Assembly: GCA_002050235.1 (NCBI GenBank)
Contig: MWST01000043.1
Coordinates: 124,001 to 188,000, forward strand
Length of the DNA: 64,000 nucleotides
Reading direction: 5' to 3'
From: Polyangiaceae bacterium UTPRO1
Lineage (GTDB): Bacteria > Desulfobacterota > Binatia > UTPRO1
The position numbers and the translations under genes were made by a program. A model generated the notes under the pieces. It was not told the DNA's origin. It saw only the letters and a program-made list of their open reading frames with translations, and searched no databases. Numbering within the stretch: the first letter of the stretch is position 1; every line of letters begins with the position of its first letter. This document shows positions 1-64,000 of this stretch, in pieces.

Positions 1-5
1 TTTCG

Positions 6-12
6 TCCTCCT
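6..12 (-). promoter_or_regulatory. Ribosome binding site for the gene after groES (presumably groEL)
   Basis: On the minus strand AGGAGGA overlaps the groES stop codon and reads toward the left edge. This is a near-perfect Shine-Dalgarno sequence placed where groEL would start in a groESL operon. The groEL start codon itself lies outside the window, so its identity is inferred from gene order in bacteria generally. Confidence 0.6.
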
Positions 13-302
13 TAGCCCTCGATCACGCCGAGGATGTCGTCCTCGCGCATGATCAAGTGTTCCTCGCCGTTGAGCTTGATTTCGCTACCCGAGTACTTGC
101 CGAAGAGGATCTTGTCGCCGACCTTGACGTCGAGCGCGGTGACCTTGCCGTCGTCGTTGACCTTGCCCTTACCGACCGCGACGACCTTCCCCTCCTGGGG
201 CTTCTCCTTCGCCGTATCGGGGATGATGATGCCGCCTTTGGTCTTTTCCTCCTCGGCGATGCGCTTCACGATCACCCGATCCTGAAGTGGGCGAATCTTC
301 AT
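12..302 (-). CDS. groES: Co-chaperonin GroES
   Basis: Encodes a 96-residue GroES, the usual family length, which caps the GroEL ring during ATP-driven protein folding in the cytoplasm. The N-terminus [14 protein letters not shown] is the classic family signature, and the mobile-loop region ([18 protein letters not shown]) and the C-terminal [11 protein letters not shown] are all recognisable. I chose the ATG at 302 rather than an upstream in-frame start because AGGAGA sits just before it and the family begins here. A sigma70-like promoter lies about 90 bases upstream, and a strong ribosome binding site for the next gene overlaps the stop codon, so this is the first gene of a groESL operon. 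Confidence 0.97.
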
Positions 303-391
303 CGATGTCTCCTTTCCTTCTGATGGAAAACGCTGAATTTTTGGCCGCTCTGCGGGCGGCCGAATACGCGACGGGGATGAAACCCGGGCGC

Positions 392-419
392 ACCATAAAC
401 ATCGATTGCTCCGTGTCAA
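392..419 (-). promoter_or_regulatory. Candidate sigma70-type promoter for groES
   Basis: On the minus strand TTGACA (414-419) is followed after 16 bases by TATGGT (392-397), a perfect -35 and a 4/6 -10. It would give a leader of about 80 nt. I see no CIRCE inverted repeat here, so HrcA control is not indicated. The leader holds a GGCCGC (343-348) / GCGGCC (356-361) inverted repeat whose role is unknown. Confidence 0.5.
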
Positions 420-440
420 CCGCGCCCTCCCGCTCTCGGG

Positions 441-719
441 CTAGCGGGTGAGCTTTCGCTTCTCTTCTTCGAAGTACTGGCGGTAGAGCACGTCCCACTC
501 GCTCGATCCTTCGACGACGCGGCGGGAAAGACTCGCGATCTTGCGGCGGACCCTGCCGTCGAGCGCGTCGTCGACGTTCAGGATCTCGCTCAGTGCGGCC
601 TTGATCTCGGTGAGTACGAGGCGGTCGGCGCGGATCTCCGCCACCTCGCCGCTCTTCTTGATGGCCTCGAGCGCCAGGTGCGCCAGTGCCGAGATCCGGC
701 CCTCCGAGATGCGGCTCAC
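441..719 (-). CDS. DUF507 family protein (second copy)
   Basis: A 92-residue protein starting at GTG 719, recognised as DUF507 from its start SRISEGRISALAHLALEAI and its charged helical body. The family's biochemical role is unknown to me. Its start codon overlaps the stop of the preceding DUF507 gene (GTGA, four bases), so the two are very probably translated in a coupled way and act together, perhaps as a heteromer. The pair lies directly upstream of groES on the same strand, with 138 bases between, in which groES has its own likely promoter. The protein ends in a strongly basic tail (EEEKRKLTR). The family call is from remembered sequence pattern, not a search. Confidence 0.8.
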   Translation of the reverse strand: MSRISEGRISALAHLALEAIKKSGEVAEIRADRLVLTEIKAALSEILNVDDALDGRVRRKIASLSRRVVEGSSEWDVLYRQYFEEEKRKLTR

Positions 720-1042
720 AGGGTAAATCCCCGTTCCTTGGCGAGACGCTCCTTCACGAGCTGCAGCACCTTGTGCCTGTCCATCCCGACGAGCTCGCGG
801 CTGTGCGATTCGGCGAACTTCACCGCCTCCCGCTCGATTTCCTCCTCGGCGCGGACGTTGGCGCGGAAGGCGGCGACGATGCGCTCGGCGACGGTGGCGC
901 GGTTCGCGGTGATCTTCAGGAGTCCAGCCTGCTCGAGGCGGGCCAGGATCGACGTGGCGAGGCGCTGCATTTCGCCGTCGCGAAGCTTCATCGTCAGGTA
1001 CGAGTAGACGGCGTCGGTCGGCAACGCAAGCCTGCGTTCCAT
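716..1042 (-). CDS. DUF507 family protein (first copy)
   Basis: A 108-residue helical protein with a DUF507-like pattern (MKLRDGEMQRLATSILARL, then AVKFAESHSRELVGMDRHK). The function of the family is not established. The start at ATG 1042 is supported by GGAAGG a few bases upstream; the internal ATG at 991 fits the usual family N-terminus better but lacks a ribosome binding site, so the start is uncertain. It shares a four-base overlap with the second DUF507 gene downstream. The two copies differ clearly in sequence, which argues for an old tandem duplication with division of roles rather than a recent repeat. Confidence 0.78.
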   Translation of the reverse strand: MERRLALPTDAVYSYLTMKLRDGEMQRLATSILARLEQAGLLKITANRATVAERIVAAFRANVRAEEEIEREAVKFAESHSRELVGMDRHKVLQLVKERLAKERGFTL

Positions 1043-1163
1043 TGACCCTTCCGAATATTGCCGCTATCCCTTTTCGTCGACGTCCCGAGCCAGCGCGGAC
1101 GCCGTCTGCGGAGCAATCGACGCTCCGCTCGAGAGTCCGCGAGCTCCACCCCGATATTTTGCC

Positions 1164-2300
1164 ATGATCATCAAGATGCAAACCGTCGCGACGGCCGGCG
1201 AGATCGCGGCGGTCGAGGCGCGGGTCCGGGACCTCGGCTACACGACGGGCAAGATGATCGGCGAGCAGGTGACGCTGATCGGGGTGTATGGCGACATCTC
1301 GCGGCTGCCGGTCGACGAGATCGGACAGATGCCCGGTGTCGAGAGGCTGATTCCGATCTCTCGGGCGTACAAGCGTGTGGCTCAAAAGGGCGATCCGCTG
1401 AAGCCCATCCGGGTTACCGTCGACATAGGGGGGGTCACGGCGGGGGGCGCGGACCTCGTGGTCATTGCCGGACCGTGCTCGGTCGAGAGCGAATCGCAGA
1501 TCATGGACGCTGCGCGCGTGGTGAAGGAGGCGGGTGCGCAGTGTCTGCGCGGCGGTGTCGTCAAGTACCGGTCGAGCCCGTACAGCGGCTGGGAAGGTCT
1601 CGGGTCGTCGGATCAGGACTCCTTGCGACGCGGCCTCGAGCTCATCGTCCGCGCCGGTCGGGAGTTCGAGCTGCCGACGGTCGTCGAGATCCTCGATCAG
1701 GCGGATCTCCCCCTGTACGAGGATGCGGGGGTCGCTTGCCTGCAGATCGGCGAGCCCAACAGCAAGAATCAGGCGCTGCTGAACCGGCTGCGCGAAACGC
1801 CGCTTCCCGTCATCCACAAGCGCGGCAACTCGCTCGACACGGAAGCGTATCTCCTCTGGGTCGAGCGCATGCTGACGGGCGGCAAGGAGAACGTGATCCT
1901 CTGCGAGCGCGGCATCACCAGCTGCAATCGCTACACCCGCAATACGCTCGATCTCGGCAGCGTCGCAGCCTTCCACTATCAGCTCTCCGGGCTCCCGGTC
2001 GCCATCGATGCGTCGCACGGTACGGGTATCCGGGATCTCGTCTTTCCCCTCACGCTCGCGGGCATCACGGCGGGTGCGTCGGTCGTGCTCGTCGAAGCGC
2101 ATCCGAATCCGCTCGTCGCCAAGTCGGACGGCATGCAAGGGCTCTTTCCCGAGCAGCTCCAGGGTCTGGTCCGCGCCGCACGCGAGACCTGGCTCGCCCG
2201 CGTTCGCACCGACCGCGAGTACGTTCCGAGCATCGCGCTGCAGCGGGCCTACGAAGCCCGCATGCAAGCCGATCGCGCCCGATTCTTCGGCGAGGGCTGA
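1164..2300 (+). CDS. aroF: 3-deoxy-7-phosphoheptulonate (DAHP) synthase, type Ib, divergent
   Basis: 378 residues with an N-terminal ferredoxin-like regulatory domain (about 3-70) and a TIM-barrel DAHP synthase domain (about 95-350), the architecture of Thermotoga-type enzymes that condense PEP and erythrose-4-phosphate at the entry of aromatic biosynthesis. The metal ligands Cys105 (AGPCSVES), His285 (DASHGTG), Glu311 (VEAHPNP) and Asp322 (KSDGMQ) are all present, as are Lys134 (VVKYRSSPYS) and Lys219 (PVIHKRG). However, the usual KPRTSPYSFQGLG reads KYRSSPYSGWEGLG, and the usual IGARNMQN reads IGEPNSKN (195-202), removing a normally conserved phosphate-binding arginine. It may be a true but divergent DAHP synthase or a paralogue with another substrate. 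Divergently transcribed from the DUF507 pair. Confidence 0.85.
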   Translation: MIIKMQTVATAGEIAAVEARVRDLGYTTGKMIGEQVTLIGVYGDISRLPVDEIGQMPGVERLIPISRAYKRVAQKGDPLKPIRVTVDIGGVTAGGADLVVIAGPCSVESESQIMDAARVVKEAGAQCLRGGVVKYRSSPYSGWEGLGSSDQDSLRRGLELIVRAGREFELPTVVEILDQADLPLYEDAGVACLQIGEPNSKNQALLNRLRETPLPVIHKRGNSLDTEAYLLWVERMLTGGKENVILCERGITSCNRYTRNTLDLGSVAAFHYQLSGLPVAIDASHGTGIRDLVFPLTLAGITAGASVVLVEAHPNPLVAKSDGMQGLFPEQLQGLVRAARETWLARVRTDREYVPSIALQRAYEARMQADRARFFGEG

Positions 2301-2317
2301 GTACGTCGGAGGCCGCG

Positions 2318-3214
2318 ATGATCCTGCCGCCGCCGGTGCGTCCGGGAGGAACCATCGGAGTCGTCGCGCCGGGAGGAGCCGTAGCGGCCGACGCCCTGGA
2401 GGAAGGCGTGGCCGGCCTCGAGGCGCTGGGCTTTCGCGTCCGGCTCGGCGCCCACGTCCTGGAGCGCCGGCGCTATCTGGCGGGCAGCGCCGAGAAGCGA
2501 TGCGCCGACCTCGCCTCCATGCTCGCCGACCCGGAGATCGGCGCCGTCGTCTGCGCGCGCGGGGGATACGGTACGAGCCATCTCCTGCCGCTCCTCGACC
2601 CGGCGCTCCTGGCGTCGCGCCCGAAGCTCGTCGTCGGCTATAGCGACGTCTCGCCGCTCCTCGGGTGGATCATCGAGCGCTGCGGCGTCGTTGCGCTCCA
2701 CGGGCCGATGGTGGCGACCGACCTGGCGCAGGGTCTCAGCGAGCGGGCCGCGACCCGCTTCGTGGAGCTCCTGGGATCGCCGGGCGCGCCATGGCGCGAG
2801 CCGATCGCCGGCGTCGTCTCGGGCGGAGTCGCCACCGGGCGGCTCGTCGGCGGTTGCCTCTCGTCGTTGGCGGCGCTTCTCGGTACTCCGTACGCGGTCG
2901 AGACGGCCGGCGCCGTCCTCTTCCTTGAGGACGTCGCGGAGCGACCGTACCGCGTCGACCGGATGCTCACGCACCTGCGGCTAGCCGGAAAGCTCGACGC
3001 CGTCGCGGCCGTCGTTCTCGGCTCGTTCGCCGGCTGCGACGGCGGCGGCGCCGACCTGGTGGCGGAAGTCTTCGCGGACTTCTTCGCCGGCGCGCCGTAT
3101 CCGGTCGTGACCGGGTTTCCGGCGGGTCATCTGTCGGAGAACCTGCCGCTGATGCTCGGGCTGCCGGTGCGCGTCGACGCCGACTCGGGCTGGGTGGAGG
3201 CCCTGGCGACGTGA
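2318..3214 (+). CDS. ldcA: LD-carboxypeptidase (peptidase S66)
   Basis: A 298-residue cytoplasmic serine peptidase of the S66 family, which removes the terminal D-alanine from recycled murein tetrapeptides. The S66 triad can be placed: Ser109 in VGYSDVSPL, Glu204 in LFLEDVAERPY and His271 in GFPAGHLSENLP; the RGGYG motif near residue 81 is also present. The start at ATG 2318 follows GGAGG by six bases. The stop codon overlaps the GTG of the next gene (GTGA), and the third gene is mpl, so the operon as a whole looks devoted to murein recycling. Confidence 0.92.
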   Translation: MILPPPVRPGGTIGVVAPGGAVAADALEEGVAGLEALGFRVRLGAHVLERRRYLAGSAEKRCADLASMLADPEIGAVVCARGGYGTSHLLPLLDPALLASRPKLVVGYSDVSPLLGWIIERCGVVALHGPMVATDLAQGLSERAATRFVELLGSPGAPWREPIAGVVSGGVATGRLVGGCLSSLAALLGTPYAVETAGAVLFLEDVAERPYRVDRMLTHLRLAGKLDAVAAVVLGSFAGCDGGGADLVAEVFADFFAGAPYPVVTGFPAGHLSENLPLMLGLPVRVDADSGWVEALAT

Positions 3215-4344
3215 ACTTCGCCCCGGTCGAGCAGGCAATGGATGCGGCGGTTGCCAGGGGGGTGTTCCCGGGCGTCGTCGTGCTCGTGAACGTCGGCGGC
3301 CGGATCGCGTTCCTGCGGGCCGCGGGCAGACGGACGCTGGCTCCGGACGACACCTCGCCGATGCGCGAGGACACGATCTTCGACCTGGCGTCGCTCACCA
3401 AGCCGCTGGCCACGACTACGGCCATGATGCTCTGCGTGCGCGATCGGCGCGTCTCTCTCGACGACCGCGTGACCCGCTTCTTCCACAACTTCGGCGTGCA
3501 CGGAAAGACGCACGTGACCTTCCGGCACTTGCTCGCGCAGACCTCGGGTCTATCCGCCTGGAGGCCGTACTATCGCGACATCGTCAAGATCGAGCGCGGG
3601 GGCCGCATCAACTTCACGGCGAGCCGGGGGGCGAAGGAGTGGGTCTACGAGGCGATCCAGCGCGAGAAGCCGGAAGCGCCGGCGGGCGCGCGTACGCTCT
3701 ACAGCGACCTCGGGTTCATGCTGCTCGGTGCCGCCATCGAGCAGATGAGCGGCCTCACGCTCGATCGCTTCTGCCACGAGAAGATCTTCAAGCCGCTCGG
3801 CCTCCGAGCGACGTCCTTCGTCGATCTCGCACTTCTGCGCACCCGCCGCCTCGAGCCGATCGTCGACATGATCGCGCCGACCGAGCGCTGTCCGTGGCGC
3901 AAGCGCATCCTCTGCGGCGAGGTGCACGACGACAATGCCTATGCCATGGGCGGTGTCGCCGGCCATTCCGGTCTCTTTTCGTGCGCCCGCGACCTCGACC
4001 GCCTGGCGACGACGCTCCGCGAGTCATGGCTCGGGCAGAACGTGTTCCTGCCGTCGAGCATCGTGAGCGAGTTCTGGCGTCGCGACGATCCCGTCGGCTC
4101 GTCGACGTGGGCGCTCGGCTGGGATACGCCGTCGCTCAAAGGATCGACGGCGGGAACCGAGCTGTCGCGGAACGCCGTCGGCCATGTCGGTTTTACCGGG
4201 ACCTCGTTGTGGATCGACCTCGATCGCCACGTACACGTGATCGTACTCTCGAATCGCGTTCATCCGACGCGCGACAACGACCTCATCCGCGACTTCCGTC
4301 CGCTCATCCATGACCTCGTCATCCGCGCCGTCTCCGATGCCTGA
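3211..4344 (+). CDS. Serine hydrolase of the beta-lactamase / penicillin-binding-protein family
   Basis: 377 residues. The active-site SxxK is Ser61-Leu-Thr-Lys64 (DLASLTKPL), the second motif is YSD (in place of YSN) near residue 168, and HVGFTGTS near the C-terminus corresponds to the family's HxG/KTG element; QTSGL is also typical. No signal peptide is visible, which is unusual for a beta-lactamase and suggests a cytoplasmic esterase or D-aminopeptidase-like role. The GTG start overlaps the ldcA stop by four bases and its end overlaps mpl, so a role in trimming recycled muropeptides is plausible, but this is inferred from context only. Confidence 0.85.
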   Translation: MNFAPVEQAMDAAVARGVFPGVVVLVNVGGRIAFLRAAGRRTLAPDDTSPMREDTIFDLASLTKPLATTTAMMLCVRDRRVSLDDRVTRFFHNFGVHGKTHVTFRHLLAQTSGLSAWRPYYRDIVKIERGGRINFTASRGAKEWVYEAIQREKPEAPAGARTLYSDLGFMLLGAAIEQMSGLTLDRFCHEKIFKPLGLRATSFVDLALLRTRRLEPIVDMIAPTERCPWRKRILCGEVHDDNAYAMGGVAGHSGLFSCARDLDRLATTLRESWLGQNVFLPSSIVSEFWRRDDPVGSSTWALGWDTPSLKGSTAGTELSRNAVGHVGFTGTSLWIDLDRHVHVIVLSNRVHPTRDNDLIRDFRPLIHDLVIRAVSDA

Positions 4345-5782
4345 GCTGCCGCCGCGCCCGGAGATGCCGGCGGCGCCGCGGCACGTGCACCTGATCGCCG
4401 TCGCCGGCGTCGGAATGGCGTCGCTCGCCGGCATGTTCCGCGCCGCCGGCTACGAGGTCACGGGCTCCGACCAGGCCGTCTACCCGCCGATGAGCGACGT
4501 GCTAGCGCAGCTCGGCATCCCCGTGCGCGAAGGATATCGCGCCGAGAACCTCGAACCGCGCCCCGACGTGGTCGTCGTCGGCAACGCCATGTCGCGCGGC
4601 AACCCCGAGGTGGAGGCGCTGCTCGCGTCCGGCATCCCGTACTGCTCCATGCCCGAGGCGCTGATGCGCTTCTTCATGCGCGAGCGGCGGCGCGCCGTCG
4701 TCGTCGGTACCCACGGCAAGACGACGACGAGCGCCATGCTCGCCTGGGTTCTGCACCAGGCGGGCGGCGACCCGAGCTTCATGGTCGGCGGCGCCAGCCG
4801 GAACTTTCCGCGGAACTTCCGGCTCGGCGCCGGGCCGTGGTTCGTGGCCGAGGGCGACGAGTACGACACCGCGTTCTTCGACAAGGGTCCGAAGTTCCTG
4901 CACTACGATCCCGACGCGCTCCTGATCAACGCCGTCGAGTTCGACCACGCCGACATCTACCGCGACCTCGAGCACGTGAAAGGCGCGTTCCGCACGCTGC
5001 TGGAGCGCCTGCGGCCGAGCGCCGTCGTCGCGGCGAGCGCGGACTTCCCCGAGGTGCGGAAGGTCGTGGCGGCGAGCGGACGCAGCGCGATCTATTTCGG
5101 CCGCGAACCCGGGGCGATCTGGCAGGCGGAGGACGTCGCCGACGATGGCGGCACGACGCGCTTCACGATCGTCGGTCCCGGCGGGTCGCGGGTGCGTGTT
5201 GCCATGCCGCTCCCCGGTGCGATCAACGTCGCCAACGCCCTAGGCGTGGCCGCGCTCGCGGACGCCATGGGAGTGCAACTCACGGACGTCGCCGCGGCGC
5301 TCGCGACCTTCCGCGGCGTCAAGCGCCGCCAGGAGGTGATCGCGGAAGGGCGTGGGATCACGGTCATCGACGATTTCGCGCACCATCCGACCGCAGTTGT
5401 CGGCACGTTGGCGGCGCTCCGCGCCCGCTACCCGCGGCGGCGTTTCTGGGTGCTCTTCGAGCCGCGTTCGAACACCACCCGCCGCCGGGTGTTCCAGGAA
5501 GCGTTCGCGGACGCGTTCGCGAACGCCGACCGCGTGACCTTCGGCGCCATCCATCGCCGCGATCAGTTGCCAGAGCACGAGCGGCTCTCCGTCGAGGAGC
5601 TGATCGCGACGCTGGGAGCGCGCGGGGTACCGGCGGAGACGTGCGAGGATGCCGACGCGATAGCGGCACGCGTCGCCGCTCAGGCGGCGTCGGGCGACGT
5701 CGTGGTGCTGATGTCGAACGGCGGATTCGGCGGGCTCGCCGGGAAGCTGGTATCGGCGCTCGGGCTCCCGCCGGCGTCCTGA
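4337..5782 (+). CDS. mpl: UDP-N-acetylmuramate:L-Ala-gamma-D-Glu-meso-DAP ligase (murein peptide ligase)
   Basis: 481 residues of the Mur ligase family. It re-attaches the recycled tripeptide to UDP-MurNAc in the cytoplasm. The N-terminal Rossmann domain has IAVAGVGMASLAG, the ATP-binding P-loop is VVVGTHGKTTTSAML, and the central domain has the EGDEYDTAFFDKGPKF stretch that separates Mpl from MurC. The C-terminal domain has IDDFAHHPTAV and FEPRSNTTRR, both characteristic. Start ATG 4337 overlaps the end of the hydrolase gene by eight bases. It implies meso-DAP peptidoglycan and a Gram-negative recycling pathway. Its last about 100 bases overlap the 3' end of the convergent transglycosylase gene. 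Confidence 0.95.
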   Translation: MPELPPRPEMPAAPRHVHLIAVAGVGMASLAGMFRAAGYEVTGSDQAVYPPMSDVLAQLGIPVREGYRAENLEPRPDVVVVGNAMSRGNPEVEALLASGIPYCSMPEALMRFFMRERRRAVVVGTHGKTTTSAMLAWVLHQAGGDPSFMVGGASRNFPRNFRLGAGPWFVAEGDEYDTAFFDKGPKFLHYDPDALLINAVEFDHADIYRDLEHVKGAFRTLLERLRPSAVVAASADFPEVRKVVAASGRSAIYFGREPGAIWQAEDVADDGGTTRFTIVGPGGSRVRVAMPLPGAINVANALGVAALADAMGVQLTDVAAALATFRGVKRRQEVIAEGRGITVIDDFAHHPTAVVGTLAALRARYPRRRFWVLFEPRSNTTRRRVFQEAFADAFANADRVTFGAIHRRDQLPEHERLSVEELIATLGARGVPAETCEDADAIAARVAAQAASGDVVVLMSNGGFGGLAGKLVSALGLPPAS

Positions 5783-7818
5783 GGCTCGTTGCCGCCGCCG
5801 GCATCGTAGAGGCGGCGATAGCGGCGATAATTGGCGAGCACCTGCTTCACGTAGTGGCGGGTCTCGCGGTAGCTGATCGTCTCCACGAACTCGTCGCTCG
5901 CCGCTCCGGGCGCGCGCTGCTCCCATTTGGCGACCGCTGCTTCGCCGCCGTTGTACGCCGCCAGCGCCTTTGCGAGGTCGGCGTCGTAGCGGTCGAGCAG
6001 TTGTCGCAGATAGCGGGCGCCCAGGGTGATATTGGTCGTCGAGTCGAAGAGCGCCGTCGCATCGATCGGCCGCCCGGCGACGCGTGACGCCGTCGGCATC
6101 AACAGCTGCATCAGTCCGTACGCCGCCGCGACCGAGACGGCCGTGCGCTCGAAGAGGCTCTCCTGGCGCATGACCGCCAGCACGACGTAGGGGTCGAGCC
6201 GCGCATCGTTTGCCGCCCGAACGACGCTCGACCAGTAGGCGCGGGGAAACTGGTAGGCGGCCAACGTCGATGCCGGGAGGCTCGACTGCAGGCGCTGCGC
6301 GAGCCGGAGCGCACGGCCCGGAGCCTCGACGTTGCTGTATGCGGCGAGCGCGAACGACTGGCCCGGGTCGCCGTCGGGAAGCTCGCGGACGAGCGCGCCG
6401 ATCTCCCGCGTCGCAGCGTCGTTCATCCCCATTGCGCCGAGCTCGCGGCTGCGCTCCCAGTGGTAGGCGTGCAGCGTCGTCACGGCCGCCGGTGGGGTGG
6501 CGTCGATGGGCGCCGCCGGCGGCGGCGCCGCCGCCGTGATTCCGAGCGCGCGCTCGGCGAGGTCGGCGTAATAGCTTTCGGGCGCGTCGACCAGGACGCT
6601 TGCGAACGCTTGTCGGCTCTCCTCTGCGCGCCCCTGCCGGGCGAAGATGCGTCCGCGCCAGTACGCTGCCGCGACGCGATCCTTGTCGTCGCCGGCGCCG
6701 AGCGCGGCGAAGGCCTTCGCGGCGGCTTCGAGGTCGCCCCGCCGATATGGCGCCCAGGCGAGCCGCCAGCGCGCCTCGCGGGCGAGCTCTCCGGTGTCGG
6801 CGGCGAGCGCCCGAAGCAAGGCGTCGGCCTCTTCCGGGCGGCCCTCCTGCTCGGCGATTCGCGCCAGGGCATAGCGTGCAGCGTCGTATTTCGGATGGCG
6901 TGGACTCTCGGCGACGATCTGGGAGAAGAGAGCGCGCGCATCGGCGTCGCGGTCGCGGTTCCAGTAGAGGCTTGCGAGCTCGAAGCGCGCCATGCCGCCG
7001 CTCGGCGTGAGGTCGATGGCTCGCCTGTAGGCGGCGATGGCGTCGTCGATTCGTCCGGCTTGCTTCTCGACCCGGGCGAGCGCTTCGAGCGCCACGACGC
7101 GCTCGCCGCCGGCAGCGCCGGCGGCTGCCGTCCGCAGGCGCACGGTAGCGAGGTCGAGGCGGCCTTCGGCGGTGAGCACACGGCCCTCGGCGAGCATGAG
7201 GTCGGGCTCCCGGAGCAGCTCCGGATGCGCGGCCTCGAGGCGCGCGCCGGCGTCGCGGGCGGCTGCGGCCGCGTTGCCGCCGCCGCTCCGCACTTCTTGG
7301 TAGAGCACGTACGCTCCGCGCGGGTCGGTCTCCGCGCGCAGCGATGCCAGAACTCCGAGAGCGCTGCCGCGGGCGTCGGCGTCGTCGCCGGCGAGGTCGC
7401 GGGCGCGCTCGGCGAGCTCGGCGGTGCGCGCATCGCCGAGCGCCAAGGCGGTGCGCGCCCGGCGCGCGGCAGCGGCCGCTGCCCAGACGCTCGCCGCCTG
7501 CGTTTGCAGCAGGCGGTCGTCGAGCGCCGCCGCTTCCGAGAGATCCCGGGTGCGCTCGGCGATCGCCGCGAGATAGTTGAGGTGGTAGTCCGCGAGCACC
7601 GGGTAGACGGCGAGAAGCGAGCGAAAGAGCGGCCGCGCCTCGTCGAGCGCGCCGCGCTCGTAGCGGGCAACGGCGTCGAGGAATGTTGCGCGGACCGCGC
7701 CGACCTCGTACGCACGGGCTGCTCGCGACGGCGGACGCGCCGTCGTCGCCGCGCAGCCGCCGATCAGGAGCGCAGCGAGCAGCGCCATGTTCACCGCACG
7801 GACCCCAACCACGCCCAT
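5680..7818 (-). CDS. Soluble lytic murein transglycosylase, TPR-containing lipoprotein
   Basis: About 712 residues. The N-terminus has a lipoprotein signal peptide (ALLAALLIGGC lipobox), a long middle of TPR/superhelical repeats, and a C-terminal SLT domain with the catalytic glutamate in MRQESLFERTAV, then GLMQLLMPTA and YNGGEAAVAKW. It cleaves the MurNAc-GlcNAc bond to give anhydro-muropeptides, the substrates of the recycling enzymes encoded convergently. The start is uncertain: ATG 7818 gives a short basic n-region, ATG 7788 would also leave a signal peptide. The protein ends in a low-complexity Pro/Ser/Ala tail of about 35 residues that is encoded antisense to the end of mpl. Confidence 0.9.
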   Translation of the reverse strand: MGVVGVRAVNMALLAALLIGGCAATTARPPSRAARAYEVGAVRATFLDAVARYERGALDEARPLFRSLLAVYPVLADYHLNYLAAIAERTRDLSEAAALDDRLLQTQAASVWAAAAAARRARTALALGDARTAELAERARDLAGDDADARGSALGVLASLRAETDPRGAYVLYQEVRSGGGNAAAAARDAGARLEAAHPELLREPDLMLAEGRVLTAEGRLDLATVRLRTAAAGAAGGERVVALEALARVEKQAGRIDDAIAAYRRAIDLTPSGGMARFELASLYWNRDRDADARALFSQIVAESPRHPKYDAARYALARIAEQEGRPEEADALLRALAADTGELAREARWRLAWAPYRRGDLEAAAKAFAALGAGDDKDRVAAAYWRGRIFARQGRAEESRQAFASVLVDAPESYYADLAERALGITAAAPPPAAPIDATPPAAVTTLHAYHWERSRELGAMGMNDAATREIGALVRELPDGDPGQSFALAAYSNVEAPGRALRLAQRLQSSLPASTLAAYQFPRAYWSSVVRAANDARLDPYVVLAVMRQESLFERTAVSVAAAYGLMQLLMPTASRVAGRPIDATALFDSTTNITLGARYLRQLLDRYDADLAKALAAYNGGEAAVAKWEQRAPGAASDEFVETISYRETRHYVKQVLANYRRYRRLYDAGGGNEPQDAGGSPSADTSFPASPPNPPFDISTTTSPDAA

Positions 7819-7902
7819 GGACTGTCGGCTATCGCGCGTTCCGGAACAGCGCAACGGCGGCGCCGCCTTGACTCCCAGGGGTAGCTTGGGCACGAGGGCG
7901 CG

Positions 7903-8487
7903 ATGTCGGAGTCGGCGCTGCCCGCATTCGTGCTCGCGTCCGCGTCGCCGCGGCGGCGCTGGCTCCTCGCAAAACTCGGGTTGGAGTTCGCCGTCGACGC
8001 CCCCGAGCTTCCCGAGATCCCCGGTGCCGGTGAGGCTCCGGACGCGTTCGCGGTACGCATGGCGGAAGCGAAGGCGGTCGAGGTGGCAGGTCGCCGGGAC
8101 GATGCCTGGATCCTCGCCGCCGACACCGTCGTCACGCTCGATATGAGAGTGCTCGGAAAGCCCAAGGACGCGGCAGAGGCGGCGCGCATGTTGACCGACC
8201 TCGCGGGCCGCCGGCACGTCGTCTACAGCGGCGTGGCACTGTTGGCGCCCGGCGGTGCGCGCGCCGAGAGCGCAGTCGTTGGTACGTCCGTCGTCTTTCG
8301 CAGCCTGACGCGCGAGGAGATCGATGCCTACATCGCGACCGGTGAGCCGTTCGATCGCGCCGGGGCGTATGCGATCCAGGGCGAGGGCGCCCATCTCGTC
8401 GATCGTGTGGAAGGCTCGTACACCAATGTCATCGGATTGCCGCTGCCGGAAGTGGCGGCGTGGCTCAGGCGATGGCGGATTCTCTGA
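7903..8487 (+). CDS. maf: Maf-type nucleotide pyrophosphatase (septum formation inhibitor family)
   Basis: 194 residues, normal family length. Maf proteins hydrolyse non-canonical or modified nucleoside triphosphates to monophosphates. Recognisable motifs are LASASPRRRWLL at the N-terminus, ILAADTVVTLDMRVLGKP in the middle, and GAYAIQGEGAHLVDRVEGS followed by NVIGLPL near the C-terminus. It is the first gene of a tight run (maf, yggS, proC, yggT, yggU) that is conserved in gene order in many bacteria. The next gene starts inside its 3' end. Confidence 0.95.
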   Translation: MSESALPAFVLASASPRRRWLLAKLGLEFAVDAPELPEIPGAGEAPDAFAVRMAEAKAVEVAGRRDDAWILAADTVVTLDMRVLGKPKDAAEAARMLTDLAGRRHVVYSGVALLAPGGARAESAVVGTSVVFRSLTREEIDAYIATGEPFDRAGAYAIQGEGAHLVDRVEGSYTNVIGLPLPEVAAWLRRWRIL

Positions 8488-9161
8488 GCGCGCGCCTGGC
8501 AGCGGTCGAGCAGCGGATTGCAGCGGCGTGCGCTCGCGCCGGGCGCCGGCGGACGGACGTGCGGCTGGTCGGAGTGACCAAGGGGCAAGACGCGGCGCTC
8601 GTACGCGCCGCCGCGGCAGCCGGCCTCTCCTGCTGCGGCGAGAGCTACGTACAGGAGTGGACCGCGAAGCGCGCGGCGCTCGCCGACGTTGGCGGCATCG
8701 ACTGGCACTTCATAGGCCGCATCCAGCGCAACAAAGCGGCGGTCGTCGCCGAGGCGAGTCTCGTGCACTCGGTCGCCGACCTGCGGATCGCGCAGGCGCT
8801 CGCCGCGGCGGGCGCGCGCCGCGGTACTCCGGTTGTGGTGCTGCTGCAGGTGAATCTCGACGGCGAAGCTACGAAGAGCGGCGTCGCTCCGGCCGAGCTA
8901 CCGGCGCTGCTGCGATCGGTGCGCGCGCAAGAGTGGCTCCGGGCAGTGGGGCTCATGACGATCCCCGCACCGGCCGAGCCGGAAGCTTTGAGGCCTCGTT
9001 TCCGCGCGCTCCGTGAGCTGCGAGATCTCCAGATCGACGCCGCCGACCTGTGCGAGCTCTCGATGGGAATGAGCGTGGACTTCGAAGTTGCGATCGAGGA
9101 GGGCGCGACGCTCGTGCGCGTCGGCACGGCGCTCTTCGGGCCGCGAGTAAGGACGACATGA
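8472..9161 (+). CDS. yggS: YggS family PLP-binding homeostasis protein
   Basis: About 229 residues with the alanine-racemase-like barrel of PLPBP proteins, which buffer pyridoxal phosphate. The PLP lysine is Lys37 (LVGVTKGQ, where many members have AVSK). WHFIGRIQRNKA, LLQVNLDGEATKSG, LMTIPAP and LSMGMSVDFEVAI are family signatures. The usual GENYVQE reads GESYVQE. Two starts are possible, GTG 8460 and ATG 8472; both overlap maf. The stop overlaps the proC start (ATGA). Confidence 0.93.
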   Translation: MADSLSARLAAVEQRIAAACARAGRRRTDVRLVGVTKGQDAALVRAAAAAGLSCCGESYVQEWTAKRAALADVGGIDWHFIGRIQRNKAAVVAEASLVHSVADLRIAQALAAAGARRGTPVVVLLQVNLDGEATKSGVAPAELPALLRSVRAQEWLRAVGLMTIPAPAEPEALRPRFRALRELRDLQIDAADLCELSMGMSVDFEVAIEEGATLVRVGTALFGPRVRTT

Positions 9162-9994
9162 AAAAGAAAGCGGCGGCGCGCTGCATGCGCGCGATCGGAT
9201 TCATCGGGGCCGGCAACATGGCCGGAGCGCTCGTCAAGGGCCTATTGGCGACGAAGCGGTACCGGGCGCGCGAGCTGTGGGCGAGCGATGCCGAGCCGCG
9301 TCAGACCGCGAAGCTCGTACGCGCATACGGTATCGGCCGAGCCCCGGACAACGCCGCGCTCGTCTGCGGCAGCGCGATTGTCGTGCTTGCGGTGAAGCCG
9401 CAGATCATGTCGGCGGTTCTAGCCGAGATTCGACCGCACGTGACGCGGCGTCACTTGATCGTATCGATCGCGGCGGGCATCGCGACGCGGCGCCTCGAGG
9501 CGGAGCTCGGTGGACGCGCGCGTGTCGTGCGCGCTATGCCCAACACTCCGGCGTTGGTCGGCGAGGGCATGACTGTCGTGGTCCGCGGAGCCTACGCGAC
9601 CGCCGCCGACGAGCGGCGTGCCGCGGAGCTCTTCGGTGGAGTCGGCGCGGTCGTCCGTGTTAGGGACGAGGGACTGATGGATGCGGTGACGGGGCTTTCG
9701 GGGAGCGGTCCGGCGTACGTGTATCGCTTCGCCGAGGGCCTGATCGCAGGGGCGGTTGCCGCGGGCCTCTCTGTCGCGGTCGCGCGCCGACTCACGTACC
9801 AGACGTTGCGGGGTGCCGCCGCCATGCTGCAGGAGACGGGGCAGCCTCCGGAGGAGCTCCGCGCGATGGTGTCGTCGCCTGGCGGCACGACGCTCGCGGG
9901 CTTGGCCGCGCTCGACGAGCGCGGGTTCGCTGCGGCAGCGGCCGCGGCCGTCACGGCGGCTACCCGCCGCGGCCGCGAGCTCGGACGCGGGTAG
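9158..9994 (+). CDS. proC: Pyrroline-5-carboxylate reductase
   Basis: 278 residues. Catalyses the NAD(P)H-dependent last step of proline synthesis. The N-terminal Rossmann motif is IGFIGAGNMAGAL; VLAVKPQ, VVRAMPNTPALVGEG and LSGSGPAYVYRFAEGL are conserved catalytic-core segments, and SSPGGTTLAGLAAL is the C-terminal signature. ATG 9158 overlaps the yggS stop and follows AAGGA, so translation is coupled. Confidence 0.96.
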   Translation: MKKKAAARCMRAIGFIGAGNMAGALVKGLLATKRYRARELWASDAEPRQTAKLVRAYGIGRAPDNAALVCGSAIVVLAVKPQIMSAVLAEIRPHVTRRHLIVSIAAGIATRRLEAELGGRARVVRAMPNTPALVGEGMTVVVRGAYATAADERRAAELFGGVGAVVRVRDEGLMDAVTGLSGSGPAYVYRFAEGLIAGAVAAGLSVAVARRLTYQTLRGAAAMLQETGQPPEELRAMVSSPGGTTLAGLAALDERGFAAAAAAAVTAATRRGRELGRG

Positions 9995-10006
9995 GAGGAG
10001 CGGAGT

Positions 10007-10306
10007 ATGTTCGTCGTCGCCAACTTGCTCGACGCCTTGGCGCTGGTCGTCGACTACGTGCTGCAGATCTATTCGTGGATCGTGATCGCACGCGTCGTGA
10101 TCTCGTGGGTGAACGCCGACCCCTACAACCCGATCGTGCGCGGCATCTACGCCATGACCGAGCCCGTTCTCTACCGGGTTCGCCGCGCGCTTCCGGTGTA
10201 CGGGGGCGGCATCGATTTCTCGCCGATCGTCGTCTTCATCGCGATCATGTTCCTGCAGCGATTCCTGGTGCAGACGCTGCGCCAGTTGGCGTTCACCATG
10301 CATTGA
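10007..10306 (+). CDS. yggT: YggT family integral membrane protein
   Basis: 99 residues with two hydrophobic segments (about 3-25 and 68-90) and the YggT-type IVIARVVISWVNADPYNPIVR and TEPVLYRVRRALP segments. The family is loosely linked to osmotic tolerance and membrane organisation; its molecular role is not settled. An AGGAGG lies ahead of the start. Position between proC and a DUF167 gene is the usual order. Confidence 0.93.
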   Translation: MFVVANLLDALALVVDYVLQIYSWIVIARVVISWVNADPYNPIVRGIYAMTEPVLYRVRRALPVYGGGIDFSPIVVFIAIMFLQRFLVQTLRQLAFTMH

Positions 10307-10317
10307 GCGGCCGTCGC

Positions 10318-10629
10318 ATGACCGTCGTTCTCGAGGTGCGAGTCGTTCCGCGGGCGCGTGCGAACGCACTGACGCGCGACCCGAGCGGCCGGTTGCGAGC
10401 CCGTGTCACGGCCAGTCCCGTCGACGGTGCGGCCAACCGCGCTCTTATCGATCTCCTCGCGCGCGAGCTCGGAATGAAACGCGGCGACCTCGAGGTCGTC
10501 CACGGTGAGCGCAGCCGCGACAAGCGCGTGCGAGTACACGGCTGCTCGAGCGCCGATCTCGCGGCCCGTCTCGCCGTCGTGCACCCCTCGGAGGGCGCCG
10601 ACGTTGACAAGGCCGGGCGTCGTGGCTAG
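10318..10629 (+). CDS. yggU: DUF167 (YggU family) protein
   Basis: 103 residues. The DUF167 core is clear: EVRVVPRARANAL, RLRARVTASPVDGAANRALI and LEVVHGERSRDKRVRVHG. Structures of the family show a small alpha/beta fold; function is unknown. It starts at ATG 10318, 11 bases after the yggT stop, and ends the coupled run. Confidence 0.92.
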   Translation: MTVVLEVRVVPRARANALTRDPSGRLRARVTASPVDGAANRALIDLLARELGMKRGDLEVVHGERSRDKRVRVHGCSSADLAARLAVVHPSEGADVDKAGRRG

Positions 10630-10659
10630 AGGTTGCCAGGTCGAAATTCCGGAGACAGT

Positions 10660-10965
10660 ATGCCTATTTACGAGTATCACTGCCCTAAGTGCGGCGACTT
10701 CGAGACGATCCAGAAGATGAGCGACAAGCCGCTCACCCAGTGCCCTACCTGCCGCCGCAAGGTCAGCAAGCTCATTTCCTCGACGACGTTCCACTTGAAG
10801 GGTAGCGGTTGGTACGTCACCGACTACGCGCGCAAGAACGAAGGCGGCGCCGCCAAGGGCGACAAGAAGAAAGCCGGCGCGGCGGACGCGAGCGACGCCG
10901 GGGCGGGCGACAGCAGCGGCAAGTCCGCAAAGCCGGCGAAATCCGAAAAGGCCGCGGTCGCCTGA
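10660..10965 (+). CDS. FmdB family zinc-ribbon protein
   Basis: 101 residues. The first about 45 residues form an FmdB zinc ribbon (MPIYEYHCPKCG with Cys8/Cys11 and Cys28/Cys31 in QCPTCRRKV), followed by the usual FHLKGSGWYVTDYARK segment and a Lys/Ala/Ser-rich disordered tail. The family was named as a putative regulator, but its role is not established. ATG 10660 is preceded by GGAGA. Confidence 0.93.
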   Translation: MPIYEYHCPKCGDFETIQKMSDKPLTQCPTCRRKVSKLISSTTFHLKGSGWYVTDYARKNEGGAAKGDKKKAGAADASDAGAGDSSGKSAKPAKSEKAAVA

Positions 10966-10991
10966 TCGCCGCCCGGTCCGACTCTTCAGCA

Positions 10992-11013
10992 GCCGGATCA
11001 TGTGCGATCCGGC
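10992..11013 (+). terminator. Perfect hairpin between fmdB-like gene and hyuA
   Basis: GCCGGATC (10992-10999) and GATCCGGC (11006-11013) form a perfect 8-bp stem with a 6-base loop, 26 bases after the fmdB-like stop. No T run follows, so it is at best a U-less terminator. An in-frame ATG at 11000 lies in the loop, which makes that ATG a poor start for hyuA. Confidence 0.35.
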
Positions 11014-11029
11014 GGCGATCTCGTTCTTG

Positions 11030-13018
11030 ATGCCGAGGCGCCGCCGGACCCCGCCTCGATTCGTTCGGATCGGTATCGATACCGGCGGCACGTTCACCGA
11101 TTTCGTGGTACGCGACGGCACGGATGTTCGCATCCACAAGGTGCTGTCGACTCCGGACGATCCGTCGCGCGCCGTCCTGGAGGGCCTCACCGAGCTCTTT
11201 CCCGATGCCTGGGACGGCGAGGTCACGTACGGGAGCACCGTCGCGACCAATGCGGTGCTCGAACGGCGCGGAGCCCGCGTCTGTCTCGTCACCACTGCTG
11301 GATTCGAGGACGTGCTCGAGATCGGACGCCAAGCGCGGCCGCGGCTCTACACGCTCGAGCCGCGCGTACCGCCGCCGCTCGTCGGACGCCCCGATCGCCT
11401 GGGTGTCCGCGAGCGCACCACCTACGCCGGGGAGGTCGTCACTCCGCTGACTGCAGCCGAGCTGCGACGGCTCCTGTATCGCGTCCGCTCCCGGCATCCG
11501 CAAGCGATCGCGGTGGTCCTCTTGCATGCGTATGCGCGCACCGAGCACGAACGGCGTATCGGGAGGGCACTCGCTGCGCTCGGAGTTCCGGTAACTCTCT
11601 CGCACATGCTCGTGCGCGAACATCGCGAGTACGAGCGCACCAGCACGTGCGTCGTCAACGCCTACGTAGCGCCGCTCATGGGTCGCCACCTGGAGCGCCT
11701 CGCCTGCGGTCTGCGGCGGCGGTCTCTGCGCGTGATGCAATCGAGCGGCGGCGCTGTGACGTCGAAGACCGCGGCGCGCGAGCCCGTGCGCACCGTCCTG
11801 TCGGGTCCCGCGGGCGGCGTCGTCGGCGCTGCGGCGCTGGCCGAGCGGCTGGGGATCCGCAAGGTGCTGACGATCGACATGGGCGGGACGTCGACCGACG
11901 TGGCACTCATTGCCGGAGGCATCCCGCGGCGGAGCGAGTTCACGATCGACGGCATGCCGCTGCGCGTGCCGGTGATCGACATCCACACGGTCGGCGCCGG
12001 CGGCGGCTCGATTGCGCGCTGCGACGCCGGCGGATCGCTGCGCGTCGGACCCGAGAGTGTCGGGGCCGATCCCGGGCCCGCGTGCTACGGCCGCGGTACG
12101 CTGGCATCCGTTACCGACGCCAATCTCGTGCTCGGTCGGCTTGCTGCCGATCGCTTCCTGGGCGGTGCCATCATGCTCGATGCCCGGCGCGCGCAGGCTG
12201 CGGTCGAGCGGCTGGCGCGCCAGTTGCGCCTGTCCGTGCGCCGTACCGCCGAGGGTGTCGTTCGCGTCGTCAATGCGGCGATGATCCGGGCGCTGCGCGT
12301 GATCTCGGTCGAGCGCGGTCACGACCCGCGGGCCTTCACGTTGATGGCGTTCGGCGGCGCCGCCCCGCTCCATGCCTGCGAGGTCGCCGAGGGGCTCGGA
12401 ATGCAGCGCGTGCTGGTGCCCGCACTCCCCGGCGTGCTCTCGGCCGAGGGCATGGCCGATGCGCCGCGCTCGCGCGACTTCCTGACGACGGTGCGTCTAG
12501 TCGACCCGTCGCCGGCACGGCTCGCGCGCCTCGCAGCTCCGTGGCAGCGACGCGGCGTGACCGAGCTGCGTCGCGAAGGTGTGCCGCGGGCGGCGATCGC
12601 CGGCCAAGTGAGCGCGCTCGTGCGGTACGTCGGTCAGACGCACGAGATCGCAGTGCCGCTTGCAGCCGATGTGCGCGCTCGCTTCGACGCCGCGCACGCT
12701 CACGCGTACGGCTACGCCGACCCGAGCCGCTCGGTCGAGGTGCTCGCGCTCAGAATCGAAGTGACGGGAGCAGTGCCTGGTCGTAGGCGCCTCGCGCGGT
12801 GTCGGGGTTCACGCCGGGTCGCCGCTACGGTACGTCACCGACTGGTCTGGCGCGAGCGGGTGCTCGACGTCCCGCTCTACCAGCGCGAGGTGCTGCCGCC
12901 ACGGATGCGTCTCGAGGGGCCGGCGCTGATCGTGGAATATAGCTCGACGACGTTCATCCCGCCGGGATGGCGCGGGCGCGTCGATGCCGAACGACATTTG
13001 CTCCTGGAGCGGCGATGA
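11030..13018 (+). CDS. hyuA: Hydantoinase/oxoprolinase subunit A (HyuA-type)
   Basis: About 662 residues of the HyuA/oxoprolinase N-terminal family, ATP-dependent amidohydrolases acting on hydantoins, 5-oxoproline or acetone-type substrates together with subunit B. The sugar-kinase-like ATPase fold is marked by IGIDTGGTFTDFVV, TYGSTVATNAVLERRGA, SGPAGGVVGAA, TIDMGGTSTDVALI and VGAGGGSIARCDAGG. A start at ATG 11000 is also possible but falls in a hairpin loop. The stop overlaps hyuB (ATGA). The substrate cannot be told from sequence. Confidence 0.92.
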   Translation: MPRRRRTPPRFVRIGIDTGGTFTDFVVRDGTDVRIHKVLSTPDDPSRAVLEGLTELFPDAWDGEVTYGSTVATNAVLERRGARVCLVTTAGFEDVLEIGRQARPRLYTLEPRVPPPLVGRPDRLGVRERTTYAGEVVTPLTAAELRRLLYRVRSRHPQAIAVVLLHAYARTEHERRIGRALAALGVPVTLSHMLVREHREYERTSTCVVNAYVAPLMGRHLERLACGLRRRSLRVMQSSGGAVTSKTAAREPVRTVLSGPAGGVVGAAALAERLGIRKVLTIDMGGTSTDVALIAGGIPRRSEFTIDGMPLRVPVIDIHTVGAGGGSIARCDAGGSLRVGPESVGADPGPACYGRGTLASVTDANLVLGRLAADRFLGGAIMLDARRAQAAVERLARQLRLSVRRTAEGVVRVVNAAMIRALRVISVERGHDPRAFTLMAFGGAAPLHACEVAEGLGMQRVLVPALPGVLSAEGMADAPRSRDFLTTVRLVDPSPARLARLAAPWQRRGVTELRREGVPRAAIAGQVSALVRYVGQTHEIAVPLAADVRARFDAAHAHAYGYADPSRSVEVLALRIEVTGAVPGRRRLARCRGSRRVAATVRHRLVWRERVLDVPLYQREVLPPRMRLEGPALIVEYSSTTFIPPGWRGRVDAERHLLLERR

Positions 13019-14613
13019 TGCGGGCGCGACTCGATCCGATCGCGCTCGCCGTCTTGCATCACCGCCTGGCGGCGATCGCGGAGGAGATGGGCGTACGCTT
13101 GGGGCAGAGCGCCTTTTCGCCGAACATCAAAGAACGCCACGACTATTCCTGCGCGCTCTTCGACGCTCGCGGCGGTCTCGTGGCGCAGGCAGCGCACATT
13201 CCCGTGCACCTCGGGTCGACGCCGCTCTCGGTGCGGGCTGCGATCGCAGCGCACCGGCTCTTGCCCGGCGACGTCGTCGTCGTCAACGATCCGTTCGCGG
13301 GCGGCACTCATCTGCCGGATCTGACGCTGGTGGCGCCCGTGCACGACCGCTCGCGGCGGCTCCTCGGGTTCGTTGCCAATCGCGCCCATCACGCCGACAT
13401 GGGAGGCATGACGCCGGGCTCGATGCCGCTCGCGCGGGAGATCCATCAGGAAGGATTCCGTTTGCCGCCCGTGCGCCTGGTGCGCGCCGGCACTCTCGAC
13501 TCCGACGTGCTGGCGCTCTTCCTCGCCAACACCCGCGTTCCCGACGAGCGCTGCGGCGACCTCGAAGCTCAGCGGGCAGCGCTGGCCGTCGGCGTCGAGC
13601 GCCTCGTCGAGCTCGCAGAGGATCTCGGCGCGCTGCGGCTCGCGCGCGGCATGGAGGCGCTGCAGCGCTACAGCGAGCGTCTCACGGCGGCGAGCCTGCG
13701 GGCGTTGCCGTCCGGCGTCTATCGCGCCGTCGATTTTCTCGACGACGACGGGATCCGCGTCGGGCCGATCCCGCTCCGCGTCGCGATCAGGCTCTCGGGC
13801 GGCCGGGCCCGTATCGACTTCTCCGGCTCCGCTCCGCAGGTGGAGGGGAGCCTCAACGCCAACTACGCGGTCACGCTCTCCGCAGCGATGTACGTGTTCC
13901 TGGCGTTGGCGCCCGAGCCCATCCCCGCCAACGACGGCGTCATGCGCCGGCTCGAGGTGCATGCGCCCGCGGGCTCGGTCGTGAATGCGCGCTTTCCCGC
14001 CGCGGTCGCCGGCGGCAACGTCGAGACCTCGCAGCGCATCGTCGACGTCATGCTGCGCGCGCTCGCGGCGGCGGCTCCGGATCGCATTCCCGCCGCGAGC
14101 TGCGGGTCCATGAACAATCTGGCGCTAGGCGGCTTCGACCGCAGCCGTGCACGATCGTTCTCGTACTACGAGACCGTCGCCGGCGGTGCCGGCGGCGGAC
14201 CGCTCGGCGCCGGCGCCGCCGGCATCCACACCCATATGACGAATACCCTCAACACGCCGATCGAGGCCCTCGAGGCGTACTATCCCGTTCGCGTCACCTC
14301 CTACCGGGTGCGGCGCGGGAGCGGCGGCGACGGCCGCCATCGCGGTGGCGACGGGCTCGTGCGTGAGCTCACGATCCTCTGTCCCGCCGAAGCGACGTTG
14401 CTGACCGAACGGCGGCGTTCGTCCCCCTGGGGGCTCGCGGGCGGCGGCTCCGGCAAGCGCGGAAGGAATCTGCTCGTGCACAAAGGCCGCGTCCGCGCAC
14501 TTCCGGGCAAGGTGAATCTACGTATCGAGGTAGGCGATACGATCCGCCTCGAGACGCCGGGCGGCGGCGGCTTCGGCAAGCGCGCGTCCCGGCGACGCCG
14601 TCCGCTCCCATGA
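13015..14613 (+). CDS. hyuB: Hydantoinase/oxoprolinase subunit B (HyuB-type)
   Basis: 532 residues, the partner of HyuA. Family marks include ERHDYSCALFDARGGLVAQAAHIPVHLG, VVVNDPFAGGTHLPDLTLVAPV, ANRAHHADMGGMTPGSMP, PAAVAGGNVETSQRIVDV and a C-terminal TPGGGGFGKR. Acidic and histidine residues in the NDP..GGTH and HHAD motifs are the likely metal site. It begins at an ATGATG pair overlapping the hyuA stop, so the two subunits are translated together. The gene ends against a hairpin shared with the convergent phasin-like gene. Confidence 0.93.
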   Translation: MMRARLDPIALAVLHHRLAAIAEEMGVRLGQSAFSPNIKERHDYSCALFDARGGLVAQAAHIPVHLGSTPLSVRAAIAAHRLLPGDVVVVNDPFAGGTHLPDLTLVAPVHDRSRRLLGFVANRAHHADMGGMTPGSMPLAREIHQEGFRLPPVRLVRAGTLDSDVLALFLANTRVPDERCGDLEAQRAALAVGVERLVELAEDLGALRLARGMEALQRYSERLTAASLRALPSGVYRAVDFLDDDGIRVGPIPLRVAIRLSGGRARIDFSGSAPQVEGSLNANYAVTLSAAMYVFLALAPEPIPANDGVMRRLEVHAPAGSVVNARFPAAVAGGNVETSQRIVDVMLRALAAAAPDRIPAASCGSMNNLALGGFDRSRARSFSYYETVAGGAGGGPLGAGAAGIHTHMTNTLNTPIEALEAYYPVRVTSYRVRRGSGGDGRHRGGDGLVRELTILCPAEATLLTERRRSSPWGLAGGGSGKRGRNLLVHKGRVRALPGKVNLRIEVGDTIRLETPGGGGFGKRASRRRRPLP

Positions 14614-14646
14614 AAAGGGGCGAGCGGGTACGAAGGCCCCGCTCGC
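14613..14646 (-). terminator. Rho-independent terminator of the phasin-like gene
   Basis: GCGAGCGGG (14620-14628) pairs perfectly with CCCGCTCGC (14638-14646) across a 9-base loop. On the minus strand the stem is followed by CCCCTTTT (T run 14613-14616), a fair intrinsic terminator for the minus-strand gene. On the plus strand there is no T run, but the hairpin may also slow readthrough from hyuB. Confidence 0.65.
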
Positions 14647-14664
14647 TGTCGTGGCGGACGCGCG

Positions 14665-15066
14665 TCAGGCGGCTTTGCTGCCTGCGATCTCGTCCAGGCG
14701 CTTCTCGAGCTGCACTATCCGCTTCTTGAGCTTTTCGACGTCGTCCCGGGTCGGAAGATTCAAGCCGCGAATGATCGGCTCGATGCTCTTCTCAGCCTGC
14801 TTCTCGATCAGCGCGACCACGCGCTGGCCGCGTTCCTCGAGGTCCTTCACCGCGCGCTCGGCGCGCTTCTGCAGATCGCCGCGCAGTTTTTGAGCTTGCT
14901 CCAGGAGATCCTGCACCGCCTTCTGGCGATCCCTGCTGAAAAGCGTGCCCGCGTCCTTGCGGATGCGGCCGACGACCCGCTCGCTCTCGGCCTGGACCCG
15001 CTTCAGCGTGCTCTGCACTTGCTCGAGGCGGGCTTTCAGGCCCCGGTCGGTCTTCGACTCTGCCAT
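14665..15066 (-). CDS. Phasin-like polyhydroxyalkanoate-granule-associated protein
   Basis: 133 residues, almost wholly helical and highly charged, with predicted coiled coil through most of its length. The C-terminal segment NLPTRDDVEKLKKRIVQLEKRL strongly resembles the PhaF/PhaI-type granule protein family, in which a leucine-zipper-like end drives oligomerisation. It may coat PHA granules, but no PHA synthase is visible in this window, so a general coiled-coil structural role is possible. ATG 15066; a hairpin with a T run follows the stop. Confidence 0.65.
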   Translation of the reverse strand: MAESKTDRGLKARLEQVQSTLKRVQAESERVVGRIRKDAGTLFSRDRQKAVQDLLEQAQKLRGDLQKRAERAVKDLEERGQRVVALIEKQAEKSIEPIIRGLNLPTRDDVEKLKKRIVQLEKRLDEIAGSKAA

Positions 15067-15153
15067 GGTTTCCTACCTCCTGCGCTGACGTTCGATGTGC
15101 CGGTGTATAACACGCCGCGTCAAAGACGTCAATGCTCGGGGCGGGGAGGCGCT

Positions 15154-15588
15154 CTACTCTTCTTCTTTCTCGACCAGGACGTCGTACTCCTCGGAGCCCG
15201 ACACGCCCTTGGAATCGGTCACGGAAAGGGTCGCCGTGAACTCCCCTTCCTTCTGATAGACGTGGGTCGGATTCGCTTCGGAGGAGGCGGGCGAGCCGTC
15301 GCCGAAATCCCACTTGTAAGTGTAGGGCGGCGTCCCGTCTTCCACGGTGCTGGTCCACTTCACGGTCAGGGGAGGTGCGCCCTCGTCGGGATCCCCCTCG
15401 AGATCGACGTAGAGCTCGTCGACGGCCTCTTCGTCCGCCGGCGCGGCGGCTACGGGCGTCGCGGCAGCTACTGCCGCCGCCGCGGTCGCGGCCGGTTTGG
15501 CGGTAGGAGCCTCCGACTTCGTACAGGCAGCGGCGAGCCACGCGAGGAGCACGATCAATGAGCCGTGAAGAGCGAAGGAACGATTCAT
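15154..15588 (-). CDS. PKD-domain lipoprotein
   Basis: 144 residues. Signal peptide with lipobox LAAAC (Cys22), an Ala/Pro-rich linker (about 25-52), then one PKD domain with the hallmark YKWDFGDGSP and PTHVYQKEGEFTATLSVTD, ending in acidic residues. PKD domains are extracellular beta-sandwich protein- or sugar-interaction modules; the ligand is unknown. ATG 15588 follows AGGAGG by six bases. It is divergent from the amidotransferase gene with 164 bases between. Confidence 0.88.
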   Translation of the reverse strand: MNRSFALHGSLIVLLAWLAAACTKSEAPTAKPAATAAAAVAAATPVAAAPADEEAVDELYVDLEGDPDEGAPPLTVKWTSTVEDGTPPYTYKWDFGDGSPASSEANPTHVYQKEGEFTATLSVTDSKGVSGSEEYDVLVEKEEE

Positions 15589-15752
15589 CGAAGACCTCCT
15601 GGGACACATGTCGTCAGCGGATTTACGAGCGCGAGTGCTTAGCAAAGGGCGGGAAGGCAGGCAATTGCACCTCTGCGTACGGCGCTGCGGCCAAGGTGGA
15701 GCGCGATTGCGGGTTGAGCGTCCGGAGGCCATCCACTATCTACGAGTCTTCC

Positions 15753-16535
15753 ATGTGCGAGCTGCTCGGCATGAACTGCAACGTGCCGACCGACATCAAT
15801 TTCTCTTTCGCGGGTTTTCGACAACGCGGCGGCCGCACCGGACCGCATCGGGACGGGTGGGGGATCGCCTTCTATGAAGGTAGGGGGGCGCGACTGTTCC
15901 ACGACGTGATGCCGTCGGTGGCGAGTGAGATCGCGCGCTTCGTCGAGCAGTATCCGATCAAGAGCATGAACGTGATCGCCCATATCCGGCGTCGCACCCG
16001 GTCGCGCGTGTGCGTCGAGAATACGCACCCCTTCCAGCGTGAGCTCTGGGGTCGGACATGGGTGTTCGCGCACAATGGGTACGTGAGCGGCATCAAGCGC
16101 AAGCCGCTTCGGTTCTACGCACCGATCGGTACGACCGACTCCGAGCACGCTTTCTGCTACATCCTCGACGCCGTGCGCCGCCGCTTTCACGAGCCGCCGT
16201 CCCCAGCGAAGTTGCACCGATTGATCGAGTCGCTCGCCGGCGAGATCGCCGCGTACGGCCGTTTCAACTTCCTCATGTGCGATGCGCGGCACTTGTACGC
16301 GTACTCCACGAACAAGCTCTGTTGGCTCCAGCGCCGGGCGCCGTTCGCGCGCGCGGCACTCGTCGATGCCGACCTCGAGGTCGACTTCAGTCGGCACACG
16401 ACGCCTGGCGACAAGGTCGTGGTCGTCGCCACCCGGCCGCTGACGAACAACGAGGCCTGGCACCCGTGCCGGCCGGGAGAGCTCTGCGTGTTCGGCAACG
16501 GTAAGCCGATCCGTATCGGCAGCAGCGATGTCTGA
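15753..16535 (+). CDS. Class II glutamine amidotransferase (YafJ/Gn-AT II type)
   Basis: 260 residues. The N-terminal nucleophile is Cys2 (MCELLGMNCNVPT), with GRTGPHRDGWGIAFYEG, IAHIRRRTRSRVCVENTHPF and WVFAHNGYV forming the Ntn-hydrolase glutaminase core, and GTTDSEHAFCYIL following. These stand-alone glutaminase domains resemble YafJ and EgtC and may transfer or simply release ammonia; the acceptor is unknown. ATG 15753 places the catalytic Cys directly after the initiator Met. The stop overlaps the following SDR gene by eight bases. Confidence 0.9.
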   Translation: MCELLGMNCNVPTDINFSFAGFRQRGGRTGPHRDGWGIAFYEGRGARLFHDVMPSVASEIARFVEQYPIKSMNVIAHIRRRTRSRVCVENTHPFQRELWGRTWVFAHNGYVSGIKRKPLRFYAPIGTTDSEHAFCYILDAVRRRFHEPPSPAKLHRLIESLAGEIAAYGRFNFLMCDARHLYAYSTNKLCWLQRRAPFARAALVDADLEVDFSRHTTPGDKVVVVATRPLTNNEAWHPCRPGELCVFGNGKPIRIGSSDV

Positions 16536-17310
16536 GCCATCGACGCTCGCCGGCCGGGTCTGCGTCCTCGCGGGCGGGAGCGGCGGCATAGGCACCGTTC
16601 TCGCCCGCGCACTCCATGCCGAAGGCGCACCTCTCGTCCTCGGTTATCGACGAGCGCGCGAACGCGCCGAGGCGCTCGCTGTCGCACTGCGGGCCACGGG
16701 CGGCGCTGCGGTGGTTACGGTCGGCGGCGATCTCGCGGACGCGGCGACGCGCACTGCGCTCGTGACGGCGGCGTGCGAGCTCGGTGTGCCGTACGGGCTC
16801 GTCGTGCTGGCCGGCGATCCGGCTCGACCCGCGAGCGGCGTCGCCACCCAGGCGGAGATCGAGGCGTCGCTCCGCGACAACTACGTGGGTCCGATACTGC
16901 TCGCGCGCAGTTTCGCGGCAGCATGCGAGCAGAACGGGACCGGCGGCGCGATCGTGCTTTTTTCGACGATGCAGGGTGTGGCGCTCTTCGAAGGTAGTCT
17001 CGGCTATGCCGGACCGAAAGCGGCGCTCGTCCACGGCGCCCGACTGCTCGCGAAAGAGCTCGGCGGACCCACCGACGTGCGGGTGAACGTCGTCGCTCCC
17101 GGCGTGACTGCGGCAGGCATGGCCGAGAAGAGCATCCGCGCGGGCAAGTACGATCGCTTCGTGCATGGCGGGGCGATCCGCCGCTTCGGCCGTCCCGAGG
17201 ACCTGGTCCGCGCCGTGCGCTTCTTTCTCGAGCCCGACAATTACGTGACCGGACAGGTGCTCACCGTCGACGGCGGGCTCACGCTGCGCCGCGACGTCGT
17301 GCGCCAGTGA
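16528..17310 (+). CDS. Short-chain dehydrogenase/reductase (FabG-like)
   Basis: 260 residues of classical SDR fold. The cofactor motif reads LAGGSGGIGTVLA, the catalytic pair is in YAGPKAALVHGARLL, and NVVAPGVTAAGM plus YVTGQVLTVDGGL at the C-terminus are FabG-like. The usual NAG motif after beta-4 is replaced by VLAGDPA, so activity could be altered. It overlaps the amidotransferase gene and is probably co-transcribed; the substrate is not predictable. Confidence 0.88.
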   Translation: MSEPSTLAGRVCVLAGGSGGIGTVLARALHAEGAPLVLGYRRARERAEALAVALRATGGAAVVTVGGDLADAATRTALVTAACELGVPYGLVVLAGDPARPASGVATQAEIEASLRDNYVGPILLARSFAAACEQNGTGGAIVLFSTMQGVALFEGSLGYAGPKAALVHGARLLAKELGGPTDVRVNVVAPGVTAAGMAEKSIRAGKYDRFVHGGAIRRFGRPEDLVRAVRFFLEPDNYVTGQVLTVDGGLTLRRDVVRQ

Positions 17311-17352
17311 GGGTGGCCGCAACCTCTCCGGGGTGGACGGGCGGGCCGCGAA

Positions 17353-17429
17353 GCTCGGCGCCGCGATCATCGAAAATCGTGTGCCATGGAGGGTTGCCGA
17401 GACCTCTTCGGGTTTCACCGGCGCCGAGC
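17353..17429. repeat. Long-range inverted repeat in the 231-base gap before the small membrane protein
   Basis: GCTCGGCGCCG (17353-17363) and CGGCGCCGAGC (17419-17429) are perfectly complementary over 11 bases with 55 bases between. The enclosed segment contains further short hairpins, including one around ACCTCTTCGGGT. The gap 17311-17541 holds no convincing gene; it may encode a structured leader, but I do not recognise a known RNA class. Confidence 0.35.
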
Positions 17430-17541
17430 CGACGTCTGCGGCGGCGTGGACCTGGCGAGAGATGCGGGCTAGTCTCCGCCGCGGCCTGCACCGAGCGTGC
17501 CGCGCCTGTAGTGTCCATGCCATCGAGGAGGTTCCCGAGCC

Positions 17542-17835
17542 TTGCCTGACGCCGGTTCCGAAGGAGCGGCTGCCGCCAACGACGTGCTCATCTGGGCCAA
17601 GCAGCGCTGGCGCTGGATCCTCGTGCTGTCGTTGCTGCTGTTGGTGATGTGGCGCTTCGCCGGCGGCAAGCAGCCCGAACCGAGCGGGCGCTACGTGCTC
17701 GTGAAGGATGACGTGCCGTGCCAGGTCCAGTCCGGAGATCAGGACGGCCGGCGTTGGTGCTACATCGTGCTCGACACGCGGTCGGGAAAGCTCGAGGAAC
17801 GGCTGCGGACGATGGGGAAGCGCAAGCACAAGTGA
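17542..17835 (+). CDS. Small single-span membrane protein of unknown function
   Basis: About 97 residues from a TTG start at 17542 preceded by GAGGAGG. It has a short N-terminal part, one membrane segment (about residues 22-41, WILVLSLLLLVMW), and a soluble domain with two cysteines (VPCQVQ and RWCYIVLD) ending in a basic tail (MGKRKHK). I do not recognise the family. GTG 17584 would be an alternative start that still includes the membrane span. Confidence 0.6.
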   Translation: MPDAGSEGAAAANDVLIWAKQRWRWILVLSLLLLVMWRFAGGKQPEPSGRYVLVKDDVPCQVQSGDQDGRRWCYIVLDTRSGKLEERLRTMGKRKHK

Positions 17836-17929
17836 TGCGGCGGCGCCACGGGCGCGGCTCTACGCGCTCGCACCCCACGATCTCGCCAGCGGCCGGCGCC
17901 TGTGCTACGAGCGGCGATCTCGCCGGAAC

Positions 17930-18003
17930 GGTCGCATAGCTCAGCTGGTTAGAGCGCCTGCTTCACACGCAGGAGGTCCCAGGTTCGATCCCTGGTGCGA
18001 CCA
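17930..18003 (+). tRNA. tRNA-Val (anticodon CAC)
   Basis: A full cloverleaf can be drawn: acceptor GGTCGCA pairs with TGCGACC, the D-arm contains AGCTCAGCTGGTTAGAGC, the anticodon stem CCTGC/GCAGG encloses TTCACAC giving anticodon CAC (valine, GTG codons), and the T-arm has GGTTCGATCCC. The discriminator is A and CCA is not encoded. It stands alone, between the small membrane protein and the PAP2 gene. Confidence 0.97.
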
Positions 18004-18059
18004 CTTCTTCCCAAGCCCGGTGTGCCGACGCCGCCGTCGCGTGATAGGCGCAGGTCCGC

Positions 18060-19211
18060 GTGCCTGACGATCGCCCCCCGCGCGGTGTATGGCCCGATGC
18101 TTGCGGACGCGAGGCCATTGCGGTCGTCGCCGGCGCGGCGCTGGGATTCGGCGCGCTCGTGGCGTCGCTCGATCGGTGGCTTTTCGTCGACGACGCGGTC
18201 TGGCGCTGGGTGCTGCTGGCTCGCGGGTGCAGGACCGACGGCATCGTCGAGCAGGCAGTCGACGTCGCGACCATCGGGCTCGCCGCCATGCTCGCCTTCG
18301 GGTGCGTCTTGCATCTGCGTGTGAAAGGCCTCCGCTCGGCGTGGCCATGGCTCGCTACCTGGGCGCTGGGAATGCTCGCGAGCAAGATGCTGAAGCACGT
18401 GTTCACGCGCGATCGCCCGAGCGCGCTCCCGGACCTCGCCACCGGCTATAGCTTTCCGAGTGCGCACGTGATGAACGGCCTGCTCGCCGCGCTGGCAGTC
18501 GTTGCGCTCGCCTGGCCTTTTCGTCATCGCGCGCGCTGGTGCCTCCTCGCGTCCGCGGCGGCGGTGACGATGGTCTGCGGCCGGGTGCTGCTCGGCCGCC
18601 ACTGGACGACGGACGTGGTCGGCGGCGTGCTCGCCGCTCTCGTGCTTGCCGGCGGTGCCGTGCCGCTGATCGCACGGCGACCGCTCGCGGCGCCGCTCGC
18701 GCTCGGGGCATTGGCTGTCGCGCTGCTCGCGTTCGATGCGTGTCTCGGTGACGCCGGCATACGCCTGCCGTCGCCGCTCCTGTCCCGCCAGGCCGCCGTT
18801 GCCGATGTGGATGTCGGACCGGAGATGACGACCGCGCGCCGGGGCGAGTGGCATGAGCCCGGCATCGAGCCGCCCTTCGGCTCGTACCTCTGGATCGAAG
18901 GAGAGGCGTCGCTCGTGCTGCCCGTCGTCGCCGGGAGCGTCGCCGGCGGGGCGGCGGCGATGCTCGTCTTCGCAGCCCGGCCCGAAAAGCGCCATGACTC
19001 GTGCCTCCGCCTCGACGTGGCGCTGAACGGGCGCCGGCTCGCGCGTTTCGTGCCCTTCATCGGTTGGCGCGAGTACCGCCTGTCGATCCCCACGGGCGTC
19101 CTGCGGGATGCCGACAACGATCTCGTGTTCTCGGCCCGGCGCTCGACCGGGCCGGCTCGCTTCGCGGTTACTTCGGCGCGGATCGTACTGCCATCCTCAG
19201 ACGCCGAGTAG
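18060..19211 (+). CDS. PAP2-family phosphatase with C-terminal ectodomain
   Basis: 383 residues. The N-terminal about 230 residues carry several membrane segments and the PAP2 motifs: KHVFTRDRP (motif 1), YSFPSAHVMNG (motif 2) and GRVLLGRHWTTDVVGG (motif 3), typical of lipid phosphatases such as undecaprenyl-pyrophosphate or phosphatidylglycerophosphate phosphatases. After a further hydrophobic segment there is an unusual soluble domain of about 130 residues (from about 255), predicted mostly beta, which I do not recognise. GTG 18060 is the start. The end overlaps the convergent crcB by 15 bases. Confidence 0.88.
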   Translation: MPDDRPPRGVWPDACGREAIAVVAGAALGFGALVASLDRWLFVDDAVWRWVLLARGCRTDGIVEQAVDVATIGLAAMLAFGCVLHLRVKGLRSAWPWLATWALGMLASKMLKHVFTRDRPSALPDLATGYSFPSAHVMNGLLAALAVVALAWPFRHRARWCLLASAAAVTMVCGRVLLGRHWTTDVVGGVLAALVLAGGAVPLIARRPLAAPLALGALAVALLAFDACLGDAGIRLPSPLLSRQAAVADVDVGPEMTTARRGEWHEPGIEPPFGSYLWIEGEASLVLPVVAGSVAGGAAAMLVFAARPEKRHDSCLRLDVALNGRRLARFVPFIGWREYRLSIPTGVLRDADNDLVFSARRSTGPARFAVTSARIVLPSSDAE

Positions 19212-19580
19212 GCGCCTGGCGGTCGCCGTACCGGCAAAGCCCGCTCCGAGGCATCCGAGTACCGTCACACCGAGGTTGGCGAGGGCGCGCCCCCAGAGCC
19301 CCTGCTGCAGGCTGACGACCGTCTCGTGGTTGAAGGCCGAGTATGTCGTGAAGCCGCCGAGGAAACCGGTCGTCAGCACGACTCGCAGCGTCGGATCGAT
19401 CGAGTTGTTGAGGGTGCCGGCATAGGAGACCGCCGAGATCAGGAACGAGCCCATCACGTTGACGGCGATCGTGCCGTAGGGGAAACGGGTGCCGAACAGC
19501 ATGCCGGCGCCGCCCGATAGCGCGAAGCGGACGCCGGTGCCGGCGGCCCCGGCTACGCATACGAGCAGGAACTCCTTCAT
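19197..19580 (-). CDS. crcB: Fluoride ion channel CrcB/Fluc
   Basis: 127 residues with four hydrophobic segments, the normal size of a CrcB dimer subunit that exports fluoride. Family motifs visible are GAAGTGVRFALS, FPYGTIAVNVMGSFLIS, TTGFLGGFTTYSAFNHET and GCLGAGFAG. A fluoride riboswitch often precedes crcB; I could not see its conserved core in the 104 bases upstream. ATG 19580 is chosen as the start because the family begins near it; ATG 19606 is possible. Confidence 0.93.
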   Translation of the reverse strand: MKEFLLVCVAGAAGTGVRFALSGGAGMLFGTRFPYGTIAVNVMGSFLISAVSYAGTLNNSIDPTLRVVLTTGFLGGFTTYSAFNHETVVSLQQGLWGRALANLGVTVLGCLGAGFAGTATARRLLGV

Positions 19581-19684
19581 GGGTCGGTCCAGACGCCGTG
19601 CCATATGGCGGCGCGCGATACCAGAGGCCCGGCCGAAGATGGCTGCCGGCGAAGCGGGGAGAGCTCGCTGCTGCGGCGTTCGCT

Positions 19685-20134
19685 TCAGCTCATGGCGCCG
19701 GCGCTTTGCGTTGCCGCGGCCGTGGCGGCGCGTCGCCGCCGCCGCCGACCGAGCGGGGTCACCCGTCGATGCGACGTGCGCAGCTGACGGACCGGAATGC
19801 CCGGCATGGCTCCGAGCTCGCTCCGCCGCCACGCGAGAAGGCCGCGCCGCAGATAGCCCGGCTCGACACCGAGAGCCTCGCACACGTTCCGGAACGAGAA
19901 GGGGAGCTCCGGACGCGACTCGTTGCGAATCCAGCGCTCGGCTTCGGCCGCCGTCGATGTGTTGCGGCGCTGGAGCTGGATGACTGCATCGAGCAGCACG
20001 GCGAAGAGCAGCCGCCGCTCGGGCGTGTCCGAGCTCCGTACCGCCAGACGATCGAAGTACTGCTCCGGCAAGAGCACGTCGGGCACGGAGACGTCGAAGG
20101 AGGATCGCTGGGCTTCCGAGGTCTTCGCTATCAT
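19685..20134 (-). CDS. Conserved hypothetical protein with arginine-rich tail
   Basis: 149 residues from ATG 20134, which follows GGAAGG. A core of about 100 residues has VPDVLLPEQYFDRL, PERRLLFAVLLDAVIQLQRR and EAERWIRN, then PFSFRNVCEALGVEPGYLRRGL, which looks like a helix-turn-helix. The last 35 residues are basic, with a run of six arginines. I recall similar unnamed proteins in deltaproteobacterial genomes but no established function; a nucleic-acid-binding role is a guess from the HTH-like segment and tail. Confidence 0.7.
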   Translation of the reverse strand: MIAKTSEAQRSSFDVSVPDVLLPEQYFDRLAVRSSDTPERRLLFAVLLDAVIQLQRRNTSTAAEAERWIRNESRPELPFSFRNVCEALGVEPGYLRRGLLAWRRSELGAMPGIPVRQLRTSHRRVTPLGRRRRRRAATAAATQSAGAMS

Positions 20135-20286
20135 GGCTGACCTTCCGGACAGCAACGGCCATGCCGCGGAGCCGCTGTCGGCGAAGTCCGCGTCCTGTCG
20201 AGAAGATCAAGCAGCATCGCAATTTTTCCTGCCGTCGAGGGACATTCGGTCGTAGGCGGAGGGCGACGAAACAGGGAGGGCCGACA

Positions 20287-20412
20287 ATGTCTTGCACCGG
20301 TGCCGATCTGGTTGCCGCAAGCGGAATCCGGCGCCACCCGCCCGGATCGAGGCGTCACCGGGCCCTCGGCGTCTGCCCGCGTGCCGATCGTGTGCTAAGA
20401 GGCGTCGGATGA
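20287..20412 (+). CDS. Possible 41-residue upstream peptide coupled to the lipoate-ligase-like gene
   Basis: ATG 20287 follows AGGGAGGG by six bases, and the reading frame of 41 residues ends in a TGA that overlaps the next gene's ATG (ATGA). The peptide is rich in Arg, Pro and Gly (MSCTGADLVAASGIRR at its start) and has no recognisable domain. It could be a leader or coupling peptide; it could also be chance in GC-rich sequence. The remainder of the gap 20135-20286 shows no gene. Confidence 0.3.
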   Translation: MSCTGADLVAASGIRRHPPGSRRHRALGVCPRADRVLRGVG

Positions 20413-21488
20413 AAGAGGCGGCGGTCGGTCGGGTCGCGGCTCTCGGGTACGTACCGCAACGCGAGCTGGCGCCCTCGATCGGGGTCGCGACCGATCGCTA
20501 CCTCCTCGCTACGCTCGGCCGGCGCGCCCGACCCGGCGTCTTGCGGGTATACACGTTTCCAGGAGAGGTCCTCGCCGCGGGACGCTGGCATCTAGCTCCG
20601 GCGTCGGCCGTCGAGCTCGGCGAGACCTTCGTCCGTCGGCTCACCGGCGGCCGGGCCCTCGCCCTCGGAGAGGGCTATCTCGGCATGTCCCTGCTCTTGC
20701 CGCATCGGTCGGCGCTCGTGGCTGACGACCCTTTTGCGCTCGCGGCTTTTCAAGTGCCGAACCGGTACGTTCGCGGGCTCATGCGGGCCCTGAAGCAGCT
20801 CGGGCTTCCGGCCTTCTATCCCGGCCGCGACCTGGTCACGGTCGACCGCCGTCCCATTGCCGCCGTGAGCTTCGAGACCGATGACGAAGGCCGCCTGCTC
20901 TTCGAGGCCATCCTCGCCGTCGACCGTCCGCTCGGCGCCGTGGCCCAGCTCCTCGATCGTTGGGACGCGGCTGGCGTCATCAAGGCCGACCTCCTTGCGC
21001 TCGAAGGCGGAACTTGTCTGCGCGAGGAGATCGGCGAGACCCCGTCGATGGAGGCGCTCGGGGAGCTCCTGCGCGAGTCTTTCGCCGAGCAGTTCGGGGT
21101 CGTGGTCGTCCCCGAGCCGCTCTCGGCGCTAGAGACCCAGGCGGTAGCGGCGCTCGCGGCGCGTGAAGGCCACGTCTGGACGACCGAGCGCCAACTGCGC
21201 CCCGAGCTGCCGCTCGTCGGCACGTCCGGTATCCAGACCGGGATCTTCGAGGTCCACTTCGCGCTCGAGCAAGGGCGGTTCTTGAAGGAGGTCTGCCTTG
21301 CCGGCGACTTCATCGCCGACTCGCCGGCGATCGCAGCGCTCGAATATCGTCTGCGGCTCTGTCCCGCGGAGCGCGGTGCGATCGCCCGCGTCGTCGACGC
21401 CGTGTTCGGCGATCCGGCGCACTACATGCTTGGCACCGGACCTCTGCGCGTCGTTGCCGACACTATCGTGCGCGGCCTTCCGGCGTGA
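20409..21488 (+). CDS. Lipoate-protein ligase A family protein with altered active site
   Basis: 359 residues of the BPL/LplA/LipB fold. RRLTGGRAL (76-84) matches the RRxxGG lipoyl-binding motif, GYLGMSLLLP follows as in the family, and the C-terminal EVHFALEQGRFLKEVCLAGDF resembles the LplA accessory domain; LREEIGETPSMEALGELL resembles the linker of LplA-like proteins. However, the segment that usually reads VDGRKISGSA reads VDRRPIAAVS (145-153), replacing the catalytic lysine with proline. So it may not be an active lipoate ligase. A strong hairpin overlaps and follows its stop codon. Confidence 0.75.
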   Translation: MKEAAVGRVAALGYVPQRELAPSIGVATDRYLLATLGRRARPGVLRVYTFPGEVLAAGRWHLAPASAVELGETFVRRLTGGRALALGEGYLGMSLLLPHRSALVADDPFALAAFQVPNRYVRGLMRALKQLGLPAFYPGRDLVTVDRRPIAAVSFETDDEGRLLFEAILAVDRPLGAVAQLLDRWDAAGVIKADLLALEGGTCLREEIGETPSMEALGELLRESFAEQFGVVVVPEPLSALETQAVAALAAREGHVWTTERQLRPELPLVGTSGIQTGIFEVHFALEQGRFLKEVCLAGDFIADSPAIAALEYRLRLCPAERGAIARVVDAVFGDPAHYMLGTGPLRVVADTIVRGLPA

Positions 21489-21514
21489 GATCGTTGGCGC
21501 TCGCCAACGATCTC
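21487..21514 (+). terminator. Thirteen-bp perfect hairpin at the end of the LplA-like gene
   Basis: GAGATCGTTGGCG (21487-21499) pairs perfectly with CGCCAACGATCTC (21502-21514); the stem begins at the stop codon. No T run follows. Position and strength suggest a U-less terminator or 3'-end protecting hairpin, acting between this gene and the convergent metallo-hydrolase. Confidence 0.5.
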
Positions 21515-21568
21515 GCCGTTGCCGATCCGCGCCGGCATCATGCCGGGCGCGGCGCACGCGCCGCGCGA

Positions 21569-22648
21569 TCAGGGGCCGCCGCTCCTCGATGCGACGACCG
21601 GCGCCGTCGCCGCGCCGTCGGCGAGGAGTGAGGCGGCCCACGGTACTTCCTCTTCGAGCCGGGTCTCGCCGCCCCATTCCGCGCGCGCCTCGGTGTAGAG
21701 GGCGTGCGCCATGCCCTGATAGCGCGGCGAGAAGTGGAACACCTCGAGGCGACCGACGCCTGCCGCGCGGGCGAGGAATCCCGCCTGGCGCGCCGTCAGG
21801 TGGTGGCGTTTCGTGGCCTCGTCGCGATCGATGTCGAGGAATCGCGCTTCGCAGTAGAACACGTTCGCGGCGCGCGCTAGCTCGACGATGCGGGCGGCGC
21901 TCGTCGGCTCGAACGACGTGTCGACGACGTACGCGATACGCTGCCCGGGCGTGTCGACGACGAGCTCGCGGCGCAGCGTGCCGGCGTCGATCGTCGTCGG
22001 CGCGCCGCTCGACGGGATCACGATCGGAGCCGCATCGTCGCCGGCGCGGATCGCCTCCTTCAGGCGTGACAGCCAGGGACCGGGACGAAAGCCGTGCGCC
22101 TGCAGCGCGTCGGTGCGCACGTTCAGGTGCCGCGGCTCGACGACGGCGAACGCGAGGCACGGGATGCCGTGATCGAGCGTCGCGGTGTCGACGCGGAACT
22201 CCGGCGTCGCCACGAGCCCTCCCGGGGCGCACGGCGTGTCGGGCAGGGGCTCGCGCACGAATCCCGACGACGCTCGGAAGCCGGCGCGCGCCAGGTGCGC
22301 CTCGTGCCGCTCCACGACGGACAACCGGAAGGGATAGCTCTCGGTCAAGTTCCAGGTGTAGCCGGCGAGCTTGCCGGCGACGTTGTCGATGAGGCCTGGC
22401 GGACCGCACACCGTGAGCTCGCGATCGCGCGGCAGCACGAGCCGCAGCAGATGGTCGAAACCGATGAAGTGATCCATGTGCGTGTGCGACACGAACACGT
22501 GGGACAGGCGCAGGCAGCTCGCCGGGCTCAGCCGATCGAGGCGGCCGAGATCGAACAGCAGCGCGTCGCCCTGCCAACGCAGCGCGACGTAGAGAGCGCA
22601 GTCCTGGAACGGGCCGTTGACCAGCGAGGCGCGGAAGCTCGACTTCAT
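21569..22648 (-). CDS. RNase Z-like metallo-beta-lactamase-fold hydrolase
   Basis: 359 residues. The metal-binding signature SHTHMDHFIGFDHLLR near residue 54 is of RNase Z type, with TLDHGIPCLAFAV, AYVVDTSF and a late FHFSPRYQG motif that corresponds to the last His. Unlike canonical RNase Z (about 305 residues) it has insertions and lacks an obvious flexible exosite arm, so it may be a hydrolase acting on another phosphodiester. ATG 22648 has GGAG upstream. Confidence 0.85.
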   Translation of the reverse strand: MKSSFRASLVNGPFQDCALYVALRWQGDALLFDLGRLDRLSPASCLRLSHVFVSHTHMDHFIGFDHLLRLVLPRDRELTVCGPPGLIDNVAGKLAGYTWNLTESYPFRLSVVERHEAHLARAGFRASSGFVREPLPDTPCAPGGLVATPEFRVDTATLDHGIPCLAFAVVEPRHLNVRTDALQAHGFRPGPWLSRLKEAIRAGDDAAPIVIPSSGAPTTIDAGTLRRELVVDTPGQRIAYVVDTSFEPTSAARIVELARAANVFYCEARFLDIDRDEATKRHHLTARQAGFLARAAGVGRLEVFHFSPRYQGMAHALYTEARAEWGGETRLEEEVPWAASLLADGAATAPVVASRSGGP

Positions 22649-22706
22649 GCGGGGCGCTCCGGTGCCGCCTGGAAGCGGCGGCGATGCCGGCTAGGCGCCG
22701 CGCCGC

Positions 22707-22934
22707 TCAACGGGTGCGGCGCCGACCGTTCCTGGCCGCCGAGCCGGAGGCTTCGTAGGCGTCGAGGCCCTCGTTCAAGAGCGCCAGCACCAGCTGTCGC
22801 ATGCGGATGTCGAGGGTGCGTGCGACGTCGCGGATCTCGTTCATGGTCTTGCCCGGGAGACGGACGGCGAGCAGCGAAGTCTCGGTGGTCGCTCGCTGCT
22901 TCAAATCGGCGAGCTTGAGCTTCCGTTCGTTCAT
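22707..22934 (-). CDS. Small ribbon-helix-helix-like protein
   Basis: 75 residues. A short basic N-terminus leads to a strand-helix-helix pattern (TSLLAVRLPGKTMNEIRDVARTLDIRMRQLVLALLNEGL), which resembles MetJ/Arc-type DNA-binding proteins or antitoxin-like regulators. No partner toxin is adjacent. ATG 22934 follows GAGGT. The fold call is by eye, and I do not recognise a named family. Confidence 0.6.
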   Translation of the reverse strand: MNERKLKLADLKQRATTETSLLAVRLPGKTMNEIRDVARTLDIRMRQLVLALLNEGLDAYEASGSAARNGRRRTR

Positions 22935-23098
22935 GGTCGACCTCGCTCGGGTGTTCGCTGCCGCTTCCGAAGATGCCCGCGCGGTCGACGCTCTCGTGGG
23001 CGGAGAGTTCGCTGCGAGCGCGACTACACCTACGAATTTGGCCTTGCGTGGTCAAGGGTGTGCAGCGGTCGCGGCGGCGCGCGGGGCGTCGCTGTCGC

Positions 23099-23437
23099 TC
23101 AGCCCGGCGGCCAGGCTAGTGGGCGGCCGCCGATCACGTGCAGGTGGAGGTGGAATACGCTCTGCCCCGCATCCGCGCCGCAGTTCACCGCGAGCCGGAA
23201 GTCGCGCCGGCCATCGGCGTGCGCGACCGTGACGGCGACGCGGTGCAGATGACCGACCAAGGCATCGTCCTCCGGGGTCAGGTCGGCCAGCGTCGCGATG
23301 TGCTTGCGCGGTACGATCAATATGTGCGTCGGACCCGCCGGGTTGATGTCGCGAAACGCGACCGCGAAGTCGTCCTCGTACACGCGATCCGCCCTTGCCT
23401 CGCCGGATGCGATTCGACAGAAAAGGCAATCGGCCAT
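23099..23437 (-). CDS. HIT family (HINT-like) hydrolase
   Basis: 112 residues, standard HINT length. CLFCRIASGE at the N-terminus, DINPAGPTHILIVPRKHI in the middle and the histidine triad in SVFHLHLHVIGGRPL at the C-terminus identify it. HINT proteins hydrolyse nucleoside phosphoramidates such as aminoacyl-adenylates. Divergently transcribed from the acyl-CoA dehydrogenase gene with 58 bases between. Confidence 0.95.
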   Translation of the reverse strand: MADCLFCRIASGEARADRVYEDDFAVAFRDINPAGPTHILIVPRKHIATLADLTPEDDALVGHLHRVAVTVAHADGRRDFRLAVNCGADAGQSVFHLHLHVIGGRPLAWPPG

Positions 23438-23495
23438 GACGTCCGCTTAACGAGTTCGACCAGCGGTCGCAAGAAGAGATTCCCGAGACGACGCG

Positions 23496-24608
23496 ATGGA
23501 CTTCGCCTTCACGCCCGAACAAGAGCTGCTGCAGCGCGCCTCTCGCGATGCGCTCGCCGCTCTCGTTCCGATGACGCACGTGCGCGCGATGATGGCCGAT
23601 GCGCGCGGTACTACCGACGCCGTGTGGCGGCGAGTCGCCGAGCTCGGCTGGCTCGGGATGACTTTCTCCGAGGACGAAGGCGGAGCCGGTCTGGGGTTCA
23701 CCGAGCTCGCGATCGTGCTCGCGGAGATGGGGCGGGTCGCCATGCCGGGCCCGTTCCTGGCGGCGGTGATCGGCGGGCGTGCGATCGCCCACGCCGGCGA
23801 CGCCGCGCAGCGCCGCCGCTGGCTGCCGGGAATCGGCGACGGCAGCCGCATCGCGACGCTCGCGGTCCTCGAAGCCGCAGCGCGCTGGAGCTTCGACGGT
23901 GTCGCCGCCGTCGCACGGCCGGACGGCGGCGGCTTCGTGCTGGCGGGCACCAAGCTCTTCGTGCCCGACGCCCACGTCGCCGACGCGATCGTCTGCGCCG
24001 TGCGGCGCGCCGACGACGGCGCGCCCGTCCTCGTCGTCGTCGAGTCCGCAGGGGCGCGCGTGCGGGCGCAGCCGAGCGTCGACGGCACGCGCAAGATCTG
24101 TCGCCTCGACCTCGACGGCCTGCGTGTCGAAGCGGACGCCGTCCTCGCCGGTGCGGCGGAGAGCGCGCTCGCCGCGGTGCTGGACGAGGCGCGGGTCGCG
24201 CTCGCCGCCGACATGAGCGGCGGCGCCGAACGGGTGCTGGCGGCGACCGTCGACTACGTGAAGACACGCCGGCAGTTCGACCGCGTGATCGGCACCTTCC
24301 AGGCGGTGCAGCACGCGTGCGCCGACATGATGGTCGCGGTCGAGTGCGCGAAGGCGGCGACGACCTACGCCGCGTGGGCCGTCGATCAGCGCGCCGACGA
24401 CGCGACGATCGCCGCCGCGACCGCCAAGGCCACCGCCGGCGAGGCGTTCCGACGGGTCACCGCCAAGGCCATACAGCTCCACGGCGGCATCGGCTTCACC
24501 TGGGAGCACGACCTCCACATCCACTACAAGCGGGCGCTCTCGGGGGACATGATGTACGGCGACGCCATCGCGAACCGCGAGCTGGTCGCGGCGCGGCTCG
24601 GTATCTAG
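23496..24608 (+). CDS. Acyl-CoA dehydrogenase family protein
   Basis: 370 residues of the flavin-dependent ACAD fold: N-terminal helical domain, a beta domain around 120-215 and a C-terminal helical domain with YVKTRRQFDRVIGTFQAVQH and GGIGFTWEHDLHIHYKR. The usual catalytic glutamate of the YEGT motif is not present (the position reads MMYGD), and I cannot place one on helix G. It resembles the FadE-type subunits that work as heteromers in steroid-side-chain or branched acyl-CoA oxidation. Neighbouring hot-dog hydratases suggest one beta-oxidation-like route. Confidence 0.9.
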   Translation: MDFAFTPEQELLQRASRDALAALVPMTHVRAMMADARGTTDAVWRRVAELGWLGMTFSEDEGGAGLGFTELAIVLAEMGRVAMPGPFLAAVIGGRAIAHAGDAAQRRRWLPGIGDGSRIATLAVLEAAARWSFDGVAAVARPDGGGFVLAGTKLFVPDAHVADAIVCAVRRADDGAPVLVVVESAGARVRAQPSVDGTRKICRLDLDGLRVEADAVLAGAAESALAAVLDEARVALAADMSGGAERVLAATVDYVKTRRQFDRVIGTFQAVQHACADMMVAVECAKAATTYAAWAVDQRADDATIAAATAKATAGEAFRRVTAKAIQLHGGIGFTWEHDLHIHYKRALSGDMMYGDAIANRELVAARLGI

Positions 24609-24638
24609 GGACGTCGCTCCGCTCTCGCCGGGCCTCGT

Positions 24639-25061
24639 CTAGCTTCGCCGGAGCGCGACGATTGCCTCGCCGGGAGTCGTCTTCTTGCCGTCGTCGCTCT
24701 CGGTCCAGATCTCGAGCGCGACCAGGCGTTCGCCGTTCTCCTCCCACTTGCGCTTGATCGTGCCGCGGCAGACGAGCTTGCGATCGGGGAAATCCATGCC
24801 GCGGTACTGGCACGAGATCTTCTTGATGCGGCCGGCATGGCCGAGCCAGTTCGAGACCAGCTCGCCGAGAGCCGCGTACTTGAACCGCCCGTGGACGATG
24901 ATCGAGCCGAGCTGCTGCGCCTGCGGGAAGCGGAAGTCGTGGTGCAGCGGATTGAAATCGCCCGAACCGGCCGAGTATTTCACGAGCTGGGTCACGCCCG
25001 GCCGCTTCTCGAGCACGGGGATGGCGTCGCCCTCGCTGATCGAATCCCAGGTCACCGTCAT
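24639..25061 (-). CDS. MaoC-like (R)-hydratase, probably the catalytic subunit
   Basis: 140 residues of the hot-dog fold. GSGDFNPLHHDFRFPQ carries the Asp and His of the MaoC hydratase motif, followed by GSIIVHGRFKYAAL. It would hydrate an enoyl-CoA. The gene upstream on the same strand encodes a FAS1-type hot-dog protein without the His, so the two probably form a heterodimer like mycobacterial HadA/HadB. Start ATG 25061 lies 26 bases after the partner's stop. Confidence 0.88.
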   Translation of the reverse strand: MTVTWDSISEGDAIPVLEKRPGVTQLVKYSAGSGDFNPLHHDFRFPQAQQLGSIIVHGRFKYAALGELVSNWLGHAGRIKKISCQYRGMDFPDRKLVCRGTIKRKWEENGERLVALEIWTESDDGKKTTPGEAIVALRRS

Positions 25062-25087
25062 GGCTTGCCTCGCAACTCGTTGGCGGA

Positions 25088-25579
25088 TCAGTAATGGATC
25101 GCTTGGCCGGTCTGCACCGCGACGATCTTGCCGTCCTGGTTCGTGTAGGTGGTGCGTTGCGTCGTGATCAGCATCTTGCCGAGCGCTTTGCTGTCGCGGA
25201 CTTCGAGGTTCTCTAGACGGCTCACGACCGTGAGCGTGTCGCCGGCGCAGATGTCGCCGAAGTACTCGGTCTCGGTGCCGCCGTCGAGGAGCCCCTTGAG
25301 CCCGTGCTTCACGCTCGGCTGCCCCTCGGTCGGGACGCTGAAGATGTCGTGCGAGCGGCCGGGGATGAAGACCGGCGTTCCGAGATAGGTCGGCGGCGCC
25401 GGCAGGTGTCGGTAGCCGGCGCGCTGCGCCGCGGCGACATCGTAGTAGACCGGGTCCGTGTACCCGACGCCGCGCGCGAAGGCGCGTACGCTCGTCGTCG
25501 TCACTTCGTATGTCCAGGGCGGCGATTCCCGGCCGATCGCCGCGCGCATCTCGTCGGTGAGCTCGATCTCGTCCGCCAT
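25088..25579 (-). CDS. FAS1-like dehydratase-domain (MaoC N-terminal) protein, probable partner subunit
   Basis: 163 residues of the MaoC_dehydrat_N type. The position of the hydratase motif reads GVGYTDPVYYDVAAA, with no catalytic histidine. PAPPTYLGTPVF and KHGLKGLLDGGTETEYF are typical of this family. Such subunits are structural or substrate-binding partners of an active MaoC protein, here the next gene. An alternative start exists at 25606. Divergent from the next hot-dog gene with about 80 bases between. Confidence 0.85.
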   Translation of the reverse strand: MADEIELTDEMRAAIGRESPPWTYEVTTTSVRAFARGVGYTDPVYYDVAAAQRAGYRHLPAPPTYLGTPVFIPGRSHDIFSVPTEGQPSVKHGLKGLLDGGTETEYFGDICAGDTLTVVSRLENLEVRDSKALGKMLITTQRTTYTNQDGKIVAVQTGQAIHY

Positions 25580-25659
25580 GCGGCTGCATTTAGACCATGC
25601 GCGCACTGCGAGCCAGCGCGGTTGACGCTCCCGGAGGCGGCCAATAGAGAAACGGCTCC

Positions 25660-26712
25660 ATGGCCATCATCCGCAAACAGCACGGGCACTTCCTGGAGGA
25701 CTTCCAACCGGGGTCGCTGCTCCGCCACAAGGGCGGCAAGACCATCACCGAAGGGCTCTTCGCGATTTTCACCGACTTCTCGATGACCGCGAACCCGCTC
25801 GCCAAGAGCCGCCGCTACGCGCAGGCGTACGGCTATCGCGATCTGGTCGTGCCGCCGGGCATCGTCATGGCTGTCGTCTTCAGTCAGAGCGTCGAGGACA
25901 TCTCGGAGAACGCGCGCGCGAATCTCGAGTACATCGACATGCGCTTCGGGGCGCCGGTATGCGTCGGCGATACGCTCGAGGCGGAGACGCTCGTGCTCGG
26001 TGTCAAGGGCTCGACCAAGAACCCGACGCTCGGGGTCGTGCACGTGCAGACGACCGGGCGGAATCAGCACGGCGAGGTGGTGCTGACGTTCCAGCGCAAA
26101 GTCCAGGTCTGGAAGAAGGACGCGGGCGCGAAGCTCGCCGACGGCGAGGCGGAGCCGCGCCAGATCGCGGTCGACCTGACGATCCCCGGCTACGATGCGC
26201 GCCGCAAGGAGCTCGCGCACTTCTCCAGCCCCGACACCTACTTCGAGGACTTCACCCCGGGCGACGTCTACGAGCACACCCGCGGCCGCGTGGTCACGAC
26301 CGACCACATCATGCTGACCGGCATCCTCGACAACACCTCGCAGGTGCACTGCAATCAATGGATGGTGACCGAGAGCCCCGACAGGTACGTCGGCGGTCAG
26401 TTGATCGTGTTCGGCGGCATCCCGTTCAATCTCTGCCTCGGCATCGCCTCGGCGGACATCGCCGACAACGCCCTCGCCGACGTCCGCTACGTGACCGGAC
26501 GCCACACGGCGCCGATCTTCGCCGGCGACACCGTTTTCGCGGCGACCGAGATCCGCGAGAAGCGCGACTTTCCCGGGCGCCCCGATCTCGGCCTCCTGGC
26601 GTCGACGCTGCGCGGCCACAAGTTCCGCAAGGAGGGTGATCAGGTCGAGAAGATCGAGATCTTCCATCTCGAGCTCGAGCAGGCACTGAAGCGGCGAAGC
26701 CACTACGTCTGA
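25660..26712 (+). CDS. MaoC-type double hot-dog hydratase, mesaconyl-CoA hydratase-like
   Basis: 350 residues forming two hot-dog halves. The first half (HGHFLEDFQPGSLLRHKGGKTITEG) resembles mesaconyl-CoA hydratase / beta-methylmalyl-CoA dehydratase, and the second repeats the theme (YFEDFTPGDVYEHTRGRVVT). Such enzymes hydrate mesaconyl-CoA in the ethylmalonyl-CoA or 3-hydroxypropionate cycles, but the substrate here is not certain because no other enzyme of those cycles is nearby. It precedes a quinone oxidoreductase by 29 bases. Confidence 0.82.
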   Translation: MAIIRKQHGHFLEDFQPGSLLRHKGGKTITEGLFAIFTDFSMTANPLAKSRRYAQAYGYRDLVVPPGIVMAVVFSQSVEDISENARANLEYIDMRFGAPVCVGDTLEAETLVLGVKGSTKNPTLGVVHVQTTGRNQHGEVVLTFQRKVQVWKKDAGAKLADGEAEPRQIAVDLTIPGYDARRKELAHFSSPDTYFEDFTPGDVYEHTRGRVVTTDHIMLTGILDNTSQVHCNQWMVTESPDRYVGGQLIVFGGIPFNLCLGIASADIADNALADVRYVTGRHTAPIFAGDTVFAATEIREKRDFPGRPDLGLLASTLRGHKFRKEGDQVEKIEIFHLELEQALKRRSHYV

Positions 26713-26741
26713 CGGCGCGCGCGTCGTCGCGGGAGGGTCGA

Positions 26742-27722
26742 GTGAAAGCTACGCTCATCGCTACCGACGGCTCCGGAAATCTTTCGTGGGGCGAGGCGCC
26801 CGCGCCGGCGCTCGGCTCGGACACGGTTCTCGTCGACGTTCACGCTACCGCGGTCAATCGCGCCGACCTGTTGCAGCGGCGCGGGCTGTATCCGCCGCCG
26901 CCGGGCGAGTCGGCAATCCTCGGGCTCGAGGCTGCCGGCATCGTCGCCGCGGTGGGCGCCGGAGTGACGCGGGTGCGACCCGGCGACCGCGTGTGCTGTC
27001 TCCTCGCGGGCGGCGGCTACGCCGAACAGGTCGTCGTCCACGAGGCGATGGCGCTGCCGATTCCGGACGGGCTCGACTTCGCGCAGGCGGCGGCGATTCC
27101 CGAGGCCTTCTACACGGCATTCGTGAACATCGTGCAGGAAGGGAGCCTGGCGCGGGGCGAGCGGGTGCTCGTCCACGCCGGCGCCAGCGGCGTCGGCACG
27201 GCGGCGATCCAGCTCGTGAAGGCGCGCGGCGCGGTCGTGTACGTGACCGCCGGCAGCGACGAGAAGGTTGCGCGCTGTGTGGCGCTCGGCGCCGAGGCTG
27301 GCGTCAATTACAAGACCGAGAGCTTCGCGGAACGCATCGCCGCGCTCACGGGCAAGCAGGGCGTCGACGTCATCCTCGACTGTGTCGGCGGCTCCTATCT
27401 CGAGCCCAACATCGCGAGCCTGAAGCCGCGCGGCCGGCTCGTCGTCATCGGCCTCATGGGCGGCGTCAAGGCCGAAGTGAACCTCGGTCTCCTGGTGTCA
27501 CGGCGTCTGCGCATCGTCGGCTCCGTGCTGCGTTCGCGTTCGCTGGCCGAGAAGATCGCCATCACCGACGCCTTCGCTGTCGAAGTACTGCCGCTCTTCC
27601 GCAAGGGCGCGCTGCAGCCGATCGTCGACCGTGTCTACCCGATCACCGACGCCGCCGCGGCGCACGACTACGTCGCCGCGAACCGGAACTTCGGCAAGGT
27701 GGTGCTGCGGGTCCGCGACTGA
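26742..27722 (+). CDS. NAD(P)H-quinone oxidoreductase, PIG3/zeta-crystallin-like MDR protein
   Basis: 326 residues of the zinc-free medium-chain reductase family. AVNRADLLQRRGLYPPPPGES is the diagnostic PIG3 segment, the cofactor motif is HAGASGVGTAAIQL, and NFGKVVLRV closes the protein. It probably reduces quinones or enones with NADPH. GTG 26742 follows GGGAGGG. It is likely co-transcribed with the upstream hydratase. Confidence 0.92.
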   Translation: MKATLIATDGSGNLSWGEAPAPALGSDTVLVDVHATAVNRADLLQRRGLYPPPPGESAILGLEAAGIVAAVGAGVTRVRPGDRVCCLLAGGGYAEQVVVHEAMALPIPDGLDFAQAAAIPEAFYTAFVNIVQEGSLARGERVLVHAGASGVGTAAIQLVKARGAVVYVTAGSDEKVARCVALGAEAGVNYKTESFAERIAALTGKQGVDVILDCVGGSYLEPNIASLKPRGRLVVIGLMGGVKAEVNLGLLVSRRLRIVGSVLRSRSLAEKIAITDAFAVEVLPLFRKGALQPIVDRVYPITDAAAAHDYVAANRNFGKVVLRVRD

Positions 27723-27758
27723 GGTCGCGGGAAGCGGCGCTCGTGGTCCGGTCGGCAG

Positions 27759-27799
27759 GCCTGCGCAATCTGTCGAAAACTTCTTGTCCCTGCGCAGGC
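27759..27799. repeat. Inverted repeat between quinone oxidoreductase and beta-helix genes
   Basis: GCCTGCGCA (27759-27767) and TGCGCAGGC (27791-27799) are perfect 9-base inverted repeats enclosing 23 bases, 37 bases past the oxidoreductase stop and 75 before the next ATG. It could be a transcript-end hairpin or an operator for the secreted protein gene. No T run follows. Confidence 0.35.
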
Positions 27800-27873
27800 A
27801 ATCTTCTATGCGTGTTCGCGGACGGTTCCGTACCCGCCTCAAAAAACCTCACACCACGGAAAGGTTCCTGACC

Positions 27874-29130
27874 ATGACGCGACGACTCCTCTCGGCGACG
27901 CTCGGCGTTGCCGCCCTCGCTTCGGTATCCATCGTCTTTCCCGCCCGAGCTGCGACCCTCAAGGTCGATGACGACGGCGTCCAGTGCCCTGGCGCTCCCT
28001 ATACGACTCTTCAGGCTGCGGTCGCCGCGGCTGCGCCCGGCGACAAGATCAAGGTGTGTCCGGGCAACTACGGCGGCCAGGTCGTGATCAACGTGCCGTT
28101 GAAGATCTTCGGTAAGGCCCCGAAGCCGAAGACCTGTGATACGCTCGCCGCTCTCGATCCGACCCGCGACAGCATCTTCACCTCTCCGCCGGTAGCCGGT
28201 CTCGGCGGGATCGGCATCGACGTCCTGGCGGACAAGGTCACGATCCAGGGTCTGGCCTTCACCGGCGCCGGCGAGACGGCGATCCGCACCGACCCCGCCA
28301 ATGTGCGCTTCGCGCTCAAGAACAGCGTTTTCACGGCGAACGCCAACGGTATCTATTTCCATTCGGCCGCAGGCTCGAAGAGCACCGTCAAAGGGAACTG
28401 CTTCCACCAGAACGGCACCGGCGTTCGCGTCGGCTACGGGCTCCGCGACGCCTCGATCGCCAAGAACTACTTCTTCGACAGCAACGTGGCCGCCGGGATC
28501 ATCATCGACCAGCTTACCCCGGACACCAACGATCGCATCAAGGTGACCGGCAACCGCTCGACCAACGACGCCACCTTCGCAGTCGTGCTCGGAACCGTCG
28601 ACTCGACGTTCTCGAAGAACAAGATCACCGGGAATCCGGCCGATCCCAACGCCGGCACGGCGGTCTTCATCGGCGGCAACAACACGCGGCTCGCCATCAC
28701 CGGCAACACGATCACGACCGCGGCCACGACGGCCCTCCGCTTCGACGCCTTCTACTTCCCCGGCTATCCGCCGGGCGGGCCGAGCAGCAGCGTGTCGGTG
28801 TCCAAGAACGTCATCGATCGCGCCACCCGCCACGGCATCTACCTCGACTCCTTCACCGGCGAGCCGAGCCTCGTGAGCTCGTCGATCAGCAAGAACAAGG
28901 TGCTCGATAGCGGACAGGGCGGCGCCGGGGACGGCATCCGCGTCGACGATCCGCTCGCAACCGGCCCGAACTCCGGCAACACGATCGACGGCAACGCCAT
29001 CTCGGGCAGCGCCAACCACGACTGCCATGATCCGTCGACGGCGAACACCTGGTCGAACAACACCGCCGCTACGCAGTCGGCCGCGAACCTCTGCTTCACC
29101 GGTCCCGCCAACGGCGTTCCTGAGCCATAG
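27874..29130 (+). CDS. Secreted right-handed beta-helix protein
   Basis: 418 residues. A Sec signal peptide (about 1-26, ending FPARAA) is followed by LQAAVAAAAPGDKIKVCPGNYGG, the usual opening of parallel beta-helix proteins, and then repeating NSVFTANANGIYF / KNYFFDSNV / GNTITTAA turns of a beta-helix, with several cysteines. No catalytic residues of pectate lyases can be placed. It is likely a surface or secreted protein with a polysaccharide-binding or lyase-like role; the function is unknown. ATG 27874 has AAAGG upstream at a long spacing. Confidence 0.85.
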   Translation: MTRRLLSATLGVAALASVSIVFPARAATLKVDDDGVQCPGAPYTTLQAAVAAAAPGDKIKVCPGNYGGQVVINVPLKIFGKAPKPKTCDTLAALDPTRDSIFTSPPVAGLGGIGIDVLADKVTIQGLAFTGAGETAIRTDPANVRFALKNSVFTANANGIYFHSAAGSKSTVKGNCFHQNGTGVRVGYGLRDASIAKNYFFDSNVAAGIIIDQLTPDTNDRIKVTGNRSTNDATFAVVLGTVDSTFSKNKITGNPADPNAGTAVFIGGNNTRLAITGNTITTAATTALRFDAFYFPGYPPGGPSSSVSVSKNVIDRATRHGIYLDSFTGEPSLVSSSISKNKVLDSGQGGAGDGIRVDDPLATGPNSGNTIDGNAISGSANHDCHDPSTANTWSNNTAATQSAANLCFTGPANGVPEP

Positions 29131-29156
29131 CCTCGGATATCGCGGATGAATCCGGA

Positions 29157-29186
29157 CGTGAGGGGATCGCTGCCGATCCCCTCACG
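29157..29186 (+). terminator. Thirteen-bp perfect hairpin after the beta-helix gene
   Basis: CGTGAGGGGATCG (29157-29169) pairs perfectly with CGATCCCCTCACG (29174-29186) around a four-base CTGC loop, 27 bases past the stop. There is no T run. Together with similar hairpins at 21487 and 63696 it suggests a common U-less gene-end structure in this genome. Confidence 0.5.
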
Positions 29187-29331
29187 CTGCGGATTCGCGC
29201 CGCCGTCGATGCCGGTGCCCGCGGACCCGGGGATCGCGATCCTCCGCCGTATCGAGGTCAGGCGCGCGGCGGCGGACGGCGACGGCGTTCCTCGCCTTGA
29301 CCCTTCCGGACCCCTGGCGTACGACCGCCCG

Positions 29332-30531
29332 ATGCGCTTCTACGAATACGAGGCCAAGGCCCTCTTCGCCCGGCACAAGACCCCGCTCCTGAAAGGTCGC
29401 GTCGCCCGGACCGCGGCCGAGGCCGGGACGATCGCCGCCGAGATCGGCGGCAGCGTAGTGCTCAAGTCGCAGGTGCTGACCGGCGGCCGCATGAAGGCGG
29501 GCGGCGTCAAGTTCGCCGACACGCCGGAGCAGGCGCAGCAGCACGCCGAGGCGATCTTGAAGCTCGTGATCAACGGACAGAGCGCGCGCGGGGTGCTGGT
29601 CGAGGAGTGTGCGCCGGTCGCGAAGGAATACTACGCCGCGGTCACGTGGGACGGCCGCAGGAAGCTCCCGGTCGTGATCTTCAGCGACATGGGGGGCATC
29701 GACATCGAAGAGGTCGCCGAGAAGCATCCGGAACACGTCTCGCGCACGCACTTCTCGACGCTCCTGCCGTTCTCGCCCTACATCGCCAAGCAGGCGATCG
29801 CGGCAACCGGCGTCACCGGCGATGACCTGAACAAGCTGACGCCGATCGTCGCCACCCTGATCGAGATCTTCCTCGCCTACGATCTGACGCTCGCCGAGAT
29901 CAATCCGCTCGGAAAGACGCAGGACGGGAAGTTCCTGGTGCTCGACGGCCACGTCGACATGGAAGGCGATGCCCGCGACAAGCACGCCAAGCTCCTCGCC
30001 GAGCTCGGGATCGGCAAAGAGGAGACCCGCGAGGCGCGCCCGCCGACGCCGTTCGAGATCGCCGGCGCCGAGGTGGACGCTTCCGATTACCGCGGCGTCG
30101 CCGGCAACGTGAAGGAGTTCGACGGCGACCTGGGCCTCGTGATCGGCGCCGGTGGCGGCTCGCTCACGCTCTTCGACGCCATCCGCAAGCACGGCGGCAA
30201 GCCCGCCAACTATTGCGAGATCGGCGGCAACCCGAGCGTCAAGAAGGCCTGCGGCTTGACCAAGCTCATCCTCTCCAAGTCGGGCGTTAAGAAGATCGCG
30301 GTCATGATGAACGTGGTGTCGAACACCCGCGTCGACATCGTCGCCCGCGGCGTCATCAAGGGTTGCGTCGAGTCGGGTCGGGATCCAGCCGACACGATCG
30401 CGATCTTTCGCATCCCCGGCGCTTGGGAAGACGACGGCTTCAAGATCCTGAAGAAGTACGGCGTCGAATACTGCGACCGCACCGTCTCGATGTACGAAGC
30501 GGCGGGGCGGGCCGTGGCCAAGATGCAGTAG
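29332..30531 (+). CDS. sucC: Succinate-CoA ligase (ADP/GDP-forming) subunit beta, divergent
   Basis: 399 residues with the SucC layout: N-terminal ATP-grasp (FYEYEAKALFARHKTPLLKG, VVLKSQVLTGGRMKAGGVKF), a nucleotide-binding middle (LAEINPLGKTQDGKFLVLDGHV) and a C-terminal ligase-CoA domain (GAGGGSLTLFDAI, YCEIGGNPSVKKA). It forms succinyl-CoA or a related acyl-CoA with the alpha subunit. Sequence is clearly unlike E. coli SucC in places, so another acid substrate is possible. Unusually, sucD is not adjacent but lies about 6.4 kb downstream at 36922. Confidence 0.9.
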   Translation: MRFYEYEAKALFARHKTPLLKGRVARTAAEAGTIAAEIGGSVVLKSQVLTGGRMKAGGVKFADTPEQAQQHAEAILKLVINGQSARGVLVEECAPVAKEYYAAVTWDGRRKLPVVIFSDMGGIDIEEVAEKHPEHVSRTHFSTLLPFSPYIAKQAIAATGVTGDDLNKLTPIVATLIEIFLAYDLTLAEINPLGKTQDGKFLVLDGHVDMEGDARDKHAKLLAELGIGKEETREARPPTPFEIAGAEVDASDYRGVAGNVKEFDGDLGLVIGAGGGSLTLFDAIRKHGGKPANYCEIGGNPSVKKACGLTKLILSKSGVKKIAVMMNVVSNTRVDIVARGVIKGCVESGRDPADTIAIFRIPGAWEDDGFKILKKYGVEYCDRTVSMYEAAGRAVAKMQ

Positions 30532-30618
30532 CGAACGGCCGCCGCGCGTGAGGATATACGCCGTCCGCTCCGAGCTCCGTGATCGCGCTGCCGGTGCGCG
30601 CCTGCCCGAGGCAGCACG

Positions 30619-31080
30619 ATGAGCCGGCTGCCGGTGCTCGAGCCGCTCTGCGAATACTATGCGACGTTGAAGCCGCCCGTGGTGGTCGGCGCCGGCCCCT
30701 ACGGCACGCGGCAGATCTTCGACGTCACGGGCGGCGAGGTGACGGGGCCGCGGCTGCGCGGCCGCATCCTGCCGAGCGGTGCCGACTGGTTGCTGGTCGG
30801 CGCCGACGGCGTCGGGCGGCTCGATGTCCGGGCGACGATCGAGACCCACGACGGCGCCTACCTCTACGTGAGCTACGTCGGCATGCTGCACCTCACCGAC
30901 GCGGTCGCGCAGGCGTTGGCCGGAGGACCGCCGACGGAGTTCGGCGAGACCTATTTCTACGTCAACCCGCGCTTCGAGACCGGCGATCCGCGCTATGCGT
31001 GGCTGAATCGCGCCTTCGTCCTGAGCCAGGGGCGCGTCGGTCCGGGCCGCGTGGAGTACCGGGTCTTCGAGGTCCGGTGA
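30619..31080 (+). CDS. DUF3237 domain protein
   Basis: 153 residues. The family pattern is clear: GPYGTRQIFDVTGGEVTGPRLRGRILP-type segment, SGADWLLVGADGVGRLDVR, THDGAYLYVSYVGMLHLT, then FGETYFYVNPRFETGDPRYAWLN. DUF3237 proteins form a beta-barrel and have no agreed function; they often sit next to oxidoreductases, as here. It lies between sucC and an alcohol dehydrogenase gene on the same strand. Confidence 0.88.
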   Translation: MSRLPVLEPLCEYYATLKPPVVVGAGPYGTRQIFDVTGGEVTGPRLRGRILPSGADWLLVGADGVGRLDVRATIETHDGAYLYVSYVGMLHLTDAVAQALAGGPPTEFGETYFYVNPRFETGDPRYAWLNRAFVLSQGRVGPGRVEYRVFEVR

Positions 31081-31114
31081 GGATCGCGCCGGGCTCCTGA
31101 GATTCGGAACGATC

Positions 31115-32149
31115 GTGCTGGCGATGCGCCTCGAGAGACCGGGCACTCCCCTGATCGCGGTGGACCGCGCTCCGCTCGCGCCGGACCCGGACGAGGTGGT
31201 GATCGCCGTCGCCGCCTGCGGCGTCTGCCGGACCGATCTCCACGTCGTCGACGGCGAGCTCCCCGAACCGCGCCTGCCGGTCGTGCCGGGGCACGAGGTG
31301 GTCGGCAGGGTGGTGCGGCGCGGCGCCAACGTGACGCGCTTCGCGATCGGAGCGCGCGTCGGCGTTCCCTGGCTCGGGTGGACCTGCGGCGCCTGCCGGC
31401 GGTGTCGGAGCGGCCGCGAGAATCTCTGCGAGTGGGCGCGTTTCACGGGCTACACGCTCGATGGCGGCTATGCCGAGGAGATGCGCGCCGACGCGCGCTA
31501 TTGCTTCGCGCTTCCCCAGGGGCTCGACGATGTCCACACCGCGCCGCTCCTCTGCGCCGGACTCATAGGCTACCGCTCGCTGCGCATGGCGGGCGATGCC
31601 GAGCACCTCGGACTCTACGGCTTCGGTGCCGCGGCCCACATCGTGGCGCAAGTCGCGCTGCACCAGGGCCGCAGAGTGTACGCATTCGTGCGCCCGGGCG
31701 ATACTGCGGCGCGCCGCTTCGCCGCGGGGCTCGGCGTCACGTGGACGGGCGACGCCGACACGCGGCCGCCGGTCGCGCTCGATGCGGCGATCATCTACGC
31801 GCCCGTGGGCGCGCTCGTGCCGCAAGCGCTGCGCGCCACGGCGCCCGGCGGAACCGTCGTCTGTGCCGGAATCCACATGAGCGACATCCCGTCCTTCCCC
31901 TACGAGATCCTCTGGCGCGAGCGCGCCGTGCGCTCGGTCGCCAACCTGACGCGCCGGGACGGCGAGGAGTTCCTGGCGCTCGCGGCGACGATGCCGCTGA
32001 CGACGACCGTCGTCGAGTACCCGCTCGCCGCCGCCAACCGCGCGCTCGCCGATCTGCGCGATGGGCGCATGAACGGTGCTGCCGTACTGCGTCCCGATTG
32101 CGAACTGCCGGAGTCCGAGGGCGGGAATCACACGCCGGTAGCGGCGTGA
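31115..32149 (+). CDS. Zinc-dependent alcohol dehydrogenase
   Basis: 344 residues of the MDR superfamily. Catalytic zinc ligands lie in ACGVCRTDLHVVDG and VPGHEVVGRVV, and the structural zinc lobe has CGACRRCRSGRENLC with four cysteines. The nucleotide-binding motif reads LYGFGAAAHIVAQVAL, the form found in the AdhA subgroup. It oxidises a primary alcohol or reduces an aldehyde. Start GTG 31115 or ATG 31124; no strong ribosome binding site distinguishes them. Confidence 0.9.
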   Translation: MLAMRLERPGTPLIAVDRAPLAPDPDEVVIAVAACGVCRTDLHVVDGELPEPRLPVVPGHEVVGRVVRRGANVTRFAIGARVGVPWLGWTCGACRRCRSGRENLCEWARFTGYTLDGGYAEEMRADARYCFALPQGLDDVHTAPLLCAGLIGYRSLRMAGDAEHLGLYGFGAAAHIVAQVALHQGRRVYAFVRPGDTAARRFAAGLGVTWTGDADTRPPVALDAAIIYAPVGALVPQALRATAPGGTVVCAGIHMSDIPSFPYEILWRERAVRSVANLTRRDGEEFLALAATMPLTTTVVEYPLAAANRALADLRDGRMNGAAVLRPDCELPESEGGNHTPVAA

Positions 32150-32225
32150 GCGCCGCTGCGGCGATCTCCCGCCATGGTGTCGGGAGTGCGGGCGAGGTAG
32201 CGTCGAGCGTCCGGTCGGACGCGCC

Positions 32226-33275
32226 ATGAGGCTCGAAACCCTGCTCGGCATCGACGTTCCCGTCATCCAGGCGCCGATGGCGGGGTCGCAGGGGAGCGCG
32301 CTCGCTATCGCCGTCGCCGACGCCGGCGGGCTCGGATCGCTGCCGTGCGCCGTGCTCGGCTTGGGCGCCATGCGGGATGAGATCGCCGCGATCCGCGCCG
32401 CAACCGCCAAGCCCTTCAACGTCAACTTCTTCTGCCATGCGACACCGGCTCCGGATGCGGCGCGCGAGGCGGCGTGGCGTCAGGCGCTGGCGCCGTACTT
32501 CGCGGAATACGGCATCGATCCGGCGACCGTTCCCGTGGGCCCGGGCCGGCGCCCCTTCGACGCCGAGATCGCCGCAGGGCTCGCGGATCTCCGGCCGCCG
32601 ATCGTGAGCTTCCACTTCGGCTTGCCGGCCGACGACCTGCTGGCGCGCGTGCGCCGCTGGGGCGCCATGGTGATGGCGACGGCGACGACCGTCGCGGAAG
32701 CGTGCTGGCTCGAAGCCCGAGGCGTCGATGTGGTGATCGCACAGGGGCTCGAGGCGGGCGGTCATCGCGGCCACTTCCTCACGGAGGATCCGAGTCTCCA
32801 GATGGGGACGCTGGCGCTCGTCCGGCAAGTGGTGCGCGCGGTGCGCGTACCCGTAGTCGCGGCGGGCGGCATCGCCGATGCGGCGGGCGTCGCTGCGGCG
32901 CGCGCGCTCGGTGCGGCCGGCGTCCAGGTCGGCACGGCGTATCTCTCGTGTCCCGAGGCGGCGACGAGCGCGCTGCATCGCGCCGCGCTCGCGAGCGACG
33001 CCGCCGATACGACGGCGGTAACGAACCTCTTCACCGGCCGGCCGGCGCGCGCCATCGTCAACCGCCTGATCCGCGACCTCGGACCGATGAGCGCACTGGC
33101 CCCCGCCTTTCCGACCGCCGCTTTCGCTCTGGCGCCGCTGCGGGCGAAGGCCGAGAGCCTCGGCAGGGACGACTTCTCGCCGCTGTGGGCGGGTCAGAGC
33201 GCGCGTGTCGGCGAGCGCGTCGGCGCCGCCGAACTCACGCGCACTCTCGCTGCCGGGTTCGCCGGCGGCGCGTGA
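32226..33275 (+). CDS. Nitronate monooxygenase / 2-nitropropane dioxygenase family protein
   Basis: 349 residues of the FMN-dependent TIM-barrel NMO family. PVIQAPMAGSQGSALA opens the barrel, FHFGLP and QGLEAGGHRGHF hold the region of the catalytic histidine, and PVVAAGGIADAAGVAAALGAAGVQ-type phosphate-binding follows. It may detoxify alkyl nitronates such as propionate-3-nitronate. Located after the alcohol dehydrogenase gene with 76 bases between, ending against the convergent ferredoxin gene. Confidence 0.9.
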   Translation: MRLETLLGIDVPVIQAPMAGSQGSALAIAVADAGGLGSLPCAVLGLGAMRDEIAAIRAATAKPFNVNFFCHATPAPDAAREAAWRQALAPYFAEYGIDPATVPVGPGRRPFDAEIAAGLADLRPPIVSFHFGLPADDLLARVRRWGAMVMATATTVAEACWLEARGVDVVIAQGLEAGGHRGHFLTEDPSLQMGTLALVRQVVRAVRVPVVAAGGIADAAGVAAARALGAAGVQVGTAYLSCPEAATSALHRAALASDAADTTAVTNLFTGRPARAIVNRLIRDLGPMSALAPAFPTAAFALAPLRAKAESLGRDDFSPLWAGQSARVGERVGAAELTRTLAAGFAGGA

Positions 33276-33306
33276 AGGGCGGTGCGGGAGATCCGGCTCC
33301 TGCGCG

Positions 33307-33675
33307 TCACGGCGTCGACGCGGGGAGCGGGTGCGTCATGAAGACGTATGCCGCCACCGGCCGGCCGCCGATCAGGTGCTCCTGGATGATGCGCTCCAGC
33401 ACCTCGGGCGTGCACGAGCGGTACCAGGTGCCGTCGGGATACACGACCGCGATCGGGCCCTCCTGGCAGATCTGCAGGCAGTTTGCCTTGGTGCGAAAGA
33501 CGCCGCCCTTGCCGGTGAGGCCGAGCTCCTTCAGGCGGGACTTGAGGAATTCCCACGACGCCAGGCCCGCGTCGCGGTCGCAGCACTTGGGCTTGGTCTG
33601 ATCGCAGCAGAGAAAGACGTGCCGACGCGTGGATCCTATGCCGAGCTCCTCGGCGATCTTCTCGAGGCTCGCCAT
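33307..33675 (-). CDS. Thioredoxin-like [2Fe-2S] ferredoxin
   Basis: 122 residues. [13 protein letters not shown] (Cys23, 24, 31, 32) and [12 protein letters not shown] give the cysteines of a thioredoxin-fold 2Fe-2S ferredoxin, with [18 protein letters not shown] near the end. Such proteins pass electrons in unknown routes, or act as subunits related to NuoE. ATG 33675; divergent from the secreted Cys-rich protein with 112 bases between. Confidence 0.9.
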
Positions 33676-33787
33676 GGCGGCCACCTTAGCCGAAGCCAGC
33701 GTCCGGAGCACGCAGCGCCGGCTCCGGCATTTTCTGCTTCCCTCGGAACGGGCAGGTGCGCTACAGGCGCCGTTGGAGGATCTGTCC

Positions 33788-34597
33788 ATGAGCCGTGTCG
33801 TACTAGTCGCCGCCGGGACGCTTGCCGTCCTCGGCCTCGCCCGGCCGGCAGACGCGACGCTGAACGCGTGTGCCGCCGCCAAGAAGCTCTGTGTCGCGAA
33901 GAAGGCGGCCGCGCTCCTCAAGTGCCATAGCAAGAACGAGAAGCCGCCCGCGGGCCTCGATCCGGCGAAGTTCGCCGCCTGCCTCCAGAAGGCGAAGAAC
34001 AAGTTCGACGGCGGCGCCAATCCCTTCAAGGGTTGCTTCGCCAAGCTCGAGGCCAAGTTCGGGCCCGGCAACTGCCTGACGAGCGGCGATACCGCAGCGC
34101 TCGAGGATATGACCGACGATTGGGTCGACGCCGTGGTGTGCGCGCTCGATCCCGCCGGCGGCACCTGCTCCGCGACGCCGACGCCGACCCCCGTGCCGCC
34201 GACACCGACCCCCGTGCCGACGTTCACTCCGGCCTGCTTAGCCTACGGTCAGTCGTGCGCAATGTCATCTCAGTGCTGTTCGCTCGCGTGCAGCAGCGGC
34301 ACCTGCGTCGCCAGCTGCTCGAACGGCATGCAGGACGGCAGCGAAACCGGCATCGACTGCGGCGGCAGTTGCTCGCCGTGCCCGCTCGGCGGCGGCTGCA
34401 TGAGCAACAGCGACTGCGTCGTCGACACGCAATGCGCGGCGGGAAATTGCGTATGTACCGCCGGACACCTGGACTGCAACGCGGTTGCGGCCGACGGTTG
34501 CGAGATCGACGCCGCGTCCGACGCCAACAATTGCGGCGGTTGCGGCATGGTCTGCACGCCGATGGCGCCCAACTGCGTCAACGGCGTCTGCATGTGA
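33788..34597 (+). CDS. Secreted cysteine-rich protein with Thr-Pro linker
   Basis: 269 residues. Signal peptide (about 1-23, ending RPADA), a helical four-to-six-cysteine domain (about 24-120, [19 protein letters not shown] and [12 protein letters not shown]), a linker of TP repeats ([15 protein letters not shown]), then a C-terminal region of dense cysteine motifs ([43 protein letters not shown]) like those in myxobacterial secreted proteins. ATG 33788 follows GGAGG. Likely a cell-surface or exoprotein; function unknown. Confidence 0.85.
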
Positions 34598-34613
34598 TCG
34601 GGTGAGCCTGGCG

Positions 34614-36764
34614 TCAGCGCCGGGCGGCGGCGGCGTCGGCGTCGCCCGGCGCCGCCCGGCGGATGCCGGCGAGCCTCGCGAGCAGCGCCCGCATCTTGAT
34701 CGGCTTCGAGAGCAGCTCCGGTCGCAGATCGGTGAGCCGCAGGAGGTTACTGCGCGTCGCGGTCGGCGCCAGCACCAGGAGCGGCGGGAGGAGGGCGCTG
34801 TGCTCGCGCTCCAGCATCGCCAGATGCCAAGGCGCCTCGCGGGCGTCGCTCGGGAGATCGACGACGAGGGCGTCGAAGCGCTCGGTCGCGACGCGCGCTG
34901 TCCCGAGCTCGGCGAGGGCGCCGACGATCGTCGTCGCGGTGACGCACCGGGCGCCGGCAGCGCGCAATCCGCTCTCGAGGTGGCGCGCGCTTGCGGGGTT
35001 GGTGCTGACGAGAAGGATGCAGGCGCCACGGAGCGTCGGCAGCGTCGTTGCGATCGGCGGCCCGTCGGCGTCGTAGCGCGCCGTGAACCAGAAGCGGCTG
35101 CCGGCGCCGGGGGCGCTGTCGACGCCGATGGCGCCGCCCATGAGGGCGACCAGGCGGGCGCAGATCGCCAGTCCGAGGCCGGTGCCGCCGAAGCGGCGGG
35201 TCATCGACGAGTCGGCCTGGGTGAAGGCTTCGAAGATCGAGCGCTGCTTGTCGGGGGCGATGCCGATGCCGGTGTCGCGGACGGTCACGAAGAGGGTGGG
35301 CTCGGGGGGTGCGCCGCCGTCGCCGGTGATCGGGGGCGTCCCGACGGTGACGCCGTCGGGGTCCGGCGCGGGCGCGAGCTGGATCACGACCTCGCCGCGC
35401 TCGGTGAACTTGAGCGCGTTGCCGGCGAGATTGATGAGGATCTGGCGCAGCCGGCCGGCGTCGCCGACCAGGGTCGCCGGCAGCCGTTCGTCGACGCAGC
35501 CGATCAGCTCGAGACCCTTGCGGTCGGCCTCGACGGCGAGTGCGTCGAGCACGCCGTCGACGACGTCGCGGGGATCGAAGGGGATACGCTCGAGGTCGAG
35601 GCGCCCCGCCTCGACGCGTGAGAAGTCGAGCACGTCGTTCAGAATGCTCATCAGCGCCTCGGCGCAGACGCGCGCCCGCTGCAGGAACTGGCGGCGCTCG
35701 CCGTCGTCATCGGTGTCGAGCGCGAGCTCGATCATGCCGAAGATGCCGTTCAGCGGCGTGCGGATCTCGTGGCTCATGGTGGCGAGGAAGTCGCTCTTGA
35801 CGCGTGCTCCCGCCTCCGCGGCCTCCTTGGCGCGCAGCAGGTCGTCCTCGGCGCGCTTGCGGGCGGTGATGTCGCGCACGAAGCCGGTGAACACCCAACC
35901 GTTGCCGCTGCGGATCGGAATCGTCGTCATCTCCGCGGTGAAGGTGCTGCCGTCGCGGCGGACGGCGGTCACCTCCGTCAGGCGATGGAGGATCGGACTC
36001 TCCCCGGCGGCGAGAAATTCGCGGACTCCGCGTCCGTAGCTCGCACGGTGCGCCGGAGCGAGCAGGTCCGCTGCCATCGGGCGATCGAGGATCTCGGCCG
36101 CCGTCCACCCGAAGATGCGCTCGGCTTGCGGGTTCCAGCCGAGCACGCGGCACTCGCCGTCGACGGTTACGATGGCGTCGAAGGCGCCGTCGACGACGAG
36201 GCGGTGGCGCTCTTCGCTCTCGCGGAGCGCTATCTCGGCGGCGATCTGGCGCCGCGTCGCCCGTGTCCGGGCCACGGAGATGACGACGCCGAGCGCCGCC
36301 GAGCTCGTGAGGTTCATGGCCCAGTGGATGAAGGCGGACGTCGGAAAGTCGCGGGCGATCCAGGTCCAGGCGGCAAGGCCGACGGCCATCGTCGCCAGCG
36401 CCGACCAAGCCGTCAGCGTTTCGAAGGACGCTCCGAGGAGCACGATGATCAGGATGACCGTCTGCGCCGGGTCGCCGGTGAGGACGACGAACGACAGAGC
36501 TTGGGCGACGCTCAGCAGCGCCGCTACGAAGCCGATCGCGTGGGCGTAGCCGGTCGGCGCGCGGCGAAGCCAGACTGCGAGCACCGCCTGGCCCGCGGCG
36601 ACACTGAGCGCGGAGGTGGCGTACGGCCATCCCGGATGCAGCGGCGGGGAGATCACGTACAGCAGGCCGACTACCGCATAGATCGCTGCGATCGCCGGCA
36701 ACACCGCGGCCATGTTGAGACGCGCCTGCTCGGCGATCTGCCGCTCTGCCAGCCTCCCGGGCAC
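34614..36764 (-). CDS. Membrane hybrid histidine kinase with PAS and degenerate receiver domain
   Basis: 716 residues: several membrane segments (about 17-170), a PAS domain (about 180-305, SEERHRLVVDGAFDAIVTVD), a HisKA dimerisation domain with the phospho-acceptor His in FLATMSHEIRTPLNGI, an HATPase domain ([29 protein letters not shown]), and a C-terminal receiver-like domain. In the receiver the acidic pair after beta-1 is replaced (ILLVSTNPAS), although DALVVDLPS and a KPIKM lysine motif remain, so it may not be phosphorylated normally. GTG 36764. No partner response regulator is adjacent. Confidence 0.92.
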   Translation of the reverse strand: MPGRLAERQIAEQARLNMAAVLPAIAAIYAVVGLLYVISPPLHPGWPYATSALSVAAGQAVLAVWLRRAPTGYAHAIGFVAALLSVAQALSFVVLTGDPAQTVILIIVLLGASFETLTAWSALATMAVGLAAWTWIARDFPTSAFIHWAMNLTSSAALGVVISVARTRATRRQIAAEIALRESEERHRLVVDGAFDAIVTVDGECRVLGWNPQAERIFGWTAAEILDRPMAADLLAPAHRASYGRGVREFLAAGESPILHRLTEVTAVRRDGSTFTAEMTTIPIRSGNGWVFTGFVRDITARKRAEDDLLRAKEAAEAGARVKSDFLATMSHEIRTPLNGIFGMIELALDTDDDGERRQFLQRARVCAEALMSILNDVLDFSRVEAGRLDLERIPFDPRDVVDGVLDALAVEADRKGLELIGCVDERLPATLVGDAGRLRQILINLAGNALKFTERGEVVIQLAPAPDPDGVTVGTPPITGDGGAPPEPTLFVTVRDTGIGIAPDKQRSIFEAFTQADSSMTRRFGGTGLGLAICARLVALMGGAIGVDSAPGAGSRFWFTARYDADGPPIATTLPTLRGACILLVSTNPASARHLESGLRAAGARCVTATTIVGALAELGTARVATERFDALVVDLPSDAREAPWHLAMLEREHSALLPPLLVLAPTATRSNLLRLTDLRPELLSKPIKMRALLARLAGIRRAAPGDADAAAARR

Positions 36765-36852
36765 CAGACGGTATATCGGCCGGTTGGGCGCCGCGTCGTA
36801 GTCCGAACTCGCATGGCAGGTGACGTGTGCGACGCCGGTCGGGCGCGCGCGC

Positions 36853-36881
36853 TTGACGGTCGGAAGGTCGCCGTGTACTTC
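36853..36881 (+). promoter_or_regulatory. Possible promoter for sucD
   Basis: TTGACG (36853-36858) and TACTTC (36876-36881) are separated by 17 bases, about 40 bases before the sucD start. The -35 is good but the -10 is poor, so this is a weak prediction. It lies in the 157-base gap between the divergent kinase gene and sucD. Confidence 0.3.
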
Positions 36882-36921
36882 ACTGCGGCCTCACGGACGC
36901 CGCCCGGTCTCGCGATCTCCC

Positions 36922-37830
36922 ATGTCGATTCTCATCAACAAGGACACGACCGTGATCATCCAGGGCATCACCGGTCGCGAGGCGGTGAACCTGACCCGCG
37001 AAGGCCTCGACTACGGCACCAAGATCGTCGGCGGCGTGACCCCCGGCCGCGCCGGGCGCGACGTCTATGGCGTCCCGGTCTACGACTGCGTGCGTGACAT
37101 CACGTCGCGGCAGCGCGTCGACGGGTCGATCGTCACCGTGCCGGCGAAGTTCACCAAGGACGCCGTCTTCGAGGCGATCGAGGCCGGGGTGAAGCTCATC
37201 GTCATCGTCACCGAGCGCATCCCGCGCGCCGACGTGGCGCAGATGGTGGAGCTCGCCAAGCTGCGCGGCGCTCGCATCATCGGTCCGAACTGCCTCGGGG
37301 TGCTCTCTCCGGACGAGGCCAAGATGGGCGGCCTCGGCGGCCCGGCGGTGAACGTGCGGCGGGCGTTCAAGAAGGGTCCGATAGGCATCATGTCGCGCTC
37401 GGGCGGCATGACGACCGAGATCGCGAACACGCTCTCGGCGGCGGGCCTCGGCCAGTCCACGTGCGTGTCGATCGGCGGCGACGCGATCATCGGTTCGACC
37501 TACGCCGAGCTGATGCCGCTCTTCGAGGCCGATCCCGATACCAAGGCGATCGCCATCTATTCCGAGCCGGGCGGCCGCATGGAGGCCGAGCTCGCCGACT
37601 GGGTGCGCGAGCACGAGTCGCGTCTCCCCATCATTGCGTTCATGGCCGGCCGCTTCATGGACGAGATGCCGGGCATGCGCTTCGGCCATGCCGGCACGAT
37701 CGTCGAGGGCAAGGCCGACACCACCGCCGACAAGATCGCGCGCATGCAGGCCGCCGGCATCTCGGTCGCCGAGCGCATCGAAGACATCCCGGGGCTCGTG
37801 AAGGCGCGCCTGGCCGAGGCGGGGCGCTGA
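36922..37830 (+). CDS. sucD: Succinate-CoA ligase (ADP/GDP-forming) subunit alpha
   Basis: 302 residues. Standard SucD features: ILINKDTTVIIQGITGREA, the CoA-binding Rossmann start (YGTKIVGGVTPGRAG), MSRSGGMTTEIAN, and the phospho-histidine in RFGHAGTIVEGKADT, where usual GHAGAI reads GHAGTI. Works with the beta subunit encoded at 29332. Its stop is followed eight bases later by a small ferredoxin gene. Confidence 0.94.
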   Translation: MSILINKDTTVIIQGITGREAVNLTREGLDYGTKIVGGVTPGRAGRDVYGVPVYDCVRDITSRQRVDGSIVTVPAKFTKDAVFEAIEAGVKLIVIVTERIPRADVAQMVELAKLRGARIIGPNCLGVLSPDEAKMGGLGGPAVNVRRAFKKGPIGIMSRSGGMTTEIANTLSAAGLGQSTCVSIGGDAIIGSTYAELMPLFEADPDTKAIAIYSEPGGRMEAELADWVREHESRLPIIAFMAGRFMDEMPGMRFGHAGTIVEGKADTTADKIARMQAAGISVAERIEDIPGLVKARLAEAGR

Positions 37831-37838
37831 GGGCGGCG

Positions 37839-38060
37839 ATGGCGAACGGGATGTTCATCAAGGTCGAGGTCGATGCCGTCGCTGCCAAGGACGCTGCCGT
37901 CACCAAGAAGCTCACCGAGGTCTGCCCCGTGAACATCTTCGCGCCCAAGGACGACGGCAGCCTGCGCATCATCGACGAGAACCTCGACGAGTGCACCCTC
38001 TGCGACCTCTGCGTGCAGGCCTTCCCCGGCAAGGTGAAGGTCGTGAAGCTCTACGAGTAG
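37839..38060 (+). CDS. Small single-cluster [4Fe-4S] ferredoxin
   Basis: 73 residues. Cysteines occur as one CPVNIF in the N-terminal half and a CTLCDLC triplet in the C-terminal half, whose usual fourth Cys-Pro is FP (VQAFPGKVKV). This is the pattern of ferredoxins that have lost one of the two 4Fe-4S sites: the triplet plus the distant CP can ligate one cluster. It lies eight bases after sucD and almost surely shares its transcript. The link between a ferredoxin and succinyl-CoA synthetase suggests coupling to a ferredoxin-dependent oxoacid route, which is inference. Confidence 0.85.
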   Translation: MANGMFIKVEVDAVAAKDAAVTKKLTEVCPVNIFAPKDDGSLRIIDENLDECTLCDLCVQAFPGKVKVVKLYE

Positions 38061-38064
38061 GGCG

Positions 38065-38874
38065 GTGCGCCCGGTGACGGCGCCGCTCCCGTGCGCCGTC
38101 GTCACCGGCGCGTGCTCCGGCATCGGACGCGAGATCGCGCGCCGCCTGGCCGCGCGCGGCGATCTCGCGCTCGTCCTCGTCAGCGAGAACCGCGAGCGCC
38201 TGGAGGCGGTCGCGCGGGAGCTCTTTACCGCCCGCGGCACGCAGGTCCACCCGATCGTCTGCGACCTCGCTCGCCCCGAGGCGGCGCGCGAGGTGCACGC
38301 CGCCGTGGACGCGCTCGGGATCGCCGTCGAGGCGTTGATCGTCAACGCCGGCATGTTCTTCTTCGGCGAGGTGGCCGACGCCGATCCCAGGAAGGCCAAC
38401 GTGATGCTGCAGCTCCACGTCGTGACGCCGTCGCTCCTGTGTACGCTCTTCGCTCGCGACATGCGGGCGCAGCGGCGCGGCCGCATCATGCTGACGTCGA
38501 GCATCTCGGCGTGGCGCGCGTTTCCCGGGATCGCGTATTACGGCAGCACCAAGACCTATCTGCGGACCTTCGCGGCGGCGCTCCGCAGCGAGCTCGCGCC
38601 CTACGGCATCACGGTCACCACCCTCGCACCGGGTGCGACCGACACCGGCCTCTATGACCCGACGGTCGTCGACATGGAGCGCGCCCGCCGCTTCGGCGTG
38701 ATGATGGACGCCGGCAAGGTCGCCGAGGCCGGCCTGCGCGCGATGTTCACCGGCAAGGCCGAGTGCGTCCCGGGCCCGTTCAACCGCGCCGCCACGGTCG
38801 CGATGCGCCTCGTGCCGCAGCGGCTGATCGATCTGGTGCGCCGGCGGGCGCCGTGGCTGCCGGTCGCCGGCTGA
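38065..38874 (+). CDS. Short-chain dehydrogenase/reductase
   Basis: 269 residues, classical SDR: VVTGACSGIGREIARRLA cofactor motif, IVNAGMFFFGEV, SSISAWRAFPGIAYYGSTK catalytic Ser-Tyr-Lys region, and APGATDTGLY. The long C-terminus (VPQRLIDLVRRRAPWL) resembles acyl-lipid or 17-beta-hydroxysteroid-type dehydrogenases. GTG/ATG start near 38065, five bases after the ferredoxin stop, so it may belong to the sucD operon. Convergent with another SDR gene. Confidence 0.88.
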   Translation: MRPVTAPLPCAVVTGACSGIGREIARRLAARGDLALVLVSENRERLEAVARELFTARGTQVHPIVCDLARPEAAREVHAAVDALGIAVEALIVNAGMFFFGEVADADPRKANVMLQLHVVTPSLLCTLFARDMRAQRRGRIMLTSSISAWRAFPGIAYYGSTKTYLRTFAAALRSELAPYGITVTTLAPGATDTGLYDPTVVDMERARRFGVMMDAGKVAEAGLRAMFTGKAECVPGPFNRAATVAMRLVPQRLIDLVRRRAPWLPVAG

Positions 38875-38895
38875 AGGCGCCCGGCGCCGCGCCGG

Positions 38896-39753
38896 CTACG
38901 GCGCGTCCCTGCGACGGCCGGCCTCCGCGATGTCCATGTGCCGCAGCAGGATCCAATCGCGGAGCGCTGCGGGCAGGACGTTGTTGAGCGCGAGGAAGAG
39001 CCGGCTGGTGAAGTCGATCTGGGTGTAGACTCTCGGGCGCGGGCTCAGGATCACTTCGACGTATTTCGCCGCAGCGCGATCGGGGTCGGGAGCGGACGCG
39101 ATCAGCTCGTTGTCGCGCACGATGAAGCGCCGCACCCGGTCGCGATACGGCGAGCCCTCCGGCGGCAGCTTGTGGATCTTGGCGGCGAAGCCCGTAGATA
39201 CCTGCGCCGGCTCGATGAGCGCCACCTCGATGCCGAAGGGCGCGAGCTCGTACTTGAAGGACAGCACCATGCCGTTCAGCGCGAACTTGGTCGCCGAGTA
39301 GATGGACTCGAAGGGAAAGGGAATGCGCCCGACCAGCGACGAGACGGCGACGAGCTTGCCGGCGCGGCGTTCGCGCATGGACGGTATGAACGCCTGGAAC
39401 ACGGCGGCGGCGCCGATCACGTTGATCTCGAAGCACTTGAGCGCGGCGTCGAGATCGAGCTCCTCGAAGGGGCCGAAGAAACCGACGCCGACGTTGGAAA
39501 CGACCGTGTCGACGTGGCCGAACCGCGCCAGGACGGCGTCCTTGAAGTGCATGATCGCCGTCCGGTCGGTGATGTCGATGCAGCGGAGATGGTGCCTGGC
39601 GCCGAGCGCGTCGAGCTCGCGTCCGAGCGACGTGATCCCCTCGGCGTCGACATCGAAGCCGGCGACGGCGGCGCCGCGCTTGGCCAGCAAGAGCGCGGCC
39701 CTTCGCCCCATACCCTGTCCGAGCCCGGTGATGACGACGTGCTGCGCTTCCAT
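38896..39753 (-). CDS. Short-chain dehydrogenase/reductase
   Basis: 285 residues, classical SDR: VVITGLGQGMGRRAALLLA, VVSNVGVGFFGPF, SSLVGRIPFPFESIYSATK (catalytic Ser, Tyr, Lys) and IEPAQVSTGF. The C-terminus (FLALNNVLPAALRDWILL) is hydrophobic and may touch membrane lipids. The substrate is unknown. It follows an epimerase gene on the same strand with 65 bases between. Confidence 0.88.
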   Translation of the reverse strand: MEAQHVVITGLGQGMGRRAALLLAKRGAAVAGFDVDAEGITSLGRELDALGARHHLRCIDITDRTAIMHFKDAVLARFGHVDTVVSNVGVGFFGPFEELDLDAALKCFEINVIGAAAVFQAFIPSMRERRAGKLVAVSSLVGRIPFPFESIYSATKFALNGMVLSFKYELAPFGIEVALIEPAQVSTGFAAKIHKLPPEGSPYRDRVRRFIVRDNELIASAPDPDRAAAKYVEVILSPRPRVYTQIDFTSRLFLALNNVLPAALRDWILLRHMDIAEAGRRRDAP

Positions 39754-39818
39754 GACGTGTCCTTTCTATTGCGATTCCAGGGGTCCGTTGCGTTCCGCCC
39801 GCCGCAGATCGGACGGGC

Positions 39819-40793
39819 TCAGCCCTCTGTCGCCATCGTGGCGAGCGACGCCTCGAAATCGGGGAACCGGAGCGCGAATCCCGTAGCCTCGATCTTGGAC
39901 GCGTCGACGACGTAGTCGTCGCGGAGATAGCGAACCGCGTCCGACTCGAGCTCGGGAATCGCGCCGCGGTAAGCGGCGATGACGCCCTGGAGGCGCGCGA
40001 GCACGGTGAGGACGACGAGCGGCACGTGCAGGCGCGGCGGCGTTCCGCCGAACACCTCGGCCGCGAGCGTCAGCGCCCTGCCGAGCGTCGGCTGCGAGGC
40101 GTCGGCGATGTTGAAAGCCTGTCCGATGGCTGCGGGCGTCTCCGCAAGATGCACGAGAGCGCGGGCGACGTCCTCCACGCGCACGTTGGCGAGCTTCTGC
40201 CGGCCGCAGCCGGGGATCGCGGGAATCGACGTGCGCCGCGAAAAGGCCTTTCCCGCGCCTTCGGTGCACCCGGGGCCGTACACGGTACAGGGACGGCAGA
40301 CGATGGCGGGCAGGCCGCGGTCGACGGCGCGCCACACGACGGCCTCGCCGGCCCGTTTGCTGCGGCCGTAGTCGTCCTGCGGCTCCTGCGGGCTTTCCTC
40401 GGTGAATGGCGTCCCGCGGTAGCGCCCGTAGACGCTCGTCGAGCTCACGTGCACGAAGCAGCGGACGCCGTGCGCGAGGGCGAGCTCGGTCATGCGCTCC
40501 ACGGCGACGACGTTGATCGGATGGAGCTTGGCGTACGGCGTCGAGAAATTGCAGACGGCGCCGAGGTGGAAGACGCGGTCGACGTCGCCCGCGAAGAGCG
40601 GCGGGAGCGACTCCGCCCGCGTCAGGTCGGCGGCAACGTACTCGACGCCGAGCGCGTCGAAGAGCTCCCGGTTGCCGTCGGCGCGATCGGAGGCGCGCAC
40701 CGCCGTGCCCCGGGCGTGCAGCAACCGCACCAGATGGCGGCCGACGAAGCCGGCGGCGCCGGTGACGAGAGTGGTGCCGCCGGTGCGTGTCAC
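39819..40793 (-). CDS. NAD-dependent epimerase/dehydratase family protein
   Basis: About 324 residues from GTG 40793 (GAGGG upstream); an ATG at 40832 inside trxB is an alternative. TLVTGAAGFVGRHLVRLL is the extended-SDR NAD site, VFHLGAVCNFSTPY and SSTSVYGRYRGTPFTEE follow, and DDYGRSKRAGE holds the catalytic Tyr-Lys. It resembles 3-beta-hydroxysteroid dehydrogenase or dihydroflavonol-reductase-like enzymes rather than sugar epimerases. It is the last gene of the trxB operon by position, 10 bases after the trxB stop. Confidence 0.88.
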   Translation of the reverse strand: MTRTGGTTLVTGAAGFVGRHLVRLLHARGTAVRASDRADGNRELFDALGVEYVAADLTRAESLPPLFAGDVDRVFHLGAVCNFSTPYAKLHPINVVAVERMTELALAHGVRCFVHVSSTSVYGRYRGTPFTEESPQEPQDDYGRSKRAGEAVVWRAVDRGLPAIVCRPCTVYGPGCTEGAGKAFSRRTSIPAIPGCGRQKLANVRVEDVARALVHLAETPAAIGQAFNIADASQPTLGRALTLAAEVFGGTPPRLHVPLVVLTVLARLQGVIAAYRGAIPELESDAVRYLRDDYVVDASKIEATGFALRFPDFEASLATMATEG

Positions 40794-40803
40794 GGATCGG
40801 CCC

Positions 40804-41784
40804 TCAGTGGGTCTCGAGATAGCGCTGGGCATCGAGCGCCGCCTCGCAGCCGGAAGCCGCCGCCGTTACCGCCTGGCGGTAGCGCGCGTCGACCAGATCG
40901 CCGCACGCGAAGACTCCCGGCACGTTGGTTTCCCGGCTGCCGGGACGGCAGACGATGTAGCCGCGCGCGTCGGTCTCCACCACGCCGCGCACCAACGTCG
41001 AGCTGGGCGTATGGCCGATAGCGACGAAGGCGCCCGCGCTGGCGATGATTTCGCTGGCGCCGTCGGTAACGCGGCGTACACGCGTGGCGCCGAGCTTGCC
41101 GTCGTCGCCGGCGACGAAGCCCTCGACGACGTACGGGGTCAGCACCCGGATCTTCGCCGAGGCGAGGACGCGCTCCCGCATGATCGGTGAGGCGGCGAAT
41201 GCCGCACGCCGATGCACGAGGACTACGGAACGCGCGTGGCGCGCCAGCCCGAGCGCTTCCTCCATGGCGGAATCGCCGCCGCCGATCACGATCGTGTCGC
41301 GGCCCGCGTAGAGCGGCGCCTCGCAGACGGCGCAGTAGGCTACGCCCCGGCCGCCGCCGAGCTCCCGCTCCCCCGGCACTCCGAGGGTGCGGGGCGCCGC
41401 TCCCATCGCGAGTATGACGGCCCGCGCCGCGATCTCGCGTCCGTCGGCCCACAGGCGATGCGGCGCTCCCGCTGCCGTTGCGAAGGCTACGCGATCGACC
41501 AGCCGGGTGAGGAAGCGCGTGCCGAAGCGCTCGGCTTGGGCGCGGAGATCGGCCATGAGCGCGGGTCCGAGTACTCCCTGCGGATAGCCCGGGAAGTTCT
41601 CGACCAGCTCGGTCGTCTGCAGGAGGCCGCCCGGCGCCAGCCCCTCGACGACCAGCGGGCGGAAGGCGGCGCGGCCCGCATAGAGCGCGGCCGTGTAGCC
41701 CGCCGGGCCGCTGCCGACGATGACGACGTCCTCGACGGCGCGCACTTCGGAATCGGGGGCCGCGACATTGGCCCAGATGCTCAC
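40804..41784 (-). CDS. trxB: Thioredoxin reductase
   Basis: About 326 residues of low-Mr TrxR: FAD motif VVIVGSGPAGYTAALYAGRA, redox pair Cys151/Cys154 in VAYCAVCEAPLY (usual CATC), NADPH motif VIGGGDSAMEEAL, and the closing FACGDLVDARYRQAVTAAASGCEAALDA region. It reduces thioredoxin or a thioredoxin-like partner with NADPH. GTG 41784 starts four bases after the stop of the DGLPVVPPT protein. No thioredoxin gene is present in the window, so the nearby CGSC protein is an attractive substrate. Confidence 0.93.
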   Translation of the reverse strand: MSIWANVAAPDSEVRAVEDVVIVGSGPAGYTAALYAGRAAFRPLVVEGLAPGGLLQTTELVENFPGYPQGVLGPALMADLRAQAERFGTRFLTRLVDRVAFATAAGAPHRLWADGREIAARAVILAMGAAPRTLGVPGERELGGGRGVAYCAVCEAPLYAGRDTIVIGGGDSAMEEALGLARHARSVVLVHRRAAFAASPIMRERVLASAKIRVLTPYVVEGFVAGDDGKLGATRVRRVTDGASEIIASAGAFVAIGHTPSSTLVRGVVETDARGYIVCRPGSRETNVPGVFACGDLVDARYRQAVTAAASGCEAALDAQRYLETH

Positions 41785-41788
41785 CCGG

Positions 41789-42937
41789 TCACTCCGCGGC
41801 CGTCGACCACGTGCTGCTGGCCAGCGCCGGCGCGATCTGTATGCGCCCGGGTTCCTCGCGCCCGACGCGGCACGTCTGGCTGTATGTAGCCCCGAAGGTC
41901 GGGAGCCATGCCGAGTGCTTTCCGGCGCCGCCGGCGACCAGGATCCGGATGTCCTCGGGGGCCCGCGCCACCGGAATCCGCCCGCCGAACTCGTCGAGAA
42001 GCTTCTTGTAGCCGCCCCACGTGCTCGCCTCATCGAGTTTCTTCTTGCCGATGCGATCGACGGCGACGCGCGCGTGCTCGAAGAGGTACGCCTGCGCCGC
42101 CGGTCGCGAGAAGCCGCTCTTCGCGATCACCTCGGCGTGCTCGGGCCCCAGAACCACGAACTGGTCGCCGCCGCGGTAGACCGTGTTGGCGCCGGGCGTC
42201 GCCATCGTCTCGGCGATGGTGAAGAGGATCTCTTCGCCGGAGTCCGACTGATGGTCATTGATGTTGTGAGGTCCCTCGACGGCGGCGACGGTCACGGCGC
42301 TGTCCTCCGGCGACAGGCCCACCGACACCCGGAACGGCTCCCAGGGGCTTCGCGCTTCGTTCTCGGCGAAGCAGAAAGTCCACTTTGCCGGCGTGCCCTG
42401 CGTGGCGCGGTCGATCGCGCTCTCGCTGTCGCCGTCACCCGGACGGGCGCCGCCGACGTTCATCATCACCAAGCGCACCGCGCGCCCGATCGTGCCGTTG
42501 GCGCGGTTGCCCTGTCCCATGCAGCCGGCGCCCGCGTTCATGCCGGCCTCGGCGGCCGCCGGCCCGTGCACGAGCACCATGAGCGCGCACGGGTGGGTCG
42601 TCATCTGCATGCCGTAAAGGTTGAAGATCGGTACGTTCATCGCCGTGACGGCTGCCTCGAGGATGGGCATGTAGGCCGGGAGGCAGCCCGCCATGACCGC
42701 ATTGGCCGCGAGCTGTCGCACCGAGAGCGGGGCGCCGCGCGGCGCGATCGCGCCGAGGCAATGCTCGGCGTCGTGGAGGGCGGCGGCGCAGAACCGCGCC
42801 ACGCGCTCGCGGGTAGGCGGTACGACCGGTAGGCCGTCGGTCCACCCCCAGGCATAGAGCTGCTCGGCGACGAGCGCGTCGTCGCCGTCGAGGGCGATCT
42901 CCTGCTGGTCCGATCCCGGCCGAGGGAGCGCGCTCAT
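41789..42937 (-). CDS. Companion protein of the UGSC/CGSC system (DGLPVVPPT motif)
   Basis: 382 residues, cytoplasmic, without a signal peptide. The N-terminal GWTDGLPVVPPTRERV (about 31-46) and AANAVMAGCLPAYMPILEAA are strongly conserved-looking segments that I recall in genomic company with UGSC seleno-family proteins. A cysteine-containing stretch MTTHPCALMVLVHGP and a GAGCMGQGNRANGTIGRAVRLV glycine-rich region follow. No known cofactor fold can be named. The ATG overlaps the stop of the CGSC gene (ATGA) and the gene leads into trxB, so the three are one unit. Confidence 0.75.
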   Translation of the reverse strand: MSALPRPGSDQQEIALDGDDALVAEQLYAWGWTDGLPVVPPTRERVARFCAAALHDAEHCLGAIAPRGAPLSVRQLAANAVMAGCLPAYMPILEAAVTAMNVPIFNLYGMQMTTHPCALMVLVHGPAAAEAGMNAGAGCMGQGNRANGTIGRAVRLVMMNVGGARPGDGDSESAIDRATQGTPAKWTFCFAENEARSPWEPFRVSVGLSPEDSAVTVAAVEGPHNINDHQSDSGEEILFTIAETMATPGANTVYRGGDQFVVLGPEHAEVIAKSGFSRPAAQAYLFEHARVAVDRIGKKKLDEASTWGGYKKLLDEFGGRIPVARAPEDIRILVAGGAGKHSAWLPTFGATYSQTCRVGREEPGRIQIAPALASSTWSTAAE

Positions 42938-43494
42938 TGCGCCACCGTCGACTGCAGCTCCGCCGGCGCGCCGGTGAGCGCGATGACGACCTGATCGATA
43001 GTCGCGGCCACGACCTTGGCCTTGGCGGTCTCGGGCGGAATGCCGCCGACGGGATGCTCGACGACCGACAGCCCGAGATCGTCGGCGCCCTTGATGGCGA
43101 GAACCTGGCGCGAGAAGGCGTCGAATTGATCGCTCGCCATGCCGCACACCGCCAGACCGCGCTGTGAGAGCTCCACCATGTCGGCGCAGGCCCACGACGC
43201 GCACGAGCCGCAGTCGAGCATCGCGACCACGGCCGCCGTGCAGTCGCGGGCGATCTCGTCGAGCATGGCTTCGTCGGCGCCGATCGACGGCACCCGCTTC
43301 ACGTAGAGGCGCGGCGTGATGGCGAAGCGCGCCATCAGCCCCTCGGCGACGCCTTCGAGGATCTTGTCGGCGTTCATCTTGCTGTTGCTCAAGAAGCCGA
43401 CCGTCCGGCCCTGCAGGTTTGCCACCGCGGCACGCGGCGTGCGCCGGAGCGGAACCTCTCCGCTCGTCGGATTGACGATGACCATCCGTTCCAT
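42934..43494 (-). CDS. UGSC-family protein, cysteine (CGSC) form
   Basis: 186 residues. The redox-like motif is MLDCGSCASWACAD with Cys95 and Cys98 (both TGC codons); in relatives the first position is selenocysteine (UGSC). The rest of the fold looks alpha/beta (TVGFLSNSKMNADKILEGV, VVEHPVGGIPPETAKAKV). The motif placement suggests a thiol-disulfide or reductase centre. It is the first gene of the operon with the DGLPVVPPT protein and trxB, and divergent from an acyl-CoA dehydrogenase operon across a 70-base AT-rich gap. The substrate is unknown to me. Confidence 0.78.
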   Translation of the reverse strand: MERMVIVNPTSGEVPLRRTPRAAVANLQGRTVGFLSNSKMNADKILEGVAEGLMARFAITPRLYVKRVPSIGADEAMLDEIARDCTAAVVAMLDCGSCASWACADMVELSQRGLAVCGMASDQFDAFSRQVLAIKGADDLGLSVVEHPVGGIPPETAKAKVVAATIDQVVIALTGAPAELQSTVAQ

Positions 43495-43523
43495 GGCTGC
43501 CCCTTCCTTGATATTTTAATTAT

Positions 43524-43534
43524 CGTACTATACG
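43524..43534. promoter_or_regulatory. Possible operator palindrome in the divergent promoter region
   Basis: CGTACTATACG (CGTA, three-base centre, TACG) is a palindrome in the only AT-rich stretch of the neighbourhood. On the minus strand it includes TATAGT, a fair -10 for the CGSC operon. A MarR-type regulator is encoded at 47338 in the divergent operon and could bind here. Function is inferred. Confidence 0.3.
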
Positions 43535-43564
43535 GATTCCGCAACTACTACGAGAGAGTGATCG

Positions 43565-44731
43565 ATGGACTTCCGCCTGACCGACGAGCAACAGCAGCTG
43601 CAGGACACGGTACGCGCCTTCGCCGACCGCGAGTGCGCACCGCTCGCTGCGGCGTGGGATCGTGAGAACCGCGTCCCCGACCATGAGTTCGAGGAGAAAC
43701 TCATCGGCCTGGGGCTCTATGGGATGACGCTCCCCGAACGCTGGGGCGGCGGCGGTCGCGAATTGCTCGACGCGGTCCTGGTGATCGAGCAGCTGGCGCG
43801 CGTCTCGCCGCTCTGCGCCGCCGGCGTGTTCGAGAGCAGCGTCGGGCCGGTCCGCGTCATCGAGCGGTTCGGCAGCGAGGAGCAGCAGGCCCGCTGGCTC
43901 CCGAAAGTGTGCCGCGGCGAGACCGAGATCTCGATCGGCATGAGCGAGCCCGAAGCCGGCAGCGCCCTCACCGATCTGCGCACTACGGCGGAGAAGGTCT
44001 CGGGCGGATACCGGCTGAACGGGGTCAAGGCGTGGTGCACCGGCGGCGGCCACAGCCGCGCCTACCTCGTCTACTGCCGGATGAACGATCGGCCGGGGCC
44101 GAAGGGCATCGCCGGGCTCCTGGTCGAGAAGGGCACGCCCGGGTTCACTTTCGGCCCCCAGGAGCGCTACCTTGGCCTGCGCGGTTTTCCGAGCAGCGCG
44201 CTCTACTTCGCGGATTGCGTCGTCCCGGAGGAGAATCTCGTCATCCAGCCCGGGGGCTTCGCCTCCCTCATGGACTGCTTCAACATCGAGCGCTGCGGCA
44301 ACGCGACGATGGCGCTCGGCATCGCCGCCGGCGCGCTCGAGGTGGCGACGAGCTACGCGCGCGAACGGCGCACCTTCGGCCGGCCGATCTGCGAGCGCGG
44401 CGTCGTCCAGGAGATGATCGCCGACATGGCCACCCGCGTAGACGCTGCGCGCTTGCTCGTCTACCGCGCCGCGGCCAATGCCGGCACGGGCCTCGCCGGT
44501 ATGAAGGAGACCTCGATGGCGAAGCTTTTCGCCAACGAGACCGCGAAGCACGTCACCGACAAGGCGATGGAGATCCTCGGGGCCGTCGGCTACAGCGCCG
44601 AGTATCCGATCGAGCGCATGCTGCGCGACAGCCGCGGCTGGCCGATCGCCGGCGGCACGCTGCAGATCCAGCGGCTGATCATCGCCTCTGCCGTCTTCGG
44701 GCGACGCTTCGACCAGCGGCTGCCGAGCTGA
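43565..44731 (+). CDS. Acyl-CoA dehydrogenase, isovaleryl/long-chain type
   Basis: 388 residues. All ACAD regions are present (FRLTDEQQQLQDTVRAFA, SIGMSEPEAGSALTDLRTTA, ARERRTFGRPICERGVVQ). The YEGT catalytic glutamate position reads IAGGT (361-365), but a glutamate at 242 (FNIERCG) fits the alternative base position on helix G used by isovaleryl-CoA and long-chain dehydrogenases. So it should be active on branched or long acyl-CoA. First gene of an operon with SDR, acyl-CoA ligase and MarR genes. Confidence 0.93.
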   Translation: MDFRLTDEQQQLQDTVRAFADRECAPLAAAWDRENRVPDHEFEEKLIGLGLYGMTLPERWGGGGRELLDAVLVIEQLARVSPLCAAGVFESSVGPVRVIERFGSEEQQARWLPKVCRGETEISIGMSEPEAGSALTDLRTTAEKVSGGYRLNGVKAWCTGGGHSRAYLVYCRMNDRPGPKGIAGLLVEKGTPGFTFGPQERYLGLRGFPSSALYFADCVVPEENLVIQPGGFASLMDCFNIERCGNATMALGIAAGALEVATSYARERRTFGRPICERGVVQEMIADMATRVDAARLLVYRAAANAGTGLAGMKETSMAKLFANETAKHVTDKAMEILGAVGYSAEYPIERMLRDSRGWPIAGGTLQIQRLIIASAVFGRRFDQRLPS

Positions 44732-44742
44732 CGGGTGCGGAC

Positions 44743-45567
44743 GTGGGTACGCGGTTTCGATCTCTCGCCGGACGGGTAGCGCTCGTGACCGGCGGCGGCC
44801 GCGGCATCGGCCGCGCCATCGCCCAGGCGCTCGTCGCTCGGGGGGCGAAGGTTGGCATCGCCGACCTCGACGCCGCCCTCGCGGAGCGCACCGCGGCTGC
44901 GATCGGAGCGGTCGGGGTCGCGCTCGACGTCACCGACCGCGACGTTTTCACGAGCGGCGTCGACGAGGTGGAGCGGCGGCTCGGCCCGCTCGACGTGCTG
45001 GTGAACAACGCCGGCATCATGCCGGTCGGCCCGTTCATCGAGGAGAGCGATACCGCCACGCGGCGCATCGTCGACGTCAACGTACACGGCGTGCTGAACG
45101 GCATGAAGATCGTGCTCCCGCGTTTCGTCGCCCACGGGCGCGGCCATCTCGTCAACGTCGCGTCGATGGCCGCCAAGGTTCCCGCTCCCGGAGGAGTCAC
45201 CTACACCGGCAGCAAGCACTTCGTCCTCGGCGCCAGCGACGCCGTCCGGCAGGAGCTGCGCGGCACGGGCGTCGAGGTGACGTGCCTCATGCCGGGTCCC
45301 GTGCTCACCGAGATGATGTCCGGCCTGGCGCCGGCGCGCGGGGTGCGCCAGGCGACCGTCGAGGAGGTCGCGGCTGCGACGGTCGCGGCGCTCGAGCGGC
45401 CGCGCTTCGCGGTACACGTTCCCGCCGCCGCCGGCCGCATGTACGCCCTCGGTCAGCTTCTGCCGCGGCAGGCGCGCGAGGGCCTGATGCGCCTGTTGCG
45501 CACCGACCGCGTCCTCACCGAGATCGACCGCGAGGCGCGGCGCGCTTACGAGGAGCGCGTCCGATGA
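44743..45567 (+). CDS. Short-chain dehydrogenase/reductase
   Basis: About 274 residues from GTG 44743. VALVTGGGRGIGRAIAQALV, VNNAGIMPVGPF, SMAAKVPAPGGVTYTGSKH (catalytic Tyr-Lys) and LMPGPVLTEMM are classical SDR features. Its 3' end overlaps the ligase start (ATGA). It probably oxidises a hydroxyl intermediate in the pathway of this operon. Confidence 0.9.
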   Translation: MGTRFRSLAGRVALVTGGGRGIGRAIAQALVARGAKVGIADLDAALAERTAAAIGAVGVALDVTDRDVFTSGVDEVERRLGPLDVLVNNAGIMPVGPFIEESDTATRRIVDVNVHGVLNGMKIVLPRFVAHGRGHLVNVASMAAKVPAPGGVTYTGSKHFVLGASDAVRQELRGTGVEVTCLMPGPVLTEMMSGLAPARGVRQATVEEVAAATVAALERPRFAVHVPAAAGRMYALGQLLPRQAREGLMRLLRTDRVLTEIDREARRAYEERVR

Positions 45568-47330
45568 GCGCCCCTCTCCGACCCGGCGTCCGCACCGCGG
45601 CGACGATGTGCGAAGCGTTTCAACGCACCGCCGCCGAGCTCGCCGAGAAGCCGGCGCTCCGCGCGTACGGCGACGCGCGCGTCTGGACGTGGGCCGAGTA
45701 CGCCGGCGCCGTGCGCCGCCTCGCCGCCGGCTTGTCTGCCCTCGGCGTCGGCCACGGTGACCCGGTGGCGTCGCTGCTGGTGAACCGCCCCGAGTTCCAC
45801 CTCTTCGACACCGCCGCGATGCATCTCGGCGCGCCCGGCTGGTCCTTGTACAACACCTCGACGCTCGAGCAGATGGCGCGCGCGCTCGCCATCGCCGGCA
45901 GCCGCGTCCTGGTCACCGAGCACGCTTTCCTGGAGCGCGCTCTGGCGCTGCGCGAACGTGTCGACGCCCTGGCGCACGTGATCGTCGTCGACGGCGTCGC
46001 ACCGGCCGGAACGCTCTCGATCGGCGACGTCGAGGCGGCGGGCGCCGCGAGCTTCGACTTCGCCGCCGCCTGGCGGGGGGTTGCTCCGGCCGACATCCTG
46101 ACCCTCATCTTCACCTCGGGATCGAGCGGCACGCCGAAGTGCGTGGAGCTCACCCATCGCAACATGCTCGCCAAGCTGTGTGCGTTCGATGCCGTCTATC
46201 CGCTCACGCCGGGTGGCCACACCATCAGCTTCCTCCCGCGCGCCCACATCGCCGACCGCTGGAACAACCAGTACGGTCCTATGCTGTTCGGCCAGACGGT
46301 CACTTGCCTCGCGGACGCGAGCCAGCTCTTCGCGTGTTCGGCGGCAGTACGACCGACGGCATGGGGCGGCGTGCCGCGCGTCTGGGAGAAGCTGAAGGCC
46401 GCGATCGAGAGCAGCCTCGCGGTCGACGCCGAGCGCCGCCGGCGGTTCGAGGATGCTCTGGCGGTCGGCAGGGAGCGGGTGCAGGCGCGCCGCACCGGTC
46501 GTGCGTCGGAGGAGCTGGAACGCCGCTGGCGGGCGGCCGACGAGGCGGTCTTCGCCAAGCTCCGGGCCATGCTCGGGCTCGACCGGTGCGAGTTCTTCGG
46601 TGTCGGCGCGGCTCCGATGCCGGTCGAGGTCCTGGACTTCTTCGCCGCCGCCGGCATCGAGATCGCCGAGATGTGGGGTGCGTCCGAGTGCACCGGCAAC
46701 AGCACCATCAATCCGCCCGGCGCCGTCCGACCCGGCACTGTCGGTAAGCCGCTTCCAGGTGTCGAGATGCGGCTCGCCGCAGACGGCGAGCTCCTGGTGC
46801 GCGGTCCGAGCGTCATGAAGGGCTATCGCGGCGACCCGCAGGCGAGCGCCGAGGCTATCGACGCCGACGGCTGGCTGCACACGGGCGATCTCGGCCGCTT
46901 CGATGCCGACGGTTACCTCACCATCATCGACCGCAAGAAAGACATCATCATCAACGCGGCCGGCAAGAACATGGCGCCGGCGAGCATAGAGGCGGCGATC
47001 AAGTCGGAGACGCCGTTGATCGCTCAGATCGTGGCCGTGGGCGACCGGCGCCCGTACAATGTGGCGCTGATCGTGTTGGACGCTGCGGCGGCCGGCGGTC
47101 GCGGCGGCGATGACCCCGAGATCGTGCGACTCGTCGACGAGGCGGTGGCGCGCGGGAACGCGAAGCTGTCGCGCGTCGAGCAGATCAAGCGCCACCGCAT
47201 CCTGTCCGACACCTGGGCGCCGGGCAGCGACGAGCTGACGCCTACCGGCAAGCCGCGGCGCAAGCGGATCCTGGAACGCTACACCGCCGTGATCGAAGCT
47301 CTCTACGGCGCAGCGCCAGCAGACGGCTGA
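45564..47330 (+). CDS. Long-chain acyl-CoA synthetase (AMP-binding)
   Basis: 588 residues of the ANL superfamily, activating carboxylic acids to acyl-CoA through an acyl-adenylate. ATP motif LIFTSGSSGTPKCVELTHRNM, A5-type GVGAAPMPVEVLDFF, WGASECTGNSTIN, LHTGDLGRFDADGYL, and the C-terminal IDRKKDIIINAAGKNMAP with the lysine of LTPTGKPRRK. Substrate probably a fatty or aromatic acid, as for FadD15-type enzymes. Overlaps the upstream SDR gene. Confidence 0.93.
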   Translation: MSAPLRPGVRTAATMCEAFQRTAAELAEKPALRAYGDARVWTWAEYAGAVRRLAAGLSALGVGHGDPVASLLVNRPEFHLFDTAAMHLGAPGWSLYNTSTLEQMARALAIAGSRVLVTEHAFLERALALRERVDALAHVIVVDGVAPAGTLSIGDVEAAGAASFDFAAAWRGVAPADILTLIFTSGSSGTPKCVELTHRNMLAKLCAFDAVYPLTPGGHTISFLPRAHIADRWNNQYGPMLFGQTVTCLADASQLFACSAAVRPTAWGGVPRVWEKLKAAIESSLAVDAERRRRFEDALAVGRERVQARRTGRASEELERRWRAADEAVFAKLRAMLGLDRCEFFGVGAAPMPVEVLDFFAAAGIEIAEMWGASECTGNSTINPPGAVRPGTVGKPLPGVEMRLAADGELLVRGPSVMKGYRGDPQASAEAIDADGWLHTGDLGRFDADGYLTIIDRKKDIIINAAGKNMAPASIEAAIKSETPLIAQIVAVGDRRPYNVALIVLDAAAAGGRGGDDPEIVRLVDEAVARGNAKLSRVEQIKRHRILSDTWAPGSDELTPTGKPRRKRILERYTAVIEALYGAAPADG

Positions 47331-47337
47331 GGAGCCC

Positions 47338-47796
47338 ATGACGACCAAGACGACCGCCAGCAAGCGAGCACGAACTCCCGACGACACCCACGCGCGCGCC
47401 ATGATGCGCCTCATCCATCAGGTGACCGCCGGGCATCCCGAGCGGACGACGCTCGATCTCAACGTCCGCCAGCGCCTCGTCATCCAATCGCTCGGCATCG
47501 CCGGCAGCCGGCCGATCGCGGCGATCGGCCAGCAACTCGGCCTCACCCCGTCGACGATGACCGGGTTGGTGGATCGGCTCGAAGAGCAGGGGTACCTCCG
47601 CCGTGAGGCACATCCCTCGGACCGGCGCGCGACCGTGCTGCGGCTCACGCCCAAGGGCGAGACGGCATTCCGCCGCGAGGTGGAATTCTATCGTGCGCTC
47701 GTAGACGAGACGCTGGCGGCGCTCGGCGATGACGCCAAGGCGCTCGTGCTCGCTGCGCTCGACTGCCTGGGCCGCAGCAAGCCGGCCGCCGCCTAG
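47338..47796 (+). CDS. MarR-family transcriptional regulator
   Basis: 152 residues. The winged helix is clear: ALG-type SRPIAAIGQQLGLTPSTMTGLVDRLEEQGYLRREAHPSDRRATVLRLTPKG is the MarR recognition helix and wing. Its location eight bases after the ligase gene suggests it regulates this operon, perhaps responding to an acyl or aromatic ligand. A palindrome at 43524 is a possible target. Confidence 0.93.
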   Translation: MTTKTTASKRARTPDDTHARAMMRLIHQVTAGHPERTTLDLNVRQRLVIQSLGIAGSRPIAAIGQQLGLTPSTMTGLVDRLEEQGYLRREAHPSDRRATVLRLTPKGETAFRREVEFYRALVDETLAALGDDAKALVLAALDCLGRSKPAAA

Positions 47797-47809
47797 GGAG
47801 ACGTTCATC

Positions 47810-48385
47810 GTGGACGACACCGTGCGCATCACCCGCCGCGGGCTTCTGCGTGCGGGTCTGCTCGGCTCGGCGCTCCTCTGGGCCGGCGGCCAGATCGGCT
47901 GCGGCGGACGTCACGCCGCCTCGCGGCCCGCCGCCGGCAGCGGCGAGCGTCAGGCCTTGACGCCGGCGGGCGAAGCGATCCTCGGCGCCGTGATCCCCGT
48001 CGTGCTCGGTTCGCTGCTGCCCGGCGACGAGAAGGAGCGCCGACGGGTTCTGGCCATCGGGCTCGACACCATCGACAGGTACCTCGCCTTCCTGCCCGAG
48101 GCTCTCCAGCGCGAGGCCGGCGACGCTTTCGCTACCCTCGATCTCTTGCCGGCCCGCGTGCTGCTGGTCGGCACCTGGCGCCCCTGGAGCGAGACGCCGC
48201 CTGCTACCGTCGCCGCCTTCCTGCGTTCGGCGCGATCGAGTCGCTTCGATCTGGTACGCCGGATCTTCGTGTTCCTGCAGTCGCTGGCGGTCCTGGCGTG
48301 GTTCGATCAACGCGCAGCGTGGCCCGCGATCGGGTATCCCGGGCCTCCGGTCGAACGGACGTCGGCGAACTGGAGCCTCGAATGA
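47810..48385 (+). CDS. Tat-exported small subunit for the GMC oxidoreductase
   Basis: 191 residues from GTG 47810 (GGGAG upstream). ITRRGLLRAGLLGSALLWAGG is a twin-arginine signal with a cysteine (IGCGG) that may be lipidated. The rest resembles small subunits of membrane-bound gluconate/sugar dehydrogenases (helical, EAILGAVIPVVLGSLLPG, IFVFLQSLAVLAWF). The downstream GMC subunit lacks a signal peptide, so it may be exported with this one. The stop overlaps the GMC start. Confidence 0.82.
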   Translation: MDDTVRITRRGLLRAGLLGSALLWAGGQIGCGGRHAASRPAAGSGERQALTPAGEAILGAVIPVVLGSLLPGDEKERRRVLAIGLDTIDRYLAFLPEALQREAGDAFATLDLLPARVLLVGTWRPWSETPPATVAAFLRSARSSRFDLVRRIFVFLQSLAVLAWFDQRAAWPAIGYPGPPVERTSANWSLE

Positions 48386-49965
48386 GCGCCCGCACGATCC
48401 TCACCGGCAATACGCTCGACACCGACCGCGTCCTCGAGGGCGACGTCGCGATCATCGGCTCGGGCGCCGGCGGCGCGATCAGCGCCGACGTCCTCGCGCG
48501 CGCGGGGCTGCGGGTGGTCGTGGTCGAGGAAGGCGCCTATCGCACGCCGGCGGATTTCGTCCCTCGCGAGATTCCGGCCTTCGCCGAGCTCTACGTCGAA
48601 GGCGGTGTCCGCTTGACGCGCGACGGCAGCATCGGCGTCGTCCAAGGCCGCACCGTCGGCGGCTCCACGGCGGTCAACTGGACCAGCAGCTTTCGCACTC
48701 CCGAGCCCACGCTGCGTTACTGGCGCGAAGTCCTCGGCATCACCGGCCTCTCCGCCGCCGAGCTGGCGCCGTGGTTCGAGCTGATCGAGAAGCGGCTGCA
48801 CATCGCCCCCTGGGAGACCCCGAACCCCAACAATCAGCTCCTCGCCCGCGGCGCCGCCAAGCTCGGCTGGCACCACGGCCCCATCCGCCGCAATGTCTCG
48901 GGGTGCGCCAATCTCGGCTACTGCGGCCTCGGCTGCCCGACGGGCGCCAAGCAGAGCATGGACGTCACCGCGATCCCCGACGCGCTCGATCACGGAGCGG
49001 TGTTGGTCACGCGCGTCCGCGCCGACCGGCTCCGGCTGCGCGCCGACCGGGTGACCGCGGTCGAATGCCTCGCGCTCGACGAGCGTGGCGTGAAGCCCAC
49101 CGGACGGCGGGTGACGCTGCGAGCGCCGTGGGTGATCGCTGCCGGCGCCGCCATCAATACCCCGGGGCTGCTCCTGCGCTCCGACGTGCCCGACCCGCAC
49201 CGGCTCGTCGGCAAGCGCACCTTCCTCCAGACCCACAACTATTCGCTCGCCTTCATGCCCGAGATCGTCGACCCGTTCTTCGGCGCCCAGCAGTCCGTCT
49301 ATGTCGACGAGTTCACCTGGCGCGACGGTGTCGACGGGCGCGCGGGCTTCAATATGGAAGCCGCGGGTGCGCAGCCGGTCGTCAGCATGCACGCATGGAA
49401 CGGCATCGGTACCGAGCTCGCCGACTTCGCGCGCCGCCTGCCGCACCTTCATACCCTGGTCTCACAGATCCGCGACGGCTTCGCGCCCGACAGTCGGGGA
49501 GGCGAAGTGCGGCTCCGCGGCGACGGGAGTCCGGTGCTCGACTATCCGATCACCGATTTCGTCTGGGACGGGGTGCGGCGATCGTACTTGGCGATGGCCG
49601 AGTGCCAGTTCGCAGCCGGCGCCGAAAGCGTGCACCCCGCGTGCAGCGATGCGCGCGCGTACCGCAGCTGGGCCGAGGCGCGGCGCGAGATCGGCACTCT
49701 CCGCCTACGGCCGCTGAACGTCTACCTGAACTCGACCCATCCCCTCGGCGGCTGCCCCATGGGCCCCGATCCGCGCACTGCCGTCGTCGGCATCGACTGC
49801 CGCCATCACCACCTCGCCAATCTCGCAGTCATCGACGGCTCGATCGTACCCACGAGCCTCGGCGTCAACCCGTCGCTGACGATCTACGCTCTGGCGGCGC
49901 GCGCCGCCACCGGGCTCGCCGAGCGCATCGGCGGCGCCGGCGCCGCGGGCGCCTCGCCCGGGTGA
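48382..49965 (+). CDS. GMC-family FAD oxidoreductase
   Basis: 527 residues. FAD motif VAIIGSGAGGAISADVLA, GRTVGGSTAVNWTS, a cysteine-rich GCANLGYCGLGCPTGAKQS stretch, and the catalytic-region THPLGGCPMG and VNPSLTIYALAARAATGL. GMC enzymes oxidise alcohols, sterols or sugars; the four-cysteine segment suggests an iron-sulfur or structural site as in some glucose/fructose dehydrogenase relatives. Pairs with the Tat subunit upstream. Confidence 0.92.
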   Translation: MSARTILTGNTLDTDRVLEGDVAIIGSGAGGAISADVLARAGLRVVVVEEGAYRTPADFVPREIPAFAELYVEGGVRLTRDGSIGVVQGRTVGGSTAVNWTSSFRTPEPTLRYWREVLGITGLSAAELAPWFELIEKRLHIAPWETPNPNNQLLARGAAKLGWHHGPIRRNVSGCANLGYCGLGCPTGAKQSMDVTAIPDALDHGAVLVTRVRADRLRLRADRVTAVECLALDERGVKPTGRRVTLRAPWVIAAGAAINTPGLLLRSDVPDPHRLVGKRTFLQTHNYSLAFMPEIVDPFFGAQQSVYVDEFTWRDGVDGRAGFNMEAAGAQPVVSMHAWNGIGTELADFARRLPHLHTLVSQIRDGFAPDSRGGEVRLRGDGSPVLDYPITDFVWDGVRRSYLAMAECQFAAGAESVHPACSDARAYRSWAEARREIGTLRLRPLNVYLNSTHPLGGCPMGPDPRTAVVGIDCRHHHLANLAVIDGSIVPTSLGVNPSLTIYALAARAATGLAERIGGAGAAGASPG

Positions 49966-49971
49966 GCCGCT

Positions 49972-50379
49972 TCACCGATCTTTCTCCTGCGTGCAGGCGC
50001 GGATGAACTCGGGCACGCTCTCGCCGCAGATGAAGTGCTCGACGCACTCGATGTCGCGGTAGAGGGGCCGCAGCTCGGCTTCGGAGCAATCGGCGTGTAC
50101 GGCGACGCGGATGGGCGTCCGGTAGTGCGCATCCACCCAGCGGGCGACGTCGACCCCGGTCTGTTGGTCGCGCTGGAACACGTGGTTCAGCAGCAGGACG
50201 TCGGGGCGGAAGTCCTTGATGCCGTCGATGGCCTCGTCCGCCCAGCCGCAGAAGAGCGCGCGCAGCTTCATGGGGACGTCCTCGGGCCAGAACAGCTCTA
50301 CTCGGCCACGGAGCTTGCCGAGGATCGGTCCGTCGTCGCCGATGATCAAGACGCGGACCTTCTTGGCGAACAGCCGCAC
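49972..50379 (-). CDS. Receiver-like domain protein, degenerate
   Basis: 135 residues. VRVLIIGDDGPIL and the DVLLLNHVFQRDQQTGVDVARWV segment followed by VAVHADCSEAEL are reminiscent of the cyclic-phosphate-processing receiver-like domain, in which LDHDLG and a late VHS motif are usual; here the acidic residue is Asn. It may be a non-phosphorylated signalling module. GTG 50379. Adjacent to the BVMO-like gene but of unknown link. Confidence 0.5.
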   Translation of the reverse strand: MRLFAKKVRVLIIGDDGPILGKLRGRVELFWPEDVPMKLRALFCGWADEAIDGIKDFRPDVLLLNHVFQRDQQTGVDVARWVDAHYRTPIRVAVHADCSEAELRPLYRDIECVEHFICGESVPEFIRACTQEKDR

Positions 50380-50430
50380 GGGTTCTCTTCTCGCAGTGTG
50401 GAGGCGGTGACCCGACCTTCGGACACGGCG

Positions 50431-51912
50431 TCAGCGGCGCTCGTAGTCGGCGAGCTGCGGCGCGCGCATCTCCTCGCGAAAGCGATCGAACGTCCATGGC
50501 CAGGCGATCGGGACACCGCCGGGGTCGAGGTACCAGCTCCGGCAGCCGCTCTGCCAGATCGTCGTCCGGGCGGCCTCGCGGCGATCGGCTGCGAAGCGTT
50601 CCATCGCCGCCGGCGCGGCGCTCACCTCGCGATACGCGCCGCGGCGCACGTGCTCGACGAGCTGCAGGATGTATCCGATCTGCAGCTCCGCGACCTCGAT
50701 CAACGAGAAGTTCCCGACCGGCCCATTGGGGCCGTTCAGCATGAAGAAGTTCGGGAATGCGGGGACCGAGATCGCCAGATACGCGAACGGCCCGTCCTTC
50801 CAGACCTCGTCGAGCGCCACCCCATTGCGGCCGACCACCTCGATCGGACGCACGAAGCGGTCGACCTGGTAGCCGGTGGCGAGGACGAGCACGTCGAGCG
50901 GGTGGAGCCGTCCGTCCTGCGTGCGGACGCCGGCGGGCTCGATGCCGGTTATCGCCGCGGTGACCAGTCGGGCGTTCGGGCGCTGGATCGCCTCGTAGAA
51001 GTCCGCCGACATGATGAGCCGTTTGCAGCCCGCCCGGTAGCTAGGGCGGAGCCTCTCGCGCAGCTCGGGATCGCGGACGCTGGTCTCGAGGTTGGCGACG
51101 CAGGCGTCGTGGATGGCTTGGAGCTGCGGCGAATCGGCGTCGATGACGGCATTCGAGAAGCCGTCGGCGAAGGCGCGCGAGATGTCGGCGCGAAGCGCCG
51201 CCATCTTCTCCGGTTGCGTCCGGAACTCGGCCTGCTCGACCGGCGTATAGGCCGGATTGTCCTGGGCCATGATCCACTGCGGCGTGCGCTGGAAGAGGGC
51301 GAGCTCCGACACCTCGTGCACGAGCGCCGAGACCACCTGGATCGCGCTCGAGCCGGTCCCGATGACGCCGATCCGCCGGCCGGCCGTGGCGACACCATGG
51401 TCCCAGCGCGCGGTGTGGAGCGTCGGTCCTGCGAACGTCTCCAGCCCCGGGATGTCGGGGTACGCGGGATCACGCAGCACGCCCGTGGCCGCGATGACGA
51501 AATCGCCGGCGTCGCCGGAGCCGTCGGCCAGCTCGATCTTCCAGCGTCCGTCCGCGAACGTGCAGCGCCGGACCTCCTTCCCGTAGCGGATCAGCCGGTC
51601 GATGCCGAAGCGCCGAGCGACGGCCTCGAAGTAGGACTGGATCTCGGCGCCCGATGCGAAGCGGTGTGACCAGTCGGGGTTGGGGGCGAACGAGTAGCAG
51701 TAGAGGTGCGAGGGTACGTCGCACGCGAGGCCCGGGTAGGTGTTGTCGCGCCAGGTGCCGCCGAGACGGTCGGCTCTTTCGTAGATCGTGAAATCGTGGA
51801 ATCCGGCCTTGCGCAGCTCGATCGCGGCGAGGATCCCCGACATCCCGGCGCCGATGATGATGAAGCGGCAGGGGCGCTCCGAGCCGGCCGATGGCGAGGC
51901 GGAGGTGGTCAT
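50431..51912 (-). CDS. Flavin-containing monooxygenase, Baeyer-Villiger type
   Basis: 493 residues with two Rossmann motifs: FIIIGAGMSGILAAIELRKAG (FAD) and IGVIGTGSSAIQVVSALV (NADPH). The BVMO fingerprint between them reads FAGPTLHTARWDH (FxGxxxHxxxWD). YERADRLGGTWRDNTYPGLACDVPSHLY is typical of cyclohexanone or steroid monooxygenases. It inserts oxygen next to a ketone with NADPH and O2. ATG 51912; divergent from the 62-residue protein. Confidence 0.93.
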   Translation of the reverse strand: MTTSASPSAGSERPCRFIIIGAGMSGILAAIELRKAGFHDFTIYERADRLGGTWRDNTYPGLACDVPSHLYCYSFAPNPDWSHRFASGAEIQSYFEAVARRFGIDRLIRYGKEVRRCTFADGRWKIELADGSGDAGDFVIAATGVLRDPAYPDIPGLETFAGPTLHTARWDHGVATAGRRIGVIGTGSSAIQVVSALVHEVSELALFQRTPQWIMAQDNPAYTPVEQAEFRTQPEKMAALRADISRAFADGFSNAVIDADSPQLQAIHDACVANLETSVRDPELRERLRPSYRAGCKRLIMSADFYEAIQRPNARLVTAAITGIEPAGVRTQDGRLHPLDVLVLATGYQVDRFVRPIEVVGRNGVALDEVWKDGPFAYLAISVPAFPNFFMLNGPNGPVGNFSLIEVAELQIGYILQLVEHVRRGAYREVSAAPAAMERFAADRREAARTTIWQSGCRSWYLDPGGVPIAWPWTFDRFREEMRAPQLADYERR

Positions 51913-52019
51913 ACGACGAACGGATGCCGCTTCGCCGTCCTCGCGGCCATGACCATGATCATGCGGCGCTGCACCTCGGAGCCGTGCCGTGCTATCGCAG
52001 GAGGGAAGAGGAGGCCTCC

Positions 52020-52208
52020 ATGACCGTGTCCTTCGAGCTGTCCGCCGACGAGCGGCGACTGTTGTCGACGCATCTCCGGCGCCACATCGAGCACCTCGAC
52101 GCCGAGCTCGTGCGCACCGACCAACCGGCGCTGCAGCACGCGCTGGCCCGCGAGATCGACCAGCTGCGCGCCATCGCGCAGCGGCTCGACGCGAGCAGCG
52201 GACGCTGA
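52020..52208 (+). CDS. Small helical protein, unknown function
   Basis: 62 residues with a strong ribosome binding site (GAGGAGG). It looks like two amphipathic helices (ADERRLLSTHLRRHIEHLDAEL and HALAREIDQLRAIAQRLDA) and may be a coiled coil. I do not recognise a family. It lies between the BVMO and MAPEG genes and ends 23 bases before the convergent MAPEG gene. Confidence 0.65.
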   Translation: MTVSFELSADERRLLSTHLRRHIEHLDAELVRTDQPALQHALAREIDQLRAIAQRLDASSGR

Positions 52209-52231
52209 CCGCAGAGGCCCGCGCATCGTGT

Positions 52232-52678
52232 CTAGAGCGCCGTCCACAGGACGCGCAGTGTCATGAGCACGAGCGCCGAAGTCGCGACGACGAAGCTCAC
52301 TCCGCGCCACGGTTGGATGTGGCGCAGGTAGCAGTACGTGTGGGCGAGGCGCGCGAGGGTGAAGATCCAGCAGAAGAACCTGGCGCCGAAGGGCGAGGCG
52401 CCGGTCAATACGTAGACGAGACCGACGGCGAAGAAGATCGGGATCGTCTCGAGGTCGTTGCGCTGGATGCGGAGCGCGTGCGCCACCTCGGGATGTTCTT
52501 GCTCGCTCACCGTGGCGCCCGGCGTCCCGAACGCCGCGGCATCCTCGGCGTTGATGAAGCTCTGGTTCTTCGAGCGGCGCGTCGCCGTGTAGATGGCCGA
52601 GTACACCATCTTCAGGGCCAGGATGGCGGTGCAGAAGGCATAGGTGCGAAAGGCGGGATTGGCCGACAGAGTTTCCAC
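52232..52678 (-). CDS. MAPEG-family membrane protein (microsomal GST-like)
   Basis: 148 residues with four hydrophobic segments. AFCTAILALKMVYSAIYTATRR, the VAHALRIQRNDLETIPIFF loop and FARLAHTYCYLRHIQPWR-like end (TLARLAHTYCYLRH) are MAPEG/MGST1 features. MGSTs conjugate glutathione to lipophilic electrophiles. GTG 52678 follows AGGAGGA by six bases. A soluble GST gene lies a few kb away at 56210. Confidence 0.9.
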   Translation of the reverse strand: METLSANPAFRTYAFCTAILALKMVYSAIYTATRRSKNQSFINAEDAAAFGTPGATVSEQEHPEVAHALRIQRNDLETIPIFFAVGLVYVLTGASPFGARFFCWIFTLARLAHTYCYLRHIQPWRGVSFVVATSALVLMTLRVLWTAL

Positions 52679-52819
52679 GCGGGTCCTCCTTCGTCGCAGC
52701 GACGATTGCTCGCCAGTGCCACGCACTTCGGGGAGGGTCAAGGCCGCGCCGCCTGCGGTGAGGTGCGGACGCGCCGACGCTGTGACGCCGGCGGCGGCGC
52801 GCGGGTAGGACTTTCGCCC

Positions 52820-54640
52820 ATGCGAGCCTCGTTCTTCGCTGCGCCGGTCGCCCTGCTGGCGCTGTTGCTCGCAGCGTGCTCGCCCGCCGCGCGCCTTGCG
52901 CACGCCCCGGCGGCGGACGATGCCGGGAGCGGAGAGGGGCGGCAGCTCGAGGCGGTCGTCACCGCCTTCGCCGAGGCGCGCAAGCGCGTCGATCCGTACT
53001 GGGCGTTCTACTTCGGCATCGAGGAGGACCTGGCGAAGTTCGGCGACTACCCGAGCCCGGCCGCGCGCGAACGCTCGCGGCGGACGTACACGGACGGGCT
53101 CGCGGCCCTCGCCGCCGTCCGCCCCGAGCGCCTGACGCCGCACGACCGGCTCACGTACGCGCTCTTCCGCGAGGATCTGGAGGTGGCTCTCGCGGGCTTC
53201 GCCTTCCCGACCGATCTCCTGGGCTTCACGCCGATGGGCAACCGCGCGCTCCAGTTCCTCGACGACACCAATCCCGCGCTCACCGACTTTCCGTTCGATT
53301 CGGTCGCGCACTACGAGGCCTTCCTGCGGCGGGCCGAGGGCTTCTCGGCGTACGTCGACCGGCAGATCGCGACCCTCCGACGCGGCATCGCCGAGGGCAT
53401 CGTCGAGGAGTGCGGCATCGTCGATGCTGCGCGCAAGAGCTATGCGGCAGCGCTGGCGCCGGCCGACGCGTCGCATCCCTTTTGGCGGCCGATGACGGTG
53501 ATGCCGGCGACCATCACGGCCGACGAGCAGGCTCGCATCGGCGCCGGCTTCCGGCGCGTCATCGCCGCCGTGATCGTCCCCGGCTATCGGCGGCTCGACG
53601 CTTTCCTGCGCGACGAGTACCGCCGGCATTGTCGCCGCACGCTCGGGCTCGGCGGTGTGCCGCACGGTGCCCAGTGGTACGCCTGGGCCATTCGCGCCAA
53701 TACGGACCTGCCGCTCGCAGCGGCCGAGGTGCACGAGATCGGTCGGCGCGAAGTGGCGCGCATCGCCGCCGAGCTCGATGCGATCCGGCGCCAGGTCGGC
53801 TTCGCCGGCTCGCTCGCCGATTTTCTGGCCTCCTGGCGGCAGGCGCCCGAGAACCGCTTCGGCGACGCCGCGGAGATGTTCGCAGCGTTCGGCGCCGTCA
53901 AGACGGAGATGGCAGCGCTGGCGCCGCGCTGGTTCCGCCGCCTCCCGGCGAGCGGCTACGACATCGTCTCCGCGAGCAACCCGCGGGCGGCGGCGGCGAG
54001 CTATTCCGGGCCCACCGACACCGTGCCGCGCGGGCGCCTGGTCCTGAACACCCTGAACCTCGGCGCCGTTGCCAGGGACCGCGTCCCGACGCTCTCGCTG
54101 CACGAGACCGTGCCCGGGCACCACCTCCAGATCGCGCTCGTCTTCGAGATGAAGGACGGGCTCTCCGAGTACCGGCGCAAGATCTTCTCTTCGACGGCCT
54201 TCGTCGAGGGCTGGGCGCTCTACGCGGAGTGGCTGGGTCGGGAGATGGGGGTGTACCGGACGCCGATGCAGCGGGTCGGCAACTTGAACGACGAGATGCT
54301 GCGGGCGGTGCGACTCGTGGTCGACACCGGCATCCACGCCTACGGCTGGTCGCGCCAACGGGCGCGGGCGTACATGCATGAGCACCTGGCGCACGACCCC
54401 GAGGATATCGCCATCGAGGTCGACCGCTACGCGGTCTGGCCGGGTCAGGCGCTGGCCTACAAGCTCGGCGAGCTCGAGATCAGAGCCCTCCGCCGCCGCG
54501 CCGAGGCCGCGCTCGGCGCCGCCTTCGACGTCCGCGAATTCCACGACGTCGTGCTCGGCGACGGCACGGTCTCGCTCGGCGTGCTGCGGAGCCAGGTCGA
54601 CGCGTGGCTCACGGCGAAGCTACGCGGCGCTCGCCGCTAG
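52820..54640 (+). CDS. DUF885 family metallopeptidase lipoprotein
   Basis: 606 residues. A lipoprotein signal (LALLLAAC) precedes the DUF885 domain, whose zinc motif HETVPGHHLQ begins at His428, with a distal glutamate in TAFVEGWALYAEWLG. These enzymes resemble thermolysin-like/M32-type carboxypeptidases. VWPGQALAYKLGELEI is a family signature. It overlaps the convergent aldehyde dehydrogenase by four bases: the sequence CTAG serves as TAG stop on both strands. Confidence 0.9.
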   Translation: MRASFFAAPVALLALLLAACSPAARLAHAPAADDAGSGEGRQLEAVVTAFAEARKRVDPYWAFYFGIEEDLAKFGDYPSPAARERSRRTYTDGLAALAAVRPERLTPHDRLTYALFREDLEVALAGFAFPTDLLGFTPMGNRALQFLDDTNPALTDFPFDSVAHYEAFLRRAEGFSAYVDRQIATLRRGIAEGIVEECGIVDAARKSYAAALAPADASHPFWRPMTVMPATITADEQARIGAGFRRVIAAVIVPGYRRLDAFLRDEYRRHCRRTLGLGGVPHGAQWYAWAIRANTDLPLAAAEVHEIGRREVARIAAELDAIRRQVGFAGSLADFLASWRQAPENRFGDAAEMFAAFGAVKTEMAALAPRWFRRLPASGYDIVSASNPRAAAASYSGPTDTVPRGRLVLNTLNLGAVARDRVPTLSLHETVPGHHLQIALVFEMKDGLSEYRRKIFSSTAFVEGWALYAEWLGREMGVYRTPMQRVGNLNDEMLRAVRLVVDTGIHAYGWSRQRARAYMHEHLAHDPEDIAIEVDRYAVWPGQALAYKLGELEIRALRRRAEAALGAAFDVREFHDVVLGDGTVSLGVLRSQVDAWLTAKLRGARR

Positions 54641-56073
54641 CGCTTGAAACGCAGCAGGAGATCCAGAAGCCGGCTGTGGAGTTTCGTGTACGGCGGGTAG
54701 AACATCTGGATGCCGGAGAGCTTGGGGTTGGTGTGCACCGGGCGCATCTTGCTGAACTCCTGGAAGCCCTCCCAGCCGTGGTAGTGGCCCATGCCGCTGG
54801 CGCCGATGCCGCCGAACGGCAGGTCGTGCTGGGCGATGTGGAACATGCAGTTGTTGATCGTGACGCCGCCCGAGAGCGTTCCGTAGAGCACCTTCTCTTC
54901 GACGGCCTTGTCGTCGGTGAAGAGATAGAGGCCGAGCGGGCGGTCCTTGGCATTCACGTACGCGAGCACTTCGTCGATCGTGGTGTAGGTCTTGACCGGG
55001 AGGAGCGGGCCGAAGATCTCCTCCTTCATGATCGTCATGTCCTCGGTCGGGTTCAGGACCAGGTGCGGCGGGATCTTGCGCAGCTCGTCGTTGAAAGTGG
55101 CGCCCGGCACCAGCGGTACGATCTTGGCGCCCTTCTTCGCGGCGTCGTCGAGGGTGTTGCGCAGGCGCCGGTAGGACTTCTCGTCGATGATCGAGGTGTA
55201 GCTGCGGTCGTTGGTATCCGGGTAGCGCTCGGCCAACGTCTTCTCGGCGCTCTTCACGAAGGTCTCGACCTTGCCCTCGGGGATGAAGAGGTAGTCGGGT
55301 GCAAGGCAGGTCTGGCCGGCGTTCACGAACTTTCCGTAGAGGATGCGGCTCGCCGCTGTCTCGACGTCGTAGTCGGGGGCGATGATGGTCGGCGACTTGC
55401 CGCCGAGCTCGAGCGTGACCGGCGTCAGATTCTCCGCCGCCGAGCGCATGACGGTGCGGCCGGCGTCGGCAGAGCCCGTGAAGATGATGTGGTCGAACGG
55501 CAGCGTCGTGAAGTCGTGCGGCTTCACGCCCGGCAGGATCGCGACCATGTCCTCGGGGAACTGCTGGCGGAACTTCTCGGCGAGGAGACGGCAGAGGTTC
55601 TGCGAGTTGCTCGCCATCTTGATCATGCAGCGGTTGCCGGCGGCGAGGATGCTGGTGAGCGGGCTGATGGTGAGGAAGAGCGGGTAGTTCCACGGCGACA
55701 CGAGGCCGATCACGCCCTTCGGCTGCGGTACGAGGCGGTTCTTGGCGGTCGCGAAGAGGATGCCGACGTGGCGGTGCTGCGGCTTCATCCACTTGGCGAG
55801 CTGCTTCTTGGCGTTGCGGATGCCGTCGACGCAGTTGAAGAGCTCGAGCAGCTTCGATTCCTCGGCGGCGCGGTGCCCGAAGTCGGCGTTGATGGCTTCG
55901 GCGATGGCGTCGACGTTGTCGATGAGGATGCGTTCGACCGTGTCGAGGTTCGTGCGGCGCTCGTCGAGCGAGGGATACGGATGGCGCAGGTAGGCGGCGC
56001 GCTGGAGCTTGAAGATGCGTTGCGCTTCGTTCTCGACGACTTCGAGATGGCGGAGCTGTGCGGTCTGGGCCAT
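54637..56073 (-). CDS. Coniferyl-aldehyde-dehydrogenase-type aldehyde dehydrogenase
   Basis: 478 residues. IGLVSPWNYPLFLTISPL, TLELGGKSPTII (catalytic Glu) and FVNAGQTCLAPDY (catalytic Cys) are the ALDH core; HDLPFGGIGASGMGHYHG and FYPPYTK at the end place it with class 3/coniferyl aldehyde dehydrogenases that oxidise fatty or aromatic aldehydes with NAD(P). ATG 56073 follows GAGGAGG. Downstream of a GST gene on the same strand. Confidence 0.94.
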   Translation of the reverse strand: MAQTAQLRHLEVVENEAQRIFKLQRAAYLRHPYPSLDERRTNLDTVERILIDNVDAIAEAINADFGHRAAEESKLLELFNCVDGIRNAKKQLAKWMKPQHRHVGILFATAKNRLVPQPKGVIGLVSPWNYPLFLTISPLTSILAAGNRCMIKMASNSQNLCRLLAEKFRQQFPEDMVAILPGVKPHDFTTLPFDHIIFTGSADAGRTVMRSAAENLTPVTLELGGKSPTIIAPDYDVETAASRILYGKFVNAGQTCLAPDYLFIPEGKVETFVKSAEKTLAERYPDTNDRSYTSIIDEKSYRRLRNTLDDAAKKGAKIVPLVPGATFNDELRKIPPHLVLNPTEDMTIMKEEIFGPLLPVKTYTTIDEVLAYVNAKDRPLGLYLFTDDKAVEEKVLYGTLSGGVTINNCMFHIAQHDLPFGGIGASGMGHYHGWEGFQEFSKMRPVHTNPKLSGIQMFYPPYTKLHSRLLDLLLRFKR

Positions 56074-56209
56074 GGCGTGATCCTCCTCGTGCGACGATCG
56101 CGGTTGCTGGGCGTACCCTGCGATTTGAACCGAGGAGCGGCTGGAACGCAACCCGGGCGGGCGCCCGAGGATCGCGGGGGCGCCGGAGCGCCGCTCGCGC
56201 CGCAGGCGC

Positions 56210-56818
56210 CTACGCCGGGGTCGCCTGAGCCCGCGCCAACGCCGGACGCGCGGTGCAGCGGCCGAGCCAGGCGGCGGCATGCGGCGCCGACGACAGATCG
56301 AGGCCGGCCATGGGGGCGAGCATCAGGATCGACGCGACGTTCAGATCGGCGATGGTGAAATCGGGGCCGGCGAGCCATTGCTCGCCGGCGAGCGCGCCGT
56401 CGAGGACTGCGAGCGGCTTCTTGAAGCGCTCGGCCGCCTCGTCCGCCTTCGCGGGATCGCGCTGATCTTCGGGAAGGAACATGCGGTGCATCAGCGTGGT
56501 GAGAACGGGCTCCTCGAGCTCGGTCATGGCCCAGATGGTCCACTGATATGTCCGGCCTTCGTCGGCCACCGTCTTCGGCCAGCCGGCAGGACTATATTTG
56601 CGCGCCAGGTAGAGGTTGATCGCCAGCGACTCGAAGAGCACGACGTCGCCGTCCTGCAGCGCCGGAATACGGCCGTTCGGATTGATCTTCAGATACTCGG
56701 GCGAGTGCGCGTCGGTGAGGAAGTGGGTGGGGACGAGCTCGTATGGCTGCCCGATCTCCTCCAGCGCCCAGAGGACGCGCATCGCCCGCGACATCGGGAC
56801 TCCGTAGACCTTGATCAT
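56210..56818 (-). CDS. Glutathione S-transferase
   Basis: 202 residues. Thioredoxin-like N-terminal domain (IKVYGVPMSRAMRVLWALEEIG, NPNGRIPALQDGDVVLFESLAINLYLA) and helical C-terminal domain (LAGPDFTIADLNVAS). The SR residue after VPM is the likely thiol-contact serine. Glutathione-conjugating or isomerase role. ATG 56818 follows GGAGG. The 136-base gap to the aldehyde dehydrogenase gene is GC-rich with no gene. Confidence 0.92.
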   Translation of the reverse strand: MIKVYGVPMSRAMRVLWALEEIGQPYELVPTHFLTDAHSPEYLKINPNGRIPALQDGDVVLFESLAINLYLARKYSPAGWPKTVADEGRTYQWTIWAMTELEEPVLTTLMHRMFLPEDQRDPAKADEAAERFKKPLAVLDGALAGEQWLAGPDFTIADLNVASILMLAPMAGLDLSSAPHAAAWLGRCTARPALARAQATPA

Positions 56819-56838
56819 GTGACCTCCGGTTCGGGCGC

Positions 56839-57744
56839 TCAGCGCGGTGCGAGCTGCGGGAGCAGGTAGCCGGTTCCGAACGTCCCGAGCGCCTCGGTGA
56901 AGTAGACGAGCCGATTCAGGTTCGGCGTGTCGGTTTCGGCGACGAACGTGATGCTGCCGGCCGAGCCGTTCACCCCGGTGCCGGCGACCGACGCCAGGTC
57001 GGACACGGTGACGCCGGTCGCCACGAAGCTCGTTGCACTGATGCCGGCGCCGTTGCTGCGGGTGGCCGCGAGGTTCCACGTGGTCGAGCCGATAGTGGCG
57101 CCGTAGGGCGGATGGTAGTCGTCCTCGAAGTTGATGAAGACGAGCTGATTGCCGCCCTCCTCGATGGGTGCGAGCGTCAGCGGGTCGTAGTAGGCGGCGA
57201 GCACCGCGGTTCGCGGGCGGATGTTCTGGAGCCGCGCCTTGTCCGAGCCGTCGATGACGTCTCCGAGCTGGGCGGGGTCGCCGTTGTCCTTGTACGCGGC
57301 GCGCGCCGCCGCCGCCGTTCCGAGCGCCGATCCGGTCGCAAGATTGGCGACAGTGAAACTGCCGGTGAGCGCGCGGGTAACGATCGGTTGGCCGCCGAGG
57401 TTCACCGCCGTCGCGATGGCGATGCCCGGCTGGCCGGGAAGCCCTTTGCCGCGGAGCGCGCCGACGTCGATGATCTCGAGCGCGCCGCTGGAGAGCGTCA
57501 CGGCTTCCGAGAGCGGCGTGCTGAAGGTCGGTCCGTAGAAGAGGATGCTCACCCGCAGCTCGTTGCCGCTGGCGTTGCGCAGCGTGAGGAAGGTCGTGTA
57601 GCCGCTGCGCGCGTCGTAGAAAAAGATCAGCTGATCGCCGATCGTCTGCGGCGCGCCGATCGTCGCAACGTCGCCGGCTGCGGCGACCTGCGCGCCGACA
57701 GCGAGCACGAGCGCCGCCGCTACAATTCCCATCATCCTCCGCAT
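56839..57744 (-). CDS. Secreted hypothetical protein
   Basis: 301 residues. A signal peptide (about 1-23, ending VAAAGD) and a beta-rich body (LIFFYDARSGYTTFLTLRNASGNEL, VSILFYGPTFSTPL). No cysteines, no catalytic motif, and the fold is not one I know; the pattern of a domain with repeated thread-like strands suggests an adhesin-like or periplasmic sandwich protein. ATG 57744 follows GGAGG. It is 20 bases upstream of the GST gene on the same strand. Confidence 0.75.
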   Translation of the reverse strand: MRRMMGIVAAALVLAVGAQVAAAGDVATIGAPQTIGDQLIFFYDARSGYTTFLTLRNASGNELRVSILFYGPTFSTPLSEAVTLSSGALEIIDVGALRGKGLPGQPGIAIATAVNLGGQPIVTRALTGSFTVANLATGSALGTAAAARAAYKDNGDPAQLGDVIDGSDKARLQNIRPRTAVLAAYYDPLTLAPIEEGGNQLVFINFEDDYHPPYGATIGSTTWNLAATRSNGAGISATSFVATGVTVSDLASVAGTGVNGSAGSITFVAETDTPNLNRLVYFTEALGTFGTGYLLPQLAPR

Positions 57745-57895
57745 ACCGACCTCCTCGCGGGGCCCGGCCCCGTCGTTGCGCCGCGCTGCGTTCCGCCGGG
57801 GCGGGCGCGCCATTGCGGGACTCCTTATGTCGGCGCGTCGCGACGCCGTCAATCGAGCCGCAGCGCCCCGGCGCGAAATCGGCTACCTTGGCGGG

Positions 57896-59410
57896 GTGCA
57901 CGAGCTCCTGAAGCGGGTCGTCAATGCCCGCGTCGCCGAAGTGCTGCCGGAGCCGACGCCGCTCGATCGCGCGCCCGGGCTCGCGGCGCACTGCGGCCGC
58001 GAGGTCATGCTCAAGCGCGAGGATCTGACGCCGATCTTCTCGTTCAAACTCCGCGGCGCGTACAATCGGATCGCGCATCTCGATGCGGCGCAGTGCGCGG
58101 CGGGAGTGATCGCGGCCTCGGCCGGCAACCACGCCCAGGGCGTGGCTTTCGCAGCGACGCGGCTCGGACTCCGCTGCCGCGTCGTGATGCCGCGCACCAC
58201 CCCCGCCATCAAGGTCGCCGCCGTGCGCCGCTTCGGCGTCGAGGTCGAGCTCGTCGGCGACGACTATGCGGCGGCCGCGGCGCACGCTGCGACGGTCGCC
58301 GCCGCTACCGGCATGACCGTGGTGCCGCCGTTCGACGACCTCGACGTCATCGCCGGCCAAGGCACCGTCGGCCTCGAGATCCTCCGCCAGGCCCCGCGCC
58401 AGCTCGGCAGCATCTTCGTGCCGATCGGCGGCGGTGGGCTGGCCGCCGGGATCGCCGCCGTCGTGAAGGCGGTGCGCCCGGACGTGCGGGTGATCGGCGT
58501 CGAGCCCGACGACTCCGACGCCATGACCCGTTCGCTAGCTGCCGGGGCGCGCGTCTCGCTCGAGCACGTCGGCAGCTTCGCCGACGGCGTCGCGGTCCGG
58601 CAGGTCGGCGCCCTGACCTTCGATCTCTGCCGCCGCCACCTCGACGGCACGATCCTGGTCTCGACCGACGAGATCTGCGCCGCGATCGAGGACGTCTTCG
58701 AGGAGACGCGGACGGTGCTCGAGCCCGCGGGCGCGCTCGCGCTCGCCGGCCTGAAGCGCGCCCACGACGACGGAACGGCGGCGCCCGGCACCGCGGTCGT
58801 GATCGCGTCCGGCGCCAACATGAACTTCACGCGCCTCGGCTACGTCGCCGAACGGGCCGAGATCGGCGAGCAGCGCGAGGCGATCCTGGCAGTGACGATC
58901 CCCGAGCGGCCGGGCTCGTTTCTCGACTTCTGCCGCACGCTCGGCGAGCGCAGCGTCACCGAGTTCAATTACCGACTCGCCACCCGCGCCGCGGCGCGCG
59001 TCTTCGTCGGCATCGAGGTGAGCGGGCGCCCGGAGGCGCTGGCGATCGCCGAGCGCCTCCGGGCCCGCGGCTATGCCTGCGTCGACCTCGGCGAGAACGA
59101 TCTGGCGAAGACCCATGTGCGCCACATGGTCGGGGGGCGCAGCCCGCTCGCCCACGACGAGGTGCTCTTCAGCTTCGAGTTCCCGGAGCGGCCGGGAGCG
59201 CTCGTGCAGTTCCTCACCGGCCTCGGATCCCGGTGGAACGTCTCGCTCTTCCACTACCGCAACAACGGAGCGGCATACGGACGCGTGCTCTGCGGTTTCG
59301 AGGTGCCGGCGACCGAACGGGCAGCGCTCGCCGCCGCCCTCGCCGAGCTCGGCTTCCGCTGCGCCGACGAGACCGACAACCCCGCAGCGCGCCTCTTCCT
59401 CCTCCGCTGA
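57896..59410 (+). CDS. ilvA: Threonine ammonia-lyase, biosynthetic
   Basis: About 504 residues from GTG 57896. PLP lysine Lys51 in FSFKLRGAYN, SAGNHAQGVAFAA, and the glycine loop PIGGGGLAAGIAAVV give the catalytic domain; two ACT-like regulatory domains (ILAVTIPERPGSFLDF and FSFEFPERPGALVQFL) follow, as in E. coli IlvA. It makes 2-oxobutyrate for isoleucine synthesis with feedback regulation. Divergent from the secreted protein with 151 bases between. Confidence 0.94.
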   Translation: MHELLKRVVNARVAEVLPEPTPLDRAPGLAAHCGREVMLKREDLTPIFSFKLRGAYNRIAHLDAAQCAAGVIAASAGNHAQGVAFAATRLGLRCRVVMPRTTPAIKVAAVRRFGVEVELVGDDYAAAAAHAATVAAATGMTVVPPFDDLDVIAGQGTVGLEILRQAPRQLGSIFVPIGGGGLAAGIAAVVKAVRPDVRVIGVEPDDSDAMTRSLAAGARVSLEHVGSFADGVAVRQVGALTFDLCRRHLDGTILVSTDEICAAIEDVFEETRTVLEPAGALALAGLKRAHDDGTAAPGTAVVIASGANMNFTRLGYVAERAEIGEQREAILAVTIPERPGSFLDFCRTLGERSVTEFNYRLATRAAARVFVGIEVSGRPEALAIAERLRARGYACVDLGENDLAKTHVRHMVGGRSPLAHDEVLFSFEFPERPGALVQFLTGLGSRWNVSLFHYRNNGAAYGRVLCGFEVPATERAALAAALAELGFRCADETDNPAARLFLLR

Positions 59411-59489
59411 CGGGAAGCGGAGCGCCGCCGCCGGGCGCGGCCAGGACCGTGCTCGCGGCGACCCGTCACGATCCCTGAGAGCGGCGCGT

Positions 59490-61358
59490 CTAGGCGCCGA
59501 CGGCGCCTGCCGCGATCGGCGCCGGTTCATCCGCCGCCGGCCGCTGCACCGGAACCACCACGGTGAACGTGCTGCCGCTCCCGGGCACGCTCTCGACGCG
59601 CACCGTGCCGCCGAGCGCCTGCGCGAGACGCATGACGATGTAGAGGCCGAGTCCGACGCCGCCGTGGCGGCGGCTGTCGGAGCCGTCGGCCTGGCGGAAC
59701 ATCTGGAAGACGACGTCGAGCTGTGCGCTGGGGATGCCGATGCCGGTGTCGGCCACGATCACCGTCAAGGCGTCGGAGAGCGGCGCTCCGGGCGCCGCGA
59801 TGGAGGCGCCGAGACGGATCTGCACCTCCACCCGCCCGCGCTCGGTGAACTTGAGGGCGTTGTGCACGAGATTGCGGACGATGGTCACGAGCTTGGGCGC
59901 GTCGAGCTCGACGGTCGGCAGGTGGTCGGGAACGATCCACTCGAGCGCGACCGCGTCCTTGCTCCAGTACTCCGGGATGCCGCTGCGCAGCTCGGCGACG
60001 AGGTCGGCGAGTGCGACCGGCTGCGGATGCAACGGCAGGCGTCCGGCCTCGAGCCGGCTCACGTCGAGCGTCGCCTGGATCATCTCGAGGAGCTGGAGCG
60101 CATAGAAGCGGACGCGGCCGAGCGTAGCGTCGCGAGCTGCGGCCTCGGGACTGGTCGCAGCGGCGGCGCACGCCTCGTCGCGCAGGAGATCGACGTAGCC
60201 GATGATGGCATTGAGCGGCGAGCGCAGCTCGTGGGAGATCGTCGAGATGAACTCCGACTTGAGCGAGCTCGCGGCGCGCAGCTCGTCGACGAGGCGGGCG
60301 TTGTCGAGGGCGAGCACGGTCTGGTGCGCGATGCCGAGCAGGAGCTGCGCGGTCGCCGGCAGGAAAGCGGTCGCCGGGTCGTCCTGGCCGAGGAGCAGCA
60401 TCCCCAGCGCCTCGTCGCTGCGGCGCAGGACGGCGCCGTAGAACGGCCCGACCATCCAGCGCTCTCTCAGCGTCGGCGGCAGCGGCGACTCCGCGGACGA
60501 GCGCACCGCGAGGCAGCGGTCGGACCCGAGCGTCGCCAGGACCGTGTCGAGTCCCGGCGCCTGGAAGTCGATGCTGCGGATCTCCTCGTCGAAAGTCCCG
60601 GTTCGTGACGCCAGCCCCATCACGCGGTAGGTGCGGCGCTGCGGGTCGCGTACGACCACGCATGCCCATCCGCTCGCCGTGAGGTCGCGCGCCATCTCGG
60701 TGACGCGCTGGAGGAGCGAACCGCTCGTCGGAGTCGCCACGAGCGCCCGCACGACCGCGAGCAGGCCCTCGGCCATGCGTGCGGCGGCCTCGGCGTCGCG
60801 GTTCTTGGCGACGAGGCGGTCGCCGTAGAAGCGGCTCTGATGCGCTACCAGGAAGAACACGACGGCCGGGACCAGCACCGGTAGCGACCAGGTGAGCGCC
60901 GGCGAGAGCCAGAGATGAGCGATCGTCGCCAGCGTCGCCATCACGAGCCCGCACAGGGGCGAGAAGAGCGCGCCCGGGACGATGACCATCAGGTAGAGGA
61001 AGTGGAACTCCTGCGCGAGCCCGGGAGCGAGGGCGAGTGCGTAGGTGAAGAGGCCGATGTCGGCGGCGAGCTGCGTGTAGATCAGGAGGTCGAGCCGCCG
61101 CCGGCTTCGCAGCCAGCGCCTATAAGGAACGGTCGTCAGGACCGCGACGGTCGCGAGACCGGCGAACGCGCCGATCGGCAGGCCGGGGAGGAGCGTGCGC
61201 TCGACGACGATCGCGATCGTGACCAGGGAGACGGCCGAGATGCAGCGCGAGGCATCGAGCCAGGCGGAGATCTCGACCAGGTCGGCGGTCGGCAGGTGGA
61301 GGACGCCCGTGTTCCGGGGTGGGAACAGCCTGCGTACGGAGGAGGACACGGGTGCCAC
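59490..61358 (-). CDS. Membrane sensor histidine kinase with GAF domain
   Basis: About 622 residues; the start is uncertain (GTG 61358, 61349 or an upstream start). About six hydrophobic segments (roughly residues 15-170), a GAF-like domain (about 190-360), then HisKA with the phospho-His in [20 protein letters not shown], and HATPase ([33 protein letters not shown]). No receiver. Neighbours give no clue of its signal. Its partner regulator is not in the window. Confidence 0.9.
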
Positions 61359-61597
61359 GTTCCAGGTCGAGCAAACGCCATGCCGTATGGGCGGGCGTCG
61401 GCGACCTCGGAATTCGTCGGTTTGCCGTTGGCCGCGCACCGGAGACCGGGTGCCGCTTGCTACGCGCCGTCATCCTGGTAACGGTCCGGCGCCATGGCCG
61501 CGGCTCTGAGCGTCGCCGGCGGCAGGCATGGCCGCCGCGGCACCGCCGCTTCGCCTGCGGTTGGCCTGCCGACCGCCGGCCTCATACACTCGATCGG

Positions 61598-63148
61598 ATG
61601 ACCCGTCCGCCGGCTCGCGATTCCGCCGTCGCCGCCGATCGCCTGCGCACGGCGATCGAGCTGCTGGAGGCGTTGGTCGCCGATCGTAGCAAGCTCGCCC
61701 GTCTTCCCGAGGCGGAGCGGGTGCGCCTCCTCGAGGCCGCCGGGCGCGTCTCGCGTCCGGATGCGCACGTCCGCCGCTACGCCGCCAAGGCGGCGCGGCG
61801 CGAACGCCGGCGCGCCAGGATCGAGGCCGAGGAGAGCGTGCTCGCCGCCACCGGCATCCGTAAGCTCCGCCGCCAGGCCGTGTTCACTACCCCGAACGTG
61901 TTTCCGCCGCAGGGCTTCGTGCAGGACGACGTCGACGACGAGGCGGCGACGCACGTCGAGCGCAAGCACTGCTACGTCTGCAAGGAGCGCTACACGCGGC
62001 TCCATCACTTCTACGACCAGCTCTGCCCGGCCTGCGCCGAGCTCAACTGGACGAAGCGCGGTGAGCTCGCCGACCTCGGCGGTCGGGTCGCGCTACTGAC
62101 CGGCGGGCGGGTGAAGATCGGCTACCAGGCCGGCATCAAGCTCCTGCGCTCCGGTGCGCACGTGATCGTGACGACGCGCTTCCCGCGTGACTCGGCGAGA
62201 CGCTACGCGCGCGAGCCCGATTTCGGCGAGTGGAGTCACCGCCTCGAGATCTTCGGCCTCGATCTCCGGCACACGCCGAGCGTCGAAGCGTTCTGCCGCC
62301 ACCTTCTGGCGACCCGTGACCGCCTCGACTTCATCATCAACAATGCCTGTCAGACGGTGCGGCGTCCGCCCGCCTTCTACCGCCACATGATGGAGGGCGA
62401 AGCGGCGGCGCTCGAAACGCTGCCGGACGAAGCCCGCCGCCTTCTCGGCGCCTACGAAGGGGTGCGTCGGTACCACATGCTGCCCGAGGGCGAGATCGGG
62501 CTCCCCGCCGCCGGGCACAGCTCGCTTCCCGAGACGGTCGGACTCACGCACGCGGCGGCGCTCTCGCAGGTCCCGCTGCTTCCCGAAGAGCTGGCGGCGC
62601 AGCAGGCGCTCTTTCCGGAGGGCCGGCTCGATCAGGATCTGCAGCAGATCGACCTCCGCGAGCGCAACTCCTGGCGGCTACTCCTTGCCGACGTGCCGGC
62701 GGTCGAGCTCCTGGAGGTGCACCTGGTGAACGCGGTGGCGCCCTTCATCCTGAACGCCCGGCTGAAGGCGCTGATGCTGCGGACTCCCGAGCGCGACAAG
62801 CACATCGTAAACGTGTCGGCCGTCGAGGGGCAGTTCTACCGCCGCTTCAAGACCACCCGCCACCCGCACACCAACATGGCGAAGGCCGCCCTCAATATGA
62901 TGACCCGGACGTCCGCGACCGACTACGCGAACGCCGGCATCCATATGAACAGCGTCGACACCGGGTGGGTCACCGACGAAGATCCGATCGAGCTCGCTTC
63001 CCGGAAGACGGCCGAGCACCGCTTCCATCCGCCCCTCGACATCGTCGACGGGGCGGCGCGCATCGTCGACCCGATCATCGCCGGGTTCAACACCGGCGTT
63101 CACGTGTGGGGAAAGTTCCTGCGGAACTATCGGCCGACCGACTGGTGA
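61598..63148 (+). CDS. Zinc-ribbon/SDR fusion oxidoreductase lacking the catalytic tyrosine
   Basis: 516 residues. A helical N-terminus (about 1-95), a zinc ribbon with Cys125/128 and Cys143/146 ([23 protein letters not shown]), then an SDR domain: [16 protein letters not shown] (nonstandard cofactor motif), [12 protein letters not shown] and NVSAVEGQF. The YxxxK pair reads TNMAK (Thr425, Lys429), so the catalytic tyrosine is gone, and a long insert (about 255-370) follows the NNAC motif. Either another residue acts or the protein is a non-catalytic NAD(P)-binding sensor. ATG 61598. Confidence 0.8.
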
Positions 63149-63312
63149 GCGGAGAACGTCGTCAGGGCGGCTGGATCAGGGCCCGCTCTGGTGATACGCG
63201 CGCTCTGCGGGGGGCTCTCGGGCCGTCCCGACATCTGCCGCGTGGTAGCGGCTCACTTTCGAGTGTCTCTCGGCGGCGCCGGGGGATCACGGACTATCGA
63301 TCGGAGGGAATA

Positions 63313-63684
63313 ATGCGAGCTCGGATCTTGGGAATGACGATCGCGGTACTGGCGCTGGCGGGTACCGCATGGGCGGCCGAGAACATTCCGGCGGCGGCGG
63401 TCACCGAAGCCGATCAGATCTGGACGACACGCTGTGCGCTCTGCCACGGCGCCGGCGGCAAGGGGGACGGACCGGCGGCGGCGCCGCTCAACCCGAAGCC
63501 GCGCGACATGACCGACAAGAAATGGCAGGCGTCGGTGGACGACAAGCACATCGAGCTCGTGATCGTGAAGGGTGGACAGGCGGCCAACCTGAGCCCGATG
63601 ATGGCCGCCAACCCCGATCTCGAGGCGAAGCCGGAGGTGGTGAAGGCGCTGTGCGCGAAGGTGCGCAGCCTCGGCGGGAAGTAA
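63313..63684 (+). CDS. Monohaem cytochrome c
   Basis: 123 residues with a signal peptide (about 1-21, ending AWA) and one CALCH haem motif (Cys41, Cys44, His45) in a class I cytochrome c frame (GKGDGPAAAPLNPKPRDM). The MM pair in NLSPMMAAN is the likely sixth-ligand methionine. It carries electrons in the periplasm. ATG 63313 follows GGAGGG. A strong hairpin follows the stop. Confidence 0.94.
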   Translation: MRARILGMTIAVLALAGTAWAAENIPAAAVTEADQIWTTRCALCHGAGGKGDGPAAAPLNPKPRDMTDKKWQASVDDKHIELVIVKGGQAANLSPMMAANPDLEAKPEVVKALCAKVRSLGGK

Positions 63685-63695
63685 GCGGCCGCGGG

Positions 63696-63720
63696 CGCGG
63701 CGGCCCCCGGGGCCGCCGCG
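63696..63720 (+). terminator. Eleven-bp hairpin after the cytochrome c gene
   Basis: CGCGGCGGCCC (63696-63706) pairs with GGGCCGCCGCG (63710-63720) across a three-base loop, 12 bases past the stop. No T run, like the hairpins at 21487 and 29157. Confidence 0.5.
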
Positions 63721-63859
63721 TGCAGTCGGCGCGATCGCGGGGCCGGGACGCGTCGCGCACGAGGAACGGCGTACTGTAGACCGCGTCCGGCAGCAGCGGC
63801 CGGTGCCGTCACCGGATGGGTGATGCCTCCTCCTCTTCGAGCATGGTCTTACCAAGGCC

Positions 63860-64000
63860 ATGACGGACGGGCGGTTGTTGGATCTGTTTCCGATGGGGGT
63901 GGTGAGGTTGGACGGGGAGGCGAGGGTGCGTGCTGCCAATCGCTTGGCGCGTCGCATCCTCGCCGCGGGAGATGGTCTGGAGCTGCGAAGCGGCCGGATC
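63860..64000 (+). CDS. Start of a LuxR-type regulator (partial)
   Basis: 47 residues to the window edge from ATG 63860, the first start after an in-frame stop at 63821. RLLDLFPMGVVRLDGEARVR and AANRLARRILAAGDGLELRSG match the PAS-like region that precedes a C-terminal helix-turn-helix in a common LuxR-type family. The DNA-binding part lies outside the window. The 175-base gap before it holds no other gene. Confidence 0.6.
   Translation, partial: MTDGRLLDLFPMGVVRLDGEARVRAANRLARRILAAGDGLELRSGRI

Follow-up and report, generated by a model that had tools for sequence, protein, structure and literature searches.

Do a cysteine-containing member of the UGSC family, a protein without a family model and a thioredoxin reductase (TrxR)-type flavoprotein, encoded side by side on the minus strand of the window (the whole 64-kb stretch of DNA analysed here), share one function, and do their genes form a unit? 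The initial annotation read them as a three-gene redox operon with an NADPH-TrxR-CGSC electron path, in which the protein carrying the motif DGLPVVPPT (hereafter DGLP) was the partner. The features of the locus are as follows.

42934..43494, minus strand: UGSC-family gene in the Cys form (186 aa; PF24696), proposed catalytic half
43201..43212, minus strand: codons of the active site C95-G-S-C98, where most relatives have selenocysteine (Sec, TGA)
41789..42937, minus strand: DGLP gene (382 aa), near-obligate partner domain, without Pfam or NCBIfam model
42812..42838, minus strand: DGLPVVPPT motif, DGLP residues 34-42, with conservation across 57 homologues
40804..41784, minus strand: TrxR-type flavoprotein gene, apparently a dedicated paralogue (TIGR01292 311 bits; CAVC, GGGDSA, HRR)
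41323..41334, minus strand: redox motif CAVC of the window TrxR
39819..40793, minus strand: NAD-dependent epimerase / 3beta-HSD-like extended short-chain dehydrogenase (SDR) gene (PF01370), next in the apparent operon
38896..39753, minus strand: SDR gene (PF00106), last in the apparent operon
43565..44731, plus strand: acyl-CoA dehydrogenase gene, divergent, conserved neighbour (67% identical in L068, a locus of the same-class genome G174)
47338..47796, plus strand: MarR-family regulator gene, conserved neighbour (78% identical in L068)
48298..49965, plus strand: GMC oxidoreductase gene, conserved neighbour (71% identical in L068)

The coordinates agree with the initial description of three tightly packed minus-strand genes: an ATGA overlap joins the UGSC stop to the DGLP gene, and the TrxR gene starts with GTG 4 bases (CCGG) past the DGLP stop. 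An operon of only three genes, as had been claimed, is not what the locus contains, since the epimerase-like gene (GTG start at 40793, 10 bp past TrxR) and the SDR gene after it continue the run, so that UGSC, DGLP and TrxR are three of the five genes of an apparent operon. The 70-bp divergent gap showed neither an inverted repeat of at least 8 bases nor a sigma-70-like site.

The UGSC and DGLP genes were searched for separately in 297 genomes of the same phylum, and the same 30 genomes were found to hold both, while the two extra genomes in the DGLP search gave weak, partial matches only. In the collected regions, DGLP lies within 2.5 kb and on the same strand of 154 of the 156 UGSC genes, and UGSC lies near 165 of the 172 DGLP genes, five of the remaining DGLP genes being at contig ends; these regions are biased in that they were picked for holding one of the two genes, whereas the 297-genome searches are free of that bias. 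The two are thus regularly linked, as the reading of the initial annotation supposed. A DGLP profile scan of 85,000 species genomes gave at least 584 confirmed relatives, yet the family has no Pfam or NCBIfam model, and the 80 DGLP loci kept from these relatives cover at least 11 named phyla, three of the loci being archaeal. Culturable carriers of a UGSC-DGLP pair include Parapusillimonas granuli, Vineibacter terrae and Natrialba asiatica. The order of the two genes varies, and natural fusions are common. One such fusion, L132, was modelled with a pLDDT of 91 and a pTM of 0.91, and the model suggests a fixed arrangement of the UGSC and DGLP domains. UGSC and DGLP therefore appear to be two halves of one enzyme.

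Considering the UGSC half, the window protein scores 119.5 bits against PF24696 (gathering score 25) and is thus a member of the Pfam family, but it has the Cys form and its 90.9 bits against NF041046 are under the equivalog cut-off of 125, which makes it a divergent member. C95/C98, H147-P148 and F124 are intact, and C98 is invariant in the 27 members aligned. TGA occupies the first Cys position in most relatives, in line with the CGSC centre at Cys95/98 and the selenocysteine of relatives noted initially. The CGSC form was found in the window genome and in G092, neither of which has SelB above cut-off, while SelB is above cut-off in 23 of the 30 UGSC genomes; the association of the CGSC form with the absence of SelB is no more than suggestive, considering the 89% completeness of the window genome and the lack of a SelB above cut-off in five TGA-bearing genomes as well. 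Parsimony on the DGLP tree (FastTree, approximate) gives at least six changes of the Sec/Cys state. In the UGSC gene of Blastococcus, an in-frame TAG takes the place of the Sec codon (L130:9681-9683), matching the UAG-coded Sec of Geodermatophilaceae, in which a UAG-coded UGSC has been reported (PMC5330540). A Nitrospinota UGSC (L199:728-1231) reads U-G-S-S-T, with Ser in place of the resolving Cys. Both Sec and Cys are lost in the UGSC paralogues L083:7079-7579, L106:5864-6367 and 7742-8245, L120:6001-6504 and L170:8032-8544, which are fused to or adjoin DGLP in paralogue-rich genomes; these are possibly pseudo-enzymes or regulators.

The predicted UGSC fold consists of alternating beta-alpha units and is Rossmann-like, with C at a helix start, and its weak fold matches are of the flavodoxin / lumazine-synthase type (E above 2e-3). 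A thioredoxin fold, proposed for UGSC in 2008 (PMC2398784), was rejected since the predicted alternating beta-alpha fold disagrees with it. In the PDB, no solved structure related by sequence to UGSC or GrdB was found.

When the GrdB profile was extended by read-through past the Sec codon and compared with UGSC profiles by hhalign, the matches were 94.3% (E 1e-7) and 93.8%, the E-values being those of single comparisons, while comparisons with unrelated profiles gave 0.1-0.5%. A few UGSC loci whose strand had been misassigned were left out of the profile. The alignment places CGSC on the UGTC of GrdB, and two later motifs are common to both, E..G(I/V)P and, C-terminally, HP(L/V)G. TIGR01917 (glycine reductase selenoprotein B) matches 8 of the 27 UGSC members, the best at 1.2e-5, and the PrdB model TIGR04483 likewise matches 8 of 27; the GrdF and GrdH models were also matched. 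The Pfam GRDB model PF07355 has no match to the window UGSC protein or anywhere in its own genome, and as this model stops just short of Sec, the kinship of UGSC to GrdB is probably hidden from Pfam. By profile comparison, UGSC is a remote homologue of the Sec/Cys active-site domain of GrdB/PrdB, which is a more specific assignment than a generic redox CGSC protein.

GrdB and PrdB are B subunits of the glycine, sarcosine, betaine and D-proline reductases. Their Sec is understood to attack a carbon beside an activated carbonyl or imine, and thiols then re-reduce the site. They carry the same UxxC/CxxC site in their C-terminal domain as UGSC, and the two also share HP(L/V)G and the exchange of Sec and Cys; substrate-specific paralogues and electron supply by TrxR/Trx are further likenesses, the latter suggested on the UGSC side by the TrxR linkage of its genes. 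Unlike GrdB/PrdB, UGSC has only about 170 residues, is unmatched by PF07355 and is partnered by DGLP in place of GrdE/PrdA; the GrdE/PrdA proprotein partner PF09338 was not found in the window's own genome. Whereas glycine reductase uses GrdA, GrdA is missing in the window genome and in 27 of the 30 genomes with UGSC. Also in contrast with GrdB/PrdB, UGSC occurs in haloarchaea, Mycobacterium and Sphingomonas and is therefore not confined to fermentative anaerobes.

The DGLP half, described initially as an unnamed protein with DGLPVVPPT, is just that: the window protein has no Pfam, NCBIfam or PDB sequence match, and none was consistent across homologues. Its conserved domain is about 330 residues long. 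D34, G35, A83, G84, G125, N147, G151, R152 and E192 are invariant among 57 homologues, the motif residues L36, P37, P41 and T42 are 94-98% conserved, and T113 and T114 are conserved too. The model of the window protein (pLDDT 88.7) has class I fumarate hydratase (6unz and others) as its best PDB fold match, which is non-significant (TM-score 0.26, E 1.4e-3), and assignment as a class I fumarase was rejected because sequence-profile similarity is lacking despite this top match. Homology to GrdE/PrdA (PF09338) was likewise rejected for want of profile similarity, so that there is no sign of a pyruvoyl group. DGLP is a candidate for the substrate-binding half. Tandem duplicated DGLP genes stand behind a single UGSC gene in L136, L137, L138, L140, L141, L160 and L183, and perhaps encode a heteromeric partner.

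The flavoprotein had been called a standard TrxR. Its CxxC (CAVC) and NADPH-binding motif (GGGDSA, HRR) agree with this, but its 311 bits against TIGR01292 are under the equivalog cut-off of 343, marking it as a close TrxR-type paralogue, and Ala in place of the third Arg of HRRxxxR makes its cofactor uncertain. No thioredoxin gene was seen in the examined parts of the 64-kb window, as annotated initially, although one does occur elsewhere in the genome. Since a canonical TrxR (389 bits) is also found elsewhere, the copy in the window is an additional paralogue and looks dedicated.

Counting the window, 10 of about 140 regions have a TrxR-type gene near UGSC-DGLP. These linked genes all lie on the same strand as the pair, seven of them within 100 bp, and a search of 2.2 Mb of flanking DNA at E 1e-20 found no others, where by our estimate, taking three per genome, about two scattered ones would be expected by chance. 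On the DGLP tree, the TrxR linkage shows at least seven state changes (parsimony; FastTree, approximate), and TrxR has joined UGSC-DGLP in several independent lineages. The three genes are also adjacent in L103, L130, L135, L137, L141 and L160, CxxC is kept in the linked proteins inspected, and 7 of 172 DGLP proteins carry a fused Trx-like domain. The published chain NADPH-TrxR-Trx-GrdA-GrdB is a precedent for such an electron supply (PMC3091704). The recurrent linkage thus fits the proposed NADPH-TrxR-CGSC path with a DGLP partner, but TrxR is not a regular member of these loci. The alphaproteobacterial TrxR-type proteins of L135, L137, L141 and L160 keep CxxC and lack the NADPH motif (GxGxxA/HRR), so their electron donor may differ.

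In L068, the order UGSC-DGLP-epimerase-SDR is kept without TrxR, which indicates that the three-gene set is not an evolutionary unit. The divergent MarR, acyl-CoA dehydrogenase and GMC oxidoreductase genes are retained there, and the cluster proteins are 61-78% identical to those of the window (epimerase 61%, SDR 65%). Elsewhere, the commonest neighbours of the pair resemble tripartite-carboxylate binding proteins, CaiB CoA-transferases, SDRs, enoyl-CoA hydratases, acyl-CoA synthetases and dehydrogenases, and PrpD; these names were read by eye from the sequences outside the window, Pfam being used in the window only. The transport, CoA-transferase and acyl-CoA neighbours, together with the synteny of L068, point to catabolism, and the up to 11 or more UGSC paralogues per genome point to many substrates.

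With modest confidence, we lean towards reading UGSC-DGLP as a heteromeric GrdB/PrdB-like reductase in a catabolic cluster, here in the Cys form and with its own TrxR paralogue. The computations show that UGSC and DGLP are near-obligately paired and can be fused, that UGSC is remotely homologous to GrdB/PrdB, that Sec and Cys replace each other, that TrxR linkage recurs and that the context is catabolic, and from these we infer the chemistry, the binding of substrate by DGLP, and the path and direction of the electrons. The reaction is probably a reductive C-X cleavage as in GrdB/PrdB. DGLP would bind and position a small substrate whose activated position adjoins a carbonyl, and the nucleophile of UGSC, which is Cys95 in the window protein and Sec in most relatives, would attack the carbon and expel the heteroatom group. 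Cys98 would then resolve the thioether or selenoether to give a C95-C98 disulfide (or selenide-sulfide), and NADPH would restore the dithiol via TrxR, directly or through thioredoxin. The pair may serve the catabolic cluster of extended SDR, SDR, acyl-CoA dehydrogenase, GMC oxidase and MarR, in which neighbouring SDR or GMC enzymes perhaps first create the ketone for UGSC-DGLP. The GrdB/PrdB-like reading is weakened by the absence of TrxR near most pairs, by the UGSC paralogues without both Sec and Cys, and by the four linked TrxR-type proteins without the NADPH motif.

A thiol or seleno peroxidase or detoxification enzyme, reduced by TrxR and serving protection rather than nutrient breakdown, is an unlikely alternative: TrxR and Trx-like/AhpC-type fusions are typical of peroxidase systems, and GrdB itself is reported to have peroxidase activity, according to a title cited in PMC3091704, but the pair sits among catabolic genes and transporters, has many diverged paralogues within one genome and has a modelled fold that is not peroxiredoxin-like. 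Non-redox catalysis by the Cys pair (a lyase, transferase or thioesterase acting via a covalent thioether or thioester), for which TrxR would only repair accidental oxidation, accords with the many pairs, syntenic L068 among them, that have no TrxR nearby and with the paralogues that have lost both residues; we consider it quite unlikely, since UxxC, in which a Cys follows Sec at a distance of three residues, is a redox hallmark, this Cys is invariant in the aligned members, and the linkage to TrxR and Trx is repeated. That NADPH, TrxR, the CGSC protein and DGLP form a fixed three-gene electron module seems highly improbable despite the tight packing in the window and the six further loci with the set adjacent, and is refuted as such by the absence of TrxR from over 90% of loci and from L068, where the epimerase and SDR remain. 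A window TrxR that belongs to general thiol metabolism and stands beside the pair by chance is hardly credible, even though TrxR genes are common and the linkage concerns a minority of loci, because every TrxR-type gene in the 2.2 Mb of flanks is same-strand and close, the linkage changed repeatedly on the DGLP tree, and the genome has its canonical TrxR elsewhere.

Extending the GrdB/PrdB-like reading, we suggest tentatively that UGSC-DGLP could be a large class of reductive C-X cleaving enzymes of aerobic and anaerobic prokaryotes, combining the active-site domain of GrdB, in reduced form, with a novel fold for substrate binding, needing neither a pyruvoyl group nor GrdA, and diversified by paralogy for many substrates, where here alcohol oxidation by SDR/GMC enzymes would make the activating ketone. 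The GrdBE-like FarBE, a proposed monofluoroacetate dehalogenase that would cleave C-F, resembles this in that reductive C-X cleavage of a non-amino-acid is proposed for a GrdB-type Sec subunit, but differs in having a GrdE-type partner and in coming from anaerobic Synergistota (PMC10838667).

The initial annotation regarded the system as a candidate for an undescribed one, which is only partly so. The Global Ocean Sampling selenoproteome of 2008 describes a fusion of UGSC with a conserved domain of unknown nature (UGSC/Unknown_1), which is probably DGLP, and proposes a limited occurrence of UGSC along with the Trx-like fold (PMC2398784). UGSC is among the most abundant marine selenoproteins, at 8.2% of selenoprotein genes (PMC9402790), and a 2026 review lists UGSC proteins without function (PMC13188914). 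The UGSC family, its Sec/Cys forms, the 2008 fusion and UAG-coded UGSC are thus already known, while three points were not found in the literature searched and appear to be new: the GrdB/PrdB kinship, the near-obligate partnership with DGLP across phyla and the repeated occurrence of a TrxR operon. With UGSC tied to the active site of glycine/proline reductase and to a near-obligate partner, its function becomes a matter for an assay of two proteins, for which an electron donor is predicted. Short GRDB/PrdB-like proteins with Sec, about 180-230 aa long (L211-L234), are also widespread in the same phylum, mostly in genomes without the PF09338 partner, and are possibly another uncharacterised GrdB-like group.
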